Source of the DNA: Bacteroidales bacterium
GTDB taxonomy: Bacteria > Bacteroidota > Bacteroidia > Bacteroidales > Muribaculaceae
Direction: 5' to 3'
Length of the DNA stretch: 64,000 bases
NCBI GenBank assembly: GCA_015061005.1
Contig: SUXJ01000013.1
Location: 1-64,000 of the forward strand
Shown one piece after another: positions 1 to 64,000 of this stretch (its first letter is position 1; each line of letters opens with the position of its first letter). A program made the translations under genes and the position numbers. Under the pieces are notes generated by a model that saw only the letters and a list, made by a program, of their open reading frames with translations, made no database searches and was not told the DNA's origin.

Positions 1-19
1 AACGACCTATAAACTTACC

Positions 20-36
20 TCATTATCGGGTAATGA
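20..36. other. small inverted repeat at left edge
   Basis: TCATTA and TAATGA flank a 5-nt centre. It lies downstream of the minus-strand operon but has no clear T-run, so I do not call it a terminator. Bases 1-159 otherwise hold no gene I can support. Confidence 0.3.
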
Positions 37-159
37 TTTGAAAACCGTCCGCCCTCATTACCTTTCATTTCCTTGCACTTTTGCATCGGCGAGGCTTTCA
101 TCAAAAGTCTTCATAAGTCATTGAGCATCAGTGCCGCCATCATTATTTCCCCTCATTCG

Positions 160-591
160 TTAGATTTTTCCAGAGATAATATATATCTCTGCGATGATAT
201 TGTAGCCGTCGGCCGTTTCATCGATTTTACGAAGAATTCGGCATTCCAACGTCATGGGGAAGTCGGTAAATATCGGGGCGTTCACGTTTTCTGACTTTGC
301 GACTCTCCAACCTGTCTTTTGAATTTTTTGAGTATCGTTTTTTGCACTGACAATGCCAACAAAGTCTGATGCTACCATTGTCTTTTTAGTGGCAAAGGCC
401 ACGGTAAATTCATTGCAGCGAGCAAGATTCTCGGTAGTGGCGTGCGCGCCCATGCAAATCATGATTTCTTTAGCGTCCCATTGACCGCCCCATGCGGCAT
501 TCATTGCGTTGGGAGTCCCATCATCGTTATATGTGCCGATAATCAATACCGGTTGAGGAACAACCCACGCTTTTTGTCCAAAACTTTTCAT
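160..591 (-). CDS. flavin reductase-like protein, C-terminally shortened
   Basis: The 143-aa product starts like the Bacteroidales flavin reductase (FMN-binding split-barrel) family, with the conserved MNAAWGG region near residue 30 and a FVGIVSA stretch near residue 77. Such proteins bind FMN and act as small redox carriers in the cytoplasm. Family members are, from memory, about 185-190 aa, so roughly the last 45 residues (the VNNTYLxLG-type end) are absent. I looked for them in the other frames of bases 1-160 and did not find a convincing continuation, so this may be a decayed copy. It is the last gene of a minus-strand operon, 17 nt after the flavodoxin-type gene, a common pairing. Confidence 0.7.
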   Translation of the reverse strand: MKSFGQKAWVVPQPVLIIGTYNDDGTPNAMNAAWGGQWDAKEIMICMGAHATTENLARCNEFTVAFATKKTMVASDFVGIVSAKNDTQKIQKTGWRVAKSENVNAPIFTDFPMTLECRILRKIDETADGYNIIAEIYIISGKI

Positions 592-608
592 GAGCGATAG
601 ATGTGTTC

Positions 609-1262
609 TTAGTGTTTGTTGTTAGTTATGAGTTCAGCCATTTGCCGACCGGCGTTGCCGGCCTTTTGCAGGTCTTCCGCCCAATGGGCGTCACGCCATG
701 CATGTTTTGCCTCTTCCGAGAATCCGCCCAATTCATAGCTGTCATATTGCGCCACTTGGCAGGTATTGTAAGCAATAATATGTTGCGGCTCACCAAGTGC
801 CGATGTGATGCACCACTCCATTGAGCCGAAGCCGGTGCTATTGTTACGGTCCGGAGTGCCGTTCATCGTTTCAATCAATACCACCGGCATACGCTTTGGT
901 GCGGTCAAACTGTAGTCGTTGTATGAAAGCCATGGAAATGCCAATCGTTCCAAGAATGCACGCATCTGTCCCGTAATCGTACCGAAGTATATTGGCGAAC
1001 CGAGCACAAGACCATCAGCTTGGGCAATGTCATCCAGAATCGGAGTCAGATTGTCTTTGAACCGGCAAATATTCGAGGCTTTGTCCTTGAGTTTGCAGGC
1101 CATACACGACATACAACCCTTATAGTCGAGGTCATATAACCGCACTGATTTTACTTCAATATCCTTGTGTGCGGATTTTGCGCCTTCGGCAAATTGAAGT
1201 AGTAATTGCGCGGTGTTCTTGTCTTTTCGCGGACCGCCGTCTATGATTATTATCTTTTTCGT
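609..1262 (-). CDS. flavodoxin-type NAD(P)H-dependent oxidoreductase with non-canonical start
   Basis: This is a flavodoxin-fold oxidoreductase of the type with a CMSCMACK cysteine motif and an LGSPIYFGTITGQM flavin-binding loop. The ORF track begins at an internal GTG (1145). The open frame clearly continues upstream through an IIIIDGGPRKDKNTAQ segment, the expected first beta strand and phosphate-binding loop. No ATG, GTG or TTG precedes it; where family members have Met there is ACG (1262-1260), four bases after the stop of the upstream 31-aa gene. I therefore annotate 217 aa from that ACG. Either ACG is used, helped by translational coupling, or the start codon is mutated and the gene is silenced. 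It probably works with the neighbouring flavin reductase. Confidence 0.7.
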   Translation of the reverse strand, partial: TKKIIIIDGGPRKDKNTAQLLLQFAEGAKSAHKDIEVKSVRLYDLDYKGCMSCMACKLKDKASNICRFKDNLTPILDDIAQADGLVLGSPIYFGTITGQMRAFLERLAFPWLSYNDYSLTAPKRMPVVLIETMNGTPDRNNSTGFGSMEWCITSALGEPQHIIAYNTCQVAQYDSYELGGFSEEAKHAWRDAHWAEDLQKAGNAGRQMAELITNNKH

Positions 1263-1266
1263 GGAA

Positions 1267-1362
1267 TTACTGTTTCTTGGGTTTCGGACGCTTCTTGGGC
1301 GAGGGTTTCAGTCGCCCGGCAAGATAGTCCTCCATCTTTTTTTCGAGATAACCGTCAGCCAT
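1267..1362 (-). CDS. 31-aa basic small protein
   Basis: This ORF is too short for the track. It starts ATG one base after the stop of the large upstream gene and reads MADGYLEKKMEDYLAGR followed by a Lys/Pro/Arg-rich tail ending in KKQ. The acidic/amphipathic front and basic tail, the tight spacing on both sides (1 nt and 4 nt) and the typical start argue that it is a real gene in the operon. The opening resembles the first residues of small proteins that accompany flavodoxin/nitroreductase genes in Bacteroidales, but I do not know its function. It may also provide translational coupling for the reductase behind it, which lacks a normal start codon. Confidence 0.6.
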   Translation of the reverse strand: MADGYLEKKMEDYLAGRLKPSPKKRPKPKKQ

Positions 1363-1363
1363 A

Positions 1364-4336
1364 TTATTTTGAGTTAAATGGTTTGGCAACTATTCCGAGT
1401 CCGGTACGTCCGTTTAGAGCTATGGACAATGGTTCGGAAAACTTTACTATTCTGAGATATTTGCTTTCGTATTCCGCGGGCACTGAGTTGAGATAGTCAA
1501 CGTCGTAATGTCCGGAGTTGGTGTCAATGGTAAAATACCCCACTCCGACGCTCGTCAAATTTTGAAAGAAGTGAGTGCCTTGACTTGGCTCTATGCGATA
1601 GCCCGGGAGTGATGACTCCACGATTAAGCGAGCTCCGCTGATATGAGGCCACTTTACGGGAATGCCGAGCGCCGGATCCGATGATCCCCATCGCCCGGGA
1701 CCGATGAGCAAATAGGGCTCGCCGGAGTCAAGATATTTGCGATTGATTTTTTCAATTTCGCGTGCGATTTCGGGGGTGTTTGACGATGAGAATGTCTCGG
1801 GGCGCACGTAGATGATGGTTGAGACGCCCTCAATATTGCCGTTGCCCAAGGCCGTTACGCTTCGCAAAATAGTGCGCTCATCAGGTAGCGAAAGCACATT
1901 TTCATCTCCCATTTCTTTCTTGTCAACGATAGGGCGAATTTGCAGCCAATAGATAGTGCCTGCATTGGCTCCGTCAACGATGCCCGCAAATTCAATTTCA
2001 ACGGGGCGGGCCATCTCTCGCGCTCCGGTTTCAAGCATGAAGTCTGCCGCCTGTGCCAATGGGAACGCGCCGTGGTTCAGCATATTGGCAAAAGTGACAA
2101 CTTTGCGTCCGGGACCTGCGTCTGTGTCGCGAAGCACTTGGTCGTTCACATCAAACGTGCTTACCATGTATTTCATCGCACCGCTTTGTGCCACTTGCTG
2201 CACTCTGAGCGAGCGGAGGTTAAATCCGTCATCGCACGTGAATTGCCTCGGGGCATCGTCGGTCATATCCAAGGCGAGCATTCGAGTTTGAGTGTCGCGC
2301 AGCGCAAGGTCAAGGGTGCTTGTTTGCAAAACCTTGTGAGGATGTTTTGGCGAGAAGCGCAATGCGGTGCCGCCTTCAACGATGGTGCGTCCTAACCCCA
2401 CGGCGACTTGCACCACTCCGTCTTCCGCGCGTTCCTCTCCCAATGGATAATAGTTGAGTGAGCGACCCACTCCGGAAAATGACGGATAATATAAATCAGC
2501 ATGATGTACTCCAACGACTTCTTGGATTATGACGGCCATTTTTTCTTGGTCAATGACGTTGCTCGTAGCCGTCATATACGCTTTGGAATCTTGATAGAAT
2601 ACTGATGCATAGACGCTTTTGACGGCATCGCAAAGCATTTGCAGCGTTTGCTCGCGTTCGTCAATGCGGTTTTGAATCATATAAGTGGCATATACTCCGG
2701 CAAACGGCTGATAATGCGAGTCTTCAAGCAGAGAAGATGAACGCACTGCCAGCGGCTTGTCAACCACGTCGAGCAGTGCCGAAAGGTCATCAACGAGTTG
2801 TTCCGGCAACTTGGCTCCGAGGAATGCTGCGTGAATCTCACAGTCCGGAGCGTCGCTGAGTGCCATGGGATACAGTTCGTTGGTTGCCATGAACTCATCG
2901 AACAAGTCGGTGCAGATTACCACGGTACGAGGAATCATTATATTAACCTCAGTGCCCTCAATGGCCTCGCTCTGTGGTAGTTTTTTGATGATGGAGTCAA
3001 TGAATGCCAAGCCGCGCCCTTTGCCGCCCATCGAGCCCTTGCCGATGCGGGCAAAATTACTGTATCGGTCAAAGCGATCTTTTTGGAAAATGGCAACCAC
3101 ACCGCGATTTTTCATGCGCCGATAGCTGACAATGGCGTCAAGAAAATCAATGCGAGCCTGAGGCACATCGGCAAGCGTGCGCGTGCGATGTTGCTTGATA
3201 ACTTCGGCTATGGGAAACATGGCACGCGAATAGAGCCAACGCGATATATCATTGCGGCGAGCATGATAAAACAGACTCTTATCCGGAATTTCCATCATCT
3301 TATATTGCAAATCCTTGAGCGAAGTGATGCGCATAATCTCTTGACCGGTGTCGGGGTCGCGCATAATGAAGTCGCCAAAGCCGAAGTTTGCGCCGATAGC
3401 ATCGCCGAGATCCACCGGCAGTTTTTGGGAGTTTTTGTCAAGGAAAATGCCGTTAAATGATGCCATCTTATTGCGGTTTTCACTTTCGCTGCTTTCCACT
3501 ATAATCGGCAAATACGGGTCTTTTTCGCGTAAATATGCCGCGAGTTTCAGCCCGGCTTCGGAATCTTTTGCCCCGTTCTTTTTGAAGCTGACATCGGTTA
3601 TAACTCCGAGCATATTCTCTCCGTAGCGCTCATAAAGGCTCACGGCTTCTTCATAGTCACGAGCCAAGATTACCTTCGGGCGACCGCGCATGCGCAGCAT
3701 TTGCTCGTGTTCGTTGAGCGCCTCGGTCGAGAAGTGTTGACTTTGCTTCAGCAAAAATTTGTAAAGATGCGGCAATACTGAGGAATAGAACCTGACGGAA
3801 TCCTCAACGAGCATAATGGTCTGGATGCCTACTTTGTTGATGTCATAGTCCGCATTCATGCGGTCTTCAAGCAACTTGATAATAGCAAGTAGCAACTCCA
3901 TGTTGCCTAACCATGAGAACACATAGTCAACAACCGTCAAATCCTCGTTTTTCAGTCGTCGGCTAACCTCCTTGCTGAACGGGGTGAGCATGACAATGGG
4001 CACTCCGAGATTCATAGCGCGAATGCTGCGTAATCCTATAAATGAATCGGATATATCCGGCCCCGGCATTGCTACGATGAGGTCAAATTTCTTCCCTTTA
4101 AGCAAATTGAGTGCAGCGTGGGTGTCGTTTACTCGGGTAACTCGCGGAGGCGACGATAGATTCAATGAATTATATTCAAAATAGAGTTGCTCCTCAACAC
4201 GACCGTCCTCTTCCATCATGAATGCGTCGTAGGGGGAGGCTATGAGCAACACGTTGTGAATGCGTCGTTGCATCAACTCATTGAAGGCGGTGTCGCGCAG
4301 ATAGAGGCGCGAACCCATGCGGCTTCTGCGTGTCAT
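1364..4336 (-). CDS. two receiver-like domains fused to a PEP/pyruvate-binding (PPDK N-terminal) ATP-grasp domain
   Basis: The 990-aa protein has two response-regulator-like Rossmann domains. The first is at about 20-160 and is degenerate. The second is at about 170-310 and has a LVEDS opening and a candidate phospho-acceptor in GVITDVSF. From about residue 400 it is an ATP-grasp domain like the N-terminal half of PEP synthase/PPDK, with the glycine-rich GSMGGKGRGLAF loop and the SSSLLEDS segment. I see no phosphohistidine swivel domain and no PEP-binding TIM barrel, so it is not a complete PEP synthase. The substrate is unknown. It overlaps the upstream lipoprotein gene by four bases (ATGA), so it should be made together with the DUF6057 and lipoprotein partners. 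Confidence 0.8.
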   Translation of the reverse strand: MTRRSRMGSRLYLRDTAFNELMQRRIHNVLLIASPYDAFMMEEDGRVEEQLYFEYNSLNLSSPPRVTRVNDTHAALNLLKGKKFDLIVAMPGPDISDSFIGLRSIRAMNLGVPIVMLTPFSKEVSRRLKNEDLTVVDYVFSWLGNMELLLAIIKLLEDRMNADYDINKVGIQTIMLVEDSVRFYSSVLPHLYKFLLKQSQHFSTEALNEHEQMLRMRGRPKVILARDYEEAVSLYERYGENMLGVITDVSFKKNGAKDSEAGLKLAAYLREKDPYLPIIVESSESENRNKMASFNGIFLDKNSQKLPVDLGDAIGANFGFGDFIMRDPDTGQEIMRITSLKDLQYKMMEIPDKSLFYHARRNDISRWLYSRAMFPIAEVIKQHRTRTLADVPQARIDFLDAIVSYRRMKNRGVVAIFQKDRFDRYSNFARIGKGSMGGKGRGLAFIDSIIKKLPQSEAIEGTEVNIMIPRTVVICTDLFDEFMATNELYPMALSDAPDCEIHAAFLGAKLPEQLVDDLSALLDVVDKPLAVRSSSLLEDSHYQPFAGVYATYMIQNRIDEREQTLQMLCDAVKSVYASVFYQDSKAYMTATSNVIDQEKMAVIIQEVVGVHHADLYYPSFSGVGRSLNYYPLGEERAEDGVVQVAVGLGRTIVEGGTALRFSPKHPHKVLQTSTLDLALRDTQTRMLALDMTDDAPRQFTCDDGFNLRSLRVQQVAQSGAMKYMVSTFDVNDQVLRDTDAGPGRKVVTFANMLNHGAFPLAQAADFMLETGAREMARPVEIEFAGIVDGANAGTIYWLQIRPIVDKKEMGDENVLSLPDERTILRSVTALGNGNIEGVSTIIYVRPETFSSSNTPEIAREIEKINRKYLDSGEPYLLIGPGRWGSSDPALGIPVKWPHISGARLIVESSLPGYRIEPSQGTHFFQNLTSVGVGYFTIDTNSGHYDVDYLNSVPAEYESKYLRIVKFSEPLSIALNGRTGLGIVAKPFNSK

Positions 4337-5832
4337 GGCAGCAATTGAATTTCGCGTGGTTTCTGTGTTTGGATGGTCTGAATCAGCTCGTCGGCATTGG
4401 AAATCGGCTCGGTAATGAGTTCCGGGATATTATATGTGCGAGTGAATTCATCATAGAAATCGGCCTTTTTTTGTGGCAATACAAAAGGTTTTGACGCCAT
4501 GCCGGTTTCCGAATCAAATGCTGCAATATAGGGGCGAGCCCAATTCCCGTCAAGGCGTTTTGAACTAAACACGAACCATTTGCCGTCGCTGCTCCATGAG
4601 TGATAACTGTCGATTGAATTGGAGTTTACTTCGTTCATTTCCCGCCATGTATTATCTGCAAGATTCATCAGGCAGAGTTGTGATTCGGGATGCCAAACGG
4701 CAAATGTGCCGTAGTCCATACGGCAGAACATGAGCCAACGGCCATCGGGACTGACGCGTGGCACTGTGACCGACTTCCCTTCTTCTGATGCGGCATAAAG
4801 AACGCGCAGATTCTCAAACTCGTGAGTGACGGGGTCGAAATCTATGGCGCAGAGATCATACATCACCGTGGCGGGATTGTCGTGTTTAACATCATAATGC
4901 TTGGCGCGACAGAAATAGATTGTGCGACCGTCGGGCGACCAGTGGGGGAACGTTTCAATGTAATCCGTGCCCATAATGAGCGAATCGCTGTAGGCTTGAT
5001 GGTTATCCACATCGAAGATCAGCAAATCAGCAGCAACGTCAACCACCTCAATCGGCTTTGCTCCGGAGGTGTGAAACAGCTGCCCGACGCTGTTGGCAGA
5101 GTAGGCGATAAACTTGCCATCGCGGCTGAATGACGGGTATGTTGCTCCGTGGTTGGCACCTGCAAAACGCGAATTGAGTTTTTCGACTGTTCCGCCTGAC
5201 GATAGGATAGTGCCACCATATTCCGGCATACCGCGCACGTGGAGCATCATGCCGGTCGTTGGATTATTTGCCGCAAAATTGTGGCAATTGACGCATTGCT
5301 GCTCAAAGTCGCGATTTTCAACTATCGGAGTTTGCTCATAATTGCTGAGGTTGCGTTGATAGATGCCCAAAGTGCTCCATAGTTCATAGCCCGGGTAGAT
5401 TAGGCGATAGACCAAATAGCCGTCAATCGGATTGGGCGAAACGTAGGCCATAACGTCGGTTTTGACTCCCAACCAAGGAGCATCGTCGTCGGCTTTCATC
5501 GCAAAACGAAAATATATCGAGTCACCTTTAGCTTCTTCAAGAAGTTTTGCCCACTGTTTCAGCGGAACTTCGACCTCTCCGTCGTCATCGGAGTGGATAA
5601 TGATTGCCGGCAGTTCCCCTTTGCGACCTATCTCTGTTTGATATTCCTCGGCGTCATCGAGAATCGTGAACGACGGTGCTGCAATATTGGGAGCGAACGT
5701 CACCCCAAGGTAGTCGGGAACAATTTGCGGCACTTCGAGTGTGAGAGCTTGCGGCTCATGGTGTGTAGGCTTGCAGGCGCATAACATTGCCAAAGCAGCT
5801 ACTGACGTTGTGATATGCTTGAGTTTCATCAT
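4333..5832 (-). CDS. lipoprotein with CxxCH motif and WD40/PD40-type beta-propeller repeats
   Basis: The 499-aa product has a lipoprotein signal peptide ending in a lipobox (LCAC, Cys about 20), so it should sit in an envelope membrane facing the periplasm or the surface. Near residue 180 it has QQCVNCHNF, a perfect CxxCH heme c attachment motif. After it come TolB-like repeats such as PSFSRDGKFIAYS, PHWSPDGRTIYF and PRVSPDGRWLMF, which predict a beta-propeller. The family is common in Bacteroidales, but I know of no defined role. The start overlaps the stop of the DUF6057 gene, and its own stop overlaps the next start, so the three genes form one translational unit. Confidence 0.75.
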   Translation of the reverse strand: MMKLKHITTSVAALAMLCACKPTHHEPQALTLEVPQIVPDYLGVTFAPNIAAPSFTILDDAEEYQTEIGRKGELPAIIIHSDDDGEVEVPLKQWAKLLEEAKGDSIYFRFAMKADDDAPWLGVKTDVMAYVSPNPIDGYLVYRLIYPGYELWSTLGIYQRNLSNYEQTPIVENRDFEQQCVNCHNFAANNPTTGMMLHVRGMPEYGGTILSSGGTVEKLNSRFAGANHGATYPSFSRDGKFIAYSANSVGQLFHTSGAKPIEVVDVAADLLIFDVDNHQAYSDSLIMGTDYIETFPHWSPDGRTIYFCRAKHYDVKHDNPATVMYDLCAIDFDPVTHEFENLRVLYAASEEGKSVTVPRVSPDGRWLMFCRMDYGTFAVWHPESQLCLMNLADNTWREMNEVNSNSIDSYHSWSSDGKWFVFSSKRLDGNWARPYIAAFDSETGMASKPFVLPQKKADFYDEFTRTYNIPELITEPISNADELIQTIQTQKPREIQLLP

Positions 5833-7466
5833 TTTGGCTGAATTAAGGGAGTAGCATTGGAAACGTGGCTCAAAGGATCTTCATCGATTAAAATGCTTGG
5901 AGCATATTTGCTTATTTTGCTCGCATAGTACCAATATGATTGCTTTTGAGCAGGCGAGAAATGCGCGTTTTGACCTTTCTTTTGTTCTGCGGTAAATGCG
6001 CGGAAATCTCGGTCCACTTCGTCGGGTATGACATATCCATCGGCTGCAAGACCGGCGCTGCCGAGGTGCATTCTCATCAAGCACAGTGCTTCCCAAAAGT
6101 ATCGCGGCAAGTTTTGCTTGTCAGGGTAATGTCGTTTCAAGTAATAATAAAATCCGCCGACGTTATTGCCCAAAAGCATGGACATCACGGCATATTCCAA
6201 TGCCATTTTATTCGTGGGGTCGTGATAAAGCAAGTAAAAAGCATCTGAGCCAATATTGTTCACGTTGTCAAAGTGAATAATTTCGTCGGGGATATCTGCC
6301 GTGGCATTGTGTAAATCGGGCACATCGCCGGCCTCCAAATACTCTTCGAGTTGATCGGCAACATCGTCATAAAACAGCGTATCTTCCAATGGCGCAATGA
6401 ACTTTTCTGCCTGCTTGGGCTTGCCGGTCTTTATATAATAGCGACTGAGGTTGATCAGATGAGAAGCGGTTTCACCCCAACCGACCAAGGCTTCAAACTC
6501 CCAGTGTATGGCAGTGTTGAGAGCTCCCATGTCTTCATATACGATGCCGCCGTACTCTGCGCGATTGCGGTCGGCATACCAAGGGAAGAATAATGCCTCT
6601 TCACCGAGCGTTTGCGGCAAGTCAAACAATCGGGTAGTCAGTTCGCCTCGATGATAGAGAGCCAGCGAACGAAAATATGCCATCAGATGATTATTGCCCT
6701 TGCGCAGAATTTGATTGCTAATATTCAAAACCTCGTCCCAATCGCGGCGGCGCAGTGCTTGGTCAGCAGTAATCATCAAACGTTCATTTTCTCTCCATTT
6801 GACAACATCTTCGCGAGTCAAGTGCCTTGGTTTTTTGTTTACCTCAATGGTTCTGGGTCCATAATACTGGTTATTCCAAAAGATAATGATTCCGCCGAAA
6901 CCAGCCGTTGCAACCAAAATCCACCACCATCCTTTACCTTTCTGCGGCTTGACATCTGCATATTTGGGTTTGAACTTGATGTTTGGTTGCGGTTTTGCTT
7001 TGCGCCTCCATGTTCTGTATTTCTCCGGTATAAATCTCGAAAAGCTGATGACTGCGAGCCACACGGCAAATACAATTACGGTTATCTTCACCACATTGAC
7101 CGGAAAACTGTCAACGTCCAGTGTTTCATAAAACATCCATCCGGGTAGAATGGCGCTTAGTTGAATCAAGTCGTGCAGTCCCGTAAGCCTTCTGATAATA
7201 GACTGTGACATCAGATAGACTCCAACGAACATGAGTGACCATATCAATGCCCCGAGCCATGTCCAATATCCAAACTGAACGATGAACTCGGTCCACGGAT
7301 GCCAAAATCCGTATTGATGAGCCGACTCGGCAATCCATTCGCTGCTAAAGCGAAATAGATGATGCTGCTCATGGTAGATAATAATATGCTCAAAGCTAAG
7401 CATATACATCAAAAAGAAAGTGACGAGCATAATTCCCGCCATTATCCATTTAACCTGTTTTTTCAT
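5829..7466 (-). CDS. DUF6057-type membrane protein with TPR-like C-terminal region
   Basis: This 545-aa protein has about five predicted hydrophobic helices in its first 210 residues (for example around 8-28, 68-90, 125-150 and 190-205). A basic linker follows, and then a long soluble helical region of the TPR type (LMITADQALRRRDWDEVL, HLINLSRYYIKTGKPKQAEKF). It is the first gene of the minus-strand operon, with a -7 element 24 bp upstream. The arrangement DUF6057 - CxxCH lipoprotein - receiver/ATP-grasp protein suggests a membrane complex, but its activity is unknown to me. Confidence 0.75.
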   Translation of the reverse strand: MKKQVKWIMAGIMLVTFFLMYMLSFEHIIIYHEQHHLFRFSSEWIAESAHQYGFWHPWTEFIVQFGYWTWLGALIWSLMFVGVYLMSQSIIRRLTGLHDLIQLSAILPGWMFYETLDVDSFPVNVVKITVIVFAVWLAVISFSRFIPEKYRTWRRKAKPQPNIKFKPKYADVKPQKGKGWWWILVATAGFGGIIIFWNNQYYGPRTIEVNKKPRHLTREDVVKWRENERLMITADQALRRRDWDEVLNISNQILRKGNNHLMAYFRSLALYHRGELTTRLFDLPQTLGEEALFFPWYADRNRAEYGGIVYEDMGALNTAIHWEFEALVGWGETASHLINLSRYYIKTGKPKQAEKFIAPLEDTLFYDDVADQLEEYLEAGDVPDLHNATADIPDEIIHFDNVNNIGSDAFYLLYHDPTNKMALEYAVMSMLLGNNVGGFYYYLKRHYPDKQNLPRYFWEALCLMRMHLGSAGLAADGYVIPDEVDRDFRAFTAEQKKGQNAHFSPAQKQSYWYYASKISKYAPSILIDEDPLSHVSNATPLIQPK

Positions 7467-7489
7467 AATGTGTCATCTTTTTTATAGCG

Positions 7490-7497
7490 CAAATATA
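7490..7497 (-). promoter_or_regulatory. -7 promoter element of the DUF6057 operon
   Basis: On the minus strand this reads TATATTTG, a perfect match to the Bacteroidetes -7 consensus TAnnTTTG, 23 bases upstream of the ATG at 7466. Confidence 0.6.
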
Positions 7498-7546
7498 CGG
7501 AATTTTTTGCGAAATTTTTTATGCTTCAACGAGAGCGGTATAAGCG

Positions 7547-7564
7547 ATACCCTTCTAAGGGTAT
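7547..7564. promoter_or_regulatory. perfect 8-bp palindrome, possible operator or terminator-like hairpin
   Basis: ATACCCTT and AAGGGTAT are separated by CT and followed by TTTT. It lies between the divergent DUF6057 and rsh genes and overlaps a TATTTTTG -7-like sequence at 7562-7569, so a protein bound here could control either promoter. Confidence 0.4.
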
Positions 7565-7612
7565 TTTTGCTAATTATTACTAAATTTTGTCTGCTAATCA
7601 TTAATTTATTAG

Positions 7613-7620
7613 TAATTTTG
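7613..7620 (+). promoter_or_regulatory. -7 promoter element of rsh operon
   Basis: TAATTTTG lies 8 bases before the rsh ATG, so a transcript from it would be almost leaderless. An alternative TATTTTTG at 7562-7569 would give a leader of about 50 nt. Confidence 0.45.
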
Positions 7621-7628
7621 CATCAGTT

Positions 7629-9848
7629 ATGGTTAACCAGTATTTTACACCAAATGAGAGGGCTTTACTCCCCGTTTTGTATCATAAAGCCGTGAAGGCT
7701 TTGATGCCCGTGCTTCATGTCGACGATGCAAAGCGTCTGCGTGAACTGCTTACTCAAGGGATTATCGACGGCCACTATGTTCGCAATCATTTTGGAATGA
7801 ATATGTTGCTGCATCGCCTTGAAACCGTAACTCTTATGGCCGATGCCGTCAGTCCGGACCGGTCAATGAGCCTTGCGCTGATGATTGAGCCGCTTTGTTC
7901 CGATGATTATATGCCGGCAGAAATCATTGAGAAGGAGTGGGGTGAGGACGTGGCGCGATTGGTGGTCGGACTCAACAAAGTCGGCTCGCTATATGATCGC
8001 ACCGCTTCGGTTGAGAGCGATAATTTTCGCAACTTGCTCTTAACGTTTGCGCAAGATATTCGAGTAATTATCACGATGATTGTTGAGCGCCTGCAGCTCA
8101 TGAGGGCAATCAACCACCATCCCGATGAAGCCAGCGTAAAAAAAGCCGCGGCCGAGGCTCGTTATCTTTATGCGCCGTTGGCTCACCGATTGGGCTTGTA
8201 TGCCATAAAAGGTGAACTCGAGGATTTGAGCCTGAAGTATTCAAATCGCGAAGTGTTTACGCGTATTGCCCATGATTTGAATGAACGCAAAGACGCACGC
8301 GATGCGTATATCGCCGCATTTATCGCTCCCGTAAAGGAAAAGTTGGAAGCGGCAGGGCTGAAGTTTGACATTAAAGGACGCACCAAGTCAATATCCTCGA
8401 TTTGGAATAAGATTCAAAAGCAACACAATGACCTTGACCATATTTATGACCTGTTTGCCATTCGAGTAATCATCGACACACCGCGCGAACGCGAAAAGGC
8501 TGATTGCTGGCTCGCCTACTCGGTCATAACCGATATGTATAGGCCTAATCCGGCACGCATGAAAGACTGGATTTCAATTCCGAAGTCGAACGGGTATGAG
8601 AGCCTCCATATAACTGTTCATGGACCGCAGGAACGTTGGGTGGAAGTGCAGATTCGTACTCGACGCATGGACTTGGTTGCTGAAAAGGGTTTGGCGGCAC
8701 ATTGGCGCTACAAAGGAATCAAAGGCGAAAACGAGTTGGACCAATGGATGAACAACGTGCGCGACATCCTTGAAACGGCCGACTCCGGACCCATGGAGTT
8801 GATGAAAAACATGAGTATGGACATCTATGCCGATGAAGTATTCGTGTTCACGCCCAAAGGCGATCTCCATCGACTGCCCAAAGGGGCTTCAATTCTTGAC
8901 TTCGCTTTTTCGATTCACACCAAGCTCGGGTGTCAATGTATCGGAGGGCGAGTTAACGGCAAAAACCGCAAAATCAATCATAAGTTGCAAAGCGGTGACA
9001 CAGTGGAAATCAACACTTCCGCGCAGCAGAACCCTACGCGCGACTGGCTCCAATTCACCGTCACATCAAAGGCGCGAACCAAAATCCGCCAAGTGCTGAA
9101 TGAGGCTCAAAATCGACAGGCGGCTCTCGGACGCGAAACGTTCATGCGGCGTGCCAAAAATAGAAAATTAGAGGTTGATGAACCCACTTTGATGCGCTTC
9201 ATCAAGAAGGCCGGGTTTAAAACCGTTACCGACTTCTTTGCATCTCTCGGGGCGGAGGAAATTGATGCCAATCGCGTTCTTGAGCAGTATGCCGAGTTTG
9301 CCAAGCCCGATGAGGCTGTCGGCGATGAAAAGCGTTCGGCTGAAGACTTCGTGATGAACGTTTCTGACGATGAACAGCACCAAGAAACCGCGAGCAAAGA
9401 CGTCTTAATCATCGGGTCTTCGCAAATCAAGGGCATGAACTATAAGTTGGCGCGATGCTGTAATCCTATTTATGGGGACGACGTGTTCGGCTTTATCAGT
9501 TCCGATGGGGTGGTGAAAATCCACTGCAATAATTGCCCTAATGCGAGCCATATTCGAGAGCGTTATCCCTATCGAATCATTCCTACGCGGTGGAGCGGCA
9601 GCAACGATACCGCATTTCCTGCCACGATTATGGTCATGGGAATCGATGATATAGGTATCGTTACCAATATATCTTCAATCATAAACAAAGAACGCGACAT
9701 TCAGCTCCGCAACATTGCCATCGACTCCAACGACGGCTTGTTTCGCGGTAACATTGTGGTGGGGGTGAACTCTACCACTGCGCTGACTGCGCTGATACGT
9801 AAAATAAAAACCATTAAAGGCGTAAAACATGTGGAACGCAGCAAGTAA
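7629..9848 (+). CDS. RelA/SpoT-family (p)ppGpp synthetase with degenerate hydrolase domain
   Basis: The 739-aa protein has the long RSH layout: N-terminal HD-like region (about 20-160), synthetase (about 210-390, with GRTKSISSIWNKIQ, RMKDWISIPKSNGYESLH and VEVQIRT), TGS domain (about 395-460), a region with the conserved Cys/His residues (LARCCNPIYGDD, CNNCPNASH) and a C-terminal ACT domain (about 660-739). The usual HDxxED metal-binding motif of the hydrolase is missing; at the equivalent place it reads LALMIEPLCSDD. The enzyme should therefore make but not degrade the alarmone, as RelA does, and a second RSH elsewhere would have to hydrolyse it. It heads an operon with an RND efflux system. 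Confidence 0.88.
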   Translation: MVNQYFTPNERALLPVLYHKAVKALMPVLHVDDAKRLRELLTQGIIDGHYVRNHFGMNMLLHRLETVTLMADAVSPDRSMSLALMIEPLCSDDYMPAEIIEKEWGEDVARLVVGLNKVGSLYDRTASVESDNFRNLLLTFAQDIRVIITMIVERLQLMRAINHHPDEASVKKAAAEARYLYAPLAHRLGLYAIKGELEDLSLKYSNREVFTRIAHDLNERKDARDAYIAAFIAPVKEKLEAAGLKFDIKGRTKSISSIWNKIQKQHNDLDHIYDLFAIRVIIDTPREREKADCWLAYSVITDMYRPNPARMKDWISIPKSNGYESLHITVHGPQERWVEVQIRTRRMDLVAEKGLAAHWRYKGIKGENELDQWMNNVRDILETADSGPMELMKNMSMDIYADEVFVFTPKGDLHRLPKGASILDFAFSIHTKLGCQCIGGRVNGKNRKINHKLQSGDTVEINTSAQQNPTRDWLQFTVTSKARTKIRQVLNEAQNRQAALGRETFMRRAKNRKLEVDEPTLMRFIKKAGFKTVTDFFASLGAEEIDANRVLEQYAEFAKPDEAVGDEKRSAEDFVMNVSDDEQHQETASKDVLIIGSSQIKGMNYKLARCCNPIYGDDVFGFISSDGVVKIHCNNCPNASHIRERYPYRIIPTRWSGSNDTAFPATIMVMGIDDIGIVTNISSIINKERDIQLRNIAIDSNDGLFRGNIVVGVNSTTALTALIRKIKTIKGVKHVERSK

Positions 9849-10662
9849 ACTTCTTAAAATCGGCGTCGTGGCAGCTGTTTGTGTCGCATGCTCGGGTCAG
9901 TCAAATCAAAATCGCGAGGCGGCACAAGCCCTCTTGAATCAAGCTTCGGAAGCTGTGGCAGCCGGAGAATTCGATGTGGCAAAAGAGCTCCTTGACTCAA
10001 TGAGTGCAACCTATCCGAAAGAGGTGGAAGTGGGTCGCGAAGCAATGAAACTTCGGCCGGCTATCATTGAGGGAAATACTTTGGCAGAAATTACCGAGCG
10101 TCAAGCCGAATTGCTCTATCTCGCGCAGTATATTGATTCCGTCAGCGGTGAATTTAAAACCGTTGGAGCGAGTGATGATGTGTTGGAGCCTTATATGGTT
10201 CATAAAACCGTATCAACAAATTGGCGCAATAAAAACACTGCCGTGTCGAGGGTAACTGCCGACGGTGATTTCATCATTATCAGTTCTTTGTCTGGAAATA
10301 AAACTCACCATACCGCGCTGCGCTTCACCGCCCCCGATGGCGCCTCCGTAACGTCGGGAGAAGTGCCCTATGATAATGAGCTGAAACTCAGTCGCGAAAG
10401 CGTGAGGTTTTCATCCGAGCAAGCCGACACCTTGGGGGCGTTTGCTGCGGTAATCAATAGTGGCGTTACGCTGGATTTCGTCGGTGGCAAAAAAGCACCG
10501 TCGGTCAAATTATCGACCAAGGAGGTGAACGCCATAGCGAGCACTTTCCGTTTATCGAAGGCAATGCGCCGTGCCCAAGCCGTGTCTTATCGATTGGAAC
10601 AACTCAAAGCAAAACTACAATTGGCACGAGACCAATCTGCAAAACTCAATAATCCGGAATGA
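9829..10662 (+). CDS. lipoprotein with C-terminal coiled coil
   Basis: The 277-aa product has a lipoprotein signal with the lipobox CVACSG (Cys about 21). A helical TPR-like segment follows, in which a DSMSATYPKE phrase resembles other Bacteroidales lipoproteins that act on a previous gene product. The middle is beta-rich, and the last 35 residues form a likely coiled coil (SYRLEQLKAKLQLARDQ). Function unknown. It overlaps the 3' end of rsh by 20 bases and the next gene by four, so it is translated with both. Confidence 0.7.
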   Translation: MWNAASKLLKIGVVAAVCVACSGQSNQNREAAQALLNQASEAVAAGEFDVAKELLDSMSATYPKEVEVGREAMKLRPAIIEGNTLAEITERQAELLYLAQYIDSVSGEFKTVGASDDVLEPYMVHKTVSTNWRNKNTAVSRVTADGDFIIISSLSGNKTHHTALRFTAPDGASVTSGEVPYDNELKLSRESVRFSSEQADTLGAFAAVINSGVTLDFVGGKKAPSVKLSTKEVNAIASTFRLSKAMRRAQAVSYRLEQLKAKLQLARDQSAKLNNPE

Positions 10663-11750
10663 GAAAGGTTAGTATTTTTCTGGCAGCGACATTATTGGTC
10701 GCTTGCTCCCATAATCACGACAAGCATCATGCTGTAGAAGAACATTCTGCCGGTGAACATAATCATCACGAAGATTTGATTGAACTCGCCGATGAACAGG
10801 CGCAAAATTTTGGTGTGAAAGTTGAAGCAATCCGGTCGGGAGAGTTTCATTCTGTGATCCAATGCAGCGGAGTCATCGAGCGTGATGCTTCAAATGCAAC
10901 AATGGCTTCAGCCCCCGTTTCCGGAGTGATTCGCTTGGCTCCGGGAGTTTCGCCGGGCAGAATGGTGAAACGCGGAGAAAAGTTGGCGACTATAGATGCA
11001 ACGGCAGTCAGCGGCGGCGATGAAAATCGTGTAGCGTTGGCAGCGTTGGAGGCTGCGCAACGTGAATTTCAGCGCATAGAGTCTCTTTATGCCGCTCGGC
11101 TGGCTACTCAAGCCGAATACAATGCCGCAGTGGCTGCTCTTGAGCAAGCCGAAGCTGCATATTCGCCGGCTGCTTCTTCGGGGAGCGTATATGCTTCTTC
11201 TTCCGGGGTGATTACGGCATTGACGGTCAGCGACGGAGCGAGCGTCAGCGCCGGCGAACAGATTGCCGTGATTTCGGCCAATGACCGTCTGTCTCTTCAT
11301 GCAGAAGTGCCGGCGGGAGATTTGTCTGTCCTTGCTGATATTCATGATGCCCGTATCGGAGGGTTTACTTTAAGCGAACATGGCGGCGTGCGCACCGGTA
11401 TAAGTGCCGAAAACGGTTATGCTTGTATTTTCTTCACGTTCAATAATGACGGCTCTATTCTGCCCGGGAGTGGTGTTAATGTTCATCTTCTCGGTGCGCT
11501 CAGAGATAACGTCATGGCATTGCCGATTAGTGCTGTAGTGGAACAGCAGGGCGAATACTTCGTATATCTGCACCACTCTCCCGGTCACTATGTAAAGAGG
11601 GCCGTTAAACTCGGTGAGTCCGATGGCCTTAAAGTAGAAATAGTTCAAGGTCTCCATGACGGTGAAGAAGTTGTCACTGAAGGAGCCATTACCGTACGCC
11701 TTGCGGAAAGCTCCGGTGCAATTCCCGAAGGACATAGCCACTCACACTAA
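10659..11750 (+). CDS. RND efflux periplasmic adaptor subunit (HlyD/CusB type), His-rich
   Basis: The 363-aa membrane-fusion protein has a lipobox (LLVACSH, Cys about 16). It then has a His-rich stretch (HNHDKHHAVEEHSAGEHNHHED) typical of adaptors for divalent metals, a barrel-sandwich/lipoyl-like domain split by a short helical hairpin (QREFQRIESLYAARLATQAEYN), a beta-barrel, and a second His-containing tail (EGHSHSH). It would link the inner-membrane pump to the TolC-like outer-membrane protein and may bind metal itself. Its stop overlaps the pump start (TAATG). Confidence 0.9.
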   Translation: MRKVSIFLAATLLVACSHNHDKHHAVEEHSAGEHNHHEDLIELADEQAQNFGVKVEAIRSGEFHSVIQCSGVIERDASNATMASAPVSGVIRLAPGVSPGRMVKRGEKLATIDATAVSGGDENRVALAALEAAQREFQRIESLYAARLATQAEYNAAVAALEQAEAAYSPAASSGSVYASSSGVITALTVSDGASVSAGEQIAVISANDRLSLHAEVPAGDLSVLADIHDARIGGFTLSEHGGVRTGISAENGYACIFFTFNNDGSILPGSGVNVHLLGALRDNVMALPISAVVEQQGEYFVYLHHSPGHYVKRAVKLGESDGLKVEIVQGLHDGEEVVTEGAITVRLAESSGAIPEGHSHSH

Positions 11751-14700
11751 TGCTGAACAAGATAATCCATTCATCGCTGGCCAATCGTTTAATTGTGTTG
11801 GTCGTCAGTGTGGTAATTATGCTTGCGGGCATAAATGCACTGATCAAGACTGAAGTCGATATTTTCCCGGATCTCACTGCCCCGACCGTAGTAGTGATGA
11901 CCGAGGCTCCCGGACTGGCTCCCGAGGAGGTTGAGCGCGAGGTTTCGTATCCAATTGAAACGGCGGTCAATGGTGCCACCGGCATACGCCGTGTGCGCTC
12001 CACGTCTTCGCCCGGTTTCTCGATAGTGTGGGTGGAGTTTGATTGGGACACTGATGTTTATACCGCTCGCCAAATGGTCAGCGAACGCCTGTCAGGTGTG
12101 AGCCTGCCATCAGGGGTTAATGCACCATATCTGGGGCCCCAATCGTCTATTCTCGGTGAAATGATGATTATCGGTCTGACTTCAGATAATCCCGAAGTAG
12201 GCATGATGCAATTGCGAACAATTGCCGACCGAAATTTTTCTCCGCGATTTAAGTCTCTGAGCGGTGTGGCCTCGGTCAACGTAATCGGGGGAGATGCTCG
12301 CGAATTGCAGATTCTTGCCGACCCGAATCTAATGAAAAGCTATGGGGTTAGCTTTGACCGATTACTTGACGCTGCCGAGGGTATCAATGACAATGCCTCC
12401 GGAGGTGTTATCTATGATTACGGTAATGAGTATTTGGTGCGAGGTGAGTTAAACACTTCAAATCCCGATGATATTGCGCGCGCTCCGATTGGCGGCGGAT
12501 TGACCGTAGGCCATGTTGCCAAGGTTGTGGAGGGTGCGGCACAACCGCGAATCGGAGCGGCATCGGTCAGAGGTGTTCCGGCGGTGATTATCACCGTAAC
12601 AAAGCAGCCGGGAGTCGGCACTATAGACCTTACCGAGCGTCTCGACAAAGAAATTGCCGATTTGGCATCAACGCTTCCCGAGGGGGTGACTATTCATTCC
12701 GATATTTTCCGACAAGCCGATTTCATCAATACGAGTATCGATAATCTGCAAAAAACCTTGCTCGAGGGGGCTTTGTTCGTGGCTGTTGTGCTCTTCATCT
12801 TCTTGATGAACTTGCGCACCACTTTGATTGCGCTCGTGGCCCTGCCAATGAGCATTTTGGTGACGATGCTGATTCTCCACGCGTTCGGTTTTGGCATTAA
12901 CACGATGACTCTCGGCGGCATTGCCATTGCCATCGGCTCTCTGGTCGACGATGCCATCGTTGACGTTGAAAATGTCTATAAGCGGCTGAAAGAAAACATG
13001 TCGTTGCCCGCCGATCGTCGTCGCTCGGTGCTCAAAGTGGTCTATGACGCCTCATCTGAGGTGCGCACCCCGATTTTTAACTCAACCTTGATTATTGCCG
13101 CAAGTTTCCTCCCGCTCTTTTTCCTGAGCGGAATAGAGGGGCGATTGCTCATTCCGCTGGGTGTTTCTTTCTTGGTGGCTCTCGTTGCAAGCACAATCGT
13201 GGCACTCACTCTGACTCCGGTTCTTTGCAGCTATCTGCCCGATAATAAAAATGCCGAACGCGAACCGTGGGCGGCGCGAAAACTGCGTGAGGCATATTCC
13301 CGAAGTCTCGGAGCGGCTTTGAACCGCAAAGGCTTAATCCTTGGCTCTACGGTGTTGCTTTTTGTCGGTGCGGTAGTCGGATTTTTTACTCTTGGCGGCG
13401 GATTTTTGCCTAAGTTTAACGAAGGCTCATTCACTATCAATGTTGCAACCCTGCCGGGAGTCTCGCTCGATGAGAGCGACAAAATCGGCAGGGAAGTCGA
13501 GCGCCTGATTTTGGAAAGTCCGGAGGTGGTGACCGTGGCTCGCAAAACCGGACGTGCCGAGCTTGATGAGCATTCGCTTAATGTCAATGTCAGCGAGTTG
13601 GAAGTGCCATATAAACTCTCGGGGCGTTCTCGCGAGGAACTTGCCGACGAAATCCGCAGCAAACTCACTGCTCTGCCCGGGGTGAACGTGGAAATCGGCC
13701 AGCCGGTCAGCCATCGTATCGATGCAATGCTGTCGGGTACTCAAAGTCAAATTGCAATCAAACTGTTCGGACCCGACCTTGCCCGACTTTATCACATCGG
13801 TTCGGAAATCAAAAACGTTGTTGCGGAAGTAAATGGGGTGGTGGACCTAAATATCGAACAGCAGGTGCAACGACCCGAATTGGTGATTCGACCGAAGCGT
13901 GCCGAATTGGCGCGTCTCGGAATTCCGTTATCTGAATTTCGACGCTTTGTGTCGGCGGCTTTAGGAGGCGAAAAGGTCAGCCGTGTTTACGACGGTGACT
14001 TCCCCTATGACTTGACCGTCATACTCAAGCACGACTCGCGCGGTTCAATCAATGCTCTGAAGCAGTTGAGCATCACTTCTTCGGTTGGTGCCGTGCCGTT
14101 GACTCAGGTGGCAGACATTATCTCGACTACGGGCCCGAGTAGCATAAATCGCGAAAATGTGAAGCGTCGTATTATTGTGTCGGCAAACGTTAGTGGCAGA
14201 GATTTGCAATCTACTGTTGAAGACATTCAAGACCGTGTGGCTGACCGGATTCAACTTCCCGAAGGCTATTATCTTCAATATGGCGGGCAATTCGAAAACT
14301 CAGCTGCCGCCTCGCGCACGCTCCTCATCGCCACAGCCGGAGCCTTGCTCCTGATTCTCTTGTTGCTATATGGTGAGTTCCGTTCGCGTGCTCAGTCTCT
14401 GATGATTTTGCTGAATATGCCGTTGGCACTTATCGGCGGTGTGTATATTCTGATGCTGACGGGGGGTGAAGTAAATATCCCGGCCATAATCGGATTTATC
14501 TCACTGATGGGCATTGCCACTCGTAATGGCATGTTGCTCATGAATCGCTATAACACTCTTGCCGCTATGGGTGTCGATGTCGTCGAGCGTGTCCGACAAG
14601 GCTCCGTCGATCGACTCCTGCCCATCATCATGACTGCTCTGACTTCAGCTCTGGCACTCTTCCCGTTGGCACTCAATGGCTCCGACCCCGGAAATGAAAT

Positions 14701-14809
14701 CCAATCTCCCATGGCGGTTGTAATCCTTGGTGGGCTCATCTCGTCAACGATTCTCAACGTTTACGTTGTGCCGATTATATATGTTCTTCTTTATCAACGA
14801 AAAAAATGA
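11750..14809 (+). CDS. heavy-metal efflux RND transporter (CusA/CzcA family)
   Basis: The 1019-aa inner-membrane pump has the RND plan: TM1 at the N-terminus, a large periplasmic loop, TM2-6, a second loop and TM7-12. The TM4 proton-relay segment reads GSLVDDAIVDVENV, the acidic pattern of the heavy-metal branch. The APGLAPEEVEREVSYPIE region after TM1 is also typical. With the His-rich adaptor before it and the TolC-like gene after it (ATGA overlap), it forms a complete proton-driven trans-envelope exporter. The metal, such as Cu, Zn, Co or Ni, cannot be told from sequence alone. Confidence 0.93.
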   Translation: MLNKIIHSSLANRLIVLVVSVVIMLAGINALIKTEVDIFPDLTAPTVVVMTEAPGLAPEEVEREVSYPIETAVNGATGIRRVRSTSSPGFSIVWVEFDWDTDVYTARQMVSERLSGVSLPSGVNAPYLGPQSSILGEMMIIGLTSDNPEVGMMQLRTIADRNFSPRFKSLSGVASVNVIGGDARELQILADPNLMKSYGVSFDRLLDAAEGINDNASGGVIYDYGNEYLVRGELNTSNPDDIARAPIGGGLTVGHVAKVVEGAAQPRIGAASVRGVPAVIITVTKQPGVGTIDLTERLDKEIADLASTLPEGVTIHSDIFRQADFINTSIDNLQKTLLEGALFVAVVLFIFLMNLRTTLIALVALPMSILVTMLILHAFGFGINTMTLGGIAIAIGSLVDDAIVDVENVYKRLKENMSLPADRRRSVLKVVYDASSEVRTPIFNSTLIIAASFLPLFFLSGIEGRLLIPLGVSFLVALVASTIVALTLTPVLCSYLPDNKNAEREPWAARKLREAYSRSLGAALNRKGLILGSTVLLFVGAVVGFFTLGGGFLPKFNEGSFTINVATLPGVSLDESDKIGREVERLILESPEVVTVARKTGRAELDEHSLNVNVSELEVPYKLSGRSREELADEIRSKLTALPGVNVEIGQPVSHRIDAMLSGTQSQIAIKLFGPDLARLYHIGSEIKNVVAEVNGVVDLNIEQQVQRPELVIRPKRAELARLGIPLSEFRRFVSAALGGEKVSRVYDGDFPYDLTVILKHDSRGSINALKQLSITSSVGAVPLTQVADIISTTGPSSINRENVKRRIIVSANVSGRDLQSTVEDIQDRVADRIQLPEGYYLQYGGQFENSAAASRTLLIATAGALLLILLLLYGEFRSRAQSLMILLNMPLALIGGVYILMLTGGEVNIPAIIGFISLMGIATRNGMLLMNRYNTLAAMGVDVVERVRQGSVDRLLPIIMTALTSALALFPLALNGSDPGNEIQSPMAVVILGGLISSTILNVYVVPIIYVLLYQRKK

Positions 14810-15963
14810 AGAAACTTATCTTACTGATAGCCATGCTACCCGTTTTGTGCTTCGCAAATGAGCCGTTCGGGAATATAATAAGTGAAATAGTGGTCAATAA
14901 TCCGGATTTGGCTGCCGAGCGTGCTGCTTTAGTGGCGGAAATAACAGGACGCTCCGTAGAAAATATACTCGATGCCACGGAGATTGGCTTTGACCATACT
15001 TGGGCGGTGAAAACCGGAGGAGGAACGAAAATGGCGCTGTCAGTGGTGCAAGGTTTTGACTGGCCCGGTGCTTACGGAGCTCGCCGCGATGCCCTGCAGT
15101 CTTCGCGGTCTTACGCAGCGAAGCGAGTTGAGGCCATGAGGCGTTCCGTTGAGTTGGAAGCACGCAATTGTATCTTGCAAATCATTGATGCCAACCGTCG
15201 ATGCGAGCTCTTGACGTTGGTGGTCTCCAACATTGATTCTGTTACCAATCGATTGCTCTCACTCTATGAGATGCGTGAAGCTACCGCCCTCGACCATCGC
15301 AAGGCATCTCTGTCGCTCATCGCTGCAAAACAAGCCGCTATCGAAGCGGAGCAGGCGCGTATCGCTGCCCTCAACGCCCTTGCTGCTCTCAATGGCGGCA
15401 CTCTGCCTGCCGATGTCGCAGACTTGAATGATTTTCCGACAGTTCACCTCATGTCTCTGTCCGATTATCTTAACCTCGGTTCTGCCGATGCTGAGGCGGC
15501 GCGAGCCGAAGCCGACTTAAGTCGTCTTGATGCCAAAAGTGCAAAAATGGGACTCTTTCCAGGCTTCTCCGTGGGCTATATATTCCAACGCGAGGGAGGC
15601 ATGAGCTTCAACGGTTTCTCTCTCGGGCTGCGTCTGCCCAAGTATTCGGCGCGTACCGAAGAAAATGCAGCAATGCTGATGGCTCACGCTGCCGAGCTTC
15701 GGGCTCAGGCTCGTGAGGCGGAACGCAATGCGGAAATCACCTCGACCTATCGCGCGGCTGAAACCGCTGCGAAACTTATCTCTCAATATGACGAAGCTAT
15801 TGGCTCCGACTATGTCGGGCTCCTCCGCAAGTCTCTCAATGGCGGACAAATCACCTATCTCGACTACTTCACCGAGTTGAACTTCTACGTTGAGCAGTGT
15901 CTCAACCTCTATTCGCTTCAACTCCGCTACCAAACCCTCATAACCTCACTCCAACTCCGCTAA
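14806..15963 (+). CDS. TolC-family outer-membrane efflux protein
   Basis: The 385-aa protein has a signal peptide (LILLIAMLPVLCFA) and long Ala-rich helices of the OEP type (EAEQARIAALNALAALNGG; AEARAEADLSRLDAKSAKMGL). It is shorter than classical TolC, with about 420-490 aa, but comparable to CusC-like proteins of Bacteroidales. It completes the RND system as the outer-membrane duct. The start overlaps the pump stop by four bases. Confidence 0.85.
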   Translation: MKKLILLIAMLPVLCFANEPFGNIISEIVVNNPDLAAERAALVAEITGRSVENILDATEIGFDHTWAVKTGGGTKMALSVVQGFDWPGAYGARRDALQSSRSYAAKRVEAMRRSVELEARNCILQIIDANRRCELLTLVVSNIDSVTNRLLSLYEMREATALDHRKASLSLIAAKQAAIEAEQARIAALNALAALNGGTLPADVADLNDFPTVHLMSLSDYLNLGSADAEAARAEADLSRLDAKSAKMGLFPGFSVGYIFQREGGMSFNGFSLGLRLPKYSARTEENAAMLMAHAAELRAQAREAERNAEITSTYRAAETAAKLISQYDEAIGSDYVGLLRKSLNGGQITYLDYFTELNFYVEQCLNLYSLQLRYQTLITSLQLR

Positions 15964-15976
15964 AAATCCCCTCCCC

Positions 15977-16978
15977 ATGACTCCAATTTGTTACGTACAA
16001 TACGTTCCTTTTGCTGCAACACTTGAATTCGATTCCTTAAAAAGTTTATTAGACCATGTTGCTAAGGTATCGCCGGGAATTGATTATCATATTTCTGAGA
16101 CAGTGTATCAAAATGTGGAGTATCGCAACTATTTACGCACTCACGGACTCAAAGCCCTAATCGCTCATATGATTGAAGAGGCTCCCGAATTAGCGTCAGA
16201 TGCACGTGCGCTTCAATGGCTTGAATACGAATTTGCTCGCAAGGGAATTGCCGACTATGATTTGCGGTTGGTGAGGATTCATGACGAAGTTACTTTATTG
16301 GGTCACACTTTTAAGGGCATTGATGATATTATGCGTCATTGCGAGGCGGAGGTTAGTGTATTTTCTGGTTGGAAGTTTAAATCTAAGGAGGCTGAACCGT
16401 TAACTGATGTGCATATAGTAAATGTCTATGAATCATATTCTCATTTCATTTCTGAAAAAGAGGGTTATGATTTCGACTATCAGAATATGTTTTTGTTTGG
16501 GACAGAACCCTTTGCCAACGAGGGGGATTATGCAAAATATATGAAAGGGAAGAAGGTTTCCTTGTTTAGTGATGACGTTATGTTAGAGAGAGTTGACCCG
16601 AATCTTTTGCCGGCAGTCTATTACAATAGCCTACATGATTATATGTTCGTTCTCACGAAGGCCGGCGATGCCCCCGCAGTGACCGCGCCGGAATCTGAAC
16701 CTAAACCTCTCATACCCGAGCTGCCTCCCCAAAAAGAACCGACTGAAAAATTCGGCGTGGGGTGGAAAATTTATTTAGCGGTCATCTTTTTAATGCCCGT
16801 CTATTCCGGCATTGTCTATGCGGTTAAGTCATCTGCTGTTTCTTTGATTGCATTTTTAATGTCAATAGCAGCCATTGTGCTGATGCCGAAACTTAGAATG
16901 TCCACCTTCTTTCTGATGAATGCCCTGCTGTTGGCGTCATTAATCTTGACCACTCTCCGCCTGTTTGGTGTCTTTTAA
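15977..16978 (+). CDS. hypothetical protein with C-terminal membrane helices
   Basis: I do not recognise this 333-aa protein. The first 240 residues look soluble, mixed alpha/beta and acidic. A Pro-rich linker follows (PEPKPLIPELPPQKEP at about 237-255), and the last 75 residues hold three hydrophobic segments (about 262-280, 285-302, 308-330). It starts 14 bases after the TolC-family gene and is therefore probably transcribed with it. It is more AT-rich in codon use than the efflux genes, which suggests a later insertion. The large N-terminal domain would face the cytoplasm if the tail is a membrane anchor. Confidence 0.6.
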   Translation: MTPICYVQYVPFAATLEFDSLKSLLDHVAKVSPGIDYHISETVYQNVEYRNYLRTHGLKALIAHMIEEAPELASDARALQWLEYEFARKGIADYDLRLVRIHDEVTLLGHTFKGIDDIMRHCEAEVSVFSGWKFKSKEAEPLTDVHIVNVYESYSHFISEKEGYDFDYQNMFLFGTEPFANEGDYAKYMKGKKVSLFSDDVMLERVDPNLLPAVYYNSLHDYMFVLTKAGDAPAVTAPESEPKPLIPELPPQKEPTEKFGVGWKIYLAVIFLMPVYSGIVYAVKSSAVSLIAFLMSIAAIVLMPKLRMSTFFLMNALLLASLILTTLRLFGVF

Positions 16979-16993
16979 TCCGGCCCAATTAAA

Positions 16994-17022
16994 AAACCCG
17001 AAGCGGATTTTGCCTCGGGTTT
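16994..17022 (-). terminator. intrinsic terminator of the 17049-18347 gene
   Basis: On the minus strand AAACCCGA and TCGGGTTT arms close a hairpin that is followed by a T-run, just after the stop of the minus-strand gene. It could also stop plus-strand readthrough from the efflux operon. Confidence 0.75.
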
Positions 17023-17048
17023 CATGCTTTTCATAATATTCTTGTCCG

Positions 17049-18347
17049 TTATCTGACAATTACTTTTTCGCTTTGTGTGCCGTTGGAGGTTTCCACCCCT
17101 ACAATGTGCATTCCTCTTCCCAATCTGCCGGTTTTGATTGTGGCGTTGCGTTTCCCGGCATTCGGAGCAATGCGGCGGCTTGCGCCCTTCATGTCGGTGA
17201 CCATAACGGCCTTAATCTCTGCATTGTCGCTGACTTCTACGCTGATTTCCTCGCCTTGATTAACAACCGACGGGCGTACCTTAACCGACTCAATCAGCAT
17301 CGGCGACTTAACCGAACCGCTCTCCGCCGATAAGTCATATACCAGCAATGTGTCATAGCCGCCTAAGAGGAGGTACTTGTCGCCGCTTGAGGTTGTGAAC
17401 ATGTCGGCTTCCCACGTACTTCCTTCAAAGTCCGCAGGGGTCTCAAACGTCATCACCACTTCGCCGGTATTGCCCTTAACTACTTTGTAGCCTGTAGCTT
17501 TTGCAGATGTCTCAATCAGTTTGGCGGGAATTTCAATCCACTCACCCTCAAAGTTACCTTGATAAGTTGTTTCTTCCGTTGTCTCTATCGCCTCTACTAT
17601 CGGCATCAATACTTCATAGTCTTCATCATCATTAAAGAGAGTTTGAGTCAACCCTAACTCATTAAGGTCATAAACATTATTAGTCTCAAATGGATAAATG
17701 CCCATGGGCCCATAGGCGTGGGAATCAGAATATTCATTAACTTCCACCAATTCATCTGTATGCTCTCCGGTGTAACTATATCGAGTGTCTTGATATTGGT
17801 AATCGCTCAGTCTGTTGTCTGATTGAGTATATACCGCGTATTCGTCGCAATAATGATGCTTCTTTAGATAAGACTCAATTTTAGCTCTCTCCTTAAGGGC
17901 GGCTAATTCTGCCGGCTGCGCTTCTTCGGTTCTAAAGAAAAAGTACACTCCGCTTTCTGCTTGCAGCATATTGATTGGCCACCCCATATCGGTCGTTACC
18001 CATTGCTTGGCGGCATCTAATGATGTAAAGTCCCACCGACCCGATTCAGTATAATAGTTTATGTGGTCGAATACCGGGCGATAAAACTGATATTTTCTCC
18101 CGATGCCAACCGATGTTGCATCAAAAGAAACGGTCCCTTTCGCTTCAAATGTCTCGGAATAGAGATTATAAACATACTTATTCTCGTCACTTTCATCAGA
18201 TTCAACATACAATGTTGCCTCTCCTTTGTGGCCAAGGTTAGTCGGCACAATTTTAAAGTAATACTCTCCTTCAAGCACGTGCTCCGGAGCAATGGCCTGC
18301 GATGCAAATGCGCCGATTGCCATTAATGAGAAAAATAATTTACGCAT
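17049..18347 (-). CDS. secreted protein with T9SS-type C-terminal sorting-like domain
   Basis: The 432-aa product has a signal peptide (LFFSLMAIGAFASQAIA) and a mostly beta-rich, acidic and Tyr-rich body with no family I can name. The last 75 residues resemble the Ig-like C-terminal domains used for type IX secretion in Bacteroidetes (a beta-rich block with ATIKTGRLGRGMHIVGVETSNG and the end SEKVIVR). It should be exported to the surface or the medium. It has its own promoter and terminator and appears monocistronic. Confidence 0.65.
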   Translation of the reverse strand: MRKLFFSLMAIGAFASQAIAPEHVLEGEYYFKIVPTNLGHKGEATLYVESDESDENKYVYNLYSETFEAKGTVSFDATSVGIGRKYQFYRPVFDHINYYTESGRWDFTSLDAAKQWVTTDMGWPINMLQAESGVYFFFRTEEAQPAELAALKERAKIESYLKKHHYCDEYAVYTQSDNRLSDYQYQDTRYSYTGEHTDELVEVNEYSDSHAYGPMGIYPFETNNVYDLNELGLTQTLFNDDEDYEVLMPIVEAIETTEETTYQGNFEGEWIEIPAKLIETSAKATGYKVVKGNTGEVVMTFETPADFEGSTWEADMFTTSSGDKYLLLGGYDTLLVYDLSAESGSVKSPMLIESVKVRPSVVNQGEEISVEVSDNAEIKAVMVTDMKGASRRIAPNAGKRNATIKTGRLGRGMHIVGVETSNGTQSEKVIVR

Positions 18348-18384
18348 AAAATTAATAATGTGATTAATAAATAAATTTATACCG

Positions 18385-18392
18385 CAAAGTTA
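18385..18392 (-). promoter_or_regulatory. -7 promoter element for the secreted protein gene
   Basis: Minus strand TAACTTTG matches TAnnTTTG, 37 bases before the ATG at 18347. Confidence 0.55.
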
Positions 18393-18445
18393 CACATTTA
18401 TTAACTTTTTACCCCCCCCATTCGTTAATTAATGTTAAATGGATT

Positions 18446-19003
18446 TTAGGGTAACAAATGGCTTACCAATATTTTTGCTCCGATAAATATCAAAGTCAAG
18501 CCGCCCGTAAACTCTGCCGCTGATTTGAAACGGTTACCGAAAAGACTGCCAATCTTCATCCCGATTACAGATACTATCAGCGTAATCACTCCGATTATCA
18601 AAGCCGCAACCCACACGTTAACGTCGCTAAACCCTAACGATACACCCACCGCCAAGGCATCAATGCTTGTTGCCACGGCAAGAAACAACATTGTCTTTGC
18701 CGAATAACTCGTATCAACGTGTTCGCTGTCTTTACCAATGGATTCTTTTATCATATTGAGACCAATTGCCGTGAGTAGGATAAACGAAATCCAATGATCA
18801 AAACTCTCAACGTAACTGATAAATCTTGCTCCAAAATAGTACCCGACCAGCGTCATCACGGCTTGAAAGCCCCCAAACCAAAGTCCAACACTTGCGTAAT
18901 GGCGAATGCAGGGCTTGCGCGTTGCTGCTCCTTTCACCATCGACACTGCGCCGGCATCCATTGCCTCGCCGAATCCCAATAAGATCAGATCAAAAATACC
19001 CAT
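18446..19003 (-). CDS. mntP: putative manganese efflux pump MntP
   Basis: The 185-aa inner-membrane protein of the MntP (DUF204) family has six hydrophobic helices in two three-helix repeats. It carries the paired acidic motifs EAMDAGAVSM (first repeat) and ATSIDALAVGVSLGF (second repeat), which are thought to bind Mn2+. The track starts at a TTG (19045), but that codon lies just upstream of the promoter element at 19033-19040, so the first ATG at 19003 is the better start and fits the family N-terminus. I saw no clear yybP-ykoY manganese riboswitch in the short leader. Confidence 0.88.
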   Translation of the reverse strand: MGIFDLILLGFGEAMDAGAVSMVKGAATRKPCIRHYASVGLWFGGFQAVMTLVGYYFGARFISYVESFDHWISFILLTAIGLNMIKESIGKDSEHVDTSYSAKTMLFLAVATSIDALAVGVSLGFSDVNVWVAALIIGVITLIVSVIGMKIGSLFGNRFKSAAEFTGGLTLIFIGAKILVSHLLP

Positions 19004-19032
19004 TCGGAATACGTATGCTAAAAATTCACTCA

Positions 19033-19040
19033 CAAAGATA
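19033..19040 (-). promoter_or_regulatory. -7 promoter element of mntP
   Basis: Minus strand TATCTTTG, a perfect TAnnTTTG match, about 29 bases before the ATG at 19003. It also decides the start codon, because the longer ORF would begin upstream of transcription. Confidence 0.6.
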
Positions 19041-19211
19041 AGCAAAATTTTCGGCTTATCCTTACCCGACCTTCCTCATAACTCCCATAAATCGAGATAC
19101 TCACGCACTTCCGCAAATGAGCATACGCCAAAATCCACGGTTATAACTCTAATCCGTGGCCCATGTCAAAATAAATTACCGTTGCATCGGTTATTATTGC
19201 TATTTTTTTCA

Positions 19212-19219
19212 TAATTTTG
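19212..19219 (+). promoter_or_regulatory. -7 promoter element of the structured leader
   Basis: TAATTTTG matches TAnnTTTG. Transcription would start near 19226 or slightly earlier, close to the first hairpin of the leader. Confidence 0.5.
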
Positions 19220-19221
19220 CA

Positions 19222-19488
19222 CTTGGATAGAGCCAACTCTATTCAAGACATTTGAGAAAAAACGAGGCGTTATGTCTTCTTCTTGTATGTGAAAAGCGTA
19301 GGGAACTTAATCACTGTGTGCAAGAAATGATATAACGGTCTCCATGCATATAGCGTGGGGCTGTTATAACCACATCTGTACACAAAGGTTCTCCTACCAC
19401 CTTCACATAAAGACGTGGCATACGGTTCCACGCTTCTATGTTAATCAAAAATACTCTGTAGGAATCGTAGGGTTGGAGATTATTTAAA
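19222..19488 (+). ncRNA. structured leader RNA upstream of the small repeat protein
   Basis: This 267-nt gene-free stretch holds three strong hairpins. (1) 19222-19247: an 11-bp stem with one G-U pair closing a CCAA tetraloop. (2) 19331-19368: about 16 bp with several G-U pairs, one bulged C and an ATATA loop. (3) 19410-19435: 8 bp with one bulged A. TTCTCCTACC at 19389-19398 can also pair with GGTTGGAGA at 19471-19479, which carries the GGAG just before the ATG at 19489, so it could hide the ribosome site. This is pattern reading, not a folding calculation. It may be a cis-regulatory leader or a processed RNA. Confidence 0.55.
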
Positions 19489-19794
19489 ATGGCAATTTCA
19501 AGGATTGAACGTCATGGTAGTTGGTACTATATCTATGACGAAAGAGGGAAGAAACAGAAAACATTTCCTGACCATATTGGAATGGTACTTGGGTGGGGAA
19601 CTCGTTTTTTTATCGTTCATAAAGGCTCGTGGTACGAATTGTATGATGAAACCGGCAAGAAATACAAAACACTTCCGGACTATATAGGAACCTTTGTCAG
19701 CATTTCCGGCGAAGTTTTCATCCTGAGAAAGGGCTCATGGTTAGAAACCTACGACATGTTTGGAAAAAAGATAAATACACGCCCGGCTCGTTAA
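19489..19794 (+). CDS. small three-repeat protein (GSWYxxYDxxGKK repeats)
   Basis: The 101-aa protein is made of three copies of a roughly 36-residue unit beginning GSWYYIYDERGKK, GSWYELYDETGKK and GSWLETYDMFGKK, the last one cut short. The first two units also share KT(F/L)PDxIG. The pattern suggests short beta-strand repeats, somewhat like WG repeats. I remember similar small proteins in Bacteroides genomes, but no function. It has no signal peptide and no membrane segment. It follows the structured leader and precedes the DUF262 gene by 32 bases, so the two are probably one transcript. Confidence 0.7.
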   Translation: MAISRIERHGSWYYIYDERGKKQKTFPDHIGMVLGWGTRFFIVHKGSWYELYDETGKKYKTLPDYIGTFVSISGEVFILRKGSWLETYDMFGKKINTRPAR

Positions 19795-19826
19795 TTTAGA
19801 AATTCACACTACTTTCTAAAAATTTT

Positions 19827-21575
19827 ATGGAAGCAACGACAATTAAGGCACTGTTTGGAAGACGCAATATTCGCTTTGTTATTCCGGCATATCAGAGAGC
19901 ATATACTTGGGAGAAAAAACAGTTCTCTCAATTTAGGGAAGACCTTCAAGATTGTGCCGGCAGTGATTATTATTTAGGCCACTTTTTGTTTGAGCAAGAA
20001 GGTGAAACCTTTTATGTCATAGACGGACAACAACGACTGACGACCGTCATTATCTTTTTTCGTGCGTTTATAAATGTTATAAATAGCAGAAAAACTGAAT
20101 GGTTAAAAACCGATAAGGCGGAATTAATTCAAGACTTGCTTTTAGATGTTTCGGACTATTATCTGAAAGACATCAGGCATAACCGACAAAAATTCGCCAC
20201 AGTTGAATACGACAATAACTTCTTTATTGATCACATCATTGAGAATCAAAATAATGTGTCAGACGATGATTTGACCTCCAAATCAAAGGCTGCAATCCAT
20301 CGGGCTTTATGCTTTTTTGAAGAGTGGCTGCAAGAATCTACGATAGATGAGATACTATCGTATGTTTCATCTTTGGAGAATGCTTCGATAACTACTTTTG
20401 TCGTGAAAGACAAATTACAGGCCTGTCAGATTTTTGCTTATCAAAACGATAGAGGCAAAAGGCTCTCTAATCTTGAAATTCTTAAAGCCTATTTCATGCT
20501 GCAGATTTACCGAACTCCATTTGACGCGCTTGAACATAAAAGCGGCATTGCTTATATAGAGCGAGCATTTGAGGAAATTTATCGCTACATTGTTTTGGTG
20601 TCTGTTGACGAAGATAGTGTTCTTGGTTATTATTGGAGAGCAATTGGTCCTAAGGGTTATTATAGTGAAAATGTTGTGCATGAGATTAAAGCATGGATTA
20701 ATGCTTGTCCCAAAGAGGAGCAATTTGAAAGGATTAAACATTTTGTCAGCGGATTATCAAAATCTTTCAAAATTGTCAATCAGATAGAGCAAGACAATAG
20801 TTTCTATACCGCCAATTTGAAAAATCTTAAGAATATGGCGATGTCATACCCCATATTGATTAAGGCAAAACTATCGAATGTGACTAAGGAAGTGTTCGAT
20901 AGAATCATTAAACTGATGGAAAACATAACTTTCCGTTCGCTGATAAGAGGAGGCAGAGCAGATATTATAAGTCGCCTCCAGCAAGTCATTCCAAAGACAA
21001 CGTCCCCCGAGGATTTTAGCCAAATGATAGATGCCGCAATTTGGAAACTAAACAACGATTGGTGGTGGGGATATTGGAGCGACAAGCAAATGCTCGAACA
21101 CCTAAAGAGCGGTTGGTTCTATGGTAATAGAGTTGATAATTATCTTTTGTGGAGATATGAACAGCACCTGTGTTCTAAAAACTATCCTAACCCCAAAATT
21201 TGCTTCTCTGACGTAATATCGAATGAAAGTATTGAGCATATTGCCCCTCAAACCCAATTTTCTCCATTAGAAAACGGCTATGGCATCTATGAAGATAAAG
21301 ACAATCCTCAGCAAGGAATAGTTTCCGGAGAATACATGAACAGTGTTGGCAATCTGATGTTAATGGCGGGAAGTCAAAACAGTTCTCTCGGCAATAAACC
21401 ATTCGCGCAGAAATTAAAGGTTTATGGCAGTGATAATTTATTGTACCAGCAAAAAGAGATTATTGATTTTATTGAAGACAAGGATAATCCGATATGGGAT
21501 AAAGATTGTATAAAAAGGCGACGTGATAAAATCATTCAAGCAGCAAAAGAAATCTGGAGTTTAGATAACATATAA
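19827..21575 (+). CDS. DUF262/DUF1524 GmrSD-like nuclease
   Basis: The 582-aa protein has an N-terminal DUF262 (ParB-like NTPase) domain with IPAYQRAYTWEKKQ and the hallmark DGQQRLTT near residue 68. It has a helical middle and a C-terminal DUF1524 HNH-type domain with SIEHIAPQ near residue 470 and the downstream GNLMLM...NSSLGNKPF region. The GmrSD type IV restriction enzymes, which cut modified phage DNA, have this layout, so a defence role is likely. Both active regions look intact. Codon use is more AT-rich than in the neighbouring housekeeping genes, in line with transfer. It ends at a bidirectional terminator. Confidence 0.85.
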   Translation: MEATTIKALFGRRNIRFVIPAYQRAYTWEKKQFSQFREDLQDCAGSDYYLGHFLFEQEGETFYVIDGQQRLTTVIIFFRAFINVINSRKTEWLKTDKAELIQDLLLDVSDYYLKDIRHNRQKFATVEYDNNFFIDHIIENQNNVSDDDLTSKSKAAIHRALCFFEEWLQESTIDEILSYVSSLENASITTFVVKDKLQACQIFAYQNDRGKRLSNLEILKAYFMLQIYRTPFDALEHKSGIAYIERAFEEIYRYIVLVSVDEDSVLGYYWRAIGPKGYYSENVVHEIKAWINACPKEEQFERIKHFVSGLSKSFKIVNQIEQDNSFYTANLKNLKNMAMSYPILIKAKLSNVTKEVFDRIIKLMENITFRSLIRGGRADIISRLQQVIPKTTSPEDFSQMIDAAIWKLNNDWWWGYWSDKQMLEHLKSGWFYGNRVDNYLLWRYEQHLCSKNYPNPKICFSDVISNESIEHIAPQTQFSPLENGYGIYEDKDNPQQGIVSGEYMNSVGNLMLMAGSQNSSLGNKPFAQKLKVYGSDNLLYQQKEIIDFIEDKDNPIWDKDCIKRRRDKIIQAAKEIWSLDNI

Positions 21576-21624
21576 ATCCATACCATACAGGCGAAACCTT
21601 GTATCGACCTTAGTCATCTGAACG

Positions 21625-21668
21625 GAAAAAAGAACTGCTCCGGGATAGTTCCGGGCAGCTCTTTTTCT
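21625..21668. terminator. bidirectional intrinsic terminator
   Basis: A GC-rich stem (CTGCTCCGG against CCGGGCAG) is flanked by A and T runs, between the converging DUF262 and outer-membrane protein genes. Confidence 0.8.
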
Positions 21669-21695
21669 GTGCAGTTATTTCGTGTGGGGAAATCT

Positions 21696-22328
21696 TTAGA
21701 AGAGATAGGCTATCTTAACGTTCCATCCGCGCATTCGTGCACTGTAATTTTCGAGCAACGAGGTGCGCAGGCTGTAGGTCACGGCCCAGCTGTAGCCGAA
21801 GCTTGCTTGCCAATTGCGCATTATTTCAAGTCCGAAGCCGCAACTCAGGGCAACGTCGCCACCGCTGAATTTGAACGCACTTGAACCGGCGCGATTGTGG
21901 CTGCTGTGACCAACTTGAATGTTAAAATCAGGTCCGCCGTAAATGAACGGTGCCAAATAGTCCTCAAATCCTTGAAGCTTCGTCCACTTGAAGCGGAGGT
22001 GAAGCGGAATGTGAAGATTATGAATCATCACTCGTTCGTTGCCGTAGCCTTGTAGCCCCCAAATCGGTTTCTCCCCGAGGTTTACTTTGCCTCCGGTTGC
22101 ACTATAACCGATTCCGAAATCTATACCCAAGCCGAAATTTGTAAAAATGAATTCACATTCCAATCCGGCTGCGGGGTTCGTTGTAGAGGAGGTCCCGACA
22201 ATGGTTTGCTTAAAAGTCATGTCGGTGAAGTTCGCACCGATCTTCGGACCGTAGCGAAATTGCGCCGAGGCACTCAACGTTGCTGCGAGAGCCATGACTG
22301 ATAAAGCTAACGAGCGGAGTTTCTTCAT
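21696..22328 (-). CDS. outer-membrane beta-barrel protein
   Basis: The 210-aa protein begins MKKLRSLALSVMALAATLSASAQ, a clear signal peptide. The longer track ORF starts inside enolase, so I use the ATG at 22328. The rest alternates aromatic and glycine residues (FRYGPKIGANFTDMTF, GLGIDFGIGYSATGG) and ends KIAYLF, typical of small porin-like barrels (outer membrane protein beta-barrel domain, PorT-like). The ligand is unknown. It starts 28 bases after enolase and may share its transcript. Confidence 0.8.
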   Translation of the reverse strand: MKKLRSLALSVMALAATLSASAQFRYGPKIGANFTDMTFKQTIVGTSSTTNPAAGLECEFIFTNFGLGIDFGIGYSATGGKVNLGEKPIWGLQGYGNERVMIHNLHIPLHLRFKWTKLQGFEDYLAPFIYGGPDFNIQVGHSSHNRAGSSAFKFSGGDVALSCGFGLEIMRNWQASFGYSWAVTYSLRTSLLENYSARMRGWNVKIAYLF

Positions 22329-22356
22329 TGATTTCCGAGTGAAATGTTGCGATTGA

Positions 22357-23685
<1,329 letters not shown>

Positions 23686-23718
23686 TTATGATTGTAATAT
23701 TAGGTTTGTTATATCGCG

Positions 23719-23726
23719 CAAAATTA
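23719..23726 (-). promoter_or_regulatory. -7 promoter element of eno
   Basis: Minus strand TAATTTTG, 45 bases before the enolase ATG. Confidence 0.6.
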
Positions 23727-23815
23727 ACAATTTTCTCGCAATTAGACAAATTTCCACAAAAATAAGATGAGGCACTCAATTTTCAGATTGAGCGCCTCTC
23801 TATTATTGTGGTTAA

Positions 23816-24394
23816 TTAGTAGTTATTCTTCTTTACTTCGAAGTAGGCTTGGGGGTGCAGACATGCGGGACATGCGCCGGGGGCTTCGGTGCCCGTGTGG
23901 GTATATCCGCAGTTGCGGCACTGCCAAATTACTTCTTCGTCTTTCTTGAATACTTTGCCGTTTTCAACGTTTGCAAGCAGTGCCAAGTAGCGTTCTTCGT
24001 GACCTTTTTCGGCTTCAGCTATCTTGCGATACATCTGAGCGATTGCAGGGAAGCCTTCGGCATCGGCGATTTCTGCGAAACGCGGATAGTCGGCTGTCCA
24101 TTCTTCGTTTTCGCCGGCAGCGGCAGCCTTGAGGTTTTCGGCAGTGGTGCCGATTACTCCGGCGGGGTAGCATGCGGTGATTTCAACCATGCCGCCTTCC
24201 AGCCACTTAAACATGCGCTTGGCGTGTTCTTTTTCTTGGTCTGCGGTTTCTGTAAAGATTGCTGCAATCTGTTCGAAACCTTCTTTTTTAGCTTGGCTTG
24301 CAAAGTAAGTGTAACGCATTCTTGCCTGAGATTCTCCGGCAAATGAGGTGAGAAGATTCTTCTCGGTCTGGGTTCCTTTTACGCTTTTTCCCAT
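23816..24394 (-). CDS. rbr: rubrerythrin
   Basis: The 192-aa protein has a ferritin-like diiron domain (about 1-140, with the EKEHAKRMF and EKGHEERY helices supplying Glu/His ligands) and a C-terminal rubredoxin-like FeS4 domain (WQCRNCGY ... [10 protein letters not shown]). It reduces hydrogen peroxide in the cytoplasm of anaerobes. It starts 27 bases after the superoxide reductase gene; the two enzymes act in sequence on superoxide and then peroxide. Confidence 0.95.
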
Positions 24395-24421
24395 AGTATA
24401 TAATTCGTTTAAAAGTTAATG

Positions 24422-24802
24422 TTATAATTCAGTTTTCCAAAGTCCGTGAAGGTTGCAATATTCGTAAACCGCAACCGGTTTTCCGGAGCAAACGCATATT
24501 TCTGCTTCGGGCTTGCCGTCGTGGGGTAGGTCGATGCGAATGCCGCCGTTTTCCATCTCCACGTAGATAAACGCAATGTGGTGTTCTTCCGACATGGGGT
24601 GAGTAACGCTGCCCACTTCCACTTTGATTTTGCAATCACTGATGCGAGTAACCACGGGCACGTGCTTTTCGCCGCTTGCGTCAACGGTGTTGGGCACCAG
24701 TTCTTCCATCTGTTTGCCGCAGCACACTACCGGAACGCCCGAGTCAACTACTTTTGCTATTACATTGCCACATACCGGGCATTTATAAAATTTTACTGCC
24801 AT
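24422..24802 (-). CDS. desulfoferrodoxin-type superoxide reductase
   Basis: The 126-aa protein starts MAVKFYKCPVCGN (ATG at 24802, not the longer track start). The small N-terminal desulforedoxin-like domain has CPVCG and VVCCG cysteines for an FeS4 centre. The C-terminal neelaredoxin domain carries the iron ligands in EKHVPVV, HPMSEEHHIAF and CNLHGLW. It reduces superoxide to peroxide without making oxygen, and rubrerythrin follows in the same transcript. The promoter is well formed. Confidence 0.95.
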   Translation of the reverse strand: MAVKFYKCPVCGNVIAKVVDSGVPVVCCGKQMEELVPNTVDASGEKHVPVVTRISDCKIKVEVGSVTHPMSEEHHIAFIYVEMENGGIRIDLPHDGKPEAEICVCSGKPVAVYEYCNLHGLWKTEL

Positions 24803-24854
24803 AATATTATCTTTAGTTATTAAGTGAAACAAGTTTGATTAAGTTTTTCCTTTG

Positions 24855-24862
24855 CAAAAGTA
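24855..24862 (-). promoter_or_regulatory. promoter of superoxide reductase-rubrerythrin operon
   Basis: Minus strand TACTTTTG, with TTTG 19 bases further upstream, is a near-ideal Bacteroidetes promoter. Bases 24863-24959 are AT-rich and hold nothing else I can name. Confidence 0.65.
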
Positions 24863-24959
24863 TTAAAAAGAAAAATAGTTTCAAAATAATTTTTGTGGAA
24901 AAAATTATTTTTGGGCAGACTTAAATTTATTTAACTAAAAAGCAGCAAATAGAGCTCGA

Positions 24960-25430
24960 TTAAAAACTCAGGCAGAAATGCTGAAATGGAAGTCCGGTTC
25001 GGCGAACGGCGATTATGCTCTTGCCGTTGCTGAAGGTCATGGCATCATCTGGAATGTCGGTGCAACCCATGCTATACGCAATTTTTGCATCGGAGGGAAT
25101 AGCCCCTTCGGTCAAAACAACAAAATCGGCTGCCAACGGAGTGTCAACAAACTGCGCGTGAGGTGCGGCGGCGGCAATACTCGCCATGATACTTGGCGAC
25201 GATTCTCCGATAAGGCATATTGTTTGAGGCCGAAAATAGTTGATTACGCGAAACAGGCATCGTGCTTGTCGTTCGGTGATTTCGTTCTTGAAACAATAAT
25301 AGTGCAAGCGTTCGCGCAAGACTCGAGTAATGAAGTAGAAAGCAAATGGCGAATGAACCGAGTAGCCGCGCCCGACTCTGTAACGTTTCAGTCGGCGCAG
25401 CGGAAATGATACGATTCTCCTGATTTTCAC
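24960..25430 (-). CDS. small methyltransferase-like protein, probably shortened
   Basis: The 156-aa product begins with a basic segment and the phrase GRGYSVHSPFAFYFITRVLRERLHYY, the N-terminal signature of a Bacteroidales class I SAM-methyltransferase-like family. The following FRPQTICLIGESSPSI is where the SAM-binding motif I should be, but its glycine pattern is poor. Related proteins are, as I recall, about 230-260 aa, so this copy has lost sequence and is probably not an active methyltransferase. It overlaps the stop of the YfhO gene by four bases. Confidence 0.5.
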   Translation of the reverse strand: MKIRRIVSFPLRRLKRYRVGRGYSVHSPFAFYFITRVLRERLHYYCFKNEITERQARCLFRVINYFRPQTICLIGESSPSIMASIAAAAPHAQFVDTPLAADFVVLTEGAIPSDAKIAYSMGCTDIPDDAMTFSNGKSIIAVRRTGLPFQHFCLSF

Positions 25431-27901
25431 TTCTTGCGGCGTGTTAGTCGGGTGATGATTCCGGCTGCTAAGGTTAGATAAACGAGAATGATGGCAACGT
25501 AAGCCAGGGAGTTGGTCGCTGCGATGCTTCCGGGTCGGAATTCCATGACGATAGTGTGTTCCCCCGCCGGAATCTGTACGGCTCGCAAAATATAGTTCAC
25601 ACGCCCAATCTTGGTCGGCAGACCATCAATCGTGGCATTCCAGCCCCAAGGGAAATATACCTCGGAAAATACGGCTATGCCTCCGTTCTGGCTGTTTGAT
25701 TTGTATTTCAAACGAGCCGGGGCATAATCGGTCAGCTCAATATAATCATCGGGGTGCACAGGTGCGGGCTGACCTCCAAGTATCTCTTCAAATTTTCTAT
25801 CCGCAACGGCTTGATACGACGGGTCTATCTCCGAAATAGAGGCAATCTCATCATCGGGTGAATCAACGTAGTCAATTTCTTCAATGAACCATGCGTTGCC
25901 CAATGCATAGTCATTCATCACCGGAGGCTCATTGGGGTCGGTGATGAAATATTTTGTGTTGAGCATATTGACCCCTGAAAGGAATGCCGGATTGTCGGGC
26001 GACGTCAGGCAGCGGTCAATGAAGTCTTGATAGCGAGTGAGCTTTGCTGCGTGATAGCCGCCTATCGACTTGTGGAAGTAACACGTTTGCAAGTCGTTGA
26101 AATTAGCCGCATTCAGTACTCTGAAGTGCGCATCCGGGTCGTCAAGGATAAATTTATCGGCAGCGGAGGGTGTGAACGATTTTGCAACTGCAGGAGTCTT
26201 AAAGTCGTCGGAATCAAGATAGCGCTTATTGACAGTGAAAAGGTCAATGGCAACGAGTGCGCCCAAGCAGAGCAACCCGATAGTTGACGATAGCTTTTTG
26301 CCGGCCATCACCCATACTGCTCCTGCACCTAATACCAAAAATAGCAGAGAGCGAAGCGCATCGGAGCGCACGAGCCCGAGGCGTATGGATTCGACGGCAT
26401 TGGCGGCTTCGGGGTAATATGCCATGTTGAAGCCTTGAGGTAGATATCCCATTTGCTCATACATGGTGAGGCGCATATCGTCGCCTTCTGTCATGACGGC
26501 ATCTCCCCAAACAGAAGGTGCCATAATGCTTATAAGGCATATCAATGCACAAATGCCGAAACTTATGATTAGAGGTCGGAGCATTTTCGTGCGATTTTCG
26601 CTGCATATAATTTCGCGCAGTCCGAGCATTGCGAGAAGTGGAATAGTGAACTCTGCAATGACGAGTATCGACTCGACTGTGCGGAATTTCGAATACATTG
26701 GCACAAAGTCAATGAATAAGTCCGTGAACCACTGCATGTTTCGTCCCCATGCCAAGAAAATCGACAGCAGTGTAAGCACCACTAACGCCCATTTCGCTGG
26801 GCCGCGGACGGCGATTGCTCCGAATAGGGCTAAGGCAAATATTATGGCTCCTACGTATACCGGACCGCTTGTGCCCTCCGCTCCGCCAAAGTAGGGGCTG
26901 AATAGTTGCAGCAATGTCATTTCGCCCGTGCGGTCGGCGCGCATCAATTTTCTGCCCTCGTCGGTATCGGCAAGCGATGAGCCCGATTCTCCGCCCTTAA
27001 TGTTGGGAATGAGGAGCGACAAGGTTTCCGCTTTTTCGTAGGAATATTGCGTTATATAGTCACGGTCAAGTCCGTTGGTCTCGTTTTTGCTGTCCACTTC
27101 GTCGTGTGTCAGTTCCGAGTGACCGCCGCGAATCGTTTCATGGGAATACTTATAAGTATGGTATAAGGTTGGAGCATTAGCGGCAACCGCCAAGAGCATC
27201 GCACCGCAAAATATGGCAAGGTTCACGCCCCATTGTTTCATGCGCTTTTCTTTATATGCTTCAATCCCATAGGCAATTATAAAGCCGGCCATAACCCATG
27301 AGAAGTAATAACTCATTTGCACATGATTGCTCGCAATCTGAAGCATCATAAACAAGGCGGCGATGCCGGCGCCTAACAGCCGACGACCTCTGAACAACCA
27401 AATCAGTCCGGCAATAGTGGGTGGCACGTAAGCCAAAGTGACAAATTTCCAAATATGTCCGGCACCTATGATTATTATGTAATATGAGCTGAGCCCCCAA
27501 GCGATTGCTCCAATCAGCGAAATTCGCGGCTTCATTTTTATTGCCATGAGCATGATGAACATGCCCAACATCATCATTGCGAGCAGATTGGCGGGAGATG
27601 GCAGAAATAGTCCGTAGGCTCGTGTTATCCACGAAAATAGATGCGTCGACGGGTAGTCAGGTGATATTTGAAATGCCGGCATACCGCCGAACAATGAGTT
27701 TGTCCACCATGCTTTCTCTCCGGTCTCCGCTTCGTGAACTTGCAGTTCATGGCTGTTGGCCATACCTTGCTGCATGTCATGTTGTTGCAGCACTTTCCCT
27801 TCAAAAGCATCAGGATAGAAATAGACCGAACTTATACCGGCGATAATGATGACGGAGAGGATAATGCCGATAAAACTGCGATTTTGCAAAAGTTGCTTCA
27901 T
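25427..27901 (-). CDS. YfhO-family integral membrane protein
   Basis: The 824-aa protein has about 12-13 transmembrane helices. It starts with one helix and a periplasmic loop containing FEGKVLQQHDMQQGMANS, followed by helices up to about residue 560. A large extracytoplasmic domain ends in a last helix near 795-815 before RLTRRKK. This is the YfhO (GT-C-like) family, linked in Gram-positives to lipoteichoic acid glycosylation. Here a glycosyl transfer role in envelope polysaccharide is only an inference, supported by the adjacent mannose-1-phosphate guanylyltransferase, which ends one base before this start. Confidence 0.85.
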   Translation of the reverse strand: MKQLLQNRSFIGIILSVIIIAGISSVYFYPDAFEGKVLQQHDMQQGMANSHELQVHEAETGEKAWWTNSLFGGMPAFQISPDYPSTHLFSWITRAYGLFLPSPANLLAMMMLGMFIMLMAIKMKPRISLIGAIAWGLSSYYIIIIGAGHIWKFVTLAYVPPTIAGLIWLFRGRRLLGAGIAALFMMLQIASNHVQMSYYFSWVMAGFIIAYGIEAYKEKRMKQWGVNLAIFCGAMLLAVAANAPTLYHTYKYSHETIRGGHSELTHDEVDSKNETNGLDRDYITQYSYEKAETLSLLIPNIKGGESGSSLADTDEGRKLMRADRTGEMTLLQLFSPYFGGAEGTSGPVYVGAIIFALALFGAIAVRGPAKWALVVLTLLSIFLAWGRNMQWFTDLFIDFVPMYSKFRTVESILVIAEFTIPLLAMLGLREIICSENRTKMLRPLIISFGICALICLISIMAPSVWGDAVMTEGDDMRLTMYEQMGYLPQGFNMAYYPEAANAVESIRLGLVRSDALRSLLFLVLGAGAVWVMAGKKLSSTIGLLCLGALVAIDLFTVNKRYLDSDDFKTPAVAKSFTPSAADKFILDDPDAHFRVLNAANFNDLQTCYFHKSIGGYHAAKLTRYQDFIDRCLTSPDNPAFLSGVNMLNTKYFITDPNEPPVMNDYALGNAWFIEEIDYVDSPDDEIASISEIDPSYQAVADRKFEEILGGQPAPVHPDDYIELTDYAPARLKYKSNSQNGGIAVFSEVYFPWGWNATIDGLPTKIGRVNYILRAVQIPAGEHTIVMEFRPGSIAATNSLAYVAIILVYLTLAAGIITRLTRRKK

Positions 27902-28975
27902 TTATAGGTATTTTTCGCCGAGAGTTTGGCTTACATCATTAACGTATTGTTTGATTTTTTGCTCGTTCGACATCGGACAAATGAGCAGCACGTCGTCGGT
28001 GTCGGCCACAATGTAATCTTTCAGCCCGTCAACCACGATAATTTTCTTCGGATTGCTCTCCGAAAATACGCAGCCGGACGTGTCGTAGCTCATTATGGCA
28101 CATTCTTGAGTGACATTGCCCATACGATTCTTCGGCGAGTGCTCATAAAGTGCGCCCCATGTGCCCAAGTCGCTCCAACCCGGGTCAACTTCCTCAACAT
28201 ATACGTTGGTGGCTTTTTCCATCAGTGCATAATCTATGGAAATGCAAGGACAAGCCGGGAATGCCTCGTTGATAAACGCTGCTTCCTTGTCTGTGCAATA
28301 GATGCCGGGCTCAGCCTCAAAGCGGCGAGCAATTTCCGGACAATGCTCCTCAAGACCTTGAAGCAGTGCCTTCCCGGACCAAATGAACACTCCCGAGTTC
28401 CACAAGAACTCTCCGGAGTTGAAAAATATCTTGGCGAGTTCAAGGTTGGGCTTTTCAGTAAACGTTTTAACGCGATTAATGTTCGCGGTTGCCGGAGCTC
28501 CGGATTGAATATAGCCGTAATTTATCTCGGGACGCGAGGGCTTTATCCCAAGAGTGAGCAATGCCGAATTGGACTCAACGAACTCAAAGCCTCTTTCAAT
28601 GGCTTCAAGGAAGACGCGTTCGCGAGTAATCAAATGATCCGACGGCATAACGGCGATTGACGCTTCTGGGTCAAGTGCGAGAATATGGTGAGTTGCCCAA
28701 GCAATACAGGGTGCGGTGTTGCGTCGGGTGGGCTCGAGCAAGATGTTTTCTTCCTTGACGTCCGGCAATTGCTGCGAAATCAGCGGAGCGTATTCCGCAT
28801 TGGTTATGAAGATAATCCGCTCGGCAGGCACCAAGGGCAATATGCGGTCGTAGGTCATCTGCAACAAAGTCCGCCCCGTACCCATAAAATCCAAAAACTG
28901 TTTCGGACGATAGGAACGCGACGCCGGCCAGAATCTTGAACCGACTCCGCCACACATTATTACACAGTATCTCAT
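27902..28975 (-). CDS. mannose-1-phosphate guanylyltransferase
   Basis: The 357-aa enzyme makes GDP-mannose from mannose-1-phosphate and GTP in the cytoplasm. It has the nucleotidyltransferase signature CGGVGSRFWPASRSYRPKQF, the ILLEPTRRNTAPCIAWA stretch, VMPSDHLI and the FTEKPN lysine region near 170. It lacks the C-terminal mannose-6-phosphate isomerase domain of bifunctional ManC/AlgA. GDP-mannose is the precursor of GDP-fucose and mannosylated envelope glycans, which fits the YfhO gene behind it. Confidence 0.93.
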   Translation of the reverse strand: MRYCVIMCGGVGSRFWPASRSYRPKQFLDFMGTGRTLLQMTYDRILPLVPAERIIFITNAEYAPLISQQLPDVKEENILLEPTRRNTAPCIAWATHHILALDPEASIAVMPSDHLITRERVFLEAIERGFEFVESNSALLTLGIKPSRPEINYGYIQSGAPATANINRVKTFTEKPNLELAKIFFNSGEFLWNSGVFIWSGKALLQGLEEHCPEIARRFEAEPGIYCTDKEAAFINEAFPACPCISIDYALMEKATNVYVEEVDPGWSDLGTWGALYEHSPKNRMGNVTQECAIMSYDTSGCVFSESNPKKIIVVDGLKDYIVADTDDVLLICPMSNEQKIKQYVNDVSQTLGEKYL

Positions 28976-28998
28976 ATCGAATTTTGACTAATTTTCTG

Positions 28999-29006
28999 CA
29001 AATATA
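28999..29006 (-). promoter_or_regulatory. -7 promoter element of the mannose-1-phosphate guanylyltransferase gene
   Basis: Minus strand TATATTTG, 23 bases before the ATG at 28975. Confidence 0.6.
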
Positions 29007-29049
29007 CAAAGAACTCCCGTAAAAATGACACCTTTTTCAAAATAATCCC

Positions 29050-29057
29050 TAAATTTG
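29050..29057 (+). promoter_or_regulatory. -7 promoter element of the DpnI-like gene
   Basis: TAAATTTG matches the consensus, 39 bases before the ATG at 29097. Confidence 0.6.
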
Positions 29058-29096
29058 CACAAACATCTACTAATTATTCAGTGAAACGCCGTTGCC

Positions 29097-29885
29097 ATGG
29101 ATTTAAGTTTTGACATTTCATTAATCGAGGGGTACACAAGTGCGTCTCAGATTGCGAGGGTGTTGACCGAAGACTGGTTTGAACGCAACATGTATTGCCC
29201 GGTGTGTGGAAACTATATTCTCAAAAGGGCTGATGCTAATGCGCCCGTTAAAGACTATGTTTGTGAGCATTGCAAATCACAATATGAACTCAAGAGCAAA
29301 AGAGATAATACAAATGATTTTACTAAAAAGGTGAGTGATGGCGCTTACCATACGATGATTAAGCGGATTAACTCTCTCGATAATCCGAGTTTCTTTTTCA
29401 TGCACTATAAAGATAACAAAGTAAGAAGCCTCATTGTTGTCCCGAATTGCTTTTTTGTTCCGGAAATCGTAGAAGATAGGCGTCCGTTAGTGGGGGGCGC
29501 ACGTCGAGCCGGATGGGTTGGGTGTAATATCTTGCTCGGCAGAGTACCTGAATTTGCAAAAATTCCGATTATATCAGATGGCGTAGTCTTGAACCCGCAA
29601 AATGTGCGCGAAGAGTATAACAGAGTCTTTTCGTTGCAAACCGGTGGGGTGGAGAGTCGTGGTTGGCTCATAGATATAATGAGATGCGTGCAGCGATTGG
29701 ATTCAACCTTCACGTTAAGGCAAATGTATGATTTCGTTGATGAACTAAGCCTGAAGTATCCGTCAAATCGCAATATTAAAGCCAAAATACGCCAGCAACT
29801 CCAATTTTTAAGAGATAAAGGGTTTGTGGATTTCACGGCGCGCGGATGCTATAAAAAGATTGAAAGCACTTTAAAAATAAACTAA
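29097..29885 (+). CDS. dpnI: DpnI-type methyl-directed restriction endonuclease
   Basis: This 262-aa protein aligns by eye along its whole length with R.DpnI, which cuts GATC when the adenine is methylated. The catalytic PD-(D/E)xK residues fall at the same numbers as in DpnI (D53, E64, K66 in KDYVC...YELKSK), and the zinc cysteines C34, C37, C56 and C59 are present. The C-terminal winged-helix reader of methyl-adenine is also there (IKAKIRQQLQFLRDKGFVDF). No methylase or DpnC/DpnD partner is adjacent, as expected for an enzyme that needs unmethylated host DNA. The gene is more AT-rich than its neighbours, suggesting transfer. Confidence 0.93.
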   Translation: MDLSFDISLIEGYTSASQIARVLTEDWFERNMYCPVCGNYILKRADANAPVKDYVCEHCKSQYELKSKRDNTNDFTKKVSDGAYHTMIKRINSLDNPSFFFMHYKDNKVRSLIVVPNCFFVPEIVEDRRPLVGGARRAGWVGCNILLGRVPEFAKIPIISDGVVLNPQNVREEYNRVFSLQTGGVESRGWLIDIMRCVQRLDSTFTLRQMYDFVDELSLKYPSNRNIKAKIRQQLQFLRDKGFVDFTARGCYKKIESTLKIN

Positions 29886-29906
29886 CAATAAAATCACTGA
29901 TAAATT

Positions 29907-30728
29907 ATGAAAAGAGAAGAACTGATTGCAAACATTGCTCGTAAGGGCTCATTTCTGTGTGTGGGTCTTGATCCCGACATCAAAAAAATTCCGCCTCATC
30001 TGCTTGACAAGGAAAATCCGTTGCTCGAATTTTGCAAGGCAATAGTAGATGCCACTGCCCCTTACTGTGTGGCCTACAAGCCGAATCTGGCATTTTTTGA
30101 AAGTCAGGGTGTTCAAGGATGGATTGCGATTGAAGAAACCGTTAAATATATACGCGAAAAGTATCCCGACCAATTCATCATCGCCGATGCAAAACGTGGC
30201 GATATAGGCAATACCTCGACCATGTATGCTCGCGCTGCATTCGATCATCTCGGCGTTGATGCCATCACCGTTGCGCCCTATATGGGCAGTGACTCCGTCA
30301 AGCCCTTCCTCGGCTATGAAGGCAAATGGGTGGTCCTTTTGGCTCTCACTTCCAATCCCGGCAGCAAAGACTTCCAATTTTCAACCGATGCCTCCGGCGA
30401 ACGCCTCTTCGAAAAAGTTATCAAGACTTCGCAAGAATGGGCTTCTGAAGAAGAAATGATGTACGTGGTGGGTGCCACTCAAGGCTCAATGTTTCAAGAC
30501 ATTCGCCGTGTCGCACCCAAGTCGTTCCTCCTCGTCCCCGGCGTGGGAGCTCAAGGCGGTTCGCTTGAAGAGGTGTGTCGCTACGGCATGCTCCCCAATG
30601 GCGAATGTGGCCTGTTGGTCAACAGTTCTCGCGCCATAATCTATGCATCTTCGGGCACTGATTTTGCTGACGCGGCAGGCGCTGCAGCGGCTCAACTTGC
30701 ATCGGAAATGAAAGCGCTGATATGTTAA
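29907..30728 (+). CDS. pyrF: orotidine 5'-phosphate decarboxylase
   Basis: The 273-aa class II (long-form) enzyme catalyses the last step of UMP synthesis. Hallmarks are the FLCVGLDPD opening with the substrate-binding Asp, [10 protein letters not shown], the catalytic [15 protein letters not shown] segment near residue 90, and [10 protein letters not shown]. It starts 21 bases after the DpnI-like gene but is a housekeeping gene with different codon use, so any co-transcription is secondary to insertion of the nuclease. Confidence 0.97.
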
Positions 30729-30766
30729 AAATGCGATAAAATGCACTCCGTATCAAAAAAAATTCT

Positions 30767-30774
30767 TAAATTTG
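30767..30774 (+). promoter_or_regulatory. -7 promoter element of the M60 peptidase gene
   Basis: TAAATTTG in an AT-rich intergenic stretch, 58 bases before the ATG at 30833. Confidence 0.55.
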
Positions 30775-30832
30775 ACCGCTTTAAAAGAACTATAAACCAA
30801 TATAATTAATCTTATTTAACCAATCTTCTATC

Positions 30833-33800
30833 ATGAAAAAGAACATCATGAAAAAGTTTTTGGTCGTGCTGTCATTGGGCGTATTTGCGCTTGGTGCAAT
30901 GGCTGCCGGACCTGAAGCAGGAAAGGTTTATCGCGTAATCAACAATGAGAGCGGTCAAGCTCTCAGCGACCGCGGTCCCTCTAATGTTGTCGGTGCTTCG
31001 GTAATCAATGAAGAAAGCATGGCTCAACGTTGGCTCATCGGTGAGGGCTCAAACGGCCTCACTTTCCGCAGCCTCAGCACCGGTCTGTACTTGCGCTCAT
31101 CTAATGCTCGCAGCGCGGGCTGGACAATGACCGCTTCTTCCTCAACTGCTGCATGTCAGATGACCGTAACTGAAGACGATGGTACATATTACATGTTTGC
31201 CAATGGTTCCGGCGTTGCATTCTCCATGCACCAAGACGGCAGTGGCAACATCGTATGCTGGGACGCTGACAACACCAACTCTCGTTGGAACTTCGTTGAA
31301 ATCAGCATGACCGATGCCGAAATCGAAGCCGCTCTCGCAAGCAGCGGCAGCATGCTCGACGAACTCGAAAACATCTCCGCTTATCAGGCTGCTCTCGATG
31401 CAATGTTTGTCAACAAGCAGTGCACTCAGCTCAAGTCTTCATATCAAGGCATGACCGATGCCCAAATTCAAGCCGATTCAAACTATAAAGCTTTGCCCGC
31501 CACCCTGCAGCAGATGGTGCTCAAGGTGAAAAACGACAATTGGGCTGAAGGAACCGGCGAATTGGCGTGGAATTCAAAGTATGCCAAGCGTTTCCGTATT
31601 CAGGACTACAAGCCGTTCTCTGAAGGCGGTAACGGCGCTGCTTTGGCAGGCATTCAGGCTTACACCAACATGCATAACCCCACAGGTATCCTCGGTAACA
31701 CCGGCGGTTCGCTCTATGTGATGGTTGAAAACGTTCCCGAAGACGAAAACGTTACCCTCTACATCGATGCGGTTATGGGCGGTGCAATGAACAACAACAC
31801 AACTAACGGCACCGAACTCCACGAAGGTCTTAACATCATTCCGCAGTGGAGCGACCTCGCTCATCAGTTCGTTTACTACACTGTTGCCACTACCAAAGTT
31901 GAAAACGGCAAGCGTGTGCCCAATGTGAAAGTAACTGACTATGAACCCATCGAAATCCACATTGAAGGCGGTGAGCTCAACGGCTACTATGACTATGCGG
32001 CAGGCGACACCAAAGAAGACTTTACCTACATGGCAGCTCGTGCAAAGCACGAAATGTTTGACCTCGTTGGTGAATACGTAATTATCCACTTCCACCTTGA
32101 CGATGCCTACGACGGCCAAGACAACTCTCGCAAGCAACCTGGCATGCGCCGCTTGCTCTCCGATGAGTTCAATGCCGGAGTGCAAGGCGACTATGTTCGT
32201 GAAACCATGCGAGTTTGGGACGAACTCAACTTCCGCGAACGTACTTTCATGGGTATTCAAAGCGACGAAGAACTTCTGCGCAAGATGGATCTTCTTTGGA
32301 ACTTCTATGAACCCCTCACAGGTGACGACGTTGCCGATCCCGGATTCCAATACTCCGACTATTTCAACAACCGCATGTTGGCAATCTCAATGCCCGGTGC
32401 GCTCTATATGAATGCAACCTCATGGCGTACTGCTTATAACATCAACACCATGGGCCCGATCTTGAATGCCATTCGTACTGACGCCGGCTCTAATTGGGGA
32501 CCCGCCCACGAAATCGGTCACTGTAACCAAGGTCCGATGAAGATTGCCGGTACAACCGAAATGTCTAACAACGTATTCTCTAACGTTGTCGCTTACTACT
32601 TCGGCACTCATACCTCGCGTGCAGACTTCCCGCGCAGCCAACTTGATGTTTTCAACCGTGATGCAACGTTCCTTGAAAACAGCACTTGGGGCTGTACTCG
32701 TATGTACTTCCAACTGTGGGTTTATTACCATGCGTTGGGCCACAACAAGAAGTTCTATCCTCGCTTGTATGAACTCCTGCGTCGCTACCCAATCTCTCAT
32801 CCTTACTACCTGAATCCTCGTTACGACATGCTCCACTTCGCTAAGATGTGTTGCGTAGCGGCTCAGGAAGACCTTACCGACTTCTTTGAAGCATGGGGCT
32901 TCTTCGTACCCTTGAAAGACTATAAGATCGATGACTACTCTTCATTCATCGCTAATCTTACCGAAGAAGACATTCAGGCAGTTAAAAATGAAATCAAGGC
33001 ATACAACTTCCCCGTAAACAAACAGATCATCTTCATGGACGACCGTCCCGGTTCAAAACGTGAAAGCTGGTGGGGCTGGGAAAAAGAAAATTGCGGTCCC
33101 CTTGGTGGTATCGAAGACTTCAGCAATAATGTGCAGCCTACAGGCAATCTCTCATTCACCCTTGACTCTTCAAACATGGTTATCAACCATGAAGACGCTA
33201 CCGGTGGTGTTGGTTTCATCATCTACCACAACGACGGTACTCTGCTCGGTTTCTCCAATGATTACCAATTCCCGATTAAGAAGACTGCTATGGCAGCCCT
33301 CATGTCAGGCGAAGCCAAAGTTTATGCAGTAGGTGCCGATGGAACTATGGTCGAAGTTGCAAACGACTTCGTTAATGCTCCCATTGAAGACCATATCGCA
33401 AACCTCCAAGCATTGTTGACCGGCGTTGCCGACGTCTATGACCGCATCGACGAAGAAGGAACTCGCGCAGGTTGGTACATGCCCTTCTATGCCAAGGACT
33501 TCATTGCCGCTTATGAAGCAGCCAAGACCGTTGACGCTGAAACTGCCACCCAAGCAAAGGTTACCGAACTCTATCTGAACCTCATCAACGAATACAACGA
33601 ACTCAAGGCTCACGAATATGCAACTATTCGCTTCGTGCCCAAGTCCAAGTATCAGATTATCAGTGCGCAGTTCCCCAATCGTGCTCTTGCCGCAGGCTCA
33701 ACCAAGGTTACTAATGTGGCTGCTCAGAAGACTGTTAAGGACAGCCAAACTTGGGAACTCATCACCTTCTCCGGTGCTGCCGATAATGAGTTTAAGATTA

Positions 33801-34972
33801 AGAACGTGGGCAAAGGCTGTTATATTGCCAAACCTCTTGAAGTTAAAGAAGATAACTACAATCAACTTCGTGTCACTGACAAGGCCAGCGAAGCCGGTAT
33901 CTACACTTTCGAAGAAATCTCTCGCGGTCAGTGGGGACTCATCGCCGAAGGCGGTTGGTACTTCTCGCCCAACGTAGCCGGTGGAGTCGCTACCGGTGCT
34001 ATCTGCTTGTGGAATGCAGGTACAATCGGTTCGCAGTGGATTCTTCGCTTGGTAGAAGCTGACGAAAAGCAGGGTTCAATTGCTAATCTTCAGCAGCTCC
34101 TCGCTGAAGCTAAAGGCCTCCTCGCTGAAGCCGGAAGCATCAGCATTCAAGGTACTCGTGTAAATCTCACCGAAGACATGCTCTTCTCTAACGCTAAGTG
34201 CAAATCTGATCAATACGGTGACCAATTCACCTCATTCAGCGTTTTGATCGACGATGACGTACAGACTTACTTCCACTCCGACTACTCGGGAGCAAATACC
34301 TCCGACAAACTTGACCACTATATCGGTATTGACCTCGGTGAAGGCAAATCTTTGAACTCTATCCAGATGACTTGGACCAACCGCGACGTTACCGGTTCAA
34401 ATGCCTCTGTGACTAACCCCGAAACCGTTCGTATCCAAGGCTCTAACGACAATTCTAAATATACAACGTTGGCCACTCTCTCAGGTCTTCCCTCCGGAAG
34501 CGGTGCAAGCTATTCTTCACCCGTAATCAGCGACGGAAACGACTATCGTTACTTCCGCATGATGGTAACAGAAGGCGCAGGTGATGCCGGTTACAGCCAC
34601 GAATACTTCGCAATCTCCGAAATCGGCTTGAACGATGCTGTTGAGGTCGTTACCCCCGATGCCAAGTATCCTAACGTCACTGTTGACATGATGCTCGCAG
34701 TGCGCGATGAAATCGCAGATACCGACGCGCTCTTCGCTGCGGCCTCTCAGACTCAAACCAAGATCAACACTTGCTACGAAGAACTCCTTGCCGTTTACAA
34801 TGCTTTGGCTGAAGCCATGGGCGTTGAAACTTCAATCGAAGAAATCGTATTTGAAGATGCTGACGTACGTCCCGAGGTTCAAGGCATCTATGACCTCCAA
34901 GGCCGTAAACTCGACAAAATCGGTAAGAGTGGCATCTACATCGTTAACGGAAAGAAAGTCCTCGTGAAATAA
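30833..34972 (+). CDS. M60-family metallopeptidase with lectin-like and F5/8-type C domains
   Basis: The 1379-aa secreted protein has a signal peptide (FLVVLSLGVFALGAMAA; Met6 is an alternative start). Residues about 30-150 form a ricin-type lectin-like domain (LIGEGSNGLTFRSLSTGLYLR). The M60/enhancin zinc site HEIGH lies at about 559-563, with a third ligand Glu about 576 in TTEMSNN. A second lectin-like module sits near 940-1070 and a discoidin (F5/8 type C) sugar-binding domain near 1120-1260. The end GIYIVNGKKVLVK is a sorting-like tail. M60 enzymes cleave O-glycosylated mucins, and the sialidase and hexosaminidase that follow support this substrate. Confidence 0.88.
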   Translation: MKKNIMKKFLVVLSLGVFALGAMAAGPEAGKVYRVINNESGQALSDRGPSNVVGASVINEESMAQRWLIGEGSNGLTFRSLSTGLYLRSSNARSAGWTMTASSSTAACQMTVTEDDGTYYMFANGSGVAFSMHQDGSGNIVCWDADNTNSRWNFVEISMTDAEIEAALASSGSMLDELENISAYQAALDAMFVNKQCTQLKSSYQGMTDAQIQADSNYKALPATLQQMVLKVKNDNWAEGTGELAWNSKYAKRFRIQDYKPFSEGGNGAALAGIQAYTNMHNPTGILGNTGGSLYVMVENVPEDENVTLYIDAVMGGAMNNNTTNGTELHEGLNIIPQWSDLAHQFVYYTVATTKVENGKRVPNVKVTDYEPIEIHIEGGELNGYYDYAAGDTKEDFTYMAARAKHEMFDLVGEYVIIHFHLDDAYDGQDNSRKQPGMRRLLSDEFNAGVQGDYVRETMRVWDELNFRERTFMGIQSDEELLRKMDLLWNFYEPLTGDDVADPGFQYSDYFNNRMLAISMPGALYMNATSWRTAYNINTMGPILNAIRTDAGSNWGPAHEIGHCNQGPMKIAGTTEMSNNVFSNVVAYYFGTHTSRADFPRSQLDVFNRDATFLENSTWGCTRMYFQLWVYYHALGHNKKFYPRLYELLRRYPISHPYYLNPRYDMLHFAKMCCVAAQEDLTDFFEAWGFFVPLKDYKIDDYSSFIANLTEEDIQAVKNEIKAYNFPVNKQIIFMDDRPGSKRESWWGWEKENCGPLGGIEDFSNNVQPTGNLSFTLDSSNMVINHEDATGGVGFIIYHNDGTLLGFSNDYQFPIKKTAMAALMSGEAKVYAVGADGTMVEVANDFVNAPIEDHIANLQALLTGVADVYDRIDEEGTRAGWYMPFYAKDFIAAYEAAKTVDAETATQAKVTELYLNLINEYNELKAHEYATIRFVPKSKYQIISAQFPNRALAAGSTKVTNVAAQKTVKDSQTWELITFSGAADNEFKIKNVGKGCYIAKPLEVKEDNYNQLRVTDKASEAGIYTFEEISRGQWGLIAEGGWYFSPNVAGGVATGAICLWNAGTIGSQWILRLVEADEKQGSIANLQQLLAEAKGLLAEAGSISIQGTRVNLTEDMLFSNAKCKSDQYGDQFTSFSVLIDDDVQTYFHSDYSGANTSDKLDHYIGIDLGEGKSLNSIQMTWTNRDVTGSNASVTNPETVRIQGSNDNSKYTTLATLSGLPSGSGASYSSPVISDGNDYRYFRMMVTEGAGDAGYSHEYFAISEIGLNDAVEVVTPDAKYPNVTVDMMLAVRDEIADTDALFAAASQTQTKINTCYEELLAVYNALAEAMGVETSIEEIVFEDADVRPEVQGIYDLQGRKLDKIGKSGIYIVNGKKVLVK

Positions 34973-34988
34973 ACCTTCCCCCTCAATA

Positions 34989-35026
34989 AAAAAACAGGCG
35001 ACCCACCCCGGGCCGCCTGTTTTTTT
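34989..35026 (+). terminator. intrinsic terminator after the M60 peptidase gene
   Basis: ACAGGCG and CGCCTGT arms with inner GG/CC pairs are followed by seven T, 16 bases after the stop. The A-run on the other side makes it bidirectional in principle. Confidence 0.85.
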
Positions 35027-35103
35027 ACCCTTTTTACGAAAATCTACGCTTTTCCCCTCCAAACCCTCCCTACCTTTGCAAAAAATCACCCTCCACCACC
35101 TCG

Positions 35104-35195
35104 CCCCAAAACAAACCGACGGAAAGCGAGTCCACCCTTCCCTCATCAAAACCATAAGACTTATAAATCTCATAAATATTATAAATCTTACCCCC
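35104..35195 (+). repeat. dispersed intergenic repeat, copy A
   Basis: Begins CCCCAAAACAAACCGACGG, continues with GCGAGT, TTCCCT and ATC blocks and ends with an AT-rich TAAGACTTATAAAT...TATAAATCTTA palindromic part and CCCCC. The same blocks recur in the same order, inverted, at 45030-45115. The rest of the 34973-35374 gap holds the terminator before it and the sialidase promoter after it. Confidence 0.75.
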
Positions 35196-35330
35196 TTGTG
35201 CCTTTTTATCAATATTCCTTATCTTTTCCACTTTTTTTGCATCGCATAATTAGCTGAAAATCAGCAAAATACCCCCCCCCATTCTTTGGGTGAAGCCGTT
35301 AAAAGACTTGGATAATTGTTTAAAAAAGAT

Positions 35331-35338
35331 TACTTTTG
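35331..35338 (+). promoter_or_regulatory. -7 promoter element of the sialidase gene
   Basis: TACTTTTG, with a TTG about 20 bases upstream, 36 bases before the ATG at 35375. Confidence 0.6.
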
Positions 35339-35374
35339 CACTGAATAATAATCATTTAATCCACAATCACATTA

Positions 35375-38300
35375 ATGTTTTATCCTAAATTTGCGAAAAC
35401 GCTGCTCGGACTGTTGCTGTTGCCGGCACTCGGGTGGGCGCAAGCGACTGCTGCCGAAACCGCAGAGTCGTTTCTTACTCTGACCGACCTTGATGCGGTC
35501 TCTTATCCCTACGCTCTGAACGCGGATTGCGAAGCATCTGTTTTCGCAAAGCAAAGTCTGACCATTGCTTTAGATGTCACAATGGGCGGCGACCTCAGCA
35601 GCGACGGCGCATTTATTTGTGCCTCGGACACGACGGTAACAAGCGATGATACGAACTATAATAATACTTCGACTTTCGTTGCTTATGGCGCGCAAGGCGG
35701 CAAAGTGAGAATGTATGCCACAGCGAAAAATAAAGGCTGGTACACTGCCTCTGCCACTCAGCTGACGGCTTCGACTAACCACAAAGTAGTAATCGTAATT
35801 GATGCCTCAACTCAAACTCGCAAGGTCTACGTCGATGGTACGGCTGCATCAATAACTAACGTCTTTCAGGACTTCAACCACTTCAGCGGTAACGATAATG
35901 CAAACATCTACATTGGTGGGGGCGTAACGAGTGCCGGAAATAAGTACGTATTTAACGGAAAGGTCCACTCCGCACAGTTCTTCGATGCAGCCCTGTCTGC
36001 TGAGCAAGTGGCTGACTTGGACTACCCCGTAAGACTCAGCGAGATTGAGCAGTTTGCCAACGGTGACGTCTATACATTCGTTACTAAACGCGGTTTGATG
36101 GGTGCCACAAGTAGCGCAAACGTGATTTCTACTGCAAGAACCACTGTGACCCCGGCGCCGACAGCCGACAACGAAAACTTCCAATGGACAATCTACAAGT
36201 CACGCGCCGGAAATTATTACCTCTATAACATCGGAAAGCAGATGTTCATGGGCGTTCAGAGTGCTAACAATACTTCGGTGCCCTTCGTGGCAACTCCTGC
36301 CGGACGCGATTTGACGTTTAAGAAAAGCTCCTCAACTGAATATCCTTTCATGTTCTCCACCAATAACTCCGGAGTGGTAAACCATAGCGATTCTCATGGC
36401 GAAGGTCTCATCACTTGGACCGCAGGTTGGAACAACTTAACCGATGAGGGTAGCAACCATAAAATTACGAAAGTGGGCACTTTGGACGAAGCATCGCTTG
36501 CCGCTATTGCCGCAAAAGTGGAAGCATATGACCTTGTGCTGCCCGTTAAAGCGGAAGTTCAGGGCGATGCCTTAGCCGATAATACCCATTTTGGCAACGT
36601 AACCGTTACGAGTACTTCAGGCTCGATTGCTTGCAAACTCAAAACGTATGAAGATTTATATTATTGCGGTTACGATCCAAATAACGAGAATACGATTAGT
36701 TTCACTCGCGGCTATCGCGGATTTGAGTTCAGTGGTTTTTACTTGGGCGAAGAGAGCTTGGGCGAAAGCTTTGTGCTGACCGATGACATGAAATCCTCAA
36801 TCACCGATGAGAATCCTCTGATTGCGAAGTTTGCTCCGACTGCCGACGTTACTCTCTTCTATGACGATGATGATTATTCTTACCGTATTCCGGCTATCAC
36901 AAAGACCGCTTCCGGACGTCTTGTCGCTGTGAGCGACTATCGTCATAGCCTCGACGACTTGGGGCGCGACGTTCACGGCACCGGAACTCATCGCATCGAC
37001 TTGGTGGTGCGCACAAGTGATGACAACGGCGCAACGTGGAGTGCTAAACGGACCATAGCTCAAGGTTCGGGCACTTCCGGTGCTAATGACTGCGGTTACG
37101 GCGATGCCGCAATAGCCGCTTCGGGCCAAAAGGTGCTTGTTATGGCTGCAGCAGGCGATGTTTGCTACCCCTATGCTTCCGCAACAAGTCATAACAGAAC
37201 GGTGCGCATCTACAGTGAGGATAATGGTGAAACTTGGACCAAGACCGATATTTCCGATCAATTGTTTATCGGCTCAAGCGCACTTATTGCCAATGGTCAT
37301 GCCGCATTCTTCGGCAGCGGCAAGTTGGTGGTCGATGAGAACTTCAACGGCACAGGTACGGTGCGTATCTACGGCGCAATGCTCGTCAAGAATGCCTCTG
37401 CAACAACGAATATCTACGTAATATATACCGATGACTTCGGCGCAACTTGGAAGATTCTCGGAGGCAGTCAATCTCCGGTTGCCAATGCCGATGAACCGAA
37501 GGTGGAAATCTTGCCCAACGGTCAGATTCTCCTCAGTGCTCGCAGAGTCGGCGGTCGCAAATTCAACGTGTTTACCTATGGCGAGGACAAGGCAAATGGC
37601 GCCGGCACATGGTCAACCGCAGTTGACGGTTGCAGCAATGGCGGCGACAATGGTACCAATGGCGAAATCTACTGCATCAAGGTGCAAAACATTCAGGGTG
37701 AACAAGTGGACCTGCTGATGCAATCTCAACCCAAGGGCGGAGCTTCTCACTATGATCGCAGAGACGTTACTATTTGGTATAAGGAAGTAAGCGCCGATGC
37801 AACTTATACGCCGACTGATATTGCCAATGGTTGGAAGCAGGGCTTGCAGGTAAGCACTCAGCTGAGTTCTTATAGCGCAATGATTCAGCAAGCCGACGAA
37901 AAAATCGCTTTCTTCTTCGAGGAAGCGCCTTGCTATGGCGATGACTATACCAAGGGATATTGCATGGTATATGTACCTCTGGATATTCATGCAATCACAA
38001 ACTCTAACTATTTTAATCTATCGGCCGACATCTCATCTCAGATTTCTACAATCAATGTGACGCTCACCGATGCTCAAGGCAATGTCTATACCGATGTGCT
38101 CAATTGCTCAATTTCGCAGATAAGCGATCTTTTGACCTCGGCATACCCGTTCATAACTTTGGGCGATAACGCTTCATTAACCGAAGAGGGTGGGGTATAT
38201 TCTTACACCAATAGCGTGATTCTGCCGTTCAAGGTCAGCAATGCCGATGCTACGTATTGGCACAATATCTATTTCCCCTCTAACGGTAATCCGTCAGCTT

Positions 38301-39919
38301 ATCCGATTTATCTCTATGCCAATACCGCTCAGGACGCCTACGTTCCCAAGGTGACTGAAGCTATTGCCTACGGAGACAGCCAATATAACACCTATGCCCA
38401 TGCCGACAAGATGAGTTGGGCGGTATATAGCGTTGATAACGGGTTCACTTTCAAATTCAAGAATAAACTTACAGATAAATATATCAAAGTAACCGGAGTG
38501 GAACCGTCAAGCAATGTGCAAAACACTGCCTATGCGGCAGAAAACGAGGCAAGTGTGTTTGAGATATTGCCCGATAGCAGTTCGGCACGGTTTGGTGACT
38601 ACTCTTTGAAATCCGAAGTTAACGGAACGGTCGGCTATCTGTGCTCGACAAGCGCCGGCTATGGCTATGTGACTCACTTTGCCAGAAATAACCACGAAGG
38701 CGGTTGGGTCAAGTTTGTTGATGCACCGGATTTTGACGCTTTGATTAACGAGGCAAACGCCGCTTTGGAAATGCTGGGCGACGGGCTCGGACAGTATAGC
38801 GGTGCATCGGAAGAAACCGTTGCTGCGGCCAAAGCTGCCATGGAAGATAGTGAAAACGTGAAACTGAATACGCTGAAGTCATACGCAACAATTGCGGATG
38901 GGGCTTCTTTGACCCTGAATATGCCCGTAGAAGGACAATATTTCCGCGTGGCTTATGATTATGGAGGCTCTGCCGGCAAACTTTATATGCAGAGTGAAGC
39001 GTCTTCCGTAAAAGGTTTGCAGTTTGCAGCGGATACCGATAACTCTTCCGTATGGCTCTACTATGACGGTGCACTCTATTCTTATACCGCGGCTCAATGC
39101 GTAAGAGAAGTGGGCGATGATCGCGGTTTGCAAACCAATGGAGGCAAAACAAACGTGACCTTCAGTGCCAGTTCGCGTGCGGTCGGCAAGTATAACATAG
39201 CCTGCACCTCATTCATACATGCAAACAGCAACGGTGACAACTATTTTACAGACCACTGCTCCGGCGATGGCGGTCATGCTGCGCATGACTTGATTCTTGA
39301 GGAAGTAGATATGCGTCCTTCGGTTATTGAGGTAGTCATTGACGAAACCGGCGTAAACACTTTCTTTGCTAACCATGCAGTAGCTATCCCTTCCGGAGTA
39401 AAGGCCTACGTTGCAACGCAGCTCCCGACAACAACGGCAAATGCCGGAGAGGAAATTACCCTTATAGAGATTACCGATGGCGTGATTCCCGCGGAAACGG
39501 GCGTCGTTGTCAAGGCTGAAGTCGGCACATACGAATTTGCGCCCGCCGATGCAAGCGGAACTTCCGTGTCCGGTAATATGCTTGCCGGTTATGCCGGGGT
39601 ATTCGAGTCGGAAACAGTGGCGGCCCCCACAGATGATTCTGCAAACTATGTGCTCAACACTGAGAACGGCAAAGCTGTATTCAGTCCGGTCACAGAAGCC
39701 TTGAAAGTTAATTACTCCCGAGCTTACCTGAACGTTCCCTCATCGAATGGTGAAGTTTTGAGCATCGCTTTCGGTCGAAACCCCGCCACCGGCATCAACG
39801 AGGTGACAACGGTTGACGGCGATACCGCCGAAGTTTATGATCTGCAAGGCCGCAAGCTCAACAAGATCGGCAAGAGCGGCATCTACATCGTTAACGGAAA
39901 GAAAGTCCTTGTGAAATAA
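35375..39919 (+). CDS. multidomain secreted exo-alpha-sialidase (GH33) with LamG domain
   Basis: The 1514-aa protein has a signal peptide (TLLGLLLLPALGWAQA). A LamG/concanavalin-like domain lies at about 40-215 (VVIVIDASTQTRKVYVDG). The sialidase beta-propeller begins near residue 500 with the catalytic-arginine motif YRIPAI and carries Asp-box repeats SDDNGATW, SEDNGETW and TDDFGATW, followed by EPKVEILPNGQILLSARR. C-terminal modules are unassigned, and the tail YDLQGRKLNKIGKSGIYIVNGKKVLVK-type end matches that of the M60 protein. It should release terminal sialic acids from host glycans at the cell surface or outside it. Confidence 0.92.
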   Translation: MFYPKFAKTLLGLLLLPALGWAQATAAETAESFLTLTDLDAVSYPYALNADCEASVFAKQSLTIALDVTMGGDLSSDGAFICASDTTVTSDDTNYNNTSTFVAYGAQGGKVRMYATAKNKGWYTASATQLTASTNHKVVIVIDASTQTRKVYVDGTAASITNVFQDFNHFSGNDNANIYIGGGVTSAGNKYVFNGKVHSAQFFDAALSAEQVADLDYPVRLSEIEQFANGDVYTFVTKRGLMGATSSANVISTARTTVTPAPTADNENFQWTIYKSRAGNYYLYNIGKQMFMGVQSANNTSVPFVATPAGRDLTFKKSSSTEYPFMFSTNNSGVVNHSDSHGEGLITWTAGWNNLTDEGSNHKITKVGTLDEASLAAIAAKVEAYDLVLPVKAEVQGDALADNTHFGNVTVTSTSGSIACKLKTYEDLYYCGYDPNNENTISFTRGYRGFEFSGFYLGEESLGESFVLTDDMKSSITDENPLIAKFAPTADVTLFYDDDDYSYRIPAITKTASGRLVAVSDYRHSLDDLGRDVHGTGTHRIDLVVRTSDDNGATWSAKRTIAQGSGTSGANDCGYGDAAIAASGQKVLVMAAAGDVCYPYASATSHNRTVRIYSEDNGETWTKTDISDQLFIGSSALIANGHAAFFGSGKLVVDENFNGTGTVRIYGAMLVKNASATTNIYVIYTDDFGATWKILGGSQSPVANADEPKVEILPNGQILLSARRVGGRKFNVFTYGEDKANGAGTWSTAVDGCSNGGDNGTNGEIYCIKVQNIQGEQVDLLMQSQPKGGASHYDRRDVTIWYKEVSADATYTPTDIANGWKQGLQVSTQLSSYSAMIQQADEKIAFFFEEAPCYGDDYTKGYCMVYVPLDIHAITNSNYFNLSADISSQISTINVTLTDAQGNVYTDVLNCSISQISDLLTSAYPFITLGDNASLTEEGGVYSYTNSVILPFKVSNADATYWHNIYFPSNGNPSAYPIYLYANTAQDAYVPKVTEAIAYGDSQYNTYAHADKMSWAVYSVDNGFTFKFKNKLTDKYIKVTGVEPSSNVQNTAYAAENEASVFEILPDSSSARFGDYSLKSEVNGTVGYLCSTSAGYGYVTHFARNNHEGGWVKFVDAPDFDALINEANAALEMLGDGLGQYSGASEETVAAAKAAMEDSENVKLNTLKSYATIADGASLTLNMPVEGQYFRVAYDYGGSAGKLYMQSEASSVKGLQFAADTDNSSVWLYYDGALYSYTAAQCVREVGDDRGLQTNGGKTNVTFSASSRAVGKYNIACTSFIHANSNGDNYFTDHCSGDGGHAAHDLILEEVDMRPSVIEVVIDETGVNTFFANHAVAIPSGVKAYVATQLPTTTANAGEEITLIEITDGVIPAETGVVVKAEVGTYEFAPADASGTSVSGNMLAGYAGVFESETVAAPTDDSANYVLNTENGKAVFSPVTEALKVNYSRAYLNVPSSNGEVLSIAFGRNPATGINEVTTVDGDTAEVYDLQGRKLNKIGKSGIYIVNGKKVLVK

Positions 39920-39947
39920 TCCGATATTTTAGAAAATAATCATCATG

Positions 39948-39979
39948 CGAGGCGACTTGAAAAGGTCGTCTCGTTTTTT
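39948..39979 (+). terminator. intrinsic terminator after the sialidase gene
   Basis: CGAGGCGAC and GTCGTCTCG arms (one G-U pair) followed by six T. Confidence 0.8.
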
Positions 39980-40015
39980 CAGCAAGTCAAAATTGTCTAT
40001 TCTTGATAAAATGAC

Positions 40016-40023
40016 TATATTTG
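40016..40023 (+). promoter_or_regulatory. -7 promoter element of the hexosaminidase gene
   Basis: TATATTTG with TTG about 20 bases upstream (39993-39995), 42 bases before the ATG. Confidence 0.65.
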
Positions 40024-40065
40024 CACATAGTAAACCGTGAATTATATAAGAATTCTCCATAAACC

Positions 40066-41703
40066 ATGAAGAAGTATATTGTTTCTTTAACCGTTGCACT
40101 CGTTTGCGGTGTTGCTGTTTCAAGTGCTTCGGATTTCAACACTCTTATTCCGCGTCCGTCGGAGATGACGCAGACTTTGTCGGATGTTACCATGCCAATA
40201 GGCATGACCGTAAGTTCCCCTGCAGATTTTGTCGACGATGCCGGGCGTTTTGTTGCAGCGGTTAATGCCGCAACAAACCTCAATGCAACGCTTGCCGATG
40301 CAAACGGATTTATTGCCTTGAGCGTGAACCACGCAATTCCGGCTGAGGGATATACAATGACCATCTCTCCCCGAGGAGTAGATATTCAGGCTTCTTCTGC
40401 CTCGGGTGCATTCTATGCGTTGCAAACCATCAAGCAACTGATGGGGGCTAACGTGCTTGCTGGTAAGCCCGGCGAGACCGCGGCGACTTATGCTTTGCCA
40501 ATCGGCACAATTAAGGATCAACCTCGCTATGAGTATCGCGGTTTTATGCTCGATGTGAGCCGCCATTTCTTTGAGGCAGGAGAGATCAAGAAAATGCTTG
40601 ACCTCATGGCCGTTTACAAGTTGAATCGTTTCCATTGGCATCTTACCGATGATCAGGGATGGCGTCTGCCTGTGAAGAAATATCCCAAGCTCACCGTTCA
40701 GGGTGCAACCAACCGTAATATTTTGCGCACAGACTTTGCGCAGCAAAAACAATGGCGCGAGGGTGAAGACGCTGTTTACGGACCTTTTGCCTACACCCCT
40801 GAGGAGGTTCATGAGATAGTTGCCTATGCCAAGGAACGCCACATCGAAGTTATTCCGGAAATAGACATGCCCGGTCACATGGTGGCTGCTATTCACGCAT
40901 ATCCCGAGTTCTCGACCGACCCGAAGAGCAAGAAACTTGACGTTCACGAAGACTTCAGCCATGAGATTTGGAACAAGAGAGGCGTGTCGCGCGACGTGTT
41001 GGACGTGAGCAATCCGAAAGTGATACGTTTTGTGAAAGACGTTATCGATGAATTAGTGGAATACTTTCCCTATGAATATATCCACATTGGAGGCGATGAA
41101 TGTCCCACCCTCGCATGGGAACACTCCAAGTCATGTCAGAAACTGATTAAGAAACTCGGACTAAAAGACGTGCGCGAACTTCAAAGTTGGTTCACAAAGG
41201 AGATTTCCGATTATGCCAACACTCATGGCAGAAAAATCATTGTGTGGAACGAAGTAATCACCGAACCCAATGCCAACATGGAGCTGATAAAAGAAATCAA
41301 CCCGGTGGTGTTCTGTTGGCTCGGCGGTGAGCAAAAAGCAGAAGCCAACGGTTTGCGCCACGTTTATACCCCCTTCAACGGAGGTTACTATATCAATCGC
41401 TCGTATGAAGGTGTGGACAAGCATGGTGCCGGACGCGACGGCTCATTGAAAAAAAGCATTACCGTAATGCCTCCGCTTCATGACAACCTCATTGGTATTC
41501 AAGGTACATTCTGGACGGAAGAAGTGGACCGCCCCGAAGATTTGGAATACTTGGCATTGCCGCGCCTCATCGGCATTGCCGAACAAGCGTGGAGCACTCA
41601 GGTCAACAAGGACTATGACGAATTTCTTGACCGCATCATTCAACATCGCGCCTACCTTGACCTCGGCGGCTACAACTACGGCGCCCACCAACTCCAAAAA
41701 TAA
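40066..41703 (+). CDS. beta-N-acetylhexosaminidase (GH20)
   Basis: The 545-aa enzyme has a signal peptide (YIVSLTVALVCGVAVSSA). A GH20b small domain lies at about 25-150 and the catalytic TIM barrel follows (YRGFMLDVSRHFF, NRFHWHLTDDQGWRLP, PEIDMPGHM). The catalytic Asp-Glu pair is in HIGGDECPT near residue 347. It removes terminal GlcNAc/GalNAc and probably works after the sialidase. Unlike the two upstream enzymes it has no sorting-like tail, so it is probably periplasmic. It has its own promoter. Confidence 0.95.
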   Translation: MKKYIVSLTVALVCGVAVSSASDFNTLIPRPSEMTQTLSDVTMPIGMTVSSPADFVDDAGRFVAAVNAATNLNATLADANGFIALSVNHAIPAEGYTMTISPRGVDIQASSASGAFYALQTIKQLMGANVLAGKPGETAATYALPIGTIKDQPRYEYRGFMLDVSRHFFEAGEIKKMLDLMAVYKLNRFHWHLTDDQGWRLPVKKYPKLTVQGATNRNILRTDFAQQKQWREGEDAVYGPFAYTPEEVHEIVAYAKERHIEVIPEIDMPGHMVAAIHAYPEFSTDPKSKKLDVHEDFSHEIWNKRGVSRDVLDVSNPKVIRFVKDVIDELVEYFPYEYIHIGGDECPTLAWEHSKSCQKLIKKLGLKDVRELQSWFTKEISDYANTHGRKIIVWNEVITEPNANMELIKEINPVVFCWLGGEQKAEANGLRHVYTPFNGGYYINRSYEGVDKHGAGRDGSLKKSITVMPPLHDNLIGIQGTFWTEEVDRPEDLEYLALPRLIGIAEQAWSTQVNKDYDEFLDRIIQHRAYLDLGGYNYGAHQLQK

Positions 41704-41733
41704 CGAATTTTTGAATAAGAAGTATAGTCAGAT

Positions 41734-43215
41734 ATGGGATTTAATGTTTTGACAGCAGCAGAAGCTGCGAGTTTTATTAAGAATGGTGCAACGATAGGTC
41801 TGAGCGGATTTACAGCATCGGGTGCGCCGAAGGACACTTTTGCTGCTTTGGCTCAGATTGCTGAAGCGGAGCATGAGGCGGGTCGGCCTTTTAAGGTGGA
41901 CTTGTTTACGGGTGCGAGCACGAATAAATACGTTGATGGAGCTTTGTCGCTTGCGAATGCGATTAATCGCCGCACACCGTATCAGAACACTCCGGATTTG
42001 CGTAAGCGTATCAATGCGCATGATGCCCATTATTTTGATATGCACCTGAGTGAGTTGGCACAGAAGTTGCGTTACGGATTTTTCGGTCCGTTGGATTTCG
42101 CGGTCATCGAGGCAGTAGATGTTACTGATGACGGCCGATTGGTTCTCGGCACGGGTGCGGGTATTTCCACGACGATTGCACAGCTTGCCAAACATATCAT
42201 TATTGAATTGAATTCGGGAATTTCGAAGAAACTTGAGGGTTTGCATGACTTGTATATGCCGGCAGATCCGCCATATCGCAGGGAGATTCCGATTTATAAT
42301 GTTAATGACCGTATCGGTTCACCGTATCTGTATGTGGATCCGAAGAAGGTGCTTGGTGTTGTGCATACCAATGCGACTGATGGGGTGGCGCCTTTTTCGG
42401 CACTCGACGAGACTTCGGAGCATATCGGAGCGAATGTTTGTAATTTCCTTGTTCATGAGCTGAAGGCCGGAAGGCTTCCCAAGGAGTTCTTGCCGCTGCA
42501 GAGTGGAGTGGGTAACGTTGCTAACGCAGTGCTTTACGGTTTGGCGGAAGCAACGGAGATACCTCCGTTTGCGATGTATACGGAAGTGGCACAAGATGCG
42601 GTGCTTGACTTGATGGAGCGTGATCGATGCAAGTTCGTGTCGACATGTTCGCTTACGATGAGTGATGATGCGATGAGCCGTCTGTTTGCTCACGATGACG
42701 AGTTCTGTAAGCGCATCGTTATTCGTCCGAGCGAGTTGAGTAACAATCCCGAGATTGTTCGCCGTTTGGGTATTATTTCGATGAATACCGCTCTTGAAGC
42801 AGATATCTTCGGGGCGATTAATTCCACTCATGTCTTGGGCACGAAGATGATGAATGGCATTGGCGGTTCGGGTGACTTTACTCGCAACAGTTATTTGTCA
42901 ATTTTCTCATGTCCGTCGGTATCGAAGGGCGGCTGTATTTCGAATATTGTGCCTATGGTGGCACACCAAGACCATTCGGAGCATTCAGTCGATGTGCTTG
43001 TGACGGATCAAGGTGTTGCCGATTTGCGAGGCAAGGATCCTGTTCAGAGGGCAGAGTTGATAATTGAAAATTGTGCACATCCGGATTATCGTCCGCTACT
43101 GCATAAGTATTTGTCGCTTGGTAAGGGCGGTCAGACGCCTCACGCGTTGTGTGCCTCGTTTGCGTTCCATAACGCTTTTGCCGAGACCGGCGATATGCGT
43201 AATGCGGAACTTTAA
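41734..43215 (+). CDS. acetyl-CoA hydrolase/transferase family (probable succinate CoA-transferase)
   Basis: The 493-aa cytoplasmic enzyme belongs to the class I CoA-transferases of the acetyl-CoA hydrolase family: NGATIGLSGFTASGAPKD at the N-terminus, TGAGIST, and the catalytic glutamate expected at E284 in YTEVAQDAVLD. It has the C-terminal GIGGSGDFTRNSYLSIF and DVLVTDQGVADLRG signatures. In Bacteroidales such enzymes exchange CoA between succinate and acetyl- or propionyl-CoA in succinate/propionate fermentation. It starts 30 bases after the hexosaminidase, so it may be read from the same transcript despite the different role. Confidence 0.9.
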   Translation: MGFNVLTAAEAASFIKNGATIGLSGFTASGAPKDTFAALAQIAEAEHEAGRPFKVDLFTGASTNKYVDGALSLANAINRRTPYQNTPDLRKRINAHDAHYFDMHLSELAQKLRYGFFGPLDFAVIEAVDVTDDGRLVLGTGAGISTTIAQLAKHIIIELNSGISKKLEGLHDLYMPADPPYRREIPIYNVNDRIGSPYLYVDPKKVLGVVHTNATDGVAPFSALDETSEHIGANVCNFLVHELKAGRLPKEFLPLQSGVGNVANAVLYGLAEATEIPPFAMYTEVAQDAVLDLMERDRCKFVSTCSLTMSDDAMSRLFAHDDEFCKRIVIRPSELSNNPEIVRRLGIISMNTALEADIFGAINSTHVLGTKMMNGIGGSGDFTRNSYLSIFSCPSVSKGGCISNIVPMVAHQDHSEHSVDVLVTDQGVADLRGKDPVQRAELIIENCAHPDYRPLLHKYLSLGKGGQTPHALCASFAFHNAFAETGDMRNAEL

Positions 43216-43280
43216 AGCGTCGATATTGAAATACGGCGGGACCTTCGATTTCGGAGATCTCGCTTGTTTTTTTGTTGAGG

Positions 43281-43775
43281 TCAGGAGAATTTTGCGTGGA
43301 GGATGCGGAACTTTTCGAGGTTCTCGTTTCCAAAACGGGCGATGGATTTTTCTACATCGGCGAGCGTTTTTCGCTGCATTGTTCCGGATTTGGAGTAGAA
43401 TTTATCGGCGTAACAAATGAGTTGTTCGAGGATGGTTTCGGGGACGAGTTCGCCAATGCCCACTCCGGTATGGCGCTCGGCGACTCTTGCCGCCCATTCC
43501 GGCGCGCCTTCGCGTCGGAGCAGTTCTGCTCCGAGCGGCCCATGTTTGATGTAAGGGTGGGATCCGTTGCAGTGAATGTCGGGAGCGGAGGTCAGGAAGA
43601 TTCCGATGTCGTGGAGCATGGCTGCCGAGCGCACTTGGTCAGGGTCGAGGTGCGGAGCGTGAGCGGCTCGGAGTTCTTCTGCTAAGTCTGCCACAGAGGT
43701 GGCGTGGCGCATATAAATATCCCGAAGGGGAGTCCCCTCGGGATAATATTTGTTGATTATAGTCAGGTGGTTCAT
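43281..43775 (-). CDS. HD-domain phosphohydrolase-like protein
   Basis: The 164-aa protein has HATSVADLAEEL, AAMLHDIGIF (the HD metal motif) and the later His residues in SHPYIKHGPLGAELL and AERHTGVGIG, the pattern of HDIG-type metal-dependent phosphohydrolases. The substrate is unknown. It overlaps the start of ilvE's downstream end: its ATG lies four bases inside the end of the transaminase gene, so both are on one message. Confidence 0.85.
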   Translation of the reverse strand: MNHLTIINKYYPEGTPLRDIYMRHATSVADLAEELRAAHAPHLDPDQVRSAAMLHDIGIFLTSAPDIHCNGSHPYIKHGPLGAELLRREGAPEWAARVAERHTGVGIGELVPETILEQLICYADKFYSKSGTMQRKTLADVEKSIARFGNENLEKFRILHAKFS

Positions 43776-44797
43776 TCAACGATGGTGTTCCAGCCGTGGA
43801 CGTCTTCAATTTCGCCGAGCTGAATTGCGCGGAGTCGATTGTAGAGTTCAGTGGTTACGGGGCCGGGTTGATGGTCTTTTGCAATGATGTATTTAGTGTC
43901 ATTGTCAAGGTCGTGAATTTCGGCAATGGGAGATGCCACGGCTGCCGTTCCACATGCTGCGGCTTCGGATATTTCGTTGAGTTCTTCGACTGCAATGTGT
44001 CGTTGCTCAACGGTTATTCCCATGTCACGAGCGAGTTGCATCAGACTCTTGTTTGTAATAGAGGGGAGGATTGATTCTGATGCCGGAGTGATGTATGCAC
44101 CGTTTTTGATGGCGAAGAAGTTTGCGGGGCCGCATTCGTCAAGATATTTCTTCTCTTTCGGGTCGAGGTATAGAACGGCACTGTAGCCGAGCTTGTGAGC
44201 TCTGTCACCAGCGGCGATAGATGCGGCGTAGTTGCCACCGACTTTCCAGCGTCCGGTGCCTTTAGGTGCTACGCGGTCGTATTCACGCATTATGCAGATG
44301 TTAGTTGGCTTGAATCCTTCTTTGAAGTAAGGTCCTACGGGCGTTACGAATACCATGAAGGTATAGTCGGAAGATGAGCTAACGCCAACTTTTGCGCTGA
44401 TGCCTACTTCGAGAGGACGAAGATACAGGGAGGCTCCGGACCCGTATGGTGGTACGAAGCGTTCGTTGGCTTTCACGACTCGTTTGCACATTTCGCAGAA
44501 CAATTCTTCGGGCACGGGTTCCATTAGTAGGCCTTTTGCCGACTCGATAATACGGCGTGCGTTTTCTTCGAGTCGGAAGATTCTAATCTTACCGTCTTTT
44601 CCTCGGAACGCTTTGAGCCCTTCGAAGATTTCCTGACCATAGTGGAGGCAGGTTGCTGCGATATGGAGGTTTATGGTTTCAGAGGAGGTCTCTTCAATGG
44701 GACCCCAGACGCCATCGCGGAACGTGCATCGCACGTTGACATCGGTGGGTACATAGCCAAATGAGAGATTGGCCCAGTCAAGATTGTTTGATGCCAT
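43772..44797 (-). CDS. ilvE: branched-chain amino acid aminotransferase
   Basis: The 341-aa PLP enzyme of fold type IV interconverts Val, Leu and Ile with their keto acids. It shows HYGQEIFEGLKAFRGKDG, the PYGSGASLYLRP substrate loop, the PLP-lysine region GTGRWKVGGNYAASI and the ECGPANFFAIKNG block. The length matches the bacterial/eukaryotic long IlvE type. A well-placed promoter lies 41 bases upstream. Confidence 0.95.
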   Translation of the reverse strand: MASNNLDWANLSFGYVPTDVNVRCTFRDGVWGPIEETSSETINLHIAATCLHYGQEIFEGLKAFRGKDGKIRIFRLEENARRIIESAKGLLMEPVPEELFCEMCKRVVKANERFVPPYGSGASLYLRPLEVGISAKVGVSSSSDYTFMVFVTPVGPYFKEGFKPTNICIMREYDRVAPKGTGRWKVGGNYAASIAAGDRAHKLGYSAVLYLDPKEKKYLDECGPANFFAIKNGAYITPASESILPSITNKSLMQLARDMGITVEQRHIAVEELNEISEAAACGTAAVASPIAEIHDLDNDTKYIIAKDHQPGPVTTELYNRLRAIQLGEIEDVHGWNTIVE

Positions 44798-44837
44798 AAT
44801 TCTTGTTTGTTGATTATTGCAAAGTTTTTATTTAGTG

Positions 44838-44845
44838 CAAAGGTA
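44838..44845 (-). promoter_or_regulatory. -7 promoter element of ilvE
   Basis: Minus strand TACCTTTG, 41 bases before the ilvE ATG. Confidence 0.55.
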
Positions 44846-44849
44846 ATAA

Positions 44850-44897
44850 AAAAAGTGGAGAGTGGAAAAAGTGGAGAGTGGAAAAAGTGGAGAGTGG
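44850..44897 (+). repeat. perfect tandem repeat, 3 x 16 bp
   Basis: Three identical copies of AAAAAGTGGAGAGTGG, immediately upstream of the ilvE promoter. The number of copies may vary between strains. Confidence 0.95.
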
Positions 44898-44911
44898 AGG
44901 GCGAAAGGCGC

Positions 44912-44965
44912 AAGGGGGACTCGATCGCGCGCGAGTTCCCGTCTTGCGGCGATTGAGTCCCCCTT
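44912..44965. repeat. 54-nt near-perfect inverted repeat (long hairpin)
   Basis: The arms AAGGGGGACTCGATCGC and GCGATTGAGTCCCCCTT pair over 17 bp (one G-U). An inner CGCGAG/CTTGCG pair adds six more around a 7-nt loop, with a single bulged G. It lies between the tandem repeat and the dispersed repeat and has no plain T-run on the minus strand, so it is not a standard terminator for ruvA. Confidence 0.85.
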
Positions 44966-45029
44966 GAGTTTTTGCCGACCGCGGCCTGCCCGGCGGCTTG
45001 TTTTGCCTTCCGCACGAGTTTGATTTTTC

Positions 45030-45115
45030 GGGGGGATAAGATTTATAATATTTATAAGTCTTATAATTTAGATAAGGGAATGAGTGTACTCGCGTCCCGT
45101 CGGTTTGTTTTGGGG
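45030..45115 (-). repeat. dispersed intergenic repeat, copy B
   Basis: Read on the minus strand it matches copy A at 35104-35195 block by block, with small substitutions and a 7-nt deletion in the AT-rich part. It begins about 20 bases after the ruvA stop. The gap 44798-45135 thus contains promoter, tandem repeat, long hairpin and this repeat, and no gene. Confidence 0.75.
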
Positions 45116-45135
45116 GGAGGGGTGTGTCGGGAGGG

Positions 45136-45726
45136 TTATAGGAGGGCGAGGGCGCGTTTGATTGCGGTCTCGATTGAAGCCGTCGGGTCTGTGGCATAGA
45201 CCTTGGCGAGGGCTTTTTGTGCTTGCGCTTTTTGGTAGCCGAGCATTATGAGAGCGGCAAGGGCTTCTTCGCCGGAAGAATTGTTGTCGGGGGCAGCCAT
45301 TGGTGCGTTTAATGCAGCGAGTTCGGTTGCGGTGATTTTGTCTTTCAGGTCAACGATGATGCGTTGCGCGGTTTTCAGTCCAATTCCTTTAATGGCTTTT
45401 AGTTTGTTGGCATCGCCGGCGGTTATGCACATTTGCAGTTGCGAAGGCGACAAGGATGACAGAATTACGCGAGCAGTGTTAGCACCTACGCCGCTAACTC
45501 CGATGAGTAGTCGAAACAGGGCTCGTTCTTCTTCGGCGGCAAAGCCATAGAGGTCATGAGTGTCCTCGCGAATGATTTCATGGACGAGGAGTTTCGTTGA
45601 TTTTTCGGCGGAGATGGCCGAGTACGTATTTACGGATATGTTCAGAAGGTATCCGACACCGGCCGCTTCTACGACAGCATAAGTCGGAGTCACTTGAGTG
45701 AGTTCGCCTTTGATGTATTCAAGCAT
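45136..45726 (-). CDS. ruvA: Holliday junction DNA helicase subunit RuvA
   Basis: The 196-aa protein binds four-way junctions as a tetramer and loads the RuvB motor. It has an OB-fold N-terminal domain (MLEYIKGELTQVTPTYAVVEAAGVGYLLNIS), HhH motifs (LLIGVSGVGANTARVILS; LKAIKGIGLKTAQRIIVDLKDK) and the small C-terminal RuvB-binding domain (AALIMLGYQKAQAQKALAKV). No ruvB or ruvC is adjacent. It overlaps the end of the upstream LbH protein gene by eight bases. Confidence 0.96.
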   Translation of the reverse strand: MLEYIKGELTQVTPTYAVVEAAGVGYLLNISVNTYSAISAEKSTKLLVHEIIREDTHDLYGFAAEEERALFRLLIGVSGVGANTARVILSSLSPSQLQMCITAGDANKLKAIKGIGLKTAQRIIVDLKDKITATELAALNAPMAAPDNNSSGEEALAALIMLGYQKAQAQKALAKVYATDPTASIETAIKRALALL

Positions 45727-46882
45727 CGGGGTCGTTGAAAATATGGGTTAAGATATCTATATCGGCTTTTGAAATTTTCACATCGCGATGACTCATGACG
45801 ATGGTTTCGGTGTCGATGACCTGTTTCAGAATTTGGCGAGTATAGCCTTGAGCCCCACCGTTGGAGAACGACGGGGTGAAAGCGCGCGGAAATCCATAGC
45901 CATGGAGGTTGCACGCCACTCCGATAACCGTTGCAGTGTTGAAGGTGGTGTCGATTGCGGCTTTAGAGTGGTCGCCCATGATTAGCCCGCAGAAAGAAAG
46001 TCCGGTTTTTTCAAATCGACGAGAAGCGTAGTTCCAGAGTTTGATTTCCGAGTAGTTGTTTTTTAGGTTCGATGCCACGCATTCCGCTCCGATGTTTGTC
46101 CACATTCCGATTACGGCATCGCCGAGATATCCATCGTGTTGCTTATTAGCATAGCCGAGAAATACGGTGTTGCTCACCTCACCTCCAACGCGAGTGGACG
46201 GGCCGAGGTTTACGCCCGGGAGGAGTCGTGCGCCGGCTCTGACTCGGCAGTCCTTGCCTACAGCTATGGGTCCGCGCAGTACGGTACATTCCTGAACGTC
46301 CGCCCCGGCAGAGATATAGACGGGTCCGGTTTTTGTATTAATCATAGCCCCCTCAACGCTTGCGCCCTCTTCGATGAATAGGAGTGACTCCGGTCCGATC
46401 AAGGTGCAGCTTTCGGGTAGTTTTGCGGATGTGCGTCCGGCAGTCAGCATGTCGAAGTCGCGCGCAATGAGTTCTTTGCTGCTGCGAAAAATGTCGGTTA
46501 GAGAGCGATATTCAATAGGAGAGAGAGTCGCGACGGGTGATGATTCACTTTCTGCGCCTGCGCGCCGAGCAAGACATTCGCCACGATTGTTGGCAATCCA
46601 TTGTCCGGGCATGAGAGCTCTCACCGCATTGGCAAATTCCGGGTCGGGGACAACATTGCCGGCAATGAAAAATGATTCGACCTCCGGGGCTTCGCCTCGG
46701 GGGTATTTTTCGGCGAGATAGTCTTCAGTTTCGTATCCTATGGTTGCAGTCGGGATAAGTCTGCCCCATCGTTGGGCGATAGAGTCGTTTATGCCTGCGA
46801 GCAGAGCTGCGATAGGGCGAGTCAGGGTCAGCGGTTTTAGGTTAGTGCGAACGGGTTCGCTATCTTGTAAAATAATATGCAT
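45719..46882 (-). CDS. GlmU-like nucleotidyltransferase/left-handed beta-helix protein
   Basis: The 387-aa protein has an N-terminal region shaped like a sugar nucleotidyltransferase (RTNLKPLTLTRPIAALLAGI) but without the usual GGxGTRL loop. From about residue 150 it has left-handed beta-helix hexapeptide repeats (VYISAGADVQECTVLRGPIAVGKDC) and a C-terminal part with NYASRRFEKTGLSF and NLHGYGFPRAF. Bacteroidetes carry it as a putative sugar nucleotidyl transferase; the substrate is unknown. It lies three bases after the antiporter stop. Confidence 0.8.
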   Translation of the reverse strand: MHIILQDSEPVRTNLKPLTLTRPIAALLAGINDSIAQRWGRLIPTATIGYETEDYLAEKYPRGEAPEVESFFIAGNVVPDPEFANAVRALMPGQWIANNRGECLARRAGAESESSPVATLSPIEYRSLTDIFRSSKELIARDFDMLTAGRTSAKLPESCTLIGPESLLFIEEGASVEGAMINTKTGPVYISAGADVQECTVLRGPIAVGKDCRVRAGARLLPGVNLGPSTRVGGEVSNTVFLGYANKQHDGYLGDAVIGMWTNIGAECVASNLKNNYSEIKLWNYASRRFEKTGLSFCGLIMGDHSKAAIDTTFNTATVIGVACNLHGYGFPRAFTPSFSNGGAQGYTRQILKQVIDTETIVMSHRDVKISKADIDILTHIFNDPDA

Positions 46883-46885
46883 GGG

Positions 46886-48994
46886 TTAAGTGTTTTTTCG
46901 GAAAAGGCGGCGACCGGCCGATGCCAAACGCCGAGTCCATCCGGGCGATGACATAGATTCCGCACCTGTCGGGTCTAAATATGACATAACATCATCGTTC
47001 ATGCCACTCTGTTCGGGATATACCACCAAGAGGTTGGCTTGAGTGAAGTATTTTTGCAGGAACGAGTCCATTTGTTTGATGTCGGGGCTATAACTGATTG
47101 AGCCGTGACGAGCGGAGACGACGGCAAGCAAGTCATCGTCGGCAATGTGGTTAGACAGGAGGATAAAATCGTCCCATTGTTCTATGGCTCTGAATTCCAG
47201 TCGAATGTCGAGTCTTTCTTGATTCAGTACGCCTGTGATGATACGTTGTACCTGAGGATGGCACATGAATACGGCTTTGCATCCGAGGTTTCGAGCGAGA
47301 CGTCCCAAAGTGGTGAGCCACATTCTGAACCCGCTTTCAAATTCGGTTTTTGGCGGCACGAACACCACGAGTCGGCGCAAAGTGTTGACGGGGTTGAAGA
47401 ATCGGCAAATCAGCATCATTCGGTTCGTCGTTTCCAGCATCTGATTCATTTTTGTGCCGAAGAACGAGTCGATGAGTGTTGTTTTGCGGTGTAATCCCAT
47501 TATTACGCAATTAACGTCGCGTTCGTTGATTATGTTTAGCAGCCCGGCAGTGATGTCGGAATCGAACCGTTCGATAGTGGTTACGGGAATGTCAACAGTA
47601 GCCGCCGCCTCTCCCGCCAGCTTGAGAGAAGCTTCACTATTTGCGCGCGCCGCCGGCGAATTAGATGTGCGGACATGGACCGCCATTAGCGAGTTGTCGG
47701 GTTGATTTGACGGGTGGATTAACAGTGCGAGCTCCATAAGAGCCAGCGACGTCACCGGATTATCGACCGGGACAAGCGTGTTGCTTGCATTTTTTGGTTC
47801 AGAAGCGTTTGAGGCATCTTCCAGCATGTGGATTTTGATGCGAGCTGCAGCCCCTGACGTTGCAATCGGCGCTATTGCACACGTTATCAGAATCATGAGC
47901 ACGGTGCCATTGAGCATAGTTGCATCGAGCAAACCAAACCCATAGCCGATAGAAGCCACCGCCAATGCTACGGCGGTATGGGCGGAAGTGAGGCCAAACA
48001 TCAAGCGGCTGTCATCGCGGCTCATGCCGCACAGTCGCGCAGTGATTACCGCCGCGAGCCACTTGGTGATTAGAGCTACCGCCAGCATTATAGCCGCCAT
48101 TTTCAGAGTGGGTATTGAAGCAACCACGCGAATATCAATCATCATGCCCACTCCGATAAGGAAGTAGGGGATGAAGAGGGCATTGCCCACGAACTCCAAC
48201 CGAGACATGAGCGGCGACGTGTTGGGTACGAAGCGGTTGAGTACCAGTCCGGCAAAGAAGGCCCCGAGAACGGCTTCCAACCCTATTACTCGAGCAAGCC
48301 AAGCCGCAAAGAATACGAGCGCGAGAACGAATACGAACTGAATTACGCGGTCGGAAAATTTGCGCAAGAACCAACGTGCGAGGATGCGATATCCAAAGGT
48401 TACTGCAAGGCAGAAACCGGAGAGTTTGAGGAGAAGAATCAGGATTTCAGACCAGAGAAGTGCTCCGTGATGATGGACGTTGACGGCAGTGGCGAGCGTT
48501 AGCAGAGCACCAATTACGGCAAAAATAGTTCCGACAATGGCAATTAGCACAGCCGGCGACTTGGTTATGCCAAAGCGAACGGCTACGGGGTATGAAATCA
48601 AGGTGTGGGCGGCATACATCGAAGCGAGCAGCAGAGCCGGTACGGCCGCAGCATTGAAGAAATAGACAGACGAGAAGTACCCGACGACGACCGGTATCCC
48701 GAAAGTGAGCACACCGAAAATAAGTCCTCGCTTAAGGTTTCGTTTCAGGTGGTACAGGTCAATTTCGATAGCCGCCAGAAACATCAAATAAAGCAGCCCC
48801 ACTTCGCCAAAAATCTTGAAAGACGCATCGTCGTCGAGCAGGTGGAAGCCATAAGGACCTACGCACACGCCGGCAATAATCATGCCGATGATGTGAGGAA
48901 TTTTGATGCGGTTGAGTAGAAGCGGTGCAAGCAGAATGATTGCCAGCACAACGAAGAATATCAGCGTAGGGTCTTGTATGAGGGCTTTGGGCAT
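46886..48994 (-). CDS. cation:proton antiporter (CPA2) with universal-stress-like C-terminal domains
   Basis: The 702-aa membrane protein has about 12-13 helices in the first 385 residues (starting LIFFVVLAIILLAPLLLNRIKIPHIIG, with LEAVLGAFFAGLVLNR and ITKWLAAVITARL), as in Na+/H+ or K+/H+ exchangers of the CPA2/KefB group. The C-terminal 300 residues form one or two universal-stress-protein-like domains (VTSLALMELALLIHPSNQPDNSLMAVHVRT; NCVIMGLHRKTTLIDSFFG) that may sense nucleotides. It follows tonB by five bases. Confidence 0.9.
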   Translation of the reverse strand: MPKALIQDPTLIFFVVLAIILLAPLLLNRIKIPHIIGMIIAGVCVGPYGFHLLDDDASFKIFGEVGLLYLMFLAAIEIDLYHLKRNLKRGLIFGVLTFGIPVVVGYFSSVYFFNAAAVPALLLASMYAAHTLISYPVAVRFGITKSPAVLIAIVGTIFAVIGALLTLATAVNVHHHGALLWSEILILLLKLSGFCLAVTFGYRILARWFLRKFSDRVIQFVFVLALVFFAAWLARVIGLEAVLGAFFAGLVLNRFVPNTSPLMSRLEFVGNALFIPYFLIGVGMMIDIRVVASIPTLKMAAIMLAVALITKWLAAVITARLCGMSRDDSRLMFGLTSAHTAVALAVASIGYGFGLLDATMLNGTVLMILITCAIAPIATSGAAARIKIHMLEDASNASEPKNASNTLVPVDNPVTSLALMELALLIHPSNQPDNSLMAVHVRTSNSPAARANSEASLKLAGEAAATVDIPVTTIERFDSDITAGLLNIINERDVNCVIMGLHRKTTLIDSFFGTKMNQMLETTNRMMLICRFFNPVNTLRRLVVFVPPKTEFESGFRMWLTTLGRLARNLGCKAVFMCHPQVQRIITGVLNQERLDIRLEFRAIEQWDDFILLSNHIADDDLLAVVSARHGSISYSPDIKQMDSFLQKYFTQANLLVVYPEQSGMNDDVMSYLDPTGAESMSSPGWTRRLASAGRRLFRKNT

Positions 48995-48999
48995 CCGCG

Positions 49000-49788
49000 C
49001 TATTTACCTGTGTTAATCTTTAGTTTGATTATGCCGTGCTGTTGCGGCTTTGTTCTATCGGCAGAGTACTTAAGTTGGAGAGCGTATTGCTCGGCTTGTT
49101 CGGTGAGCGTTTTAAGGTCTTGTCCGAGATTGCCGGAATTTCGTCCGGCATATTTTGCCGAGGTCACGGTGCCATCGGAGTTGACAATGATGCTTACTTC
49201 AATCCAGCCATTGGAAATGTTGCTTTGAGAGCGAAATCCTATTTTGGGTCGAGAGCGGAGAGAGCGTCCGGCAATACCGAGTCCGTCGGCATCGGGGTTG
49301 TTTCCCGCAGTTGCATTTCCGGTTTTTGCGCTGCCGCCTGACGCTTCAGTATTGGCTTGCGCGTTTTGGAAAGACTTGCCGATGCGGTTATTGATTGATG
49401 CTCTCTTTTCGGCTTCGATTTCTTCCTTAGTGGGTCCCGGGGGTTGCGGCTCTTCCTCTTGCGCTACTTGCAAGTTTTCGGGTTGCGGTTCGGCAGACGC
49501 GACGAGCGATGGGGCCGCATCGCTGACTCCGGAGTCAACGGCATCGGTTCCTCCGGCATCGGCTGCAGGCGCAGATGCGGGGTTGTTGTCGATTTGACGA
49601 GTGGGCTGCACTTTGATTTCCCGCAGTTCGGGGATGTCGATGTCGGCAAAAAAGACTTCTTGCTGCTCCATCGGCGGAATTTCAGGCAGCTGTGCAGACA
49701 GTTTCACCACATGGAGCATGGTGAATAACATCGCGCAACACAAGAGCGAGAGTAGAGCGGCTACTATTTGGTCACGTTTATTATGCAT
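49000..49788 (-). CDS. TonB-like energy transducer
   Basis: The 262-aa protein has one N-terminal membrane anchor (IVAALLSLLCCAMLFTMLHVV). It has a long Ala/Pro/Glu-rich periplasmic spacer (NNPASAPAADAGGTDAV; EEEPQPPGPTKEEIEAEK) and a C-terminal beta domain like TonB/TolA C-termini (NGWIEVSIIVNSDGTVTSAKY). It would carry the energy from the ExbBD motor, encoded immediately upstream, to outer-membrane receptors. Its start overlaps exbD by eight bases. Confidence 0.85.
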   Translation of the reverse strand: MHNKRDQIVAALLSLLCCAMLFTMLHVVKLSAQLPEIPPMEQQEVFFADIDIPELREIKVQPTRQIDNNPASAPAADAGGTDAVDSGVSDAAPSLVASAEPQPENLQVAQEEEPQPPGPTKEEIEAEKRASINNRIGKSFQNAQANTEASGGSAKTGNATAGNNPDADGLGIAGRSLRSRPKIGFRSQSNISNGWIEVSIIVNSDGTVTSAKYAGRNSGNLGQDLKTLTEQAEQYALQLKYSADRTKPQQHGIIKLKINTGK

Positions 49789-50281
49789 TGTCGGGTTCAG
49801 CGTCCGGCGCAGCTATAGGCAGCGACTCGGGTATTGTGGTGGCTAAAACCACTTTTACTTGGTTTTCAGCTCCAAGATTAAGAATTTCCACGATGTTTCC
49901 ATACGGGACTTCCTTGTCGGCATATAAGGCAATGAATGCCGTGGGCTCGGGATTTTCCTCTAAGGAGTTTTCTGCGTCGGTCATTGCTTGCGATTTTACG
50001 AGGACGAAAAATTGACGCAGAGATTCGATGTCGGGGTGTTCGAATGTTTCCATGTTTTCCTCGCCGTGCATCGACACGATGCGACCTTCAGCGTCGAGAT
50101 AAACACGCGCAGAGGGTTTGAGCGTGGTTTTGGCGGCACTTTCGGGCAGATTAACCTCCAGGGCGTTGGGGAACACGAAAGTGCTCGTTACCATGAAAAA
50201 GATGAGCAGGAGGAAAATTACGTCGGTCATTGACGCCATCGAGAACGTTGCCGACGTGTCGAATTGCTTTTTCAGAGCCAT
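49781..50281 (-). CDS. ExbD/TolR biopolymer transport protein
   Basis: The 166-aa protein has one transmembrane helix near the N-terminus. The proton-binding Asp lies in SMASMTDVIFLLLIFFMVTSTF, as in ExbD (Asp25 of E. coli). The periplasmic domain follows, with VNLPESAAKTTLKPSARVYLDAEG and the GNIVEILNLGAENQVKVVLAT end. It pairs with the ExbB-like protein upstream and TonB downstream. Confidence 0.93.
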   Translation of the reverse strand: MALKKQFDTSATFSMASMTDVIFLLLIFFMVTSTFVFPNALEVNLPESAAKTTLKPSARVYLDAEGRIVSMHGEENMETFEHPDIESLRQFFVLVKSQAMTDAENSLEENPEPTAFIALYADKEVPYGNIVEILNLGAENQVKVVLATTIPESLPIAAPDAEPDNA

Positions 50282-50288
50282 AGTGTCG

Positions 50289-50915
50289 TCAAGCGGGTTC
50301 GTTAAGCATGTCCATGAATTCCATGGTTTTGCCTTCGAGGAGCTTCATCACGGAATTTATGCGAGAAACGAGGTAGTTATAAGCAAACAAGGCAATTACG
50401 CCAACGATCAGACCGGCAACGGTGGTGACCAAGGCGGTGTAGATGCCGTCGGCAAAAGTGGAGAGAGTTGCGGCAGAACCGGCCGCTGCCATCGAGTGGA
50501 ATGCGTCGACCATGCCAACGACTGTGCCAAGAAATCCGAGCATGGGTGCTCCTGCGGCGGTAGTTGCGAGCCAAGTGAGTCCCTTGCCGAGTCGCGCAAT
50601 CTGAATGTTTCCCATGTTTTCCACAGTTACGAGGACGTCTTGCATCGGTCGGCCGATTCGAGATATTCCTTTGGCTATGAGCGCGCTATATGCTGTGTTA
50701 GTGTGTTTGCACAGGTTCAGTGCACTTTCGATTTCTCCGTCGTGGATGTAGTCGTTGATTCGGCGCATGAAAGTGGGGTCTTGCTTGTTAGCTCGGTTGA
50801 CCACAATGGTGCGTTCGATGAAGATATATACGGAAATCACCGCGAGCAGCGCGAGTGGAATCATGATGAACCCGCCTTGCAGGCAGAGGTTCCAGAGCGA
50901 GAGTTCTTCTTGCAT
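50289..50915 (-). CDS. ExbB/TolQ/MotA proton channel protein
   Basis: The 208-aa membrane protein has three helices (GFIMIPLALLAVISVYIFIERTIVV; WLATTAAGAPMLGFLGTVVGMVDAF; GIYTALVTTVAGLIVGVIALFAYNYLV). The central MLGFLGTVVGM is the family signature. It forms the proton channel with ExbD that drives TonB. It lies seven bases upstream of exbD and 34 bases after pdxJ. Confidence 0.93.
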   Translation of the reverse strand: MQEELSLWNLCLQGGFIMIPLALLAVISVYIFIERTIVVNRANKQDPTFMRRINDYIHDGEIESALNLCKHTNTAYSALIAKGISRIGRPMQDVLVTVENMGNIQIARLGKGLTWLATTAAGAPMLGFLGTVVGMVDAFHSMAAAGSAATLSTFADGIYTALVTTVAGLIVGVIALFAYNYLVSRINSVMKLLEGKTMEFMDMLNEPA

Positions 50916-50949
50916 TGGTTTATCGTGGAATAAAATTGGTTAATCGTAT

Positions 50950-51663
50950 TTATTTCAAGGCAGCGCGATAGCGCTTAATGGTTTCTTCGAGTCCGAGGTA
51001 CAGGGCGTCGCAAATCAGTGCGTGGCCGATGCTTACTTCGCTGAGGTGGGGAACGCGTTGAGCGAAGAACGCGAGGTTGTCGAGATTCAGGTCATGGCCG
51101 GCGTTGCATCCCAGACCGCATCGTTTTGCTTGGCGAGATGCTTCAACGTAGGGTTCGACCGCGGCATCGGGGTTTGAGGGGAACATGTCTGCATAGGGCT
51201 TGGTGTAGAGCTCCACGCGGTCGGCTCCGCATTTTGCGGCGGCAATGACTTGCTCGGGGTCAGCGTCGACGAAAATGCTTGAGCGGATTCCGGCATCGCG
51301 CAATTTGTCGACTACCTCGGTCAGGAACTCCATGTTGGCGTTTACGTTCCACCCGGCGGAAGACGTTATGGCATCCGGAGCGTCGGGGACGAGGGTTACT
51401 TGCTCGGGCTTAACGCGGAGCACCAGCTCGATGAATTCGGGAGAGGGGTAGCCCTCGATGTTGAATTCGGTGTGGAGCATGGGGCGCAGAGTCAGGACGT
51501 CGGCGCGTGTGATGTGTCGTTCGTCGGGGCGCGGGTGAACGGTTATGCCTTGTGCGCCAAATCGTTCGCAGTCGAGCGCCGTTTCGAGCAAGTTGGGGCG
51601 ATTTTCGCCGCGAGCATTGCGCAAAGTGGCGATTTTATTTATGTTTACACTGAGTTGTGTCAT
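50950..51663 (-). CDS. pdxJ: pyridoxine 5'-phosphate synthase
   Basis: The 237-aa TIM-barrel enzyme condenses 1-deoxy-D-xylulose 5-phosphate with 3-amino-2-oxopropyl phosphate in vitamin B6 synthesis. Signatures are [45 protein letters not shown] and the C-terminal [12 protein letters not shown] with EVSIGHALI. It is the first gene of the minus-strand pdxJ-exbB-exbD-tonB run and faces the NAD kinase operon across a 117-bp gap. Confidence 0.96.
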
Positions 51664-51686
51664 TTGTGGAATATCAGAATAATTAT

Positions 51687-51694
51687 TATCTTTG
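51687..51694 (+). promoter_or_regulatory. -7 promoter element of the ACT-like/nadK operon
   Basis: TATCTTTG, 86 bases before the TTG start at 51781, so the transcript has a leader of about 80 nt. Confidence 0.55.
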
Positions 51695-51698
51695 CAAA

Positions 51699-51718
51699 TG
51701 CCAAAATCCTATTTGGCA
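51699..51718 (+). promoter_or_regulatory. hairpin at the start of the ACT-like/nadK leader
   Basis: TGCCAAA and TTTGGCA arms with a 6-nt loop, right after the promoter. As DNA it could be an operator, as RNA a stabilising 5' stem. Confidence 0.45.
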
Positions 51719-51780
51719 TGGTATTTGTTATGTCTGAAAAGGCACCACAAATTTACTAATAAATTGAGAAAGGAAAAAAT

Positions 51781-52167
51781 TTGACCACAGGAAAAGACAT
51801 TTTAAGCCCAAAAACCGCTGATGAAGCTCTCCGATTGGCTCATTTGATGCCGCCGCAAGAAGAAGCGTCGGTGTTGATGGTGGCATGTCGTCCGGACGAT
51901 TTCAGTGCATCGGCCTTGGCGCATGCTGTTGAAGATAGTGACGCACACCTTATAAATCTGAACGTTACGGACTTTAAGCTTGATGACGGCAGGATTATGA
52001 TAGAGTTGCGCACGAATCACAGGAATGGCGGCTCGACGGCGCGCTCTCTTGAGCGATATGGGTTTGAGGTTCTTGATTATGACGTTCCGGGCGGAGTGGC
52101 AGATGATGATTCCGAGTTTACATTACGTTCCCGGGCAGCCGAACTGCTTCACATTATTAATATATGA
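51781..52167 (+). CDS. ACT-like protein derived from a CBS-domain protein by internal deletion
   Basis: The gene upstream of NAD kinase in Bacteroidales usually encodes, from memory, about 219 aa: a pair of CBS domains and a C-terminal ACT-like domain. This 128-aa product keeps the first about 22 residues of the CBS part (GKDILSPKTADEALRLAHL) and then jumps to the ACT-like part (SASALAHAVEDSDAHLINLNVTDF...RSLERYGFEVLDYD). The adenosine-nucleotide binding module is lost. Start: TTG at 51781 has a GAAAGGA sequence upstream and no ATG is in frame before it; ATG at 51847 would give only the ACT-like part. It overlaps nadK by four bases. Confidence 0.65.
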   Translation: MTTGKDILSPKTADEALRLAHLMPPQEEASVLMVACRPDDFSASALAHAVEDSDAHLINLNVTDFKLDDGRIMIELRTNHRNGGSTARSLERYGFEVLDYDVPGGVADDDSEFTLRSRAAELLHIINI

Positions 52168-53042
52168 GAATATTTCTTCACGGCTCGCGGCGCTCAACTG
52201 AGTCGCATGCGGAGGCAGGTGCTATTATTGACAAACTTGCGGAACTTGCAACCGATGGCTTGCTGATTTCTTGTCCGCTGTTTGAATCCTTGCGAGACAG
52301 AGGCGTTTTACCCGGTAATGCCGAGGCTGTGAGTCCGGGCACTGAGATAGATGCGGATCTTGCCGTTTCGTTGGGCGGCGATGGTTCGTTTTTGCGCACG
52401 GCGCAGTGGGTCGGTGCTACGGAAGTGCCCATTTTGGGTGTGAATGCCGGCCATCTGGGCTTTTTGGCAGATATGGCACCCGATGAGTTTTTGAAAGTGG
52501 ATGCGGAGTATCTTAAAAATCTGCGTAAAGAGCCGCGCACGCTGCTTGAAGTGGCTTGTTCGGAGTCGCTCCCGAGCGATTGTTGGCCGTATGCCCTTAA
52601 CGACGTTGCGGTGCTGAAAACAGATTCGGCATCTATGATTTCCGTTTATGCGCAGGTGAACGGACGTCAGCTGACAGTGTATCAAGCTGATGGCTTGGTG
52701 GTGGCATCGCCGACCGGGTCAACGGGCTATAATTTGAGTGTTGGCGGTCCGATATTGGAGCCTACGGTGGATATGTTGCTTCTGTCGCCGGTAGCACCGC
52801 ATCAGTTGGCCATGCGTCCGCTCGGAGTCAGCGGAGATTCGGAAATCGGTTTGCGCGTTGAGGCACGAGCCGGTGCGTTTATGCTCAGTTTGGACGGTAG
52901 GTCATATCCAATGCCAGCCGGTGCGGAGGTGAAAATCAGGTCGGCGAGCTTCAAGGTGGTGGTGGCTCAACGGCCGAGTCACCATTTTGCAGCCACTTTG
53001 CGTGAAAAATTATTGTGGGGAGAGCGTCCTGTAAATCAATAA
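52164..53042 (+). CDS. nadK: NAD kinase
   Basis: The 292-aa enzyme phosphorylates NAD to NADP. The diagnostic GGDGSFLRTAQ motif is near residue 71, followed by LGVNAGHLGFLAD, the YALNDVAV block and the ADGLVVASPTGSTGYNLSVGGP signature. Length and motifs are normal. Its translation is coupled (ATGA) to the ACT-like protein before it, which may modulate it. Confidence 0.97.
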   Translation: MRIFLHGSRRSTESHAEAGAIIDKLAELATDGLLISCPLFESLRDRGVLPGNAEAVSPGTEIDADLAVSLGGDGSFLRTAQWVGATEVPILGVNAGHLGFLADMAPDEFLKVDAEYLKNLRKEPRTLLEVACSESLPSDCWPYALNDVAVLKTDSASMISVYAQVNGRQLTVYQADGLVVASPTGSTGYNLSVGGPILEPTVDMLLLSPVAPHQLAMRPLGVSGDSEIGLRVEARAGAFMLSLDGRSYPMPAGAEVKIRSASFKVVVAQRPSHHFAATLREKLLWGERPVNQ

Positions 53043-53077
53043 GTTAGAAATTTTCTTAAAAATTTATCATAAAAATA

Positions 53078-53109
53078 TTTGCACAGTTAAAATATTCTTT
53101 CTAACTTTG
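53078..53109 (+). promoter_or_regulatory. promoter of tRNA-Asp
   Basis: TTTG (53078-53081), 20-base spacer and TAACTTTG (53102-53109) form an ideal Bacteroidetes promoter about 50 bases before the tRNA. Confidence 0.7.
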
Positions 53110-53159
53110 CACTCGCAAACGAGCCACAACGGTGGCGACCGAGCAAACCTCAAAATCAT

Positions 53160-53233
53160 GGTGTGGTAGTTCAGCTGGTTAGAATACCTGCCTGTCACGC
53201 AGGGGGTCGCGGGTTCGAGTCCCGTCCATACCG
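53160..53233 (+). tRNA. tRNA-Asp (anticodon GTC)
   Basis: The cloverleaf can be drawn. The acceptor stem is GGTGTGG with CCATACC and discriminator G. The D arm is in TTCAGCTGGTTAGAA, the anticodon arm is CCTGC-CTGTCAC-GCAGG with GTC in the loop, and the T arm is CGGGTTCGAGTCCCG. The 3' CCA is not encoded. Confidence 0.97.
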
Positions 53234-53247
53234 CCGAGGAGAGAGGA

Positions 53248-53294
53248 GAATGAGTAATCGTTAGACTTCGGTCTTCGTTACTCATTCTTTTTTT
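53248..53294 (+). terminator. terminator after tRNA-Asp
   Basis: GAATGAGTAA and TTACTCATTC arms (10 bp) followed by seven or more T. Confidence 0.85.
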
Positions 53295-53328
53295 ATGCTT
53301 AATTGCTTGCGGGGCGCAAAATTTTTGC

Positions 53329-53336
53329 TAACTTTG
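53329..53336 (+). promoter_or_regulatory. -7 promoter element of the MFS transporter gene
   Basis: TAACTTTG with TTG about 20 bases upstream, 48 bases before the ATG at 53384. Confidence 0.65.
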
Positions 53337-53383
53337 CAAGCAAATATGCCATGAAACCTAATAATCATTTCACATAAAAACTT

Positions 53384-54655
53384 ATGAGTAATCAAAAAAA
53401 GCAATGGGGAGCCATCATAGTGATGATTGCGCTCTTCGCAATGATCGCCTTCGTGACCAACTTGTGTACGCCGATGGCAACCATTATCAAGAATCAGGGC
53501 ACAATTTCAAACGTATTGGCTCAAATCGGTAACTATGGCAACTTTGTTGCATATCTTGTTATGGGTATTCCCGCAGGTATGCTTATTTCGAAGTTTGGCT
53601 ACAAAAAGACTGCTCTTATCGGTCTTGGTGTAGGTATTGCCGGTATTCTTATTCAGTACTGCTCCGGTTTGATGGATATCAATACTTCCGGTATCGGTGC
53701 AGTGTTTGCAGTTTATCTGGCAGGTGCATTCATCTCCGGTCTTTGCATGGCAATTTTGAACTGCGTGGTTAACCCCATGCTTAATATTCTCGGCGGTGGC
53801 GGCAATAGCGGTAACCAGCTCATTCAGCTCGGCGGCGTGTTTAATTCATCGGCAGCCGTTGCTTGCTATATTCTCATGGGCGCACTTATCGGTGATGCAG
53901 CCAAGGCTAAAATTGAAGATGCCGCTCCCGCATTGATGATTGCGTTGGCAATCTTCGTTGTTGCATTCATTGTTATTTGCTTCACTAAGATTGAGGAGCC
54001 CAAACAAGCGCCCGTTGAACTCAAGCAGGTGGGTAAGGTGATGGGTTATCGTCACTTTGCGCTCGGTGCGCTCGCGATTTTCCTCTACATGGGTATCGAA
54101 GTAGGCGTTCCTAACTTTGTGCAACAATATCTCTCGAACGATATGAAGATGGATGGCAATCTTGTAGGTACAATAGTTGCCGTTTATTGGTTTATGATGC
54201 TTATCGGTCGTTTTGTCGGCGCAAGTATCGGCAACAAGATTAGCGCAAGAGCAATGATTACGACCGTGTCTATTGTAACAATCTGTTTGGTAGTATTCGG
54301 TATTTTTGCTCCTGCCACACTCGTTCAGTTCCCCGGCGTGGATTGGGGTAATCTCTCAATTCTTTGGGCAGAAATTCCGATGGGAATCTTTGCGTTCTTG
54401 CTCGTTGGTCTTTGCACTTCAGTTATGTGGGGCGCAATCTTCAATATGGCCGTTGAGGGTCTCGGCAAGTACACCTCAATTGCTTCGGGTATCTTTATGA
54501 CCATGGTGTTTGGCTGCGCAGTGATGATGTTTATCCAAGCACTCGTGGCAGATGCAGTTGGTTATATCAACAGCTACTGGGTAGTGGTTGCATGTGCGGC
54601 TTATCTGTTGTTCTATGCATTGGTAGGCTCACGTGTTACTCGTCGTGCAGAATAA
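53384..54655 (+). CDS. MFS sugar transporter (FucP/glucose permease-like)
   Basis: The 423-aa inner-membrane protein has 12 predicted helices with MFS motifs. After TM2 it reads GMLISKFGYKKTALIG, and it has the CMAILNCVVNPMLNILGG stretch seen in fucose/glucose-galactose permeases of the FHS group. Proton-coupled uptake of a hexose, possibly one released by the glycosidases, is an inference; specificity cannot be read from sequence. It has its own promoter and terminator. Confidence 0.88.
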   Translation: MSNQKKQWGAIIVMIALFAMIAFVTNLCTPMATIIKNQGTISNVLAQIGNYGNFVAYLVMGIPAGMLISKFGYKKTALIGLGVGIAGILIQYCSGLMDINTSGIGAVFAVYLAGAFISGLCMAILNCVVNPMLNILGGGGNSGNQLIQLGGVFNSSAAVACYILMGALIGDAAKAKIEDAAPALMIALAIFVVAFIVICFTKIEEPKQAPVELKQVGKVMGYRHFALGALAIFLYMGIEVGVPNFVQQYLSNDMKMDGNLVGTIVAVYWFMMLIGRFVGASIGNKISARAMITTVSIVTICLVVFGIFAPATLVQFPGVDWGNLSILWAEIPMGIFAFLLVGLCTSVMWGAIFNMAVEGLGKYTSIASGIFMTMVFGCAVMMFIQALVADAVGYINSYWVVVACAAYLLFYALVGSRVTRRAE

Positions 54656-54683
54656 CAAATGTATAAAAAATGAATATTTAATG

Positions 54684-54707
54684 AACCCCGCGGATTTCCG
54701 CGGGGTT
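54684..54707 (+). terminator. intrinsic terminator after the MFS gene
   Basis: AACCCCGCGG and CCGCGGGGTT form a perfect 10-bp stem with an ATTT loop and a T-rich tail. Confidence 0.9.
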
Positions 54708-54744
54708 TCTTCTCCAAATTATAACAAATCAGGACAAGATAATT

Positions 54745-55191
54745 ATGGCAAATTGGTTTGAATGTAAGGTAGCATACCATAAGATGGTAGAAAACGGTAT
54801 GCAGAAAAAAGTTACGGATACTTTTTTGGTTGATGCACTGAGTTTTACAGAAGCGGAAGCGCGAGTAATCGAAGAGGTTACTCCGTTTGTGAGCGGAGAG
54901 ATGGACGTTGCGTCGGTAAAAAAGACAAAGATTTCTGAGATTTTTCGTGATGATACGGCAGATAAGTGGTATTTGGTGAAAGTGGCATTTATCACCATTG
55001 ACGAAAAAACAGCGCAGGAAAAGCGTGCAATCAGTCAAATTTTGGTGGCCGGCAGCAACTTTAAGGGGGCTTATGATAACTTTATGGAGGGGATGAAGGG
55101 CACGATGGCAGATTTTGATATTGTGACCCTATCGGAAACAAATATACTTGACGTTTACGCCGCAAAACTTGATGGGGCAAGTCATCAATAA
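54745..55191 (+). CDS. DUF4494 domain protein
   Basis: The 148-aa cytoplasmic protein begins ANWFECKVAYHKMVENGMQKKVTDTFLVDALSF, the DUF4494 opening, a family confined to Bacteroidetes in my memory. It is alpha/beta with no membrane segment or signal and no known function. It overlaps the start of the YggS gene, so the two are translated together. Confidence 0.8.
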   Translation: MANWFECKVAYHKMVENGMQKKVTDTFLVDALSFTEAEARVIEEVTPFVSGEMDVASVKKTKISEIFRDDTADKWYLVKVAFITIDEKTAQEKRAISQILVAGSNFKGAYDNFMEGMKGTMADFDIVTLSETNILDVYAAKLDGASHQ

Positions 55192-55822
55192 TCTTGCGGC
55201 TGTGCGGTCGCAGCTGCCCGAGGGGGTGGAGTTGACCGCCGTTAGCAAGTTTCAACCGCTTGAAGCGCTTGAAGAAGCGTATTCTGCGGGTCAACGTCGC
55301 TTCGGGGAGAGTCGGGCTGATGAACTTCAGCGCAAGGCCATGGCAATGCCTGACGATGTTGAATGGCATTTTATAGGCCACTTGCAGAGCAATAAGGTGA
55401 GGCGCGTTGTGAGGTGTGCATCTGTTATAGAGAGCATAGATTCGGAGCGGTTGCTTCGTTTGGTAAGTTCGGAGTCAGAGCGCATAGGAAAGGTTATGGA
55501 TGTCTATCTTCAGGTTCATGTGGCAGCCGAAGAAACCAAGAGCGGATTTTCTGCCGACGAACTGATTGACTGTGCGCGTCGCTGTGTGGATTTGAACGGA
55601 GTGCGTGTGTGCGGTGTTATGGGTATGGCATCGAATACCGACGATGTGGAACGAGTGGAGGCAGATTTTGCCGCCATAGCAGAAGTCGGAAGGCGGCTGC
55701 GCGAAATTATTTCCGATGCGAGCGTTTTGAGTATGGGCATGAGCGGAGATTGGCCCATTGCGGTGCGTCATGGTGCAACGTTAGTGCGCATAGGCTCTGC
55801 GATATTTGGAGATAGGGGCTGA
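55172..55822 (+). CDS. YggS-family pyridoxal phosphate homeostasis protein
   Basis: The 216-aa protein is a single-domain TIM barrel binding PLP through the Lys of ELTAVSKFQP. It also has GQRRFGESRADEL, VEWHFIGHLQSNKVR and the C-terminal LSMGMSGDWPIAVRHGATLVRIGSAIFG signature. It controls free PLP rather than catalysing a reaction. I prefer the ATG at 55172 (MGQVINNLAAVRSQLP), which matches the family N-terminus, over the track start at 55148. Confidence 0.95.
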   Translation: MGQVINNLAAVRSQLPEGVELTAVSKFQPLEALEEAYSAGQRRFGESRADELQRKAMAMPDDVEWHFIGHLQSNKVRRVVRCASVIESIDSERLLRLVSSESERIGKVMDVYLQVHVAAEETKSGFSADELIDCARRCVDLNGVRVCGVMGMASNTDDVERVEADFAAIAEVGRRLREIISDASVLSMGMSGDWPIAVRHGATLVRIGSAIFGDRG

Positions 55823-55872
55823 AGTTTTTTGTATTTTTTTGTAAAAAAAGTTCTATTTTCAAAAAAAATGCG

Positions 55873-55880
55873 TAACTTAG
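55873..55880 (+). promoter_or_regulatory. possible promoter of the OmpA-family gene
   Basis: TAACTTAG deviates by one base from TAnnTTTG, about 73 bases before the ATG, in an AT-rich gap. Confidence 0.35.
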
Positions 55881-55953
55881 CACCAAAATTAACTACAATA
55901 ATAGGCGAATTTGAAACAATTTATACACTTAACTATCTAATTAATAATCGATT

Positions 55954-57159
55954 ATGAAAAAAAGCGCAATTCTTTCTCTCGCTTGTGCTGCTTTGGTGTC
56001 TACCTCAGCTATTGCAGCAGTACCCGAGATTACTTACGCTGAAGATCCCGCACAGGGCGTTCTCGTAAATCGCTTCAAAGACAACTGGTTTATCTCTGCT
56101 GAAGGCGGCGTAAACGTACAGTTCAGCAAGGCCGACAAGGCTCTTGGTTTCGGCGATCGTATCGCTCCTACATTCGGCATTCAAGGCGGTAAGTGGTTCT
56201 CACCCGTAGCCGGCCTCCGTTTCGGTGTTACTTATCTTGGCGCTAAGGGCGTTTCTAACATCCAAGACGCTTTCGGTCTTGTTTATGACAAGGACGGTGT
56301 TATCCAAATGGAAGATAAGTACTACAAGACTCACGTTGGCAACATCGGTTTGGACTTCGACTTCATGTTGAATATTACCAACTGGTGGTGTGGCTACAAA
56401 CCCAACCGCGTTTACAACTTCATTGCATACGTAGGTGCCGGTTCTTACTTCGGTTTCCACAAGAACAATGAAGGCAGCTGGACCGCCAAGGGTTTTGATA
56501 CTTCTTTGGCACTCCGTGGCGGTATCATCAACAGCTTCAACGTAAGCAAGCAAGTTGCATTGAGCCTTGATATCCGTTACACTGCACTTGGCGCAAACCG
56601 TGAAGCTATTCCTCACAACTGCATCAACAGCAATGTTTCAGCTCTTATCGGCGTAACATACTTGTTCAACAACCGCACTTGGAACGCTCCTATCGTTCCC
56701 GTTATCCCCGTTATCGAGGATTGCGATCCTATCAAGGCTCGCCTCGCAGAATGCGAAGCACGTCTTCAGGACACTCAGCGCAAGCTCGACGAATGTCTGC
56801 GTCGCCCCATCCCCGAACCCGAAGTTGTTCCTTGCAATGTTCCCGTTGCAACTTGCTACTTCCGCATCGGTTCTTCAACTGTTTCCAGCACTGATCGTAA
56901 CGTTCTTAAGAGCGTAGCTTCAGTTATGAAGGCTGACACTAACGTTAAGTACGAAGTTTGCGGTTGGGCAGATAACTACACCGGCACTGACGCTGTTAAC
57001 CAGCGCATCCGCACCAAGCGTGCAGAAGCCGTTAAGAAAATTCTCGTTAAGAACGGTGTAGATGAATCTCAACTCGACGTAACCACTAACCCCGGTGACC
57101 GTTACGAAGGCAAAGAAAACGTTTACCTCGATCGTTGCGTAACTATCCAGGCTAAATAA
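55954..57159 (+). CDS. OmpA-family outer-membrane protein
   Basis: The 401-aa protein has a signal peptide (SAILSLACAALVSTSAIA) and an N-terminal eight-stranded-type barrel (about 40-235, FISAEGGVNVQFSK ... VSALIGVTYLF). A short coiled segment follows (RLAECEARLQDTQRKLDECLRRP), and then a periplasmic OmpA domain (about 285-400, VPVATCYFRIGSSTVSSTDRNVL and GWADNYTGTDAVNQRIRTKRAEAV) that binds peptidoglycan. It ties the outer membrane to the wall. Codon use is strongly biased, as expected for an abundant protein. Confidence 0.95.
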   Translation: MKKSAILSLACAALVSTSAIAAVPEITYAEDPAQGVLVNRFKDNWFISAEGGVNVQFSKADKALGFGDRIAPTFGIQGGKWFSPVAGLRFGVTYLGAKGVSNIQDAFGLVYDKDGVIQMEDKYYKTHVGNIGLDFDFMLNITNWWCGYKPNRVYNFIAYVGAGSYFGFHKNNEGSWTAKGFDTSLALRGGIINSFNVSKQVALSLDIRYTALGANREAIPHNCINSNVSALIGVTYLFNNRTWNAPIVPVIPVIEDCDPIKARLAECEARLQDTQRKLDECLRRPIPEPEVVPCNVPVATCYFRIGSSTVSSTDRNVLKSVASVMKADTNVKYEVCGWADNYTGTDAVNQRIRTKRAEAVKKILVKNGVDESQLDVTTNPGDRYEGKENVYLDRCVTIQAK

Positions 57160-57181
57160 GTTTTAATTACAGAAAAACATT

Positions 57182-57219
57182 AGGGGGTGTGCCCAGTCGG
57201 GCATACCCCTGTTTTTTTG
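57182..57219 (+). terminator. intrinsic terminator after the OmpA-family gene
   Basis: AGGGGGTGTGCCC and GGGCATACCCCT arms with an AGTC loop, then seven T. Confidence 0.88.
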
Positions 57220-57249
57220 TCGGGAGTGAGAAAATTGAGTTTTTTTGCG

Positions 57250-57257
57250 TATATTTG
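57250..57257 (+). promoter_or_regulatory. -7 promoter element of the NigD-like gene
   Basis: TATATTTG only 9 bases before the ATG at 57267, which predicts a nearly leaderless message. Confidence 0.55.
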
Positions 57258-57266
57258 CGGTTAGTT

Positions 57267-57923
57267 ATGACCAAGGTTGCGAGAGTAGTTGCCGTGATTG
57301 CAGTCGGATTTTTCATTGCCGGCTGTGCCGGGTCGGAAAATCCCGAGCCCGAGCCGATTGTTTATAACTTTGTGACGTATGAGTCGACGGCAGCCGATGG
57401 CGCAGAGTCGGTTTTTACGTATCAGGTTAACGGTGATTCTCCGCTCGTTACGTTGACGGCGAATTGGCGTCCGGCGGAGCCAATCAGTACGGGTACGCGT
57501 TTGCTCTTGTCATATATCCCCGAATCCGGGACCACAGAGTCGGGGCGAGTTTCCGTCCAAGGCTATATCGTACTGCCCGGAGGTGAGGTGCGAGTGGACG
57601 AGCCGGAGGGCGAGTCCGAGCCAATGAGGCTGAACTCAATGTGGCGTTCGGGGAGTTACTTGAATCTTGACGGAGCGGTTTCGTTTAGCGGTCCGGCCTC
57701 GGAGATTTCGCTATATGCGGAGTCCGGTAGCGAGAGTTCAGCGGAGCCTCGATTGAACGTGATAGTGAGAAAATCAGATGAGGGCTCCGGAATGGCAGCC
57801 GAGCGTCGACTATATGCGTCATGGGATATATCATCGCTTTGGTCAAGGGATGATGTAGAAGCCTTAATTGTGGCATACACGAATACAGAAAATGAAACAT
57901 CAATAATGAGATTTATAAAATAA
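57267..57923 (+). CDS. NigD-like lipoprotein
   Basis: The 218-aa product has a lipoprotein signal (VVAVIAVGFFIAGCAG, Cys about 20) and a beta-rich body (YNFVTYESTAADGAESVFTYQVNGD) like the NigD-like family of Bacteroidales. The track start at 57189 lies in the terminator of the preceding gene, so I use the ATG at 57267 just after the promoter. Function unknown. Confidence 0.72.
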   Translation: MTKVARVVAVIAVGFFIAGCAGSENPEPEPIVYNFVTYESTAADGAESVFTYQVNGDSPLVTLTANWRPAEPISTGTRLLLSYIPESGTTESGRVSVQGYIVLPGGEVRVDEPEGESEPMRLNSMWRSGSYLNLDGAVSFSGPASEISLYAESGSESSAEPRLNVIVRKSDEGSGMAAERRLYASWDISSLWSRDDVEALIVAYTNTENETSIMRFIK

Positions 57924-57944
57924 TAAGTATAAAACAGACAAATT

Positions 57945-58271
57945 ATGGCAAATCAACCTCAAAATCAGCAGGAAATAAAAATTGAATTAACGCCGGAAGT
58001 GGCAAAAGGAAATTATTGCAACTTGGCAATGATTGCACACGGGCCCAATGAGTTCTTCATGGACTTTATCAATGTTGCTCCGAATATGAATCCCGCGCGA
58101 GTGCAGACTCGCGTGATCATGACTCCGGAAAATGCGAAGCAGTTGCTTAATGCATTGGCGGAGAACGTGCAGCGTTATGAGAAATCGTTTGGCGAGATTA
58201 AGCCTCGTAAGCCCAAGCAGCAGCCCGAAAATCCGTTTAACGGCATTCCCAACCCTTTTGGTAACGCGTAA
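57945..58271 (+). CDS. DUF3467 domain protein
   Basis: The 108-aa cytoplasmic protein has the DUF3467 core: [57 protein letters not shown] and a Pro/Asn-rich tail. No function is known to me. It lies 21 bases after the NigD-like gene and one base before cysS, indicating a shared transcript. Confidence 0.85.
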
Positions 58272-58272
58272 A

Positions 58273-59751
58273 ATGAGAAAATCACAGTTAACCATATATA
58301 ATTCGCTGAGTCGCCGCAAGGAATTGTTTACCTCGCTTCATCCGGAGCGAGTCGGCATGTACGTTTGCGGTCCTACCGTTTATGGTGACGGTCATCTCGG
58401 CCACGCGCGTCCGGCAATTACGTTTGACGTGCTGTATCGCTATTTGCAGCATATAGGCTACAAGGTGCGTTATGTTCGTAATATCACCGACGTGGGTCAT
58501 TTGGAGAATGATGCTGACAGCGGTGAGGATAAGATTGCAAAGAAGGCTCGCTTGGAACAGTTGGAGCCGATGGAGGTGGTGCAGCATTACTTAAATCGCT
58601 ATCATAAGGCTATGGAGCGCCTTAATGTAATGCCCCCGAGCATAGAGCCTCATGCCAGCGGCCATGTTATAGAGCAGATTGCTTATGTGCAGTCAATCCT
58701 TGATGCCGGTTATGCTTATGTCAGCGACGGCTCGGTCTATTTTGACGTGAAGAAGTTTAACAGCGAGCATCCTTACGGCAAACTTTCGGGCAGAAATGTC
58801 GATGAACTTTTGTCGAATACGCGTGAGCTTGACGGACAGAGCGAAAAACGCCATCCGGCAGATTTTGCGTTATGGAAAAAGGCAGCTCCGGAGCATATTA
58901 TGCACTGGCCGTCACCTTGGAGCGAAGGTTTCCCCGGGTGGCATCTTGAATGTTCCGTTATGGGAGAGAAATACCTTGGCGAGGTGTTTGACATTCATGG
59001 CGGCGGCATGGATTTGATGTTCCCACATCATGAATGTGAGATAGCGCAGAGCGTGGCTCACAACGGGCATGATTCAGTGCGCTATTGGATGCACAATAAC
59101 ATGATTACCATTGACGGTAAGAAGATGGGCAAGAGTTACGGCAACTTTATTACTCTGGATCAGTTCTTTGAAGGAACGCATCCGCTATTGACTCAGCCAT
59201 ACGCGCCGATGACCATCAGATTTTTTATTCTCATGGCGCAGTATCGCTCCACGCTTGACTTTGGCAACGATGCACTTCAGGCGGCCGAGAAAGCACACAA
59301 GCGCATGCTTGAGGGTTACGGACGTTTGCAATCGCTCAAGGCTTCAGCAGAAAGTACCATTCCGAATCTTGAGGAGTTGGAAGCCAAGATGTATGAGGCC
59401 ATGGATGATGATTTGAATACCCCGGTGGTAATCGGACATTTGTTTGACCTCTGCCGTATAGTAAATCAAGTTAACGACGGAACGGCAAAAGCTACTGCTG
59501 AAGACATAGAGAAGATGCAGGGTCTGTTCCGTGCGTTCTTGTTTGATATTTTAGGCGTTTTGCCTCCCGATGCCGCCGGTGCGGATATGAATATCAAGCC
59601 GTATGAAGACGCTGTTGACTTGCTGCTTCAGATACGTGCCGAATCAAAAGCAAAGAAAGATTGGGCCACTTCGGATTTGATTCGTAACCGTCTTGCCGAA
59701 ATCGGTTTTACGATTAAGGACACCAAAGACGGCGTTGAGTGGTCGCTATGA
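58273..59751 (+). CDS. cysS: cysteinyl-tRNA synthetase
   Basis: The 492-aa class I synthetase charges tRNA-Cys. It shows [21 protein letters not shown] with the HIGH-like motif and a zinc Cys, [14 protein letters not shown] and the KMSKS equivalent [13 protein letters not shown]. It also has the DALR-type C-terminal helical part. The ATG at 58273 matches the family start; the longer track ORF runs into the DUF3467 gene. Confidence 0.97.
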
Positions 59752-61157
59752 CCGTAAGCGAATTTGCTGAAACGATAATTATGAACCTGCCGTATGTCCC
59801 AACGGACCAGCAGGTGCAAGCGATGGGCGCGTTGGCGCGGTTTTGCCGCACTGCCGCGCCCTCTGATTCGCTGTTTATGCTGTGTGGGTATGCCGGCACG
59901 GGTAAGACCTCGCTGGTCAGTGCGTTAGTAAAGTCGCTTCACGATGCCGGGGTAGGTACGGTGCTCCTTGCGCCTACCGGTAGAGCCGCCAAGGTGTTTG
60001 CCTCCTATTCCGGTTTTCCGGCTTATACGATTCACAGGAAAATATATCGTCCGCCCGGTCAGGGTAAGCCGTTTTCAGCCGTGATGGAGAATCAGCATTC
60101 TCACACGATTTTTATCGTAGATGAAGCCTCGATGATCGGCTCGTCGGCCGATGGCGGACCGGACTTGCTGACCGATTTGATACATTACGTTTATACGGGT
60201 CATGCGTGTCGGTTGATACTTTTGGGCGACGTTGCTCAGTTGCCGCCGGTTGGGTGTGAGGATTCTCCGGCGCTGAATCCCGAGGTGATTCGCAGTTTCG
60301 GCTTGAGGTTGACACGGGTTCAGCTGACGGATACCGTGAGACAGGCGAGGTCATCGGGGATATTGTATAATGCTACTCGATTGCGGCGTCAGATGCGTCA
60401 AGAGCCGTTGCCAAAGCCTCGGCTCTCGTTTGATTTCGATGATGTGATTGCCCTTGCCGGCGAGGACTTGCAAGATACGGTGAGCGAGCTGTATGCTCAT
60501 GACGGAATTGATGAAACGATAATAGTTACCCGGGCAAATTGGCGAGCCACGCAGTTTAATCTTGCCATAAGATCAACGATATTGGGGAGGGAGGAAGAAT
60601 TGACTCGCGATGAGTTATTGCTTGTGGCGAAAAATAACTATCATTGGAGCGCGAAGGTTCAAGAACTGGATTTCATAGCTAACGGAGATACCGCTCGGGT
60701 CACTCGTATTTATGGAATGGAGAATAAATATGGATTTCGGTTTGCCGACGTGAGGTTGGAATTCCCATACCGTTCAGTGGAGTTGGATTGCAAGATTGTG
60801 CTTGAGTGCTTGACGTCTAATTCTCCGGCACTTACGGCAGAGGAGCAGCAACGCCTTTTTGACGAGGTTTATAATGATCCGGAATTATTCAGCGAATATA
60901 CTCCGAAGGGCACACGGCTTAAGGCGATGAAAAATAATCCATATTTTCAAGCACTTCAGGTAAAATATGCCTATGCTGTGACATGTCATAAGGCGCAGGG
61001 CGGACAGTGGACCAACGTGATTGCCGACCTCGGGGGAATAGCGGCGGAGTCATTGCAGACGTCGGAGTTTTATCGCTGGCTTTATACGGCAACGACGCGA
61101 GCGACTCAGCGGCTGTTTTACTTGAATCCGTTTGATGGGGAGGCACAACTTTATTGA
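59748..61157 (+). CDS. RecD-like ATP-dependent DNA helicase/exonuclease
   Basis: The 469-aa superfamily 1B helicase has Walker [15 protein letters not shown], motif Ia [11 protein letters not shown], Walker [12 protein letters not shown], motif [15 protein letters not shown] and the C-terminal UvrD_C_2 motif [14 protein letters not shown] with [10 protein letters not shown]. It corresponds to the short RecD/Pif1-like proteins of Bacteroidales that stand alone without RecBC. Start ATG at 59748 overlaps the cysS stop (ATGA). A hairpin terminator follows at 61403. Confidence 0.92.
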
Positions 61158-61256
61158 GGCATAAGATTGTGAGGGTGGACGGTAAGTGAAGGGTGTTTTT
61201 AAGCGGAACGCGGATTCGGGGGCGCGTGCTTGGTGGTCCCGTGGCTGATCCGTTTG

Positions 61257-61397
61257 ACGGCTACCGCCGTTTCGCTAACGTTGTGAGTGTCGCAGCTACG
61301 CAGCTCATGGGATGTGGGAAGGGTGCGATGCCATCACGCTGCGCATCGCTAACGCGCTGCTTGCATGAGGCTACGTGGAGATGCGCCGCTATGCGGC
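61257..61397 (+). repeat. cluster of small GC-rich hairpins
   Basis: The 360-bp gap 61158-61517 has no gene. It contains short perfect stems with TAC/TAT loops, such as ACGGC-TACC-GCCGT (61257-61270) and GCCGC-TAT-GCGGC (61385-61397). Related GCTAACG/GCTACG words lie between them, and terminators follow at both ends of the gap. Confidence 0.55.
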
Positions 61398-61402
61398 TTT
61401 AG

Positions 61403-61424
61403 GCTGCTACGCAGCGGTTTTTTG
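61403..61424 (+). terminator. terminator of the cysS/RecD-like operon
   Basis: GCTGC-TAC-GCAGC followed by GGTTTTTT. Confidence 0.6.
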
Positions 61425-61451
61425 GGGTTGGGGATGTTGCCTCTAATACTA

Positions 61452-61490
61452 TAAAAAAGAAGTTGCGGACTCGGGGTGAGTCCGCAACTT
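61452..61490 (-). terminator. terminator of fba
   Basis: AAGTTGCGGACTC and GAGTCCGCAACTT form a perfect 13-bp stem; on the minus strand it is followed by CTTTTTT-type sequence, 27 bases after the aldolase stop. Confidence 0.88.
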
Positions 61491-61517
61491 GTGTTATCGG
61501 GTATAATCGAGTGTCGA

Positions 61518-62516
61518 TTATGCTTTGCCGTTAGAGCCGAGCACGTTGATGATTTTGTGCTTGTAGAGTTTTTCCATGTTGTCGCGAGCGGGACCGAGGT
61601 ATTTGCGGGGGTCGAACTCAGCGGGCTTTTCAGCGAATACTTCGCGGATAGCGGCGGTCATGGCGAGACGAGAGTCAGAGTCGATGTTGATTTTGCAAAC
61701 AGCAGACTTTGCAGATTCGCGGAGCCATTCTTCGGGGATACCGATAGCAGCCTTCAGGGCGCCACCATATTTGTTGATTGTTTCAACTTCTTCTTGGGGA
61801 ACTGAAGAAGATCCGTGGAGTACGATGGGGAATCCGGGGAGTTTTTCTTCAACGGCCTTGAGCACGTCGAACGCCAAGGGCGGAGGAACCATGCGGCCGG
61901 TAGCGGGATCGATTGTGCACTGTTCGGGAGTGAACTTGTAAGCGCCGTGGCTGGTGCCGATAGAGATAGCGAGCGAGTCGCAACCGGTACGAGTAGCGAA
62001 GTCGATAACTTCTTCGGGGTCGGTGTAGGTGTGGTGGTCAGAAGAAACTTCGTCTTCCACGCCGGCGAGTACGCCGAGTTCGCCTTCAACGGTTACGTCG
62101 TGTTGGTGAGCGTATTCAACAACTTGCTTAGTGAGGGCAACGTTTTCTTCGTAGGGGAGGTGGCTGCCGTCGATCATCACGCTTGAGAAACCGCTGTCGA
62201 TACAGCTCTTGCAGAGTTCGAAACTGTCACCGTGGTCGAGGTGGAGAACGATTTGGGGATTTTCCCATCCGAGTTCCTTAGCATAAGCAACTGCGCCTTG
62301 AGCCATGTAGCGAAGCAGAGTGGCGTTGGCATAGTTACGAGCGCCCTTAGACACTTGGAGGATTACGGGAGATTTTTCTTCAGAAGCGGCCTTAACGATA
62401 GCTTGGAGCTGCTCCATATTGTTGAAGTTGAAAGCGGGGATAGCGTATCCGCCTTTGATAGCCTTGGCAAACATCTCTTTGGTGTTTACGAGGCCTAATT
62501 CTTTGTAGCTTACCAT
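61518..62516 (-). CDS. fba: class II fructose-bisphosphate aldolase
   Basis: The 332-aa zinc enzyme splits fructose 1,6-bisphosphate in glycolysis. It shows AIPAFNFNNMEQLQAI, the zinc/catalytic HLDHGDSFELC, SVMIDGSHLPYEENV, ISIGTSHGAYKF and VLHGSSSVP. The length and motifs fit the class II type common in anaerobes. Promoter TAAATTTG lies 45 bases upstream. Confidence 0.96.
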   Translation of the reverse strand: MVSYKELGLVNTKEMFAKAIKGGYAIPAFNFNNMEQLQAIVKAASEEKSPVILQVSKGARNYANATLLRYMAQGAVAYAKELGWENPQIVLHLDHGDSFELCKSCIDSGFSSVMIDGSHLPYEENVALTKQVVEYAHQHDVTVEGELGVLAGVEDEVSSDHHTYTDPEEVIDFATRTGCDSLAISIGTSHGAYKFTPEQCTIDPATGRMVPPPLAFDVLKAVEEKLPGFPIVLHGSSSVPQEEVETINKYGGALKAAIGIPEEWLRESAKSAVCKINIDSDSRLAMTAAIREVFAEKPAEFDPRKYLGPARDNMEKLYKHKIINVLGSNGKA

Positions 62517-62561
62517 GTTTGTTGGTTAGGGTTAAAGGATATTGGTTTTAGAAATTTGATG

Positions 62562-62569
62562 CAAATTTA
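62562..62569 (-). promoter_or_regulatory. -7 promoter element of fba
   Basis: Minus strand TAAATTTG, a consensus match, 45 bases before the ATG at 62516. Confidence 0.6.
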
Positions 62570-62647
62570 CGTATTTTACAGCAATTATGCAATATGTTAG
62601 GCAGATGAGACTTATAAGTCGTATGAGATTTATAGTTGGGAAGGGTA

Positions 62648-64000
62648 TTAACGGATGCGTGAGCGGATTGCTTGGCGTATGCGGTTGGCGGCGTGAGAGT
62701 TGGTTTTGAGGATGTTGAGTACGGCAGTGAGGTAGCTTCGTTTGTCACCGCAACCGGTTAGGGAGCTGACGTTGCTTTGTCCGACCATGGATTTTTGGTT
62801 GTAAACGCGGAGAATGGCTTCGTAGTCGCCTCGCTTAATGTAGTCGCTGAAGTCGCGGCAGAATTGTTCGTATATGGCTCGAGGGTTGATTTCGTCGACG
62901 AGTCCGTTCATGTGTTCCTCGAGTTTTGTGATAGAGGTGAAGCGACCGTCGATGCGGTGTTCCATGATGTGTTTGACGTTGTGGCGCGTGTGTTGCAGGG
63001 CTTGTTGCCGCATCTCAGCGCGAAACATTCCGATGACCGCATTTTTGGTTTTTTCGAAGGCTCGAACTTCATCGCGTCGGTGAACGGCTGCAACGGCTTT
63101 TACGACGTCTTCAAGCAGCAGTAAGTTTTCGATTTCGGCGACTTCCGGGACCATTATTTTTTTTCGGCGCAGATATTCTACTTCCTGAGGAGAGCGTCGA
63201 TCGCGGTCTACTATTCCGCGGCTGTCGAGGTGGTGGAATGCTTCGAGAGAGTTGAAAACGCGCGTGGATTCAATGACGCGGTCGCAAGAGCCGAGGGCTT
63301 TTACGGTGTAGTCCGGGAATATCAGCGGATATAGCTTGGAGTCGATTGAGTGGGTTTTGTCACCCTCGATGAACAGGACAGGGCGTCGTGCTCCGAGGAT
63401 TGAGAGGTACATGTCCTCGCGAAGTTCGGAGTCAGGGGGTAGGATGTCGTAGTCAAACGAGTCGGAGTCTGCTTGCCAACCGCGAATCCAGATTGTCGTG
63501 GCAGAACTTCGTGTTGCGGCAAAGTCAAGGTCATGAGTGGTATAAACAAAGGTGCAGTCGGGGCGCATTGTCTCGACTTTGTCCCAAACGCGGCGCAGGG
63601 TTGACGGGTGGAGAAACATTTCGGGGCTGTCGATGTAGATGACAGCATTTTCGGGCGCGAGCAATACTCCGCCGAAGTAGTAGAGCACGACTTTTTCGCC
63701 TGCGGAGAGTTTGGTTTGAGAGCGAGAGGACCCATCGGCGGAACTTGCGAATAGCAAAGAGCCTTCGGTTCGTAAGATGTCGTTCCCCGGGAATATTTCG
63801 CGCCATTGGGCGATGACGAGGTCAAGTTTTGTTTCCGGTAGCGGTCCCTTGGCATCGCTCATCTTGTAGGCGAGCAGATTTGTCATTTCTTCCTGAAGGA
63901 GGAGGCCCAGCAGTCGTTCAAATTCAGAAGCTAAAGGCACGGTGGAGGCTCCAAGCGGTGATTTGGTGAGGGCGCGAGAGTATGCGGCATCAACGCTGCC
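62648..64000 (-). CDS. ABC-type ATPase fused to TOPRIM/DUF4435 domain, 5' end outside window
   Basis: The track starts at an internal GTG (63940), but the frame stays open to the window edge, so at least 450 residues are coded here and the N-terminus with Walker A is missing. The visible ATPase half has the ABC signature TKLSAGEKVVLYYFGG, a Walker B-like VIYIDSPEMFLHPS and the TTHD switch. The second half has TOPRIM features: LFIEGDKTHSID with the acidic Glu, and SRGIVDRDRRSP with a DxD pattern. This matches AAA plus DUF4435 proteins, the same parts as the AriA/AriB proteins of PARIS anti-phage defence, here in one chain. Confidence 0.78.
   Translation of the reverse strand, partial: GSVDAAYSRALTKSPLGASTVPLASEFERLLGLLLQEEMTNLLAYKMSDAKGPLPETKLDLVIAQWREIFPGNDILRTEGSLLFASSADGSSRSQTKLSAGEKVVLYYFGGVLLAPENAVIYIDSPEMFLHPSTLRRVWDKVETMRPDCTFVYTTHDLDFAATRSSATTIWIRGWQADSDSFDYDILPPDSELREDMYLSILGARRPVLFIEGDKTHSIDSKLYPLIFPDYTVKALGSCDRVIESTRVFNSLEAFHHLDSRGIVDRDRRSPQEVEYLRRKKIMVPEVAEIENLLLLEDVVKAVAAVHRRDEVRAFEKTKNAVIGMFRAEMRQQALQHTRHNVKHIMEHRIDGRFTSITKLEEHMNGLVDEINPRAIYEQFCRDFSDYIKRGDYEAILRVYNQKSMVGQSNVSSLTGCGDKRSYLTAVLNILKTNSHAANRIRQAIRSRIR

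Follow-up and report, generated by a model that had tools for sequence, protein, structure and literature searches.

The window, a stretch of 64,000 nucleotides from a contig of a Bacteroidales bacterium of the Muribaculaceae (SUXJ01000013.1), contains at 19222-19488 a gene-free interval of 267 bases, with mntP (18446-19045, minus strand) on one side and a two-gene cassette on the other (Table 1). The first cassette gene, at 19489-19794, encodes a protein of 101 amino acids with no match in Pfam, PADLOC or NCBIfam, and the second, at 19827-21575, carries both the GmrSD_N and the GmrSD_C domain (PF03235, PF07510); the small repeat protein is possibly a partner of the GmrSD nuclease.

The interval is a promoter-driven structured leader. 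The original prediction, which had described it as gene-free and far more structured than ordinary leaders, is borne out by folding of the plus strand, whose minimum free energy is -89 kcal/mol against -58.1 +/- 4.4 for shuffled sequences (z -7.05), none of 200 shuffles being as stable; folding of the minus strand is far weaker (z -2.76). The promoter-like sequence expected ahead of it is likewise present, as TAATTTTG at 19212-19219, and the corresponding TAnnTTTG stands just 5' of 183 of the 198 copies of the leader checked, mostly 33-38 nt before the RNA core. Comparison with congeners gave no clean empty site, because mntP is absent there.

Table 1. Features of the leader, its cassette and its predicted RNA structure in the window
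Feature	Positions	Strand	Support
Portable cassette: promoter, leader RNA, 101-aa gene, GmrSD gene	19191..21596	+	84-86% identical stretch at two unrelated loci
Bacteroidota-type -7 promoter element TAATTTTG	19212..19219	+	TAnnTTTG just 5' of 183/198 copies
5' hairpin P0 (19222-19232/19237-19247)	19222..19247	+	co-varies; 279 double-change cells vs <=131 in slid registers
RNA core covered by covariance model R1	19247..19440	+	173.3 bits in own genome; best homologues 190 bits
Helix A, closing stem (19264-19270/19430-19436)	19264..19436	+	98% canonical, about 191 copies; 0/200 permutations
Helix B, pseudoknot (19270-19286/19320-19335)	19270..19335	+	outer part 96%, inner part 85% canonical; co-varies
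Possible upstream ORF, ATG TCT TCT TCT TGT ATG TGA (MSSSCM)	19272..19292	+	start codon in 187/192 copies, early stop in most
Helix E (19287-19294/19402-19409)	19287..19409	+	MI z up to 23.9; 298 double-change cells
Helix C (19298-19303/19392-19397)	19298..19397	+	MI z 24-26; 99% canonical; 153 double-change cells vs <=14 in slid registers
Helix F (19316-19321/19378-19383)	19316..19383	+	MI z up to 18.4; 279 double-change cells; 0/200 permutations
Hairpin D, bulged long stem	19333..19366	+	99% canonical once the tried register was slid by 2 columns
Hairpin G, loop CGGTTCC (19423-19429) as kissing partner	19414..19432	+	stem pairs 82-97% canonical
Hairpin H before the start codon, loop GGAATCG (19461-19467) kissing hairpin G	19453..19473	+	own pairing beats swapped partners
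101-aa WG-type repeat protein, cassette gene 1	19489..19794	+	homologues with the same leader at L259, L260
GmrSD-type (DUF262 + HNH) protein	19827..21575	+	PF03235 6.9e-34, PF07510 6e-15; PADLOC HEC-06 4.2e-44

Fold and co-variation of the leader RNA

Mutual information (MI), calculated for all column pairs in an alignment of 192 copies without assuming any structure, is highest for pairs of helix C (19298-19301/19394-19397), helix E (19287-19293/19403-19409), helix F (19317-19320/19379-19382), the 5' hairpin and the pair 19426/19461, the latter being a contact between the loops of hairpin G and of hairpin H, which precedes the ATG. Compensatory changes are abundant, and pair counting in about 191 copies places C, E, F and P0 well above slid registers. 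When the duplex energy of each strand with its own partner is compared with that obtained with partners from other copies, A, B, C, E, F and the kiss each surpass all 200 permutations, whereas two control strand combinations give no significant signal; a separate permutation test of the G-H kiss gives 0 of 5000, and a set of 20 divergent relatives also shows co-variation for the kiss and for helix B (0 of 2000 each), permutation results which kinship among the copies, only partly removed, may inflate. In the fixed-column alignment the kiss is 41% canonical, which is low because the position of hairpin H varies by a few bases, and the contact was judged by the alignment-free duplex tests instead. 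G-U pairs outnumber A-C mismatches by 688 to 196; therefore, it is the sense-strand, transcribed RNA that is under selection, and this bias, together with the weaker fold of the minus strand, rules out an antisense or minus-strand element such as an mntP leader.

Co-variation shows a predicted fold in which the nested helices A, E, C and F and hairpin D form a closed core, with a pseudoknot, B, and the G-H kiss. The three hairpins previously noted in the interval are real, namely the 11-bp stem with a CCAA loop (19222-19247), which co-varies, the bulged stem of about 16 bp (about 19333-19366), for which alignment folding of the model alignment A1 pairs columns 103-117/123-135, and the bulged 8-bp stem (19414-19432); they are not, as had been supposed, separate, but are joined in one fold by the long-range helices, the pseudoknot and the kissing pairing. 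Two exclusive conformations, B against E/C/F, were considered; helix B crosses E/C/F topologically and overlaps F and D only at the edges (about 19320-19321 and 19333-19335), so that a single pseudoknotted fold suffices. The pairing of TTCTCCTACC with GGTTGGAGA suggested by the original prediction did not hold, since TTCTCCTACC is the 3' strand of the conserved and co-varying helix C, where it pairs with GTAGGGAAC; masking of the ribosome site by TTCTCCTACC/GGTTGGAGA is rejected accordingly, the conserved contact near the ATG being the kissing loop.

An open reading frame follows the RNA directly in 190 of 202 non-redundant copies, with a median of 47 nt separating the core and the ATG (quartiles 43-52; 190 copies) and the kissing partner beginning a median of 18 nt after the core (15-22 nt for the 10-90% range); the median 5' UTR of B. 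thetaiotaomicron is 32 nt (PMC7366714). The start site has no Shine-Dalgarno sequence, and the predicted secondary-structure accessibility round the main ATG has a mean of 0.51; the start codon was not found to be masked in any simple way. Between the two roles first proposed, a regulator of the cassette or a functional non-coding RNA, homology, co-variation and the fixed ATG spacing favour a cis-regulatory leader, while a free non-coding RNA is unlikely because the spacing to the ATG is constant.

Distribution, cargo and mobility

A plain DNA search of 61 relatives was positive in 19, with as many as four homologues in one genome. With a covariance model (R1) built from the 28 copies of alignment A1, the RNA is detected in 239 of the 297 host-family genomes, representing 28 of 30 genera, and in 110 of 393 genomes from the order, representing 66 of 207 genera; the genome studied here has at least four strong copies and multiple copies are frequent elsewhere, all per-genome numbers being lower bounds. 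In a phylum-wide sample, 9 of 396 genomes pass an E-value of 1e-6, seven of which come from other orders of the class and match weakly. Among named genomes, a pattern scan places the RNA in Bacteroides, Phocaeicola, Parabacteroides, Alistipes, Prevotella, Barnesiella, Muribaculaceae and others, and it also occurs on viral contigs, on plasmids and in one phage record. The sample of copies leans to the main clade, because it consists of the best model matches plus those of one exact pattern. No Rfam family, the cobalamin model included, reaches its gathering score in the window or an E-value of up to 5 in 19000-19900, nor do 20 other copies match any up to an E-value of 0.5, scans that rule out a known Rfam family; no description of the leader RNA was found in the searched text of open papers. 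Judged from sequence comparison, it is a widespread cis-acting leader RNA family of Bacteroidales, which is absent from Rfam and has weaker relatives elsewhere in the class. Two further matches in the genome studied here, at G000:C18:150738-150963 and G000:C8:74302-74528 (L085 and L087), score 25 bits, a value that antisense self-matches also reach, and may represent divergent copies or ones that have decayed.

Clustering of the first genes behind 190 copies gives 94 groups without detectable mutual similarity, which rejects a leader specific to the small gene and the nuclease and leaves the tie to a nuclease cassette or to defence, as originally envisaged, unsupported. On the B. uniformis plasmid pBUN1 the first gene behind the leader is the extended-spectrum beta-lactamase blaMUN-1, whose ATG lies about 47 nt past the core; the leader there (L248, NZ_AP019725.1, 6033-6215) has a MobV relaxase gene on one side and blaMUN-1 on the other. 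The cargo also includes a relative of lincosamide nucleotidyltransferases, below curated cut-offs, a DarT-like toxin (PF14487, 4.5e-30, below the NCBIfam cut-off), HxsD of His-Xaa-Ser systems, and RecD-like and other defence-like proteins. In a crude N-terminal test, run without a control set, 136 of 190 first genes appear signal- or lipobox-like. The commonest gene behind the leader, in 25 of 190 copies, belongs to a recurrent family of exported proteins (DVTKFLGIPVDGSKSEMIQKLKAKGF...), which is the first ORF at L021, L046, L051, L055, L096 and other loci.

A MobV relaxase gene lies 5' of 41 of 191 copies, on the same strand in all 41, and in 37 of these it is located 73-120 nt before the core. 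The block from 19191 to about 21596 recurs with 86% identity in another genome (G074, locus L259), directly after a MobV gene, and the block from 19205 recurs with 84% identity in a third (G666, locus L260), beside other genes; the right edge is visible only at L259, as the L260 copy ends at the contig end. The flanks of the three blocks are unrelated and, therefore, the promoter, the RNA and the genes move together, with the left edge at the promoter. The other copies of the small gene are thus preceded by homologous leaders, and the compensatory changes are plentiful, in agreement with what the original prediction had looked for. At L259, as in the window, the WG-type gene precedes the GmrSD gene. 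Because the leader stands before dozens of unrelated accessory genes in gut Bacteroidales, and often first after the transfer gene of a mobile element, it looks like a portable control switch for mobile cargo.

Candidate mechanism and alternative readings

The reading that we favour, with a probability of roughly 55%, is that of a new cis-regulatory RNA family with a G-H gate resembling that of cobalamin riboswitches, serving as the portable leader of mobile cargo. The core would sense something, be it a small molecule, a protein or the state of the ribosome, and would thereby control the docking of hairpin G with hairpin H. Docking would place a rigid element ahead of the ATG, at a distance of roughly 15-35 nt, and, because of that position, could gate the access of the 30S subunit to a start site devoid of a Shine-Dalgarno sequence, in the way that L5-L13 docking sequesters the ribosome binding site in translational cobalamin riboswitches (PMC8123684); the docked state may be the OFF state, which is a guess. 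We infer that such a gate would rest on the kissing contact and not on masking of the start codon. The module would travel with accessory genes and place any cargo under the same control. A more tentative version, to which we give somewhat less than even odds, sees a mobile, cargo-independent module of promoter and pseudoknotted RNA through which all cargo, from the beta-lactamase, the DarT-like toxin and the lincosamide transferase relative to GmrSD and lipoproteins, would answer one shared signal. If this is true, one RNA class absent from Rfam would control many horizontally moved accessory genes of dominant gut bacteria, those for resistance and defence included; the signal would tell when the cargo switches on, and the module would offer a ready-made expression switch for gut Bacteroidales. 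A general question also becomes testable, namely whether post-transcriptional regulation of arbitrary cargo is something that mobile elements carry with them.

Cobalamin riboswitches occur in many copies per genome in Bacteroidota. The leader RNA resembles them (RF00174 and relatives) in being a leader of about 200 nt with a complex core, and in having a core hairpin that kisses a hairpin beside the start site, a contact supported here by the own-versus-swapped tests; a kissing loop and a B12 box are features shared by cobalamin riboswitches (PMC12713380). It differs from them in its helix order, with pseudoknot B, and in its cargo, which as a class does not consist of B12 or TonB genes. The B12-box core word GCCACTG, a single word and hence a weak test beside the covariance-model scans, is absent from 19222-19488, and the leader RNA does not belong to the cobalamin riboswitch family. 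The diversity of the genes downstream is unusual for a metabolite riboswitch, and speaks against the favoured reading. Among the candidates of large RNA screens, as far as their published motif descriptions go (PMC8040213), some Bacteroidetes RNAs lie near phage integrases or radical SAM genes; the Bacteroidetes examples named there differ in being 80-132 nt long and, compared by text description only, could be fragments of the leader RNA.

A passive expression module, in which the 5' hairpin and a compact fold stabilise the mRNA and insulate its translation in any host without sensing, would suit the hairpin at the very 5' end, the cargo-independent use and the travel between species; it is nevertheless doubtful, as unpaired and pseudoknotted parts are strongly conserved over about 190 nt, beyond what a stabiliser needs, and the kiss near the ATG coevolves, in divergent relatives as well. 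That the interval is a structured DNA site of a mobile element heading the cargo, such as a single-strand origin or a site of recombination or cassette attachment, would agree with the adjoining MobV genes and with the left edge of the moved block, but it is very improbable given that 150 of 191 copies have no MobV gene in the upstream stretch examined (up to 3 kb), and given the fixed ATG distance, the sense-strand G-U bias and the conserved promoter.

The remaining alternative, which we consider unlikely, is an attenuator that senses ribosomes through an upstream ORF of 4-9 codons (MLIL*, MSSSCM*) on the 5' strand of helix B, where a ribosome stalled by an antibiotic or by stress would alter the fold and release the cargo gene, as for tetQ or ermC; refolding of the leader could control translation here, as in the leader-peptide attenuators of tetQ and toiL (PMC5418344, PMC12121999). 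As in the CTnDOT tetQ, ermC and toiL leaders, a long leader with a possible short ORF precedes the cargo of a mobile element, part of which here is antibiotic resistance. A conserved GCGUUAUG opens the short ORF in the main clade, with ATG, GTG or TTG at its start in 187 of 192 copies; among those with ATG (n=175), a stop is reached within 8 codons in 94%, compared with 65% and 39% when the other frames are read, and every in-frame copy is closed at or before helix C, where all copies except 6 have TAG or TGA as the triplet. This frame pattern, however, could come from a few indels together with pairing constraints, and in at least 9 of 20 divergent relatives, which retain both the RNA and an ORF behind it, the place of the ATG is taken by GCGTTTAGC, GCGTTAGC or similar. 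Moreover, covering the upstream ORF leaves the predicted accessibility of the main ATG unchanged (0.51 both ways), and one leader serves many unrelated genes, unlike those of tetQ, ermC and toiL; homology to the tetQ leader is rejected, the four tetQ loci searched with R1 (L294-L297) yielding 5.4 bits at best.

The peptide that the possible upstream ORF would encode varies, being MSSSCM in the window and MLIL in many other copies, and its stop is often a UAG or UGA within helix C.
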